Source: a virus
Strand: one strand, 5' to 3'
IMG/VR virus record: IMGVR_UViG_3300021139_000129
Coordinates: 1 to 25,856 of that record
Length of the DNA: 25,856 bases
Shown here: positions 1-25,856 of the stretch, piece by piece
How positions within the stretch are numbered: position 1 is the stretch's first letter
How the letters are laid out: each line of letters begins with the position of its first letter
The notes under the pieces: model-generated
Database searches by the model: none
Told to the model about the DNA's origin: nothing
Seen by the model: only the letters and a program-made list of their open reading frames with translations
Program-made: the position numbers and the translations under genes

Positions 1-2
1 TA

Positions 3-353
3 CTGGCATACTTACGCACCCAAGTAAGAGCAAAAACGCCTGATATGACCCTTGAAATTGAAAATGATAAGCTTCTGCATGCTTGGGACTATGTGCTGAA
101 ATCATACAGCAAATGGTCAAGCTGGCAGCAAAGTCGTACAACGCTTGTAAACATCAATTCGGAGTTACAAAACATCTTAACAGCCATAAAGCAACAATCA
201 AATGGAAACAGCATTAGCACTAAAACAGGAGCACCAGCTTCAAAGATGGGAACAAGGGGCGGCACGCTTGCTGACCTTGAAGCACTTAAATCAGGTGGAA
301 GCACAGCTAATAACCAACCAGTTAAATTCACAGACATTACAGTCTTACAGTAA
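3..353 (+). CDS. Unknown phage protein, 5' end outside window
   Basis: The reading frame is open from the left edge and the residues before the first ATG (position 45) read as ordinary coding sequence (LAYLRTQVRAKTPD), so the gene probably starts outside the window; position 45 is the only ATG available inside it near the start. The visible part is hydrophilic and probably helical up to about 60 residues after that ATG, then becomes a Gly/Ser/Thr-rich tail. No domain is recognised. Its last 152 bases overlap the next gene in another frame. That is unusually long for a phage operon, and one of the two starts may be misjudged. First gene of the visible early operon. Confidence 0.5.
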   Translation: MAYLRTQVRAKTPDMTLEIENDKLLHAWDYVLKSYSKWSSWQQSRTTLVNINSELQNILTAIKQQSNGNSISTKTGAPASKMGTRGGTLADLEALKSGGSTANNQPVKFTDITVLQ

Positions 354-1116
354 TGCTGACATACAGGACCAGCTAATAAGCATATTTCAAGAAATAAAGA
401 TGCTTACTGGTGCTATACTTCACTCAGGTGAAGACCTGCTACTGCAAGTAAAAGTGCTTAGCAAGTTCATAATGAGCCACCCACAGTTTACAGGATTGAC
501 CACAAATGAAATAAGGCATGCCTTTTACCTGAACTGTCAAGGCGAGTATGACCATGTGTATAGGCATTACAACAAAGAGCTTAATGCTGAATTCATTGGC
601 GATGTGCTGCTGGCATACTTAAAGTACAAGAACATAGTTCAAAAACGAATTATTGGCACCGTCAAGGCGATAATAGACCCCAGCGAGGGTAAACCTATTG
701 TTATGCCTACTGAGCAAGAAATTAGGGACTGCATACAGCAAGACTATGAAATTTTAAAAAAGGGTACCATTGACTTGATATTTTTTGCTTGGAGTAAGTA
801 TAAACTGCTCAGGAGATACAGGGTAGTAAGCATACAAAGCCGTGAGTATTGGTGGAAGCTTTACTACTATGCCATGGAGCAAAGGGAAATGTATGGCAGA
901 AGACCATTATCAAGGCTGGATGAATGGGAAAGAGAAAAGGTGGTTGAGGTAGCAAAAATATATAAGGCTTACCGTGATCATGGGCACATACCTTTTACTG
1001 AGCACCTGACAATAGTAAACTTGATACGGAAAAACCTGTACTTAACATTCCTAAAGGAAATGGCAGCACAGGGTATTAATGACATATTTAATGAAATACT
1101 ATTTTATGAGGAGTAG
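202..1116 (+). CDS. Unknown phage protein, possibly replication-associated
   Basis: This encodes about 304 residues. The first ~70 residues are Gln/Leu-rich and probably a coiled coil. A central section (about residues 85-150: HPQFTGLTTNEIRHAFYLN, then HYNKELNAEFIGDVLLAYLKYK) resembles a recurrent unknown protein of Bacteroidota phages that tends to lie near replication genes; this is recalled family resemblance, not a database result. The C-terminal half is rich in Arg, Tyr and Trp, which would suit nucleic-acid binding. The start at 202 gives a 152-base overlap with the upstream gene; the next in-frame ATG is at 400 and would remove most of the coiled coil. No catalytic motif is seen. The 3' end overlaps the next gene by 11 bases if that gene starts at 1106. 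Confidence 0.7.
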   Translation: METALALKQEHQLQRWEQGAARLLTLKHLNQVEAQLITNQLNSQTLQSYSNADIQDQLISIFQEIKMLTGAILHSGEDLLLQVKVLSKFIMSHPQFTGLTTNEIRHAFYLNCQGEYDHVYRHYNKELNAEFIGDVLLAYLKYKNIVQKRIIGTVKAIIDPSEGKPIVMPTEQEIRDCIQQDYEILKKGTIDLIFFAWSKYKLLRRYRVVSIQSREYWWKLYYYAMEQREMYGRRPLSRLDEWEREKVVEVAKIYKAYRDHGHIPFTEHLTIVNLIRKNLYLTFLKEMAAQGINDIFNEILFYEE

Positions 1117-1564
1117 TTATTTACGCTTTGAGTATGTGCTTCCAAACGGTACAGCTATTGAACGCACTTACAACCTTGAAAACTGGGCTGAGGTTTGCCA
1201 GTTGCCTGTACTTGAAGAAAGGCATCAAGCAAAAAAGCAAATGCTGGATGAAGCTGTAAAAGTTTTCATGCAAGACATTGACCCAAACATTCCAAAGTCC
1301 ATGCTGGGCATAAAATTTAACGGTAAGGCATTTGTAAGCATAATGAGCCAAGAGGTGCCTGATAAGCCTGTGATAGCACCAGCGGCTAAAAAATTGCGTG
1401 TGCATGTAATTAGTGGCAGCGATAGTGAAAGAATTACCAGTTTGACCACTGAGCTTGAAAAGACAAATGAGAAGCTAAAAAAGTTCAAAGCCTATTGCCG
1501 TGAACTGGGTAAGCAAAATGAAAACTTAATCAACAAACTTAAAAAAACAGAAGTCAATGGCTAA
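1106..1564 (+). CDS. Unknown protein with C-terminal coiled coil
   Basis: This start gives about 152 residues beginning MRSSYLRFEYVLPNG. In-frame ATGs at 1079 and 1091 would lengthen the overlap with the preceding gene; 1106 gives an 11-base overlap typical of translational coupling. Residues about 105-150 are charged heptad-like sequence (ELEKTNEKLKKFKAYCRELG), predicted to be a coiled coil, so the protein is probably oligomeric or a partner of another protein. No recognised domain. Its last bases overlap the start of the VRR-NUC gene (ATG at 1557), so the two are probably translated together and may act together. Confidence 0.75.
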   Translation: MRSSYLRFEYVLPNGTAIERTYNLENWAEVCQLPVLEERHQAKKQMLDEAVKVFMQDIDPNIPKSMLGIKFNGKAFVSIMSQEVPDKPVIAPAAKKLRVHVISGSDSERITSLTTELEKTNEKLKKFKAYCRELGKQNENLINKLKKTEVNG

Positions 1565-1913
1565 TGGATATGAGAAATACTTAACTATGGAAGATAGGCT
1601 CCAGCGAAGCGTAATAACCTATATCAAGGTGAAATACCCTAAAGCTACCTACATACATAGTCCTAATGAGGGTAAGCGCACCACGTTTGAAAGGTATAAA
1701 GCTAAAGTCCTGGGCACCCGTAGCGGTGTCCCTGACCTGCAAATCTTATTGAACGGTAAGACCTTATTCTTGGAGCTTAAGACAGAAAGCGGCAAGCTGA
1801 GCCCAAACCAAAAAGCTTATTTAGAGGAATTAAAGAATAATGGCTTTGTGGCAGAAGTAGGCTGGGGGTTTGATGATGCAGCTATGAAAATTGATAACTT
1901 TTTTAAAAACTAA
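1557..1913 (+). CDS. VRR-NUC domain endonuclease-like protein
   Basis: A 118-residue protein covering a minimal VRR-NUC domain of the PD-(D/E)XK nuclease superfamily. The signature runs HSPNEGKR (34-41), RSGVPD (55-60, metal-binding Asp60), LFLELK (70-75, Glu73 and Lys75 as the (D/E)XK pair) and SPNQKAYLEEL (82-92), followed by the usual aromatic C-terminal strand. Stand-alone phage VRR-NUC proteins are thought to act on branched or recombination DNA. Members of the family are known as structure-specific nucleases (for example FAN1), but the substrate here is inferred. The ATG overlaps the stop of the preceding gene by 8 bases, indicating coupling. All expected catalytic residues are present, so it is probably active. 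Confidence 0.9.
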   Translation: MANGYEKYLTMEDRLQRSVITYIKVKYPKATYIHSPNEGKRTTFERYKAKVLGTRSGVPDLQILLNGKTLFLELKTESGKLSPNQKAYLEELKNNGFVAEVGWGFDDAAMKIDNFFKN

Positions 1914-1961
1914 AAACTGTCCCCTCAAACAAAGGCATTCTAAACTTAAAAATACAGTAGC

Positions 1962-2261
1962 ATGAAAACCGAACAAGAGATACAAAAATTAGCAAAGTCG
2001 TTATTTCCACATGATGCGGAAGTTAGATTATGGTACAAAATGGCATACACCCAAGCCCAAGACGATATGCAAGCTGAGATAGCGGCTAAGGATGCGGAGA
2101 TAGAGAAACTTAAAGCTGAACTGCAAGCAGTTAAGGATGATGCTATTGGTTTTGTAGAGCGGTTAGAAGATGAGAATTATTATCGTGCAATAGGAGATGA
2201 ATTTTACCCAATTTCAGGACTTTATCAAGATTATAAACAATCTAAAACACAAACCAAATAA
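1962..2261 (+). CDS. Small coiled-coil protein, unknown function
   Basis: A 99-residue protein whose middle (about residues 28-60) is a charged heptad-like helix (AEIAAKDAEIEKLKAELQ), a likely coiled coil. The C-terminal part (ENYYRAIGDEFYP...) is more polar and aromatic. No family is recognised beyond similarity in style to many short coiled-coil proteins in Bacteroidota phage early regions. It follows the VRR-NUC gene after a 48-base gap and precedes the Acb2-like gene by 35 bases. Confidence 0.65.
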   Translation: MKTEQEIQKLAKSLFPHDAEVRLWYKMAYTQAQDDMQAEIAAKDAEIEKLKAELQAVKDDAIGFVERLEDENYYRAIGDEFYPISGLYQDYKQSKTQTK

Positions 2262-2296
2262 AACCTTTCGGTAACAGGTGAACCGATTTTATAAAT

Positions 2297-2560
2297 ATGA
2301 GTCAAGATACATTAACAAATCAAGAAGGAGCTGCTAAGAATTTAAGTTTCGGACAAAAAGCGGTAGGATTAACCTTTAATCCGAGTAACGATGATGCAGT
2401 AGCTAATTGCAAACAAGGTCATGCAAACCTAATTGACCAAATGAATGATTTGCGAAATTCAAGCCAAAGTTCAGAACAAAAGCGATTAGCATCTATTGCT
2501 ATTACTGAATTGCAAGGAGCACAAATGTGGTGCGTTAAGGCACTCACTTGGAAAGATTAA
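2297..2560 (+). CDS. Acb2/Tad1 hairpin-domain protein, putative cyclic nucleotide sponge
   Basis: An 87-residue protein. Residues 24-30 (GLTFNPS) lead into a predicted antiparallel helical hairpin: helix 1 at about 31-55 (ending LIDQMNDLR) and helix 2 at about 58-82 (KRLASIAITELQGAQMWCVKALTW). The second helix resembles the phage Acb2 pattern RWLxIGxTHLQxGFMALxRA, and the GLTFNPS...SIAITELQxAQMW form is the one I recall from Bacteroidota phages of this family. Acb2 is known to form oligomers that bind CBASS cyclic oligonucleotide messengers, and Tad1 binds Thoeris gcADPR signals. Which ligand this copy binds cannot be read from sequence. It sits among small accessory genes in the early operon, which fits a protein needed soon after infection. 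Confidence 0.75.
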   Translation: MSQDTLTNQEGAAKNLSFGQKAVGLTFNPSNDDAVANCKQGHANLIDQMNDLRNSSQSSEQKRLASIAITELQGAQMWCVKALTWKD

Positions 2561-2578
2561 TAACCCTGCATGGTGCAT

Positions 2579-2601
2579 TGCCCATCTTCGATTGGTGGGC
2601 A
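2579..2601 (+). other. Intergenic hairpin downstream of the Acb2-like gene
   Basis: TGCCCATC (2579-2586) pairs with GGTGGGCA (2594-2601), eight pairs with one G-T wobble and a 7-base loop TTCGATT. A competing pairing CCCTGC (2564-2569) with GCAGGG (2599-2604) is also possible. There is no T-run after it, so it is not a classical terminator; it may protect or process the 3' end of the upstream message or affect the next gene. Function is unknown. Confidence 0.35.
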
Positions 2602-2626
2602 GGGTGCGAATTAAAAACAACTGACA

Positions 2627-2836
2627 ATGGCTAACACGATAGAAGTAACGGATTGCGGTGATTGCTTTTTTGCTGAAACAATTTTAAGTGATAGAGGTAT
2701 TTATCATAAATGTTTTGCCAAATTTAAGTTATCAAAACCTTACATAAGTATTGATTTGGAAAGGCTTAATCAAAACTGCCCACTCAAACAATCATCAATC
2801 ACAATCACGCTAAAAACTAAAGAAAATGGAGAATAA
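2627..2836 (+). CDS. Small Cys-rich protein, possible zinc binding
   Basis: A 69-residue protein with four main cysteines in the arrangement CGDC (residues 10-13), C29 and a CPLK motif near residue 51, compatible with binding one zinc ion. Proteins with a C-terminal NCPLK motif recur in phage and mobile-element accessory regions without known function. The end overlaps the start of the next gene by 11 bases (ATG at 2826), so the two are probably coupled. Confidence 0.6.
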   Translation: MANTIEVTDCGDCFFAETILSDRGIYHKCFAKFKLSKPYISIDLERLNQNCPLKQSSITITLKTKENGE

Positions 2837-3326
2837 ATTGGAGTTTAGAAAGGACGCAAAAAGCCACGTTATATGGGTTGAAATTGGGTATATTTTAAAA
2901 GGCTCGCTTGAATTAGTACCCGATTCTAAGGGGTGGCTATTAACTTGGTCTTTTGAAAATCTAACAGCATCCGAACTACGCCAAATAGCAGACAAGTTGG
3001 ATGAATTGAACGGGGTTAAAGATATTGTTTATTCTGAAATAATAAAACAACATATTGAATTTACTTCAAAAACATTTACCAATGGAACTTCTTATGGTGC
3101 ATTACTTCATCTAAAACGTGAAATTGAAGAAGTAATGGAAGAGTCTGACAAAAATAAATTAGCGGTTGAATTTGCTGATTGTTTAGGTTGCTTAATAGAT
3201 AGTGCTAATAGGGCAGGTGTTACACCTGATATTCTTTTTAAAGCCTTTTATGATAAGTTACAACTCAATAAATCAAGACAATGGCAAGATAATGGCGATG
3301 GGTCTTATTCACATATTAAACACTAA
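2826..3326 (+). CDS. MazG-like (DUF550-type) nucleotide pyrophosphohydrolase with extra N-terminal domain
   Basis: A 166-residue protein. Residues about 75-166 fit the phage MazG-like/dATP-dGTP diphosphohydrolase family: an HLK helix, the metal-binding EExxE motif (Glu101, Glu102, Glu105), ExxD (Glu115, Asp118), then RAGVTPD, NKSRQW (148-153) and a terminal SHIKH matching the usual conserved N-x-x-R-x-W...H end. Such enzymes hydrolyse nucleoside triphosphates to monophosphate and pyrophosphate; in phages they clean or bias nucleotide pools. The N-terminal ~65 residues are not part of the known domain and may be a partner-binding module. Whether the substrate is dATP, dGTP or a modified nucleotide cannot be told. 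No purZ-like gene is present in the window. Confidence 0.75.
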   Translation: MENKLEFRKDAKSHVIWVEIGYILKGSLELVPDSKGWLLTWSFENLTASELRQIADKLDELNGVKDIVYSEIIKQHIEFTSKTFTNGTSYGALLHLKREIEEVMEESDKNKLAVEFADCLGCLIDSANRAGVTPDILFKAFYDKLQLNKSRQWQDNGDGSYSHIKH

Positions 3327-3337
3327 AAAACTTAACA

Positions 3338-3529
3338 ATGGATTTAGTAACTAATAAATTCACAGTATTTACTACTGCAAATATAGATACTAAGGAAACT
3401 TATGTAAAATGGAATAAAGGCCTTAGGATGACGATAATTAAAAACGATGTGACTATTGTTTTAAATGAAGATGAAATACAAGAACTAATGGCCTCAATTC
3501 CTAAATCTATTGGTGGTAAATACAACTAA
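3338..3529 (+). CDS. Small unknown protein
   Basis: A 63-residue protein of alternating polar and hydrophobic residues, probably mostly beta, with no Cys and no recognised motif. Its ATG is preceded by the leader ACTAAAAAACTTAACA, which recurs almost unchanged before the next gene, suggesting a standard A-rich Bacteroidota translation start or a local duplication. Part of the A+T-rich run of small early genes. Confidence 0.55.
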   Translation: MDLVTNKFTVFTTANIDTKETYVKWNKGLRMTIIKNDVTIVLNEDEIQELMASIPKSIGGKYN

Positions 3530-3541
3530 AAAAACTTAACA

Positions 3542-3769
3542 ATGAGTGAAAATATCGATAATAAAATAGTAAAAGTATATTGGTGCGCTTGTGGCAATTC
3601 AATTCAAACCGTAGCGACTATTGATATGTTTAACAAACAAAGTAACATATACGATAGAAAAACTGTAATGGAATTTAACGAAGCTATAAAATGGGGTAGA
3701 AAGGTTGAAGAAATAACACTTGCAGAATATCGGCAAAAGCCTTTTATGGATTGTAAATGTTTTAAATAA
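3542..3769 (+). CDS. Small Cys-containing unknown protein
   Basis: A 75-residue protein with CACGN (residues 14-18) near the start and CKC (72-74) at the end, four cysteines placed as two CxC pairs, which could form a zinc ribbon. The middle is helical and charged. No family is recognised. The leader before the ATG is nearly identical to that of the preceding gene. Confidence 0.55.
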   Translation: MSENIDNKIVKVYWCACGNSIQTVATIDMFNKQSNIYDRKTVMEFNEAIKWGRKVEEITLAEYRQKPFMDCKCFK

Positions 3770-3812
3770 CAAACAACTTACAAGAACACTTAACCTACTT
3801 AAAATCTTTGTT

Positions 3813-4040
3813 ATGATAACAATATCGCCAAAATATAATTTAAAAAACTATCAATCTTTTTTGTCGCATTGGAAAGGGTTAGGTATGATATTTCATAGAA
3901 TGAAAGGTTTTAGCATACACTACTTTTATAGGACTAATTATGATACTGTTTTTATTATAGAAATAGGTAAGTACAATACTAAAAGTAAGCACATAAGATA
4001 TAATTACAAACGCAAACAAAATAAACGACCTAAACAATAA
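3813..4040 (+). CDS. Small basic unknown protein
   Basis: The frame is open from 3720, but that start would overlap the previous gene by 50 bases; the ATG at 3813 (MITISPKYNLKNYQ) gives a 75-residue protein with a 43-base gap. The C-terminus is strongly basic (KSKHIRYNYKRKQNKRPKQ), which would suit nucleic-acid binding. No domain is recognised. Base composition is very A+T-rich. Confidence 0.45.
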   Translation: MITISPKYNLKNYQSFLSHWKGLGMIFHRMKGFSIHYFYRTNYDTVFIIEIGKYNTKSKHIRYNYKRKQNKRPKQ

Positions 4041-4081
4041 TTCCAAACCGCCCGAAATCGGGGCAATTAAAATGATAAACT

Positions 4082-4294
4082 ATGTTTAAAAAGAAATACA
4101 CAAAATGGATGCCATTGGGTAATTACCAATATTCAGGTGCAGATTATATAGTATTCGCAAGGAAAAATACTTTAAATGGACTAATGCAATTTAAGGTAGT
4201 CAAATTACAAGCATGGCGATATATATCAAATACTATACTGCCATACACATTAATTGATGTTCAAAAGGCATGGAACGAATTAATTAACCAATAA
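4082..4294 (+). CDS. Small unknown protein
   Basis: A 70-residue basic, aromatic protein (starts MFKKKYTKWMPLGNYQ, with several Trp and Tyr). No recognised motif and no signal peptide. It lies in the run of small same-strand accessory genes, 41 bases after the preceding gene and 10 bases before the DUF551 gene. Confidence 0.5.
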   Translation: MFKKKYTKWMPLGNYQYSGADYIVFARKNTLNGLMQFKVVKLQAWRYISNTILPYTLIDVQKAWNELINQ

Positions 4295-4304
4295 AACATA
4301 AACT

Positions 4305-4646
4305 ATGCACAAAGAAATTGATAAGGACATAATCGTCAAGAGCGAGGAATTGTACAACAATTATTTAGCACCTATTGAATTAGATGTACATGGGGCTAAA
4401 GAAATTATAGATTTTAACGAACTGCCTAAAAGAGCCTACCAACAAGGCGCAATGGATGAACGCTATGCCGACCAGTGGATAAGTAGGGACGTTAGATTAC
4501 CTACTATAAAAGATACAAATAAGAAATTAGGCTATGTGGTGCTTGTAACGGATGGTAAAGGAGTATGGGCTGTATGCCACTATAAACATGCAAATATGTG
4601 GCATTTTTGGACACGCATACCTAAGCTACCAGTGAATAAACCATAA
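4305..4646 (+). CDS. DUF551 domain protein
   Basis: A 113-residue protein. From residue 58 it shows the DUF551 pattern: WISRDVRLPT, a strand VVLVTDGKGVW, a short HYKHANMWHFW segment and a final RIPKLP in place of the usual HWMPLPEPP. DUF551 is a small beta-rich domain very common in phages and prophages and has no established function. The ~55-residue N-terminal part, containing AYQQGAMDERY, is the helical extension often seen in these proteins. Last gene of the A+T-rich accessory run; a 149-base non-coding stretch follows. Confidence 0.75.
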   Translation: MHKEIDKDIIVKSEELYNNYLAPIELDVHGAKEIIDFNELPKRAYQQGAMDERYADQWISRDVRLPTIKDTNKKLGYVVLVTDGKGVWAVCHYKHANMWHFWTRIPKLPVNKP

Positions 4647-4795
4647 CCAGCAGCAATTTTACCACATTTCCCACCAGTGGCTATTTTTATGATAGTCAAT
4701 ATTTTGTAAATGCAAAGGCAAAAGCGAACAATTAAATAAAGATATTTTAACGTGAAATGTCTAATTTGCCCTAAATTGCATTACACAATACCATA
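4647..4795 (+). other. Non-coding gap between accessory and regulator genes
   Basis: A 149-base A+T-rich gap without a convincing reading frame. It contains only weak inverted repeats (for example CCACCAGTGG) followed by TATTTTTATG, and no good match to the Bacteroidota promoter pattern TAnnTTTG, although near matches (TATTTTG, TAATTTG) occur. It may hold a promoter for the two genes that follow; this cannot be settled from the sequence. Confidence 0.3.
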
Positions 4796-5107
4796 ATGCC
4801 AAAAGAGACATATCAATTTACGGATAAAGGGCTGGTGCTTGCAATACTTAAAATGGCAATGCAAAACAATGCCATGCTCAAATCTGTAATAAACTCCCAA
4901 GCAGTGATTATCCTTAAGCTCATTGAGCTGCAAGGTGGTGAGCAAGTCACGGATAGTCTTAGGGATAGAATGACAGAGGAATGGAGAACATTATTAACCA
5001 AGTATGCAAACCTACAGGAAGACAATAGTCTTAAAGAAGCCTATGAGTTTGCTGTAGAAAATGATGCTAACCTTGACTTTGACTTAGGCATTCCTAAAGA
5101 AGATTAA
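4796..5107 (+). CDS. Unknown helical protein
   Basis: A 103-residue protein, predicted helical throughout, with Met/Gln-rich first helices (MAMQNNAMLKSVINSQ) and an acidic C-terminus (ENDANLDFDLGIPKED). No recognised domain. It ends one base before the XRE-type regulator gene, so the pair is probably co-translated and it may modulate the regulator. Confidence 0.65.
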   Translation: MPKETYQFTDKGLVLAILKMAMQNNAMLKSVINSQAVIILKLIELQGGEQVTDSLRDRMTEEWRTLLTKYANLQEDNSLKEAYEFAVENDANLDFDLGIPKED

Positions 5108-5108
5108 C

Positions 5109-5438
5109 ATGCAAGACACTAAAAAGAATTCAAAACTTGTAGCCCAGCGTTATTTACAGGCTGTAGAATATATCCTTAAGCATGAAATAAATGGCATATT
5201 CAGTAAGCAAGCAATAGCAGAGCAACTGGGTGAGTATTATCAAAACTTCTATAAGATGCAGTCAGGAGATAGGTACCCGACACTGGAAAGCATTTACCAT
5301 TTGCATGATAAATTTAATGTTTCATTGAGCTGGCTATTTACAGGTAGCGGCACCATGTTTACAAAGGAAGTGGTAAAAGATAGTCAGCTGGGCAGAATAG
5401 AAAAAATGCTTCGTGATCTCACTAAAGACAAAAAATAG
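5109..5438 (+). CDS. XRE-type helix-turn-helix regulator
   Basis: A 109-residue protein. The HTH spans about residues 31-63: SKQAIAEQLG forms the first helix of the motif, QNFYKMQSGDRYPTLESI the turn and recognition region, followed by HDKFNVSLSWLFTGSG. The F(N)VSxxWLFTGxG ending is typical of Bacteroidota prophage XRE regulators. The C-terminal ~30 residues are charged and helical, probably for oligomerisation. It is the last plus-strand gene of the early operon and meets a minus-strand HTH gene end to end. It is a candidate for the protein that recognises one of the three palindrome families in this window; that link is inference. Confidence 0.85.
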   Translation: MQDTKKNSKLVAQRYLQAVEYILKHEINGIFSKQAIAEQLGEYYQNFYKMQSGDRYPTLESIYHLHDKFNVSLSWLFTGSGTMFTKEVVKDSQLGRIEKMLRDLTKDKK

Positions 5439-5651
5439 TTACCCTTTTAATTCATTGTAGATATTATTCAATTCAGCTAAGCACCTCTCAGGAATTTTAA
5501 TCTTACGGTCTAAGGCATCATTTTTGCCATTGACGGCACGGTGAAGCGTACCGATGTCAACAGCACACCTCCGTGATATTTCTTTAAAATTTAGCAGGTT
5601 TTCATTTGATTTGAGCCAACTGGCTGCCTGCTTAGTGTCTTTGAGTTTCAT
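5439..5651 (-). CDS. Small DNA-binding HTH protein
   Basis: A 70-residue protein. Residues about 20-45 (FKEISRRCAVDIGTLHRAVNGK) form a helix-turn-helix of the lambda-repressor/Cro type, and almost nothing else is present, as in small Cro-like or excisionase-sized regulators. Its stop codon begins at the base after the stop of the convergent XRE gene, so the two transcripts read into each other. A -7-like box TAAATTTA lies at 5657-5664, which would place the transcript start within a few bases of the ATG. Confidence 0.75.
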   Translation of the reverse strand: MKLKDTKQAASWLKSNENLLNFKEISRRCAVDIGTLHRAVNGKNDALDRKIKIPERCLAELNNIYNELKG

Positions 5652-5656
5652 TGAGG

Positions 5657-5664
5657 TAAATTTA
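5657..5664 (-). promoter_or_regulatory. Possible -7 element for the small HTH gene
   Basis: On the minus strand TAAATTTA matches TAnnTTTR. It is so close to the start codon (5651) that the message would be nearly leaderless. No clear TTG lies 19-21 bases upstream, so this is a weak call. Confidence 0.3.
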
Positions 5665-5749
5665 TAAAAGTTTTTGATAATCTAAATAGGGGGTACGGCA
5701 TTTACCAGTGATGCAGCCAGTGAAACTTTTTGGCTCAAGTAAGGAAAAA

Positions 5750-6202
5750 TTAAATAATTCTTCCCATATCAGCATAGCTATAGTACCCATTGTCACTTGT
5801 CATTATCATGTGGTCCAGCAGGGTAATGTCAAGCAAAGCCATAGCATCTTTTATTTTTCTTGTGGCTGCATCGTCGGCAGAGCTTGGTGTGCAGTTTCCG
5901 CTTGGGTGGTTATGTGCAACCACTATCTTTGTGCATCCAGCGGCATTCAGCGCCACTGTAGCAATGACCCTAATATCAACTAAGGTTTGGGTAACACAGC
6001 CCTTAGAAACCTTGTAATATCCAATAACAGTATTACGCTGGTTCAAGCAGAGCAGTATAAATTCTTCCACCCAGTCAATTTGATTGACGTCAAATAAGCT
6101 CTTTACTACTGTAGCCATTTCAGCTGAATTGGTTATTCGGCTAACTTCATTACGGATGCCTGTCTTGTATTTAACGGCTATTTCAATTTCAGGTACTCTC
6201 AT
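5750..6202 (-). CDS. radC: RadC-family JAB/MPN domain protein
   Basis: A 150-residue protein consisting almost entirely of the RadC JAMM/MPN fold. Metal-binding residues are intact: a Glu in VEEF (46-47), His97 and His99 in AHNHPSG, and Asp110 in PSSADDAAT, followed by LLDHMIMTSDNGYYSYAD. Short RadC proteins like this are frequent on Bacteroidota mobile elements and lack the N-terminal helix-hairpin-helix of the chromosomal protein. A metalloprotease or deubiquitinase-like activity is inferred from the fold, but its biological role is not established. It has its own promoter with a palindromic operator and shares a 21-base leader with the next minus-strand gene upstream. Confidence 0.93.
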   Translation of the reverse strand: MRVPEIEIAVKYKTGIRNEVSRITNSAEMATVVKSLFDVNQIDWVEEFILLCLNQRNTVIGYYKVSKGCVTQTLVDIRVIATVALNAAGCTKIVVAHNHPSGNCTPSSADDAATRKIKDAMALLDITLLDHMIMTSDNGYYSYADMGRII

Positions 6203-6220
6203 TGTCGTAGATTGGTTTTT
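6200..6220 (-). repeat. 21-base leader repeat, copy 1 (radC start)
   Basis: Read on the minus strand this ends in AACCAATCTACGACAATG, the last three bases being the radC start codon. The same 21 bases occur at 7273-7293 directly before another start codon. The coding sequences after the two copies differ, so the repeat is confined to the leader. Confidence 0.9.
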
Positions 6221-6241
6221 TTTGTTTTTTTTATTATAATG

Positions 6242-6285
6242 TAAAGGTAAGTATCTGATAATTGTAAACCAAAATAAATTGGTTT
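6242..6285 (-). promoter_or_regulatory. radC promoter with AAACCAA/TTGGTTT operator
   Basis: On the minus strand: palindrome AAACCAA-N6-TTGGTTT (6266-6285) and, 16 bases downstream, the -7 box TACCTTTA (6242-6249). A TTG inside the palindrome is 20 bases from the -7 box, matching the Bacteroidota TTG-N19-21-TAnnTTTG promoter. A protein on the palindrome would cover the -33 element. The same arrangement with identical spacing is found at 8097-8140. Confidence 0.7.
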
Positions 6286-6355
6286 AAAAAATGCAAAAAC
6301 CCCTGAAAGCATTGCTCACAGCGGAAACTATTTTTAAAGTTTTTTTTGATTAACT

Positions 6356-6370
6356 GTATCAAATAGATAC
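6356..6370. promoter_or_regulatory. GTATC-N5-GATAC palindrome, copy 1
   Basis: GTATCAAATAGATAC; the second copy at 8220-8234 differs by one base at the centre. It lies upstream of the radC promoter and just past the end of the minus-strand gene at 6382. There is no plus-strand gene for it to control, so it may act at a distance on radC or be a leftover of a duplicated control region. Confidence 0.6.
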
Positions 6371-6381
6371 ATTATATCTTT

Positions 6382-7275
6382 TTAAGATACACATACTTTT
6401 GCCAGTATATTCTTTGCTGAATAAATGGCATTACCTGTATGCTTTCTTTGCCAGCATCCATAAAAAGGGCTCCAGTGAAAGCCGCTACTTTTTAGCTCTT
6501 GCCTAATATGGTCAGCTGGCTTGCCGTCAAAAAATAATTGGAGCCTGTCTATTTCAAAATTGGTGACCACCTTAACACCGTTTATTACCACTTCTGCAGG
6601 AGCACCCTTTTCTTCCTGTTGAGCCTTAAGCTGTTCTTTTTGCTCCAGCTCTTTCACTCTTTGCTCAACCCTTTTAATATTAGCAAGGTTATTTTGAAGC
6701 TTGTAAGGTGGTATGCCTAAATATCCCATACTGTCAGGTTTTAAAACTTGGTCAATCGTTTCTAACTGTAAGCCAAGCTCCCTGAGCATTTGTGATTTAC
6801 CCTCAAATGGTGTTTTCTTGCGGATAATAGCATTGATAGACTTGTATAGCTCTTGGGCTTTCTTAAGGTCTGCCAGCTTTTTGACTTGTATAGCCAGCTC
6901 ACCACCTGCCTCAGCGACAGCGGCTTTCCTTGTACTCCTTTCAAATGCTTTCAGCATGCGTTCACGCCAAGCTTGAAAGTCATTGTACTTATTTTCTTCC
7001 CAGCGATTAAACTTCTTAGCCCTGTCAATCGGGAAGCGTGCTGGTCCAGTTATCATGCTTGATATGCACCTGCTTTTTGAGCTTAGCCAGCTGGATAAAT
7101 GCTGCCTGTACTTCTGTATGTACTTGTCACGGTAATGTGATGGCACGCTGGCAAGGTCAGCAGATAGCTGGCTTTCAAATTGAGCAATGGTGCTTTCTGC
7201 ACGCTTTTCAGGGCTAAAGCTGGTGCCTAAATGTGCACGGTAGGCACTTTCTTTTAAATCGGTTAAATGTGGCAT
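6382..7275 (-). CDS. Unknown protein with C-terminal GFxWSPxxxxWQR motif
   Basis: A 297-residue protein. The N-terminal two thirds are helical and basic, with a coiled coil near residues 195-225 (NLANIKRVEQRVKELEQKEQ). The last ~60 residues (VVTNFEIDRLQLFFDGKP...LKSSGFHWSPFYGCWQRKHTGNAIYSA) form a small domain I recall from many phage and plasmid proteins of Bacteroidota, where it often follows variable helical regions; its role is unknown. The gene follows the PP-loop enzyme gene after 23 bases and is probably in its operon. Its start codon carries the 21-base leader also found before radC. Confidence 0.8.
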   Translation of the reverse strand: MPHLTDLKESAYRAHLGTSFSPEKRAESTIAQFESQLSADLASVPSHYRDKYIQKYRQHLSSWLSSKSRCISSMITGPARFPIDRAKKFNRWEENKYNDFQAWRERMLKAFERSTRKAAVAEAGGELAIQVKKLADLKKAQELYKSINAIIRKKTPFEGKSQMLRELGLQLETIDQVLKPDSMGYLGIPPYKLQNNLANIKRVEQRVKELEQKEQLKAQQEEKGAPAEVVINGVKVVTNFEIDRLQLFFDGKPADHIRQELKSSGFHWSPFYGCWQRKHTGNAIYSAKNILAKVCVS

Positions 7276-7293
7276 TGTCGTAGATTGGTTTTT
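7273..7293 (-). repeat. 21-base leader repeat, copy 2
   Basis: Identical over 21 bases to 6200-6220 and likewise ending in a start codon on the minus strand. Here it fills nearly the whole 23-base gap between two genes of one operon, so it works within a transcript and is more likely a translation element than a promoter. Confidence 0.9.
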
Positions 7294-7298
7294 ATGTG

Positions 7299-8039
7299 TT
7301 AACTAATATATTTATCAAGTGTTATAGGAGTTTGTTTAGCACCCAGCATCATTGTATGGTTATGCTTTAATTCAAGTTCAAGCACTCTTTTAAATAATTC
7401 TGGGTTATGTACAGCAGCAATTCTTAAATCATGTTTGCTTGACATTATGCAAAAACAGCAGCTAAGTCTTGTCATGCCTAAGCTATAAGCATAATGAGGC
7501 TGCTGACCAGCATTTTTAATTGTTTGCCAAACTTCTTCAAGAAGCATATCATGTATCGGCAACCATACATACCATTCACGGCCTGCCTTTGAATTTGTAG
7601 TGTCATACTTAAGCACAGGCTTTTTAGACCTTGCTGGGCTTTCCTGTGCCCTAAGACCCCAGCAACTTACCACTTTAGTAAAGCTATTAGCTTTCATGTA
7701 GTGTCTAATAAGTTTGTCAAGTGGGTTTCTTTTAAGGTCACTGGTGCATTGCCTATACTTAGAGCTTGGGAACATGCCTCTATGCTCTACCATATCAAAA
7801 AAAGTCTTTTCAGCTTGGCAGTAATGAACTGGTATATTTTGTGCAGTAGCTTCAATGTGGGTTTGTACGCCTTCCCATTCAACCTCAGGCAATACAGCAT
7901 GTGCAATGATTAGTTGATTAGCTGGTATAATTTTAGCTAATAATGCTGTCATGGCTTGGCTATCCTTGCCACCTGAGCTGTTTATAACAAAAAGTGCACC
8001 GTCTTCAATTAGCTGGGTTATTTGTGCAGGTATATTCAT
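7299..8039 (-). CDS. PP-loop (PAPS reductase-like) enzyme with cysteine cluster
   Basis: A 246-residue N-type ATP pyrophosphatase. SSGGKDS (21-27) is the PP-loop. RQCTSDLKR (Cys98), CWGLRAQES (126-134) and LSCCFC (Cys194, Cys195, Cys197) follow the pattern of PAPS-reductase-family proteins that hold an Fe-S cluster or a reactive cysteine. Phage versions are widespread and their substrate is mostly unknown; relatives include CysH and the DNA phosphorothioation enzyme DndC. No DndD/E-type partner is visible. Divergent from the ParB-like/IbrA-like cassette across a 226-base control region; probably cotranscribed with the 297-residue gene downstream. Activity on nucleic acid is inference. Confidence 0.88.
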   Translation of the reverse strand: MNIPAQITQLIEDGALFVINSSGGKDSQAMTALLAKIIPANQLIIAHAVLPEVEWEGVQTHIEATAQNIPVHYCQAEKTFFDMVEHRGMFPSSKYRQCTSDLKRNPLDKLIRHYMKANSFTKVVSCWGLRAQESPARSKKPVLKYDTTNSKAGREWYVWLPIHDMLLEEVWQTIKNAGQQPHYAYSLGMTRLSCCFCIMSSKHDLRIAAVHNPELFKRVLELELKHNHTMMLGAKQTPITLDKYIS

Positions 8040-8096
8040 TTTTAGAATTTATTTAGATTTTACCTTGTTTGTTTGTGTGTGTTTTTTATTATGCTG

Positions 8097-8140
8097 TAAA
8101 AGTAAAGTGCTGATAATTATAAACCAAACAAATTTGGTTT
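8097..8140 (-). promoter_or_regulatory. Promoter of the PP-loop gene with AAACCAA/TTGGTTT operator
   Basis: On the minus strand: palindrome AAACCAAA-N4-TTTGGTTT (8121-8140), 16 bases, then the -7 box TACTTTTA (8097-8104). A TTG in the palindrome sits 20 bases from the -7 box. Predicted transcript start near 8090, giving a leader of about 50 bases. Layout and spacing equal those at radC. Confidence 0.7.
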
Positions 8141-8219
8141 ACAAAGTTGCAAAATGGCTGAATTCCTTACTGAGTGCAACAGGTATTTTTAAAAATATAT
8201 AATCAAATAGAGCTAATTA

Positions 8220-8244
8220 GTATCAAATTGATACATTAACTTTG
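8220..8244 (+). promoter_or_regulatory. Promoter of the ParB/IbrA-like cassette with GTATC palindrome
   Basis: A perfect 15-base palindrome GTATCAAATTGATAC (8220-8234) is followed after two bases by TAACTTTG (8237-8244), an exact match to the Bacteroidota -7 consensus TAnnTTTG. Transcription would begin near 8251, about 15 bases before the ATG at 8266. A protein bound to the palindrome would sit between the -33 and -7 elements and so most likely represses. Confidence 0.7.
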
Positions 8245-8265
8245 TTTAGCACTAAAGTGGACAAT

Positions 8266-8844
8266 ATGCCTAAAGCAAAACCAACCGCAGACACAGTATC
8301 ATTAAGCACCCTTAAGCTCAACCCTAACAATCCACGCATCATAAAAGACCACCGTTTTAGAGCTTTATGCAAAAGCCTCAGTGAGTTTAGCAAGGGTATG
8401 GAGCTAAAGCCTATCATAGTGGATGATACCAATATGATACTGGCTGGCAATATGCGTTATCGTGCCCTGCAAGAATTAGGCCATAAAGAAGTGCCTGCCA
8501 GCTGGGTAAGGAAAGCTGACCAGCTTACTGATATAGAGAAAAAGCGTTTTGTGCTTATAGATAACGAGGCATTTGGTGAAACTGACTTTGAGATACTGGC
8601 TAATGAATGGGACTTGGAGCTGGCAACAGACTGGGGTATCAGCATTCCTGGCTTTGGTGGCACACTGGAAGAGCACGCAGAAAGGCAAGAAAGAGTGAAC
8701 AATGAAATACTACAGTATAACATTGTCTTTAATGACCAAAGCGAATATGAACGCTTTATTGCATGGGTACGCAAGCTGAAAAATGCTACCAGCGACCCTG
8801 ATGCCACAATTTCACAGTTAATACTTGAAGCCATTGGAGAATAA
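8266..8844 (+). CDS. ParB-like N-terminal domain protein
   Basis: This start gives 192 residues. The ParB/Srx-fold domain covers about residues 10-90: LKLNPNNPR (16-24), LKPIIVDD, then ILAGNMRYRAL (58-68), which corresponds to the nucleotide-binding box GERRxRA of ParB. The C-terminal part (YNIVFNDQSEYERFIAWVRKLK) is a small alpha/beta segment found in phage ParB-like proteins and not in chromosomal ParB. The frame extends to a TTG at 8242, but that codon overlaps the predicted -7 box; the ATG at 8266 is preferred. In phages such proteins often accompany DNA modification or terminase genes. The 3' end overlaps the IbrA-like gene by 20 bases. Confidence 0.88.
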   Translation: MPKAKPTADTVSLSTLKLNPNNPRIIKDHRFRALCKSLSEFSKGMELKPIIVDDTNMILAGNMRYRALQELGHKEVPASWVRKADQLTDIEKKRFVLIDNEAFGETDFEILANEWDLELATDWGISIPGFGGTLEEHAERQERVNNEILQYNIVFNDQSEYERFIAWVRKLKNATSDPDATISQLILEAIGE

Positions 8845-9958
8845 AGAGCTTGATATAGTGGATGATAGCCGTGTAAAACGGTATATTGACATTGATGTGT
8901 ACACTGCTGCCAAGAAGCGCATAAACTATATCATTGACACCTTTGACCGTGTGTTCGTAAGCTTCTCAGGTGGCAAAGACAGCCTTGCAGTGCTTAAGCT
9001 GGTAGAGGAAGTATATGAGGAAAGAGGCATTAAAAAGCCTATTGATGTCATATTTAGGGATGAAGAAGTGATACAGGATGATGTTATAGACTTTGTATGT
9101 AGTTTCCGCGACAACCCGAAATACAACCTGAGATACTATGCTGTGAGGCAAAAAAGCGTCAAGTATATACTGGGTGAGGTGCTGCCATATATCCAATGGG
9201 ACAATGATAGGCCACATATCAGGCCTAAACCTGACTTTGCATTGACTGACCCCAAGGATAGGCTGCATGACCAAAATAGCATGGACGGCTTTCTGTTTGA
9301 AAACATAAAGGGCAAAATAGCCTTTCTTATGGGCATCAGGGCAGACGAGAGCCTTATAAGGCTTAGGAGCTGCATCAACCGTAAAACAGACAACTATATA
9401 ACCAAGAGCACTGCTGATATTGCCAATATTCGCATTTGCAAACCTATATATGACTGGACAGAGGATGATATATTTATTTACTTCTATAGGAATAACATAA
9501 AATATTGTGTCAGCTATGACATACAGAGCTTAGCTGGCAAAGCATTAAGAGTAGCGACACCACTGGTAGCTGAAAGCGCAAAGCAATTTGATGTACTTAA
9601 GCGTATGTACCCGAAGTTCTATGAGCAAATAATAGCCATATTCCCTGAGATGCTTCTGCAAGAACGCTACTATAAGGAAATTGACAAAGGCAGCAAAATG
9701 GATAAGTACCCACACAGCTTTGCTGGAGTTAAGCAGTATATAGCAGATACCAACCCTGACGCTGCCAGCCGTGCCAAGTTTACCAAGTATGTTGACAATG
9801 CGATGAAAATAAGGCTACAGAAAGTAAGGGGTGGCAGCACTAATCTTGGTGGTTATCCGATACTGCATGTATTTAAACATATTATCAGTGGCAATAAGTC
9901 AATGATACAACCCAAACTAAAACCAAGCAAAGCAGACTTAGAGTATGAAGGACTATAA
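8825..9958 (+). CDS. IbrA-like PAPS reductase-family protein
   Basis: Up to 377 residues. PP-loop SFSGGKDS (46-53), DVIFRDEEVI (74-83), GIRADESLIR (170-179) and KPIYDWTEDDI (206-216) match the IbrA/DUF3440 branch of the PAPS reductase superfamily. IbrA was described with IbrB as a prophage-encoded pair affecting expression of Eib proteins in E. coli, but its chemistry is unknown. An in-frame stop at 8819-8821 and the absence of any ATG before the PP-loop mean that translation must start at TTG (8825 or 8834) or GTG (8858). It differs clearly from the other PP-loop protein at 7299-8039. It overlaps the HNH-like gene by 14 bases; the IbrB-like partner lies two genes downstream. Confidence 0.88.
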   Translation: MKPLENKELDIVDDSRVKRYIDIDVYTAAKKRINYIIDTFDRVFVSFSGGKDSLAVLKLVEEVYEERGIKKPIDVIFRDEEVIQDDVIDFVCSFRDNPKYNLRYYAVRQKSVKYILGEVLPYIQWDNDRPHIRPKPDFALTDPKDRLHDQNSMDGFLFENIKGKIAFLMGIRADESLIRLRSCINRKTDNYITKSTADIANIRICKPIYDWTEDDIFIYFYRNNIKYCVSYDIQSLAGKALRVATPLVAESAKQFDVLKRMYPKFYEQIIAIFPEMLLQERYYKEIDKGSKMDKYPHSFAGVKQYIADTNPDAASRAKFTKYVDNAMKIRLQKVRGGSTNLGGYPILHVFKHIISGNKSMIQPKLKPSKADLEYEGL

Positions 9959-10358
9959 TGGGTTTTCAGGTGACTACCGTCAAAAGGTATATAACCAACA
10001 AAAGAGCTTAGGCCTTATGCTGGAAATAGCCAAGCAGCCATGTGATATATGCGGCATTCATGCGCCTAATATGATGGGGCATACGGAAGATTACGACAAT
10101 GTCTATGACCTTAGGCCTGTATGCGTGGAGTGCCACATGAAGCTGCATGCACGCTTTTCCCGTGCTGGCGCATGGATAAACCACCTTAAGCAAGTGGCGG
10201 CAGGCTACAGGTGCAGACCATGGACAAGCGTATGGGACTATTTTGGCAACCAGCAAGACAATAGATACCCTGAGTATGCCAATATAGACCCAGCAACGCT
10301 GGGTGATAAATGGTACCACAAACTTTTAATGACAAAAATAAACCTCAACCATGAGTAA
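9945..10358 (+). CDS. HNH-type zinc-binding nuclease-like protein
   Basis: A 137-residue protein. CDIC (33-36) and CVECH (60-64) form a zinc-binding set, and between and after them GHTEDYDNVYDLRPVC and MKLHARF (His68) reproduce the HNH layout in which His46/Asp and the late His act on DNA. The C-terminal half (WTSVWDYFGNQQD...) is not assigned. Small HNH proteins near terminases can assist packaging in some phages, but here the gene lies inside the IbrA/IbrB-like cassette rather than next to terS. It overlaps both neighbours (14 and 8 bases). Catalytic competence is plausible, not certain. Confidence 0.75.
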   Translation: MKDYNGFSGDYRQKVYNQQKSLGLMLEIAKQPCDICGIHAPNMMGHTEDYDNVYDLRPVCVECHMKLHARFSRAGAWINHLKQVAAGYRCRPWTSVWDYFGNQQDNRYPEYANIDPATLGDKWYHKLLMTKINLNHE

Positions 10359-10947
10359 ACGCTTCAATGATGAAAGCTACCTTATAGACTGGAGAGATGC
10401 AGGCGCATATCCTGAAATCCACAATGATATTTGCACGCTTATACTTAACAATTCTAATGGCAGGTTTTTAGACCTTGGATGCTGCACAGGGCTTATAGGT
10501 CAGCGCCTACTTAGCTCAGGGCTTTACGCCTTTGGTATTGAGGGCAGCCGTAGGAATATTGGCACAGGTAAAATGTACGGCATAAAGCTTGAAATGGTGC
10601 AGTTGTCTATTACCACCGTTCAGCACATAGACCTAATTTTTGACCATTGCCAGCTCCGTGGAATAAATAGTATAGTGGCGAGGAGGGTCTTTGTGGAGCT
10701 GTTTAGCCATAACCTTGCCATGATGCGATACTTTGCCATGAAAGCATGGGTGAGTGGCATTGAAGAGATTTACATACAGGGTAGGCAGGTGACCAGCCAA
10801 TCCAGCAACCCGTTAAACTGTGTTGAAAAGGAATGCACACAGCTTAGTGATTATTATAAAGTCAAATTGATTAGTGGTGAATGTGCCATTATGATTAAAA
10901 AAACAGCAGATGAAATCAACAGTATTCACCAACGAGCCGATAAGTAA
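10351..10947 (+). CDS. SAM-dependent methyltransferase-like protein
   Basis: A 198-residue protein with a class I motif I FLDLGCCTGLIGQRLLSSG (39-57) and an acidic residue at the end of the second strand (GIEGS, Glu64) for SAM ribose binding. After that the match weakens: no clear DPPY, NPPF or cytosine-type PC motif is seen, so it is not a standard DNA methylase. Part of the fold may have diverged (residues 90-150 are unusual). It lies between the HNH-like and IbrB-like genes and overlaps them by 8 and 38 bases. A substrate on DNA, RNA, protein or a small molecule cannot be told. Confidence 0.65.
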   Translation: MSKRFNDESYLIDWRDAGAYPEIHNDICTLILNNSNGRFLDLGCCTGLIGQRLLSSGLYAFGIEGSRRNIGTGKMYGIKLEMVQLSITTVQHIDLIFDHCQLRGINSIVARRVFVELFSHNLAMMRYFAMKAWVSGIEEIYIQGRQVTSQSSNPLNCVEKECTQLSDYYKVKLISGECAIMIKKTADEINSIHQRADK

Positions 10948-11425
10948 TATCATTTGGAAGGCTACCAGTGAGCTGGTGGCTAATGACTACAATCCAAACG
11001 TAGTATTTACGCCTGAAATGAACTTGCTCAAGCTCAGCCTTATGCTCAATGGCTGGATACAGCCTATACTCATTACCCAGCATAATGTCATTATTGACGG
11101 CTTCCATAGGTTTACGCTTTCAAGCCGTGACAAGGACATTATTGCTAAATATGGTGGTATGGTGCCCTGTGCAGTTCTAACGCTTACAGAGGCAGAAAGG
11201 ATGCTGTTAACGGTGCGTATCAATCGTGCTAAAGGTAGCCATATAGCCATAAAGATGCATGAGCTGGTGACAAAGGTGCATTTAGAGCATGGCATGACCA
11301 TTCCTGAGATAGCCAAGCAGATAGGTGGCACAAAGGCAGAAGTTGAGCTGTTGCTTAAAGAAAACGTATTTAAAGCCCTTGACATAGAGAATAAGCAATA
11401 CTCAAAAGCTTGGGTACCAAAATAA
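10910..11425 (+). CDS. IbrB-like ParB-fold protein
   Basis: A 171-residue protein. ELVANDYNPN (21-30), MLNGWIQPILI, IIDGFHRFTL (61-70), VRINRAKGSH (102-111) and an HTH-like GMTIPEIAKQIGGTKAEVELLL (128-149) match the IbrB type of ParB/Srx-fold protein, in which DGFHR replaces the GERRxRA box. IbrB is known only as the genetic partner of IbrA. The ATG lies inside the methyltransferase gene with a 38-base overlap, indicating coupled translation. It differs in motif from the ParB-like protein at 8266, so the operon carries two ParB-fold proteins of separate branches. Confidence 0.85.
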   Translation: MKSTVFTNEPISNIIWKATSELVANDYNPNVVFTPEMNLLKLSLMLNGWIQPILITQHNVIIDGFHRFTLSSRDKDIIAKYGGMVPCAVLTLTEAERMLLTVRINRAKGSHIAIKMHELVTKVHLEHGMTIPEIAKQIGGTKAEVELLLKENVFKALDIENKQYSKAWVPK

Positions 11426-11431
11426 CTACCA

Positions 11432-11803
11432 ATGCCTTACAACCCTAAAAGCAAAAAGAACCTTATATACAAAAAGAAAGGTGATAAGCCTAACCCTAAT
11501 GTAGGTAGGAAGCCGAAGCTGCCTGCCATAGAAGAGGTATTGGCTAAGGTTCTAAGTCAAGAAAAAAACGGTGTAAGCGTATTTGAGGGTATTGTAATAG
11601 CTATGACCAACAAAGCATTGAAAGGTGATGTGCAAGCTGTGAGGTGGTTGACAGATAGAGGCTATGGCTTGCCCTCACAGAAGCATGAGCTTACTGGTGC
11701 TAACGGTCAACCGATACAGTCCGAAATGAAGCTGTCTATTAACTTAATAACCAGTGATAAGCCGCTGGCTAATAGTGAGGATGAAGTAGATATAACCAAA
11801 TGA
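11432..11803 (+). CDS. Terminase small subunit-like protein
   Basis: A 123-residue protein with a basic, Lys-rich N-terminus (KSKKNLIYKKKGDKPNPNVGRKPK), then the helical region EEVLAKVLSQ...AMTNKALKGDVQAVRWLTDRGYGLPSQKHELTGANGQPI. The block ALKGDVxAxxxLxDRxYGxPxQ...TGxxGxPI is typical of phage proteins annotated as small terminase or DUF5681-like. It immediately precedes the large subunit with a 4-base ATGA overlap, which supports a DNA-recognition role in packaging. Confidence 0.75.
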   Translation: MPYNPKSKKNLIYKKKGDKPNPNVGRKPKLPAIEEVLAKVLSQEKNGVSVFEGIVIAMTNKALKGDVQAVRWLTDRGYGLPSQKHELTGANGQPIQSEMKLSINLITSDKPLANSEDEVDITK

Positions 11804-12987
11804 ATGAAGTAGCCAATTATTTTGATGTCAGCCCTGTTTTCCATGCTAACTATACCAGCACGGCAAAAGTCAATGTCAATCAAGGAGGCACCAGCTCAGG
11901 CAAGACCTACAGCATTATGCAGGTGCTATTGCTTATAGCTATCAATGACAAAGGCTGCATTATTACTGTAGCTGGTCAAGACTTACCCAACCTTAAAAAA
12001 GGCTCAATAAGGGATATGCAGAATATTAGGCAGCGCAATCCATGGCTGGCCTTTTATATCAAAAACTATAATAAAACTGAAAACATACTGGAGTTCTACA
12101 ATGGCAGCATTATAGAGTTCAACAGCTATGACAATGAGCAAGATGCCCGTAATGGTAAACGTGACTACCTTTTTATCAATGAGGCTAACGGTGTGCCCTA
12201 TATGGTTTACTGGCAGCTAAAGATAAGGACACGCAAAAAGGTCTTTCTTGACTACAACCCCAGCGCAGCATTTTGGGTACATGAGAAAGTCATAGGCCAG
12301 TCCGATACTATGCTATTCATTAGTGATCATAGGCACAACCCATTTATAGAACAAGCTCTACATGATGAAATAGAGGGCATAGAGGACAGGGAGCTATGGA
12401 AAGTCTATGCGCGAGGCATAACAGGGCAGATTAAAGGCTTGATATACCCGACTATAAACCTATGCGACTATATACCCAGCCATGTACAGACGGTGTACGG
12501 TCTTGACTTTGGTTTCAATCATAAAATGGCAATGGTAGAGTGTGGCAAATGGGAAAACAGGGCATTCTTTAATGAGCTTATTTACCAGTCGGAAATGACC
12601 ATAAGCCACCTTATCCAGCAGATGCGTGAGCTGGGCATAGGCAGGCAACCCATTTACTGTGACAGTGCCCGACCTGATGCCATAGAAGATTTAAAAGCCG
12701 CTGGCTATAATGCACTCATGGCCGATAAGGATGTAAAGAATGGCATAGACTTCCTTAAAAGGCACCAAATTTACTATACCAAGTCCAGTGCAGGCCTGAG
12801 AAAGGAAGCAGGCAGCTACAAGTGGAAAGAAACGGTAATGAATGGCATTACTCAAACGCTTGACGAGCCAGTAAAGGTAATGGATGATATTATGGATGCT
12901 AAGCGGTATGGCTTTTATACCCATTTCAGGAAAGACAGGACAATTAGGGTCTTTGGCAGCAGAAGCAGCCTGCTGGATGAACTATAA
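11800..12987 (+). CDS. terL: Terminase large subunit
   Basis: A 395-residue packaging motor. ATPase: Walker A GGTSSGKT (29-36), Walker B DYLFINEA (121-128) and coupling motif DYNPS (150-154). Nuclease: VYGLDFGF with Asp235, IYCDSARPD with Asp287, and MDDIMDAKRYG (360-370) with acidic residues for the second metal. All the motor and nuclease motifs are present, so the protein is complete and probably active, at the short end of the usual range. It cuts and pumps genome concatemers into proheads. A hairpin terminator follows, and no portal gene lies downstream within the window, which is unusual. Confidence 0.95.
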   Translation: MNEVANYFDVSPVFHANYTSTAKVNVNQGGTSSGKTYSIMQVLLLIAINDKGCIITVAGQDLPNLKKGSIRDMQNIRQRNPWLAFYIKNYNKTENILEFYNGSIIEFNSYDNEQDARNGKRDYLFINEANGVPYMVYWQLKIRTRKKVFLDYNPSAAFWVHEKVIGQSDTMLFISDHRHNPFIEQALHDEIEGIEDRELWKVYARGITGQIKGLIYPTINLCDYIPSHVQTVYGLDFGFNHKMAMVECGKWENRAFFNELIYQSEMTISHLIQQMRELGIGRQPIYCDSARPDAIEDLKAAGYNALMADKDVKNGIDFLKRHQIYYTKSSAGLRKEAGSYKWKETVMNGITQTLDEPVKVMDDIMDAKRYGFYTHFRKDRTIRVFGSRSSLLDEL

Positions 12988-12995
12988 CGTAGAAA

Positions 12996-13036
12996 ACCCC
13001 TATGTATGAATTATAGGGGTGTGAATTTTGTTTTTC
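12996..13036 (+). terminator. Rho-independent terminator after terL
   Basis: ACCCCTAT (12996-13003) pairs perfectly with ATAGGGGT (13013-13020) around a 9-base loop, followed by GTGAATTTTGTTTTTC. It ends the cassette/packaging transcript and separates it from the tail operon. Confidence 0.8.
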
Positions 13037-13126
13037 GTTATTTCAAAGACCTTCACCCACTACATAAAAGAAAGTCCACTTTGCTACAGGCAGGGCTTCG
13101 CTGTAAAAGTATTATTTTATTGAATT

Positions 13127-13158
13127 AATACACAATGTATTTTTTTAAGCTAATTTTA
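13127..13158 (+). promoter_or_regulatory. Tail operon promoter with AATACA/TGTATT palindrome
   Basis: The palindrome AATACA-CAA-TGTATT (13127-13141) is followed by AAGC and TAATTTTA (13151-13158), a near match to TAnnTTTG. The first tail gene starts at 13170. A related site with the same palindrome and AAGCTACCTTTG precedes the protease gene at 25636, so the two late operons are probably switched on by the same factor. Confidence 0.55.
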
Positions 13159-13169
13159 CAACAGCCAAA

Positions 13170-13739
13170 ATGGACATATTCAATATGGAACTTGAACAGC
13201 AGCATGAAGTTTTAAGGCAATCAATAAAGGAGCTTAAGGCTTCTATGCAGCAAACAGCGCAAACGCTGGCACCACTACCTGAATTAGCAACCCGTTCAAA
13301 TAATGTATTCCGAGCGCTGATTAATGGCCTGTTGAATATGCTGGGTGAGCCGCTTATGGATGAAGACAATAACCAAGTGGAGCAAATTGTGATTAAGCCC
13401 ATAGAAAAGCTTAGTGGCATAACATTTAAGCATAATCAATTTGAAGCTTCACAGCCTATAAGTACGGGTGTGCAAGTTGAAAAGCAAATGGACTTATCAA
13501 CGCTTAAAACTGAAGTTGACGAGGCATTGAAAACTTTTGCCCAACGCCAGCCCAAAGAGCTTAAAGATAGCCTGCCTGATATAGTTATTAGAGGCGTAGC
13601 TAAGAAAGCTGGCATGAAGAATGTCAGCGAAACCAACCCTGAGAGAATTACCCACTTATACATTAAGCAAATTCAAGACCGTATGCAGCAAAAGCAAGAT
13701 GCTAAGCTGGCAGAGGCATTAGAAGAAAATAAACTGTAA
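13170..13739 (+). CDS. Unknown protein, first gene of the tail operon
   Basis: A 189-residue hydrophilic protein. The N-terminal ~40 residues are helical with a Gln-rich stretch (ELEQQHEVLRQSIKELKASM), the middle is short and polar, and the C-terminal third is helical and charged (RMQQKQDAKLAEALEENKL). No domain is recognised. By position between the late promoter and the tail-assembly chaperone it could be a minor structural or assembly protein. Confidence 0.7.
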   Translation: MDIFNMELEQQHEVLRQSIKELKASMQQTAQTLAPLPELATRSNNVFRALINGLLNMLGEPLMDEDNNQVEQIVIKPIEKLSGITFKHNQFEASQPISTGVQVEKQMDLSTLKTEVDEALKTFAQRQPKELKDSLPDIVIRGVAKKAGMKNVSETNPERITHLYIKQIQDRMQQKQDAKLAEALEENKL

Positions 13740-13742
13740 TAA

Positions 13743-14408
13743 ATGCTATTTACGTTTGAAGGAAATACTTACAACTATCCCAGCACACTGGCAGAAATGT
13801 CATTGAGGCAGCGTATAGATTTCCAGCAGACCTATGGCGCTGAACTTGAAGCTAAGCGTATAGAAATAGCCGAAATGCCTGACGGTGACTTAAAGGAGAA
13901 TGAACTGGAGTACTGGGGAGTGCTGCTGGCAGTAAAAACATTCAGCTTTCTTACTGGCATACCATTTGAAAAGGCATCAAAGGAAATAAGCCTATATGAC
14001 ATCATGGATATTTACTATGACCACATGGCTACCTTATTTGCTGAGCCTACTGGCAAGCCAAAAAATGAATTTACTTGGAACGGTGTCTTGTGGGAGCTAT
14101 GCAACCCTATCATGACACATGACAACAAAATAACATTTAATGAATTTTTGCTGGGTAAGGAAGTAATGCGTCAAATGCTGGCACTGGGTAAGGGCAAATG
14201 GGATGCCATGCCTTACTTATGCGCTATCTATTTGAGGCCTAAAGGAGAGCAGTTTGAAGAGGCAAAAGTAAATGAGAGGCTGGAGATGATGCTTGACTTG
14301 CCTATGGATATAGCCTTACAGGTAGGTTTTTTTTTGACCAGTTTAATGACAGTTTACAGCAAAGCTTTTCAGTCTTTCAGGACAGCGGCAACAGCACCAG
14401 CGGCTTGA
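13743..14408 (+). CDS. Tail assembly chaperone (G-like), 0-frame product
   Basis: A 221-residue protein beginning MLFTFEGNTYNYPSTLAEMSLRQ, a start typical of Bacteroidota phage tail chaperone-like proteins, mostly helical thereafter. Near its end a run of nine T (14327-14335) provides a T-TTT-TTT slippery heptamer in the right register. The -1 frame stays open from there through the stop at 14609-14611, so a minority of ribosomes should make a longer G-T type fusion of about 289 residues. Such frameshifted chaperones wrap the tape measure during tail assembly. The tape measure gene here is 7.5 kb downstream rather than next door. Confidence 0.75.
   Translation: MLFTFEGNTYNYPSTLAEMSLRQRIDFQQTYGAELEAKRIEIAEMPDGDLKENELEYWGVLLAVKTFSFLTGIPFEKASKEISLYDIMDIYYDHMATLFAEPTGKPKNEFTWNGVLWELCNPIMTHDNKITFNEFLLGKEVMRQMLALGKGKWDAMPYLCAIYLRPKGEQFEEAKVNERLEMMLDLPMDIALQVGFFLTSLMTVYSKAFQSFRTAATAPAA
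14327..14336 (+). other. Programmed -1 frameshift site in the tail chaperone gene
   Basis: Nine T followed by G. In the 0 frame the codons read GGT TTT TTT TTG, so both T-TTT-TTT and T-TTT-TTG are canonical X-XXY-YYZ heptamers. Shifting back one base continues as F-D-Q-F-N-D-S-L-Q-Q without any stop into the downstream reading frame. Confidence 0.7.
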
Positions 14409-14611
14409 ATAGCAAAGAGCACTTTGACAAATGGGGGTGGATAAGCTTTTTAAGCTTCATAGCGGAAAGCAAAGTATTTGACAGGTACAACGGCAAGAAT
14501 AGCATAGACAACGCAAAGGAAGCAAACCTGTACCAAGTGTTGATATATGCCAGTGAGAAAAAGGACAATGAAACAATGATTGCAAACTATTATAAAAGCC
14601 TCAATAAGTGA
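14405..14611 (+). CDS. Tail assembly chaperone extension (T-like), reached by -1 frameshift
   Basis: As an independent gene this would begin at a TTG (14405) overlapping the stop of the preceding gene and give 68 residues. More likely it is read as the C-terminal 92 residues (14333-14611) of a -1 frameshift fusion. The sequence FDKWGWISFLSFIAES...NLYQVLIYASEKKDNE resembles the Bacteroidota phage family with WGWYQSIYALA and a late YxxEK motif, commonly found next to tail-chaperone genes. The absence of an ATG, the 4-base overlap and the conserved -1 register support the frameshift reading. Confidence 0.7.
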   Translation: MNSKEHFDKWGWISFLSFIAESKVFDRYNGKNSIDNAKEANLYQVLIYASEKKDNETMIANYYKSLNK

Positions 14612-14766
14612 AGTTAAAAGTTGATATAAAAAGCGCGACAAAAGGCCTTAGGCTGTATGGTGCCAAAGGTGAGCCAGTAAAAGTGATACGGGACTGTGGA
14701 GAGGTTTTGCTGGTAGAGGGCAAGCGTGAAAGATTTGCTGTACATAAAACCGAAGTTGAAATATGA
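14608..14766 (+). CDS. 52-residue beta-rich protein, unknown
   Basis: A short gene with a GTG start overlapping the stop of the chaperone extension, and ending with an ATGA overlap with the next gene. The product begins MKLKVDIKSATKGLRLYGAK and continues GEPVKVIRDCGEVLLVEGK; alternating hydrophobic residues suggest a small SH3-like barrel. Both overlaps and the even codon use argue that it is real. It may be a small tail component. Confidence 0.6.
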   Translation: MKLKVDIKSATKGLRLYGAKGEPVKVIRDCGEVLLVEGKRERFAVHKTEVEI

Positions 14767-15104
14767 AAAAAACAGGCATTATCGGTGCTGCTGTAGCTGG
14801 CCTTATGGCACTGGCAGGCACTCAGGCAGTAACTAATACGGCTCCAGCTAACGAGGACGGCATTAGGGCGCAAACGCAAAGAGCTGGCACCAATGCCAGC
14901 AGCGGTCAGCAGACACCAGCCCAAAAGCTGCCAAGTGCTGAACGTGGCATAAATATTAAGTGCCTGCCAATGGGTTATATAGAGCCATATTTTACACATA
15001 AAGGCATGACACCAAAAGAATGGGGTCAATACCTTTCACATTCAGGCCGTGACAAGCGCAATAATTACCGTAATAAAATGCACGCTAAAAGACAGTGGGC
15101 ATGA
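14763..15104 (+). CDS. Unknown protein with N-terminal signal or membrane segment
   Basis: A 113-residue protein. Residues 1-22 (MKKTGIIGAAVAGLMALAG...) have the basic start, hydrophobic core and small residues of a Sec signal peptide or membrane anchor; there is no lipobox Cys. The rest is Gln/Ala/Thr-rich and then basic (SHSGRDKRNNYRNKMHAKRQ). Signal-bearing proteins in a tail operon may be membrane-acting lysis proteins or superinfection-exclusion proteins; neither is shown here. Confidence 0.6.
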   Translation: MKKTGIIGAAVAGLMALAGTQAVTNTAPANEDGIRAQTQRAGTNASSGQQTPAQKLPSAERGINIKCLPMGYIEPYFTHKGMTPKEWGQYLSHSGRDKRNNYRNKMHAKRQWA

Positions 15105-15316
15105 ATATGTTACGTTCATTGTCAATGTTTGCGGTCATGGCTGCTATTACAAGCAATAGATTTTATATGCCAGAAGGAGGCAGTTATGCTGTAAGGTCAG
15201 TACAACGTGCTGGATATTATCATGTAGGCAATAATCAAAAGAAACGTAGAAAGCTTATAGCTTCTAATCAACACTTACTAAGGTCAAAAAGATTTTCTAA
15301 ACATTCCATAAAATAA
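15101..15316 (+). CDS. Small membrane-anchored basic protein
   Basis: The ATG at 15101 overlaps the stop of the preceding gene (ATGA) and gives 71 residues; a GTG two codons upstream is possible. Residues 1-17 (MNMLRSLSMFAVMAAIT) are hydrophobic, and the remainder is rich in Lys/Arg/Ser (NNQKKRRKLIASNQHLLRSK). Size and layout resemble the preceding protein's signal-plus-basic-tail form, so the two may act as a pair, for example in lysis; this is inference. Confidence 0.55.
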   Translation: MNMLRSLSMFAVMAAITSNRFYMPEGGSYAVRSVQRAGYYHVGNNQKKRRKLIASNQHLLRSKRFSKHSIK

Positions 15317-15323
15317 CCAACAA

Positions 15324-15815
15324 ATGAAAAAGCCATTTAACCCACAGCAAGAGCATCAAGAACAGCTTACAGAAGCATTGTTTAGCATTAATTTCCCTAC
15401 AAAGCATATCCCTACAGACTTTAAAGAATGGCTGCACCAAGCCTTACGCAAAGAAAGTCACCATACTTTACAATGCAAATGGGAAACCTTTAAAAAGCTC
15501 CTTAACTGGGCATCAAGCACCAGCAATGAAATTACGCTGTACGATATGAGCTTTGCTATCAATGCCGTGGACTGCAAAACATTGGAGCAAATGAATACAG
15601 GCCAGCATGCCTACATTGATATGATGGATGAAGTAGATGCCATGCAAGAAGAATGGAATAAAATTGCCGACCCTATAAAGCTGGCTGTACAGCAAAGAAT
15701 ACAAAAGCTGGTAGAAGCTGAGCAGGCAAGAATGGCAGCACAGGCCAAGCTACTTGGCGGCAAAGGTGGTCAAAACGGTAAAAGAAATATAAACTTCCCT
15801 GTAGGCCAAAGCTAA
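15324..15815 (+). CDS. Unknown late protein
   Basis: A 163-residue protein, helical and hydrophilic. Notable segments are PTDFKEWLHQALRKESHH near the start, an acidic YIDMMDEVDAMQEEW in the middle and a Gly/Lys-rich end (LLGGKGGQNGKRNIN). No domain is recognised. It lies seven bases after the preceding gene in the tail operon. Confidence 0.65.
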   Translation: MKKPFNPQQEHQEQLTEALFSINFPTKHIPTDFKEWLHQALRKESHHTLQCKWETFKKLLNWASSTSNEITLYDMSFAINAVDCKTLEQMNTGQHAYIDMMDEVDAMQEEWNKIADPIKLAVQQRIQKLVEAEQARMAAQAKLLGGKGGQNGKRNINFPVGQS

Positions 15816-15820
15816 TAAAA

Positions 15821-15952
15821 TTGAAAATATTTATATCCATATTGTCACTTGCAGCATACCTGCTACTTATCAAGATAAGCATTTTGGTATTTAGCTGTGT
15901 GCTGCTTGTTGACGGGTGGCAAGCATATAGAAAAACCCGTAGCCATGAATGA
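15821..15952 (+). CDS. 43-residue single-pass membrane peptide
   Basis: A TTG-started frame with product MKIFISILSLAAYLLLIKIS...LVDGWQAYRKTRSHE: about 30 hydrophobic residues with one Lys in the middle, then a basic tail. It starts five bases after the preceding gene and overlaps the ATG of the following gene by eight bases, so it fills an otherwise unexplained gap exactly. Holin-like or other membrane role is possible. The non-ATG start and small size keep confidence modest. Confidence 0.5.
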   Translation: MKIFISILSLAAYLLLIKISILVFSCVLLVDGWQAYRKTRSHE

Positions 15953-16547
15953 ATTAAACCTATATAAGCTCATACAGGATATTGTAAACGGCTCTTATGT
16001 AATGGAAGGCCGCTTTGTCGTTTTAAACGGTAAGGGTAAGGACCTCAATGCTGATAACTTTAGCAATATAGTCTATGATGCGCTGGGTGGCATGACCAGT
16101 GAACGCAAATTTCCACTGGTAGCGTTATTCCCACCAGTTAACTTCCCTGACTATATACATAACTGGAACCATTACCCTTTGCGTATGTTCTTTTTGACTA
16201 CCGTTTTCAACACTGGTGACGGTGACATTAAGGAGATAAACCCTGATGCACGAATTAGTGACCATACAAAAGAGCAATGCTGGGCAGATATGGAAAGATG
16301 CGCCAATGACTTTAGGCGTATGTTTAATATCGCTACCATGCAGCCAGCATTTTTAAATAAGATACGGGAAAAGCAGCCTGCTGGAAACCGTATAAGCAGG
16401 TTCACGAATGTGGGCAATGCTGACCTTGCAGGCGTAGAGCTCAGCTTTGGCGTAGAGCTTGCCATGGACTGCAATGTTACTGATTATGATACAACGGTCA
16501 CTATACCTGCACCTACTGTCAATCCTCACCCTCAACATAAGCAATAA
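15945..16547 (+). CDS. Putative tail or head-tail connector protein
   Basis: The ATG at 15945 (MNELNLYKLIQD) gives 200 residues; the frame extends further upstream only to a GTG overlapping the membrane peptide. The pattern LVALFPPVNFPDYIHN...DARISDHTKEQCWADMERCANDF...RFTNVGNADLAGVELSFGVELAMDC is one I associate with virion-associated Bacteroidota phage proteins of roughly tail-terminator or connector size. The alternating alpha/beta pattern with a final beta hairpin would suit such a role. The role is inferred from style and position. Confidence 0.6.
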   Translation: MNELNLYKLIQDIVNGSYVMEGRFVVLNGKGKDLNADNFSNIVYDALGGMTSERKFPLVALFPPVNFPDYIHNWNHYPLRMFFLTTVFNTGDGDIKEINPDARISDHTKEQCWADMERCANDFRRMFNIATMQPAFLNKIREKQPAGNRISRFTNVGNADLAGVELSFGVELAMDCNVTDYDTTVTIPAPTVNPHPQHKQ

Positions 16548-16563
16548 ACCCCCTTTATAAACA

Positions 16564-17202
16564 ATGATATATCAATCAAAAAAGAACCCCGACACACTGG
16601 TTAATGTTATCCAGTTCAATGGTGAACGAGCAATGCTCCGCGACTTCCTTGGCAGCTCTATTGACTGCCGTTTTACACAAGGAGAGGAAGGAAAGCTACT
16701 TATTGTAGTTGACGACCAAGAAACACTTATACAGGAAAATGACTATGTAGTAGTTTCTAATAACTCCTTTGCCATTTTTTCACCAGCGCAATTTGCTGAG
16801 GAATTTCAAAGCCCACAGAAAGCACAAGAGCCTTCAAAGGAAGAAGAAAAGCCTCAGGAAGCACCTGATGAAAGCACTGTTATTGATTCGGTAGAACCTG
16901 CCCATGAACAGGAAGCACATGTTGAGCAGCCTGTAAGTACACCAGTAGAAGAAGAAGCCACTGAGCAGCCTGATAAGGCCAAAGAAGCACTGAAATTTGC
17001 AACAGCTCTTACTGTATTGCTTAATGGTAATGGCAATGCTAATATCAAGCGTAAAGGAAAGGACTGGGAGCTGGGCATGAATAAACGTGAAAACGGTGAG
17101 CCAATTATACTGGCTATAGAGGGTGGCTTCCAGCTGGAAATAACAGCATTGCAAACAGAAGATATACTGGCAGAAGACTGGTTAATCATTCAAAACAACT
17201 AA
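16564..17202 (+). CDS. Two-domain protein with possible C-terminal DUF2829/Tad2-like domain
   Basis: A 212-residue protein. Residues 1-80 form a beta-rich domain (NVIQFNGERA...LIQENDYVVVSNNSFAIFSPAQFAEEF) like the small phage domain that ends in DWIV...Y..F. Residues about 82-140 are a Glu/Pro/Gln-rich linker. Residues 143-210 (FATALTVLLNGNGNANIKRKGKDW, then TEDILAEDWLII) resemble DUF2829, the family of the anti-Thoeris protein Tad2: FxxALxxLxxGxxxxRxxW at the start and DxLAxDWxxI at the end. Tad2 binds Thoeris cyclic ADP-ribose messengers. The middle of the domain is too divergent to be sure. Located in the late tail operon rather than the early region. Confidence 0.5.
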   Translation: MIYQSKKNPDTLVNVIQFNGERAMLRDFLGSSIDCRFTQGEEGKLLIVVDDQETLIQENDYVVVSNNSFAIFSPAQFAEEFQSPQKAQEPSKEEEKPQEAPDESTVIDSVEPAHEQEAHVEQPVSTPVEEEATEQPDKAKEALKFATALTVLLNGNGNANIKRKGKDWELGMNKRENGEPIILAIEGGFQLEITALQTEDILAEDWLIIQNN

Positions 17203-17205
17203 TCA

Positions 17206-17583
17206 ATGCCATACGGCATAAGAATATCAGGCAGCGACACCACTAACGTAGATTATGCACGTTTGGGATTGCTGCCTGATTATTTATTAAAAAGACAGCT
17301 GCAACCTATGACACTACTGCATATAGCCAAAAGAATACCTGCTGAGATAAGGGCGCAACGCTTACTCATACCCAGCGACCCGATTAAAAATGCTATCCCT
17401 GTAGCTGCAAACCCGTCAATGCAGTTGCTTTTTGCTATATGGTATGAGTATATAGAGCCTAATGGTGGTGATAATGATATAAACTGTGGCTTATGTTGCC
17501 AGCGCATAATTACCCAGTTCAAAGAACTTAAGCCTTATTTAGAGCACTTGAATATCACCAATAACCTACTTAACCAGCTATGA
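17206..17583 (+). CDS. Unknown tail-operon protein
   Basis: A 125-residue protein without recognised domain. MQLLFAIWYEYIEPNGG and CGLCCQ (three clustered Cys near residue 95) are the most distinctive parts. Its stop overlaps the ATG of the next gene (ATGA), and the pair stands where many siphophages encode connector and tail-completion proteins. Confidence 0.6.
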   Translation: MPYGIRISGSDTTNVDYARLGLLPDYLLKRQLQPMTLLHIAKRIPAEIRAQRLLIPSDPIKNAIPVAANPSMQLLFAIWYEYIEPNGGDNDINCGLCCQRIITQFKELKPYLEHLNITNNLLNQL

Positions 17584-18110
17584 CCGAAGAAACATTTTTA
17601 TCAGCGCTGCAAAAAGGTGCCGAGATCATAAATAGTAACATTAAAGACCAAATTGTCAAGCAAGGGCACCACCTTACAGGAGCCTTAGAGGATAGCTTGA
17701 CCAACAAGGATGCTACCAGTGACCCTAACAATGTCATTTTAGAAGGCTTGGCACTATACTATAGTGTATTTGTTGATAAAGGTGTCCCTGCTGACAGGAT
17801 ACCTTTTAGCGGTTCGCATGGTTCGGGTGGTACAAGTGCCTACATTCAAGGTTTGAAACGCTTTGCCATGCTTAGGTTTAATGTTGACGAAACGGAAGGT
17901 CTTAAAATAGCCTTTATGATAGCCAACAAACATAAAAAAGAGGGGATGCCCACAGCTAACAGTTACCAGTTTAGCAGCACGGGTGAGAGATTGAACTTTA
18001 TAGAGATAGCCAAGACAGCGGCAACCCCTGAGGCAGATAAAGCCGTTTTAGATGCCATAGATACAATTATTGATTATAACTACCATTTAACACCCAGCGA
18101 AACAGTTTAG
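17580..18110 (+). CDS. Putative tail completion / gp10-like protein
   Basis: A 176-residue protein. The N-terminal LQKGAEIINSNIKDQIVKQGHHLTGALEDSL resembles the start of HK97-gp10-type and virion-morphogenesis proteins, in which a long helix is followed by a TGxL turn and an alpha/beta body; the following YYSVFVDKGVPADRIPF (x-x-x-EYG/x-DKG-type turn) fits as well. These proteins close or connect the tail tube. The assignment is by motif style and position, not by strong identity. Confidence 0.55.
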   Translation: MTEETFLSALQKGAEIINSNIKDQIVKQGHHLTGALEDSLTNKDATSDPNNVILEGLALYYSVFVDKGVPADRIPFSGSHGSGGTSAYIQGLKRFAMLRFNVDETEGLKIAFMIANKHKKEGMPTANSYQFSSTGERLNFIEIAKTAATPEADKAVLDAIDTIIDYNYHLTPSETV

Positions 18111-18112
18111 CC

Positions 18113-19450
18113 ATGTCCATTAATATAACTTCTACAGATGTCATAAGCCCGTCATTACTGGTGGCTTACAGGCCGATACCTATAAGAGCCGTACCTACAG
18201 TGCCCTATACACCTGTTTATTTTGATGTGTACTTCAATGGCACTTTCTATAAAACGCTTACCCAGTATTTCCCTGTAGATATTGGAGCAATGGCTTATGT
18301 GTGTGATATACAGGATGCGTGTCAAGAATATTTGAGGTCAACTTTACCAACGGTAAAAGTGCCTCTTACTGCTCATGCCCTTATTCGTGATACTACAGGT
18401 ATCGCCAGCGTGCAGGTAAAAGTAAGAGGTGCAACCTATAGCGGTGGCTTCTTGGTACCTGATACGGTAATACCTATTCAGGCCACAGTTACCACAGCAG
18501 CAGTCAGCGGTAGTGGTTTATTTGCCAATACTTTCACGGTGGTTAATGCTACACTACAGCATTTAGACTATCAAGACTACAGCACCCATTTAGAGAATTG
18601 GAGCATGCGTTCTAATGGGACATACCCGTCTTATACTTTGTCACACAGACCGAAAAAAAGCTATATTGAACGCAGCAATTTGATAAGTGCCAATTATGAA
18701 AGTGGCTGGCTGCCTGTCTATCTTGCTGCTGGCATATTCACAGAGCTTGGAGGCACAGACACCAGCACGACCTTTAAATTAATACTCCAGGGAGCAGACG
18801 GCACGAGATACACCCTATTTGATAACGGAGATACCATTTATGATAATAGCATCTATTATGTGCCTTTCGGCATGAAGCAGCTTAGCCAATTCAGCCCGTT
18901 TAGTACCATACCAATAAGCAACCTGTCAAAATACACTGTAATTATCTCAGCCGTAGTCAATGACACCCTGAGGCATTTAAGCACCTACCAAGATATTTAT
19001 ATCTCACCGACCATACTCCAGCAGACACAATTCCCATACGGTAAAAGAGTATGGTTTTTGAATAGGCTGGGCGTATATGAGCAAGTAAGCTTCGGTACCT
19101 ATGATGAAACATTTACCACCACATCAAGCGCAAAGGAAACACCATACATAAGCAGTGCTATGTCTGTGGCTAAGTCCTACAGGACTAAAGGCCGATTAAA
19201 TGCGCGAAGCAATGAAACTGGAGAAATAAGCGGTGTCTTTAGTGAGGATGAAGTAGAATGGCTTAAGGAGCTTATGGAAAGCACTCAAACCTTTATTGAG
19301 TGGAAAGGCACCCAAGGACAAAATGATGATATTGTACCTATCAATATTGCAGACAGTGAAATTACCAGCGTGCAGTATGAGGGTAAATTCCAGTACAATA
19401 TCAAAATTAAGTACACAATGGCAAATGAGCACTTTATAGTAAGAAGTTAA
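18113..19450 (+). CDS. Putative virion (tail/baseplate) structural protein
   Basis: A 445-residue beta-rich protein low in charge and rich in Thr, Ser, Tyr and Pro, as in phage tail-tip and baseplate proteins. N-terminal IPIRAVPTVPYTPVYFDVYFNG and several two-strand repeats suggest immunoglobulin-like folds. The C-terminal part (SEDEVEWLKELMESTQTFIEWKG...NIADSEITSVQYEGKFQYNIKIKYTMAN) is the type found in Bacteroidota phage tail proteins. No enzymatic motif is present. It sits directly before the large tail protein. Confidence 0.65.
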   Translation: MSINITSTDVISPSLLVAYRPIPIRAVPTVPYTPVYFDVYFNGTFYKTLTQYFPVDIGAMAYVCDIQDACQEYLRSTLPTVKVPLTAHALIRDTTGIASVQVKVRGATYSGGFLVPDTVIPIQATVTTAAVSGSGLFANTFTVVNATLQHLDYQDYSTHLENWSMRSNGTYPSYTLSHRPKKSYIERSNLISANYESGWLPVYLAAGIFTELGGTDTSTTFKLILQGADGTRYTLFDNGDTIYDNSIYYVPFGMKQLSQFSPFSTIPISNLSKYTVIISAVVNDTLRHLSTYQDIYISPTILQQTQFPYGKRVWFLNRLGVYEQVSFGTYDETFTTTSSAKETPYISSAMSVAKSYRTKGRLNARSNETGEISGVFSEDEVEWLKELMESTQTFIEWKGTQGQNDDIVPINIADSEITSVQYEGKFQYNIKIKYTMANEHFIVRS

Positions 19451-19460
19451 AATAACACCA

Positions 19461-22073
19461 ATGCCCATAAATAAATTCTTAGAGATATACCATAACGAGT
19501 ACCTGCTGGAGATTACAGACAGCCAAGCCAGCGATGTTGCTATATCTTACACACTTGAAGACCCCGAGAACTTTGAGCAAAAAGGCAGTTCTTCCTCATT
19601 TGCTATTCAGGTACCTTGCTCAGTAAATAATGATATGGCATTTAACACATTCCACAATCCTAATGTCATTGACATGAGCACTGGAAGTGTCTATGATGAT
19701 ATGGTGCCGTGTCAAATAAAGGCTAACGGTGTGACTATGTTTATAGGCAATAGCTGTATAGTCAGCGCAACGCACACTAATAAGCCTGAGAATTACACTT
19801 TAGATGCTTGGGGTGGCAATGCACACTGGCTGCTTCAAATGCAGAATATAACGCTTTGGGATTGCATGAATACGGCAACACACACCTTTGATGTCACTAC
19901 CGTACAAAACAGCTGGTCTAATTTTGACACAGATGAGTATAATGACTATGTATATGCTCCAGTTAGGTACAGGCAACCATTCGGAAATAATGGAGGCAGC
20001 TTGACGGCAACGCTGGTAGCTGACAGTGCTGTTACTATCTATGACCTTAAACCCAGCTTAAGCATATTTTGGATAATATATAGAGGCTTTAGGCTTATGG
20101 GTTATGAGCTTACCAGCACGTTTATGACCAGCAGGTACTTTAGGCGAATGGTAATGCCATGGACTTGGGGTGACTTCTTTGACGTAAAAAGCACCTTATT
20201 GACGGTATTGCAATTTAAAGCTACTGGCTTCCCACCGATATATCCACCAAGCACCTTTCACGGCTCCAGCCTCTCAGACCCTACATGGTTTAATTCGGGT
20301 CCCGACCAAACTATGCTTTCAGCTGCCAGCGACACCAGCCATATTGATTTTGTGGTGGCTTCTTTCCCATTTAGCAGTATGTCAGGCACGGGTGGGCATT
20401 ATAATATCGGTGATGTTTCTGTACCATACGGCTATGATAATAGTAATAGTTATTCTTTTGATGAAGTTTCAGGTATTGCAACTTGGACAATGAACGTACC
20501 CAGTGACTTGCAGGCAAGGGTAGGCACCATAAAAGCCTCTTTTCAGTTTAGCCTTATTGCCCGTGTAAGCTCTTCAAGTGGTAGCACCTGTAAGCTTATA
20601 CTTGAATATAGCCTCAATGGAGGCAGCTGGACACCATGCGACTTTAACAGCAGCAGTGGAATATTGCTGCAAAATACTGGTGCTGGCAGTAGTGGTGACC
20701 AGTTTACGCCACAGGTAGCAAACTTCCTTTCTCCTAACATTGTAAATGGTGATGTGCTTAGGTTTAGATTAGTGGCTTCCATGGATCCATTTTGTGCAGT
20801 GCATATATGGGAGAGCATTTATGTCAATAGTACGTTTGGCATGGCCTTTGACACATGGAACTTAAACCAGTCAAAATTTGAGCTTACTGGCTTTTACATA
20901 GGTCTTGGCAGTACAGTAAATATGCAGTATTATGATAAGTTTAGAAGCTATACTTTCCTAGACCTGCTTCGTGGCCTTATAGACACATTTAACCTTAGTG
21001 TACAGACAGACAACTTTTCCAATAAGATATATATTGAGCCTACTTATAGCTATGACCTACCTAATGAAACCAGCACACCTGACCACAGGGATGGGTATTT
21101 TCAGGAGAGCACCTTTCTTGACTACAACAATAAAATTGACCTTACAAAGGAAAGTGAGCTTCAACTGTATAGTGATGTAGAGAGGCAATTTGACTTCATG
21201 ATGAAGTCCGACAGCGCAGACGGTGGCTTAAATATTTACGCTGGTAGGTACAAAGGCTTATACATCAATAATGGAAGCTTGAATTACAGCGGACAGGGCA
21301 TAAGCAATAACAGAGCGAGTGCTGTAGCTGGCATGTCAAGGTATTTATTCCCAAGCCGTTTCCAGCAAGGGACCAAGACCTACAATAACCGTTTCTTTGC
21401 GCCTTGTATGCACTACAAGGCTACACAATGGCAGTCTATTACTGGCAGTGCTCCACAGCTCATTTGCATAATACCTGAGAACGTAAGCAATAGCTCCGCT
21501 GCTGATATTAGCCAATCATTTGAGCCTAAAATAGCCTACTATAAAGGCCTTACCAACGTAGATACAGACGGTAAGTTCTTTTGGGCTGCTGACCCTGCAA
21601 CGCTTGACGGTGACCCATTGAGCCATTATATACCTCTTATGTTTTCGGTGAACTATGGCGTAGGTGGTGAAAACGACCCTGTAGTTACCTATTGTGACCA
21701 AAATATAAACGGCAATTTTGTCAATGGCCTGATGCGTACCTTTTTTCTTAAGCGGTTATCTACTATGAGGGCAGGCAGACTATATAAGCCGTGGATGCTT
21801 TTAAATAACAATGATATTGCCAATCAATTACACCGTGAGGGCATTATTATCAAAGGAGGCATATACTACCTTATAGGCATAGACAAGTATTTCCCTATGC
21901 GTGATGATAGCTGCAAAGTGACATTGTGGAAGTATAACCCACCAACTTCAGTAGATGATGCAAATTGCTTTCCAAGCAATAACAGCATCATTACCAACCC
22001 TGCCATATTGGATATGTACGACCTTAAATATGCACCTTTATTAATATTTCAAACTGATTTACCTCAACTATAA
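19461..22073 (+). CDS. Large putative tail hub/baseplate protein
   Basis: An 870-residue protein, rich in aromatic, Ser, Thr and Asn residues, mostly beta. The first ~110 residues (SSSFAIQVPCSVNNDMAFNTF...IKANGVTMFIGNSCIVSATHTN) resemble the hub-type domain of Bacteroidota phage tail proteins in which a strand ending in P-x-T/S-x-N-N is followed by an insertion strand. The centre holds a beta-sandwich-like section (residues about 270-460) that may be an inserted carbohydrate-binding or jelly-roll domain. Residues 490-580 (SYTFLDLLRGLIDTFNLSVQTDNFSNKIYIEP) are the classic hub segment found in baseplate proteins. It probably forms the distal tail or hub that carries receptor-binding parts. Confidence 0.7.
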   Translation: MPINKFLEIYHNEYLLEITDSQASDVAISYTLEDPENFEQKGSSSSFAIQVPCSVNNDMAFNTFHNPNVIDMSTGSVYDDMVPCQIKANGVTMFIGNSCIVSATHTNKPENYTLDAWGGNAHWLLQMQNITLWDCMNTATHTFDVTTVQNSWSNFDTDEYNDYVYAPVRYRQPFGNNGGSLTATLVADSAVTIYDLKPSLSIFWIIYRGFRLMGYELTSTFMTSRYFRRMVMPWTWGDFFDVKSTLLTVLQFKATGFPPIYPPSTFHGSSLSDPTWFNSGPDQTMLSAASDTSHIDFVVASFPFSSMSGTGGHYNIGDVSVPYGYDNSNSYSFDEVSGIATWTMNVPSDLQARVGTIKASFQFSLIARVSSSSGSTCKLILEYSLNGGSWTPCDFNSSSGILLQNTGAGSSGDQFTPQVANFLSPNIVNGDVLRFRLVASMDPFCAVHIWESIYVNSTFGMAFDTWNLNQSKFELTGFYIGLGSTVNMQYYDKFRSYTFLDLLRGLIDTFNLSVQTDNFSNKIYIEPTYSYDLPNETSTPDHRDGYFQESTFLDYNNKIDLTKESELQLYSDVERQFDFMMKSDSADGGLNIYAGRYKGLYINNGSLNYSGQGISNNRASAVAGMSRYLFPSRFQQGTKTYNNRFFAPCMHYKATQWQSITGSAPQLICIIPENVSNSSAADISQSFEPKIAYYKGLTNVDTDGKFFWAADPATLDGDPLSHYIPLMFSVNYGVGGENDPVVTYCDQNINGNFVNGLMRTFFLKRLSTMRAGRLYKPWMLLNNNDIANQLHREGIIIKGGIYYLIGIDKYFPMRDDSCKVTLWKYNPPTSVDDANCFPSNNSIITNPAILDMYDLKYAPLLIFQTDLPQL

Positions 22074-22083
22074 AGCCTAAGCC

Positions 22084-25000
22084 ATGAGTGATAATGTACA
22101 AAAGATATACGAGTTAAAGAGTATCGGTGGTGACCAGTTGGTTAAGACCCTTGACCAAGTAAATACTTTATTCCAGCAGATTAAAGCCAGCAAAGAAGCC
22201 TTAAATGGTGCTAAAAGCAGCGGTAATGATAGCAGTGAGTTAGCTACTATGACCAAGCAAATGGCTGACCTTACCAAGCAGCAGACAGAGCTAATTACTT
22301 CCTTAAAAGCTGGTGGTAAGGAGATGCAGAATATGGGCAATATAGGTAAGTCCATGACTACAGAGCTTGGTGCCAGTATGGATAAGGTAAAAGGAAGCAC
22401 TGGGCAGGTAGTCACTGGCTTTGTCCAGTTTCAAAAGGTGCTTTCTAATGTCGCCAATACGACAGAGGAATATAGTGAGGCGCAGCTTATGGCAGCGAGA
22501 AGGATTGTAGAGTTAAAAGAAAAGCTTAGTGAGCTGTCAGGCAACTTGGCTTCATTAGATACTACCTATGGTCGTGGTGCTATAAGTGAGGATGAATGGA
22601 TAGAAAGAAAAGCGGCAATGATAGTAGAGCAAAAGGAGCTTAATGCTGAGCTATCATTAAACAATGCAGTAATGAAAGGTAATATCAACCTTAATACTGC
22701 TGAGGCTGGTAGTATAGCAGAAGCCCGTGCTCAGCGCCAAGCCTACAATAAAGAGCTGGTGCAGACCAACGTACTTACTGAGGCTGGCAGAGCAAGACAG
22801 CAAGAGCTTATTGCCCTTATTGAGGAAAGGGACAACTTTATAAAAGCTAACAGTGATAAGTATAGCCAGCAGAAAATTAATATCGGTAACTATCCCGACC
22901 CAAGCCGTGAGCTAAGCTTAATGATAAGCCAGCTTAAGGGCATGAAACAGGCAGGCCTTGAAACCACTCAGGAATATATTGCCTTGACGGAGCAAGTTAA
23001 AAACCTTAAGGCTTCAATGGATGAAGTCAATGCCAGCGTGAAAACAGGCACAGGGCTAAGTGAACGCTTTAGTGGCATACTGGAACGTATGGGCTTAAGG
23101 TTTATAGCGAACATGGTAATATTCCAAGCCGCATTCTCATTGATAGAGGCAGTAGGAGATAAAATTAAATATGTTTGGGATAGAGCAAATATAGCAGCGA
23201 CCACAGCTACAAATATCAATACAAAGGCTGCTGACACCTATGCAGAGCTGGGCATCAAAATGGAAACTTTGCGCGATAGGTTTACTGCTGTAGGTGCCAC
23301 AATGGAAGATAAAAAAGAAGTGGTGGAAGAGCTTAACAGTACGTTTGGCGATATGATAGAGAAAGTTGACGGTGTCAATGGTGCAGAGAAGTTTTTTAGG
23401 GATAAGTCGGCAGCATTCATACAGGCAGTACAGCTCAGGGCGACAGCTATGGGTGCACTGGCAGTTATGCAAGATGCCTATAAGAAAAAGACAGAGACAG
23501 TTGCCAGCGGTGGTAAGAACAAAATGGGCTGGTTTGATTATTTGGTAGGTGGCATCCGTGAGGCAGTTAGTGACTACAACTTAGATGCAATAGGCAATAA
23601 TTACGTTAAAGAGGCTATTGAGGATGAAAAAAAGATACGGGACATTGCCCTTAATGACCTTATAGAAGCTCAGCGCAAAGCGGCAGAAATTGATAAGCAA
23701 TACGGCCTGAGCACTGACCAAATGGGAGGTAGCAAAAAAGACAAGGCTAAGCATGAGCAAGACCTTACAAATAAGATATTACAGGAATTAAAAAAGCGTG
23801 TTCAGTTTATTGCTGATGCCAGCGTAGAGGAAATTGAGCAAGATAATATCAAGTACCAGCACATATTTGACCGTGAGGAAAAGAGCTATGATGAAAGGCT
23901 TGCTGCCTATGCTAAATACGCAGAGGGTAGAAAGCGCATACTTGAAATACAAAGCAATGCAGAGCTTGACGAGGTGCAGAATAGGCTGGATAAGATAGAC
24001 CAGTTGAAAAAGAAAAAAGGGCTTACCAATGAAGAAAAGAGCCTCTTAACGGAAGAGGGCACCTTAAGGGCACAGATGCAGTCTGTCATACAGTCTATAG
24101 CTACTAAGCAGCTGGCTCTTGGGTATGAGCTTAATCAAGGTGTTATCTCCATTACAAAAAGCTCACTGGAGCAACAAGTTAAAAACATAGATGCACAGCT
24201 TACCAATGACCTCATTGCTATACAAGACAAGCTCAATGATAAGCTTATAGAGCTATATGGCAAAAATGGCATTAGTGCAGGCCGCAAAGGAAAGCTGGCT
24301 GAGAAAGCTGTAGATGCCAGCGCAAAAGATGAAGCATTTGCCAAAGAGCATGAAATACTTACCGAAATAGCCCAGCTTGAAGTAAACATTGAAACAGCTA
24401 AAAATGCTAAGCTCTTAGCACTGGCAGACGAGTATAACAGTAAGCTGCTGGCTAAGAAAAAGGAGCTACAGCAAGAAATGGCTGGCGTTATCGCCTTGAA
24501 TGCTAAAAAGGAAGAAAAAGACTACAAAGACCGTACCGATGTCATGAACGAATTTAGCAGTGTTATGACCCGTGTAACAGATGCCTTTGTCAATGCAGCT
24601 GAGCAGCAATTAGCCTATGAAAGCAAGCTTAAAGAGAATAGCTTAAACAATAACAAGGAAAGAGCATTGGCACAAGCACAGTCAGCGCAACAGCAGTATC
24701 AAATAGAGCAGCAATTTAACCAGTCACAGCTACAGCTCCAGCGTGAACGTGCCCAGCAAGAAAAAAAGATAAAAGAGGGACAGCTTACTATGGAGTTTTC
24801 ACTGGCTGAAATGAAAGCTATCAATGCGGCTATAGACCCTGAGCTGGGTCCACTTGCTACAGGCATAGCCATTACTGAGGCTGCTGCCTTAGCTGTAGTC
24901 TATGCCCGTAATATGGCAACGCTGGAAAGTGCCAGCTTTAGCTCAGGCGGTTACACTGGTGACGGTGGCAAATATGAGCCTGCTGGTATAGTCCATAGGT

Positions 25001-25323
25001 CGGAGTTTGTAGTTAACAAAGAAGCTACAGCGCAATGGAGACCACTACTGGAAGCTATCAATGCAGGCAGCGGTAGAAGCCTTGACTATAGTGGTGCTTT
25101 AGGTGCAGGTCTTAAAGCCCCAGTCTTTGGCACTGGGTACCACATAGGAAGCAAGCAGGCAGAAGAGCAGATAAAAAGTATTACTACTATGATTGCTACT
25201 GCTCATGGAGCTATAAACGCTACTAACCAGCGTATAGACAACCTGACTGTAAGCTTAAACCCTAATCTTGTGACAAACCACCAACAAAGGCAATTAAAGC
25301 ATACTAAACTGGCAACACTATAA
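22084..25323 (+). CDS. Tail tape measure protein
   Basis: A 1079-residue protein. It is almost wholly helical with long coiled coils (about residues 1-110, 140-320 and 560-900), a single hydrophobic segment at about 335-358 (LRFIANMVIFQAAFSLIEAVGDKI), and a Gly-rich C-terminal module ATLESASFSSGGYTGDGGKYEPAG followed by VHRSEFVVNKEAT, a hallmark of Bacteroidota phage tape measures. The length sets the tail length; with the usual ratio of about 1.5 angstrom per residue it would correspond to a tail of roughly 160 nm (rough inference). It points to a long-tailed phage. Confidence 0.9.
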   Translation: MSDNVQKIYELKSIGGDQLVKTLDQVNTLFQQIKASKEALNGAKSSGNDSSELATMTKQMADLTKQQTELITSLKAGGKEMQNMGNIGKSMTTELGASMDKVKGSTGQVVTGFVQFQKVLSNVANTTEEYSEAQLMAARRIVELKEKLSELSGNLASLDTTYGRGAISEDEWIERKAAMIVEQKELNAELSLNNAVMKGNINLNTAEAGSIAEARAQRQAYNKELVQTNVLTEAGRARQQELIALIEERDNFIKANSDKYSQQKINIGNYPDPSRELSLMISQLKGMKQAGLETTQEYIALTEQVKNLKASMDEVNASVKTGTGLSERFSGILERMGLRFIANMVIFQAAFSLIEAVGDKIKYVWDRANIAATTATNINTKAADTYAELGIKMETLRDRFTAVGATMEDKKEVVEELNSTFGDMIEKVDGVNGAEKFFRDKSAAFIQAVQLRATAMGALAVMQDAYKKKTETVASGGKNKMGWFDYLVGGIREAVSDYNLDAIGNNYVKEAIEDEKKIRDIALNDLIEAQRKAAEIDKQYGLSTDQMGGSKKDKAKHEQDLTNKILQELKKRVQFIADASVEEIEQDNIKYQHIFDREEKSYDERLAAYAKYAEGRKRILEIQSNAELDEVQNRLDKIDQLKKKKGLTNEEKSLLTEEGTLRAQMQSVIQSIATKQLALGYELNQGVISITKSSLEQQVKNIDAQLTNDLIAIQDKLNDKLIELYGKNGISAGRKGKLAEKAVDASAKDEAFAKEHEILTEIAQLEVNIETAKNAKLLALADEYNSKLLAKKKELQQEMAGVIALNAKKEEKDYKDRTDVMNEFSSVMTRVTDAFVNAAEQQLAYESKLKENSLNNNKERALAQAQSAQQQYQIEQQFNQSQLQLQRERAQQEKKIKEGQLTMEFSLAEMKAINAAIDPELGPLATGIAITEAAALAVVYARNMATLESASFSSGGYTGDGGKYEPAGIVHRSEFVVNKEATAQWRPLLEAINAGSGRSLDYSGALGAGLKAPVFGTGYHIGSKQAEEQIKSITTMIATAHGAINATNQRIDNLTVSLNPNLVTNHQQRQLKHTKLATL

Positions 25324-25324
25324 A

Positions 25325-25564
25325 ATGGCTGTATCTGAACTAAAACTTAAGGAGCTTGACAGGAAGCTGCAAGAGCTGGCATTGACCAACTGGCAGGAGT
25401 TTACTAAAATTATCCAACTTGATCGTGAGAAGCTGTATATCTGTATTCAACGGTCTAAGGGCAAGACCTTAAGGCAGATAGCCAATGAGCTTAAAGTGAC
25501 CAAGAAAAAAGTAGAATATACCTGCAATACTTCCTGTGCCCTACTGGGGGACAAACTAACTTAA
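25325..25564 (+). CDS. Small HTH protein between tape measure and head operon
   Basis: A 79-residue protein. SKGKTLRQIANELKVTKKKVEY (44-65) is a good helix-turn-helix of the sigma-region-4/FIS-like type, preceded by a charged helix and followed by a short tail with two Cys. It starts one base after the tape measure stop, so it is made with late tail proteins, and it is followed by the promoter of the next operon. A role as a timing regulator of the head operon is suggested by position only. Confidence 0.7.
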   Translation: MAVSELKLKELDRKLQELALTNWQEFTKIIQLDREKLYICIQRSKGKTLRQIANELKVTKKKVEYTCNTSCALLGDKLT

Positions 25565-25567
25565 ATT

Positions 25568-25602
25568 AATACAAATTGTATTGAATTAAGAAGCTACCTT
25601 TG
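25568..25602 (+). promoter_or_regulatory. Head operon promoter with AATACA/TGTATT palindrome
   Basis: A perfect palindrome AATACAAATTGTATT (25568-25582), then AAGC and TACCTTTG (25595-25602), an exact TAnnTTTG box. A TTG inside the palindrome (25576-25578) is 16 bases from the box, shorter than usual, so activation by a bound protein is plausible. The protease gene starts at 25636. Confidence 0.65.
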
Positions 25603-25635
25603 AAGTCAACAAAGTGGAATAAAACCATACTTGAT

Positions 25636-25856
25636 ATGCAAAGGTCTTTACCAGTCTTCAATTATAGCCTCAATAACAGTGCAGGGGACAACTCCACGCT
25701 TGATGTTTACATTGATAGCGTGATTGTGGACTGTCAAACCCAGCAAATATATGAGCAATGGTTTGGTGATACCACGCCCACCTCTTACCTCTCATTTAGA
25801 AACCAAATAAATGCAGCAAACCCCAAAACTGTTAATGTTCACATTAATTCAGGAGG
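25636..25856 (+). CDS. ClpP-like prohead protease, N-terminal part (3' end outside window)
   Basis: The first 73 residues of a gene cut by the window edge, beginning MQRSLPVFNYSLNNSAGD. The visible part shows the beginning of the ClpP/crotonase fold: LDVYIDSVIVD, then TSYLSFRNQINAANPKTVNVHINSGG, where INSGG matches the INSPGG oxyanion-hole strand of phage ClpP-type proteases. The catalytic Ser-His-Asp lie beyond the edge. Such proteases cleave the scaffold and capsid proteins during head maturation, so capsid genes should follow. Confidence 0.8.
   Translation, partial: MQRSLPVFNYSLNNSAGDNSTLDVYIDSVIVDCQTQQIYEQWFGDTTPTSYLSFRNQINAANPKTVNVHINSG

Follow-up and report, generated by a model that had tools for sequence, protein, structure and literature searches.

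Five overlapping plus-strand genes of a Bacteroidota-type phage, encoding ParB, IbrA, an HNH-fold protein, a methyltransferase and IbrB, are best explained as a phage DNA-modification cassette. They occupy positions 8242-11425 of the window, the whole stretch of 25,856 nucleotides that was analyzed, and terminase genes start just downstream. The cassette recurs in unrelated phages, its methyltransferase is swapped for an acetyltransferase, and in some mycobacteriophages it takes the place of proven DNA-base-modification genes. Therefore, it probably writes a mark on phage DNA. We hold the whole explanation, including the mechanism proposed below, to be fairly probable.

Gene content of the locus

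All six open reading frames of the first-pass annotation were found at their coordinates, and its overlaps of 20, 14, 8 and 38 bases within the cassette were exact (Table 1). ParB was called from a TTG start, and an ATG at 8266 is the likelier one. The minus-strand PAPS-reductase-like gene, which had been grouped with the other five, is real but lies outside the cassette. It was rejected as a member of the system, since no copy was seen in the other IbrA-clade loci searched and its only matches among the searched loci were the window's own and one from the same virus (L003). Relatives of this gene are present in other phages.

Table 1. Genes of the cassette and the neighboring minus-strand gene, with positions in the window
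Gene product	Position	Strand	Evidence and remarks
PAPS-reductase-like gene	7299-8039	-	PAPS_reduct E 2.4e-14; phrog_424 5e-39
ParB_N-domain protein	8242-8844	+	200 aa; Pfam ParB_N 7e-7; proposed upstream DNA-handling subunit
IbrA	8825-9958	+	PP-loop (SGGKDS), PAPS-reductase fold; phrog_2302 2.5e-101, residues 15-369
HNH-fold zinc protein, altered active-site set	9945-10358	+	phrog_2340 2.5e-4 (weak); model pLDDT 92.4
SAM methyltransferase, small-molecule type ("tailoring slot")	10351-10947	+	phrog_11826 3e-33
IbrB	10910-11425	+	phrog_2159 1.5e-59; ParB-type domain and C-terminal HTH-like region

Linkage of the cassette genes across phages

Linkage was assessed in 75 non-redundant phage loci of the window's IbrA clade. 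IbrB was found in 74 of them, ParB in 72 (in 56 loci at most 400 bp ahead of IbrA) and the HNH-fold family in 62, while 13 had no recognized copy of the latter. The tailoring slot held a methyltransferase in 44 loci and a small GNAT acetyltransferase in 22; none had both and nine had neither. Because the same families come together again in dozens of unrelated phages, the cassette is not a product of chance. The first-pass annotation had proposed a DNA-modification system that would fall if the genes did not co-occur in other phages. Co-occurrence is very strong, so that objection fails and the proposal stands as the best reading.

A reverse scan, which rests on the methyltransferase family, found IbrA or IbrB in 55 of 57 loci. 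One exception (L102) starts at a contig end, and in the other (L124) the methyltransferase follows an MT-A70 N6-adenine-type methyltransferase (1.7e-25) and precedes a terminase. Among phage isolates, 18 of 18 methyltransferase records belong to IbrA-containing phage groups, and the genes were close together in the three records read. These data show that ParB, IbrA, IbrB, the HNH-fold protein and a methyltransferase or GNAT are inherited as a unit across phages of very different hosts.

Of 65 loci, 23 have the tailoring gene between IbrA and IbrB, mostly together with the HNH-fold gene, whereas 39 have it following the pair. A two-gene insertion that separates IbrA from IbrB is thus less unusual than had been thought. 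A fixed exact gene order was rejected as a requirement, as the cassette has two main orders.

Of 52 loci that allowed the comparison, at least 21 have a gene for the terminase large subunit within 0.6 kb of the cassette end, and HNH genes often adjoin terminase genes. This could suggest a packaging accessory, in which the ParB-type and HNH-fold proteins aid the terminase at the packaging site and the enzymes are passengers. We consider this highly improbable, as the cassette lies away from the terminase in Rhizobium phage RHph_I4 and it is IbrA, rather than the terminase, that the HNH-fold family accompanies. A common terminase-associated HNH protein was likewise rejected, since the family tracks IbrA even when it precedes ParB-IbrA (L008, L042 and L043).

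IbrA resembles adenylyltransferases

IbrA was assigned to its family by a full-length profile match and by the SGGKDS PP-loop and GxRxxESxxR motifs, whose conservation is 95% or more across 235 relatives. The nearest solved folds to its model (pLDDT 88.7) were FAD synthase (Z 17.5) and the ATP sulfurylase CysD (Z 15.6). Both share a P-x-x-D-W motif with IbrA, and FAD synthase also shares a YC motif; in contrast to both, IbrA has about 120 extra C-terminal residues and a partnership with phage ParB and IbrB.

The earlier suggestion of DndC-like sulfur chemistry was not supported. IbrA has a PAPS-reductase domain and weak DndC profile matches, which would fit either a sulfurtransferase that, like DndC, makes phosphorothioate DNA or a reductase that, like CysH, serves sulfur metabolism. 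However, the DndC score (27.1 bits) is far under the 290.4-bit cut-off of TIGR03183 (NCBIfam), the C-terminal catalytic ECGLH of CysH is absent from the window's IbrA and its alignment, and no cysteine is conserved family-wide in the 235 relatives. Cys228 is present in 72 of the 75 clade members, but FAD synthase also has a cysteine at this place. In addition, no DndD, DndE or cysteine desulfurase was recognized beside IbrA. Since the nearest solved relatives are adenylyltransferases and the DndC and CysH cysteine sets are missing, sulfur insertion is disfavored, and we give this explanation very little credence.

The tRNA enzymes TilS, TtuA and NcsA are also on the list of fold relatives, so IbrA might alter tRNA, as TilS and TtcA do, against anticodon nucleases, with the methyltransferase or GNAT finishing the base. 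These matches are weaker than those to the adenylyltransferases (Z 10-13 versus 15-17), and DNA is the target suggested by the pair of ParB-type proteins, by the HNH-fold protein and by the position in common with DNA-modification genes. RNA modification is, therefore, a poor prospect.

ParB and IbrB

The window's ParB also matches the PHROG families of ParB-like partition proteins and ParB-type DNA methyltransferases, and its family profile matches Spo0J (7e-11). IbrB was identified by its nearness to IbrA and by the DGFHR and TIRxNRAKGxH motifs; DGFHR and NRAKGxH are near invariant among 33 sequences. Its profile aligns along ParB/Noc structures with an E value of about 1e-7.

One possible explanation for these proteins is a transcription regulator, in which IbrA/IbrB and ParB would act as DNA-binding switches of prophage or late genes and the enzymes would have the regulator itself or a nucleotide signal as their substrate. 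The HTH-like region of the ParB-type IbrB agrees with this, as does the database naming of the pair as co-activators of prophage gene expression. That naming, given in E. coli, was counted against the DNA-modification reading. We think a regulator quite unlikely, because it leaves unexplained the invariant PP-loop active site, the swap of a methyltransferase for an acetyltransferase, and the place in common with DpdA/QueC.

The tailoring slot and the HNH-fold protein

The methyltransferase carries the DxGxxxG SAM motif. The (D/N/S)PP(Y/F/W) motif of N6/N4 DNA methyltransferases is absent both from the window's protein and from the columns conserved across its family, so the direct substrate may be something other than DNA. 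On the IbrA tree, the slot changed between methyltransferase and GNAT no fewer than 11 times, and the window's sister locus (L005) carries a GNAT in place of the methyltransferase. No Mom family member was found among the GNAT matches.

A single-sequence search with the window's HNH-fold protein matched only the same virus. Its model is confident, with a beta-beta-alpha core and two CxxC pairs, in line with the zinc-cysteine fold of HNH endonucleases. The best solved match was the Gme HNH nicking endonuclease, with a moderate Z of 6.4 (rmsd 2.0, 72 residues). In 41 sequences, the catalytic (D/H)-H...N...H set was not seen: the residue before H46 varies and the asparagine is not conserved. What is conserved is H46-x-E48-D49-Y50, H64 and H68, also in L042, which lost the zinc cysteines. 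Nuclease cutting by this protein is, therefore, uncertain.

In the 80 more distant, non-clade IbrA loci with full flanks, no member of the HNH-fold or the methyltransferase family was found, and the HNH-fold gene lies within 250 bp of the tailoring gene in 52 of 66 loci. Together with its fold and its frequency in the clade, this would fit a restriction-modification-like phage weapon, in which the HNH-fold protein cuts unmarked host DNA and the mark, a product of the other four proteins, mainly protects the phage against its own nuclease. We regard this as unlikely given the doubtful active site and the 13 clade loci without a recognized copy. The gene can also be inverted (L011 and L035), as if separately expressed.

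A position shared with DpdA/QueC genes

The positional comparison was made with the CRB2 record and published Rosebush data. In mycobacteriophage Compostia, the order is ParB, two further genes, IbrA, IbrB, TerL, RuvC and portal; in CRB2, it is ParB, DpdA, QueC, QueD, QueE, FolE, TerS, TerL, RuvC and portal, with DpdA and QueC confirmed by profile. The two phages share 48% identity in the gp1 ParB (169 residues), 59% in TerL and 55% in the portal. Thus, in some mycobacteriophages, IbrA-IbrB is shown to occupy the place of DpdA/QueC-type genes, flanked by a homologous ParB upstream and a homologous terminase downstream. As in Dpd-type systems, a ParB-superfamily subunit holds the same operon position (Compostia gp1 and CRB2 gp1). 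dPreQ0 has been demonstrated in Rosebush DNA by LC-MS, and deletion of dpdA in CAjan abolished restriction resistance (PMC6884629).

The window's own ParB is no more than a distant relative (31% to Typha gp1), and no TGT/DpdA family match was found among the five cassette proteins. Compostia, the basis of the positional argument, has neither a methyltransferase nor a GNAT, which was counted against DNA modification. The gp2 proteins of ChrisnMich and Phelemich, which PHROGs name as queuine transferase and which have a sub-threshold TET/JBP match, were kept out of the argument.

Proposed mechanism

In the DNA-modification reading, ParB and IbrB would bind DNA under nucleotide control and present the site. 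IbrA would use ATP to adenylylate a target oxygen, perhaps a DNA base carbonyl and less likely a phosphate. The adenylylated oxygen might then be replaced or joined by a nucleophile, probably an amine. The methyltransferase in the window, or the GNAT in the sister phage, could cap the group so installed, and a single mark would come in serotype-like variants. The HNH-fold protein may act on unmarked DNA or nick DNA for access, and the mark would shield phage DNA against host restriction.

A more specific proposal is that the core reaction is new to DNA: base-oxygen adenylylation by a PP-loop enzyme, installation of an amine, and methylation or acylation by enzymes that can replace each other. 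The version of the mark would then differ between related phages, and the HNH-fold protein would read or act on unmarked DNA. We put this forward as tentative and rather doubtful. The window-clade cassette is also present in M. abscessus prophages, which would have to restrain a DNA-marking enzyme; this, too, was counted against DNA modification. In the open literature searched, we found no report of modified-base analysis on DNA from any cassette phage and no experimental link between IbrA/IbrB and DNA modification.

Known systems and implications

The IbrA/IbrB of E. coli prophages are the same two adjacent families (phrog_2302/phrog_2159), a PP-loop enzyme and a ParB-type partner found in tailed phages and prophages, to which the window's clade adds the upstream ParB, the HNH-fold protein and the methyltransferase/GNAT slot. 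The Dpd/phage preQ0 genes (DpdA with the ParB-type DpdB, QueC/D/E and FolE) use the same interval between gp1 ParB and terminase in mycobacteriophages, whereas the cassette has PP-loop IbrA, of PAPS-reductase fold, instead of the DpdA transglycosylase and Que genes. Dnd/Ssp phosphorothioation likewise pairs a PAPS-reductase-fold enzyme (DndC or SspD) with a ParB-superfamily partner (DndB), but the cassette lacks the DndC cysteine set, and no ATPase DndD/SspC was recognized. Phage cytosine hypermodification by CmoX/CmoY follows the same logic of a core reaction and then a decorating enzyme, with ParB genes beside those of CmoX (PMC12783734). Its core enzymes are unrelated to those of the cassette, where the candidate decorators are the methyltransferase or GNAT.

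IbrA and IbrB are widespread phage genes that have been annotated as PAPS reductase, metabolic gene, ParB nuclease and virulence co-activator. The structure of the cassette, its alternation between methyltransferase and acetyltransferase, and the position it shares with proven DNA-modification genes make their annotation directly testable in culturable phages, such as Compostia, Salgado, Kovu and 031MP004. Compostia grows on M. smegmatis and 031MP004 on B. subtilis; of the two Arthrobacter phages, Salgado carries the methyltransferase and Kovu the GNAT. A new phage DNA mark, if true, would bear on restriction evasion and on the catalogue of DNA-modifying enzymes.

Conservation of the cassette across phages

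The six ORFs described by the first-pass annotation, and their overlaps, proved exact on re-checking. An IbrA alignment, used in a sequence-pattern scan of viral contigs, found at least 80 loci, and all ORFs of the loci were searched with family profiles built from those same loci. For clade counts, loci were merged at 97% IbrA identity. The co-occurrence of cassette genes in other phages, on which the annotation had made its reading depend, was seen in the IbrA clade that holds the window's protein: among the matches listed, this clade has 75 members, with IbrB in 74/75, ParB in 72/75 and the HNH-fold family in 62/75. One slot carried a methyltransferase in 44 members, a GNAT in 22, neither in 9 and both in 0. 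Loci reached only through the methyltransferase bias this total, and the fairer figure comes from the 35 listed members reached by IbrA (methyltransferase 12, GNAT 17, neither 6, both 0). The hypergeometric probability of zero overlap was 4e-12 for all members and 2e-5 for the subset, ignoring the kinship of the loci. GNAT was first spotted in the slot by eye and then scored with Pfam: of six tested, four exceeded the curated cut-off and two fell short. On the IbrA tree (66 labelled rows), methyltransferase and GNAT were swapped at least 11 times. L005, the window's sister (IbrA 64% identical, full support), has HNH and GNAT genes between IbrA and IbrB, and a second close pair with differing slot genes comes from Arthrobacter phages, Salgado with the methyltransferase and Kovu with GNAT.

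Outside this clade, GNAT also lies directly downstream of IbrA (loci L086, L090, L232, L272, L274 and L289) and, therefore, its link to IbrA may be older than those of HNH and methyltransferase. Two Rhizobium-type cassettes with neither slot gene encode an unclassified protein of ~200 aa adjoining the HNH-fold gene (L008:2332-2940 and L043:5438-6043), which may be a third tailoring enzyme.

In the reverse scan with the methyltransferase family, the 57 loci among the matches listed held IbrA or IbrB in 55/57, the HNH-fold family in 49/57 and GNAT in 0/57. Of the exceptions, L102 begins at a contig end, and the gene at L124:1741-3272 follows an MT-A70 N6-adenine-type methyltransferase and precedes a terminase gene. 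Among phage isolates, 18 records contained the methyltransferase and 5 the HNH-fold family; every one of them belongs to a phage group in which IbrA is also present. As a control, 80 non-clade IbrA loci with full flanks, among the matches listed, had IbrB in 79/80, GNAT in 5/80 and the HNH-fold or methyltransferase family in 0/80. Among the matches listed from 84,980 bacterial and archaeal genomes, the best to the clade was a Kribbella fragment at 52%, with the others at most 31%; therefore, judged by sequence, the clade is mainly phage-borne. M. abscessus prophages also carry it.

The minus-strand PAPS-reductase-like gene, which the annotation had included in the system, was left out because no copy turned up in the other loci of the IbrA clade that were searched. 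It is grouped with leftward genes for a RadC-like and a primase-family protein, and related phage proteins are up to 50% identical. Repeated intergenic segments upstream of the leftward genes and of the cassette contain palindrome-like sites (GTATCAAATnGATAC) and are perhaps shared promoters or operators.

Features of the cassette and its surroundings
Feature	Position	Strand	Match or remark
dATP/dGTP pyrophosphohydrolase	2826-3326		PF04447, 1.8e-12
PAPS-reductase-like PP-loop protein	7299-8039	-	phrog_424; cysteines RQCT and LSCCFC
ParB (upstream gene of cassette)	8242-8844	+	ParB_N
IbrA	8825-9958	+	phrog_2302, 2.5e-101
HNH-fold protein	9945-10358	+	
Methyltransferase	10351-10947	+	phrog_11826, 3e-33; otherwise generic methyltransferase models only
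IbrB	10910-11425	+	phrog_2159, 1.5e-59
Repeat pair	6217-6338 / 8072-8193		72% identical
Repeat pair	6356-6384 / 8220-8248		83% identical
Repeat pair	6200-6220 / 7273-7293		100% identical

Predicted functions of the cassette proteins

In 235 IbrA relatives, conservation is 95% or more for both the PP-loop SGGKDS and GxRxxESxxR, and no cysteine is conserved family-wide. Cys228 is conserved within the window's clade (72/75), and human FAD synthase also has a cysteine at this place. The solved fold closest to the IbrA model (pLDDT 88.7, pTM 0.78) was the FAD synthase PAPS domain (Z 17.5, 2.5 A, 167 residues), followed by CysD (15.6), FMN adenylyltransferase (14.8), PAPS/APS reductases (12-14) and tRNA and amidating PP-loop enzymes (10-13). 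The enzyme had been proposed to adenylate or thiolate its substrate. The closeness of FAD synthase and CysD favors the former, whereas thiolation is disfavored by the absence of the CysH motif ECGLH and a DndC score of 27 bits (cut-off 290). Fold alone does not establish function, and adenylylation of an acceptor is the more likely activity, compared to sulfur transfer.

The profile of IbrB can be aligned with structures of ParB and Noc as far as the helix-turn-helix region, and it also matches SerK, a relative that uses ATP/ADP (3e-4). Near-invariant DGFHR replaces the ParB GxRR motif, and near-invariant TIRxNRAKGxH replaces the nucleotide-contact region that follows. IbrB would thus be predicted to bind both nucleotide and DNA. 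The window's methyltransferase has the SAM motif DxGxxxG and lacks (D/N/S)PP(Y/F/W).

The HNH-like protein matched weakly by sequence. The beta-beta-alpha core is present in its model (pLDDT 92.4), and the top solved matches were HNH enzymes, with Gme HNH nickase best (Z 6.4, 2.0 A, 72 residues) and others, such as McrA and T4 endonuclease VII, weaker. The family conserves R12, C33, C36, H46, E48, D49, Y50, C60, C63, H64 and H68; the HNH asparagine and the residue preceding H46 vary. The putative nuclease of this operon keeps the HNH fold but not the canonical residue set. Since the protein of locus L042 retains H46, E48, D49, Y50, H64 and H68 despite the loss of some zinc cysteines, conservation suggests these residues as the putative active site.

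The window, a virus record of 25,856 bases, also encodes a tape-measure protein, a terminase large subunit and VRR-NUC-type and RadC-type proteins. Its start sites have A-rich upstream DNA with no clear Shine-Dalgarno sequence, and the nearest named isolate terminases are from phages of Parabacteroides, Phocaeicola and Bacteroides; the host is, therefore, likely a member of Bacteroidota. Some phages with base replacement also carry dNTP-clearing enzymes, and the window has a predicted dATP/dGTP pyrophosphohydrolase.

Position shared with DNA-modification genes

The mycobacteriophage Compostia has the order ParB, two small genes, IbrA, IbrB, terminase, RuvC and portal. In CRB2, the interval equivalent to IbrA-IbrB holds DpdA (phrog_7068, 2e-148), QueC (Pfam, 1e-53), QueD, QueE and FolE, so that both sets lie between homologous ParB (48%) and terminase (59%) genes; portal (55%) and RuvC are also homologous. 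Typha has ParB, DpdA, QueD, QueE and FolE, Evaa is annotated with a ParB-methyltransferase at this place, and the equivalent interval of Thora holds neither ParB nor DNA-modification-type genes. A DpdA/Que-type gene set produces dPreQ0 in Rosebush DNA, at about 28% of G, and deletion of dpdA abolished restriction resistance in CAjan (PMC6884629). The CRB2 authors consider its gp1 ParB a likely DpdB (PMC6392294). ParB genes are often found close to that of CmoX, a newly described carboxymethyltransferase of DNA cytosine (PMC12783734), and DndB of phosphorothioation is classed within the ParB superfamily (PMC10853773). Because this interval holds proven DNA-modification genes in related phages, the shared position, seen in one phage group, is by analogy the strongest reason for reading the cassette as DNA modification. 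The IbrA cassette of that group is without a recognised tailoring gene.

Two mycobacteriophage proteins named queuine tRNA-ribosyltransferase (phrog_6059; L308:785-1753 and L309:810-1673) matched TET/JBP oxygenases weakly, at 1e-5 and 8e-5, below the cut-off, and may carry a wrong name in the database.

A model for the cassette

DNA modification, targeting of host DNA and anti-restriction had been proposed as alternatives. Three results are established, namely that the genes are linked, that tailoring enzymes replace one another and that the position is in common with DpdA/Que genes. They uphold modification, and we think that the cassette is probably a phage DNA-modification system. The chemistry proposed for it, less likely than not, begins with IbrA, which would use ATP to activate a base oxygen. 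An amine or similar group would then be attached to the activated base, and the methyltransferase or GNAT would cap the product. ParB and IbrB would act as DNA-binding partners under nucleotide control, and the HNH-fold protein would sense or cut unmarked DNA. The gene names IbrA and IbrB were already known; judged against the open-access literature searched, the cassette and its interpretation are new here.
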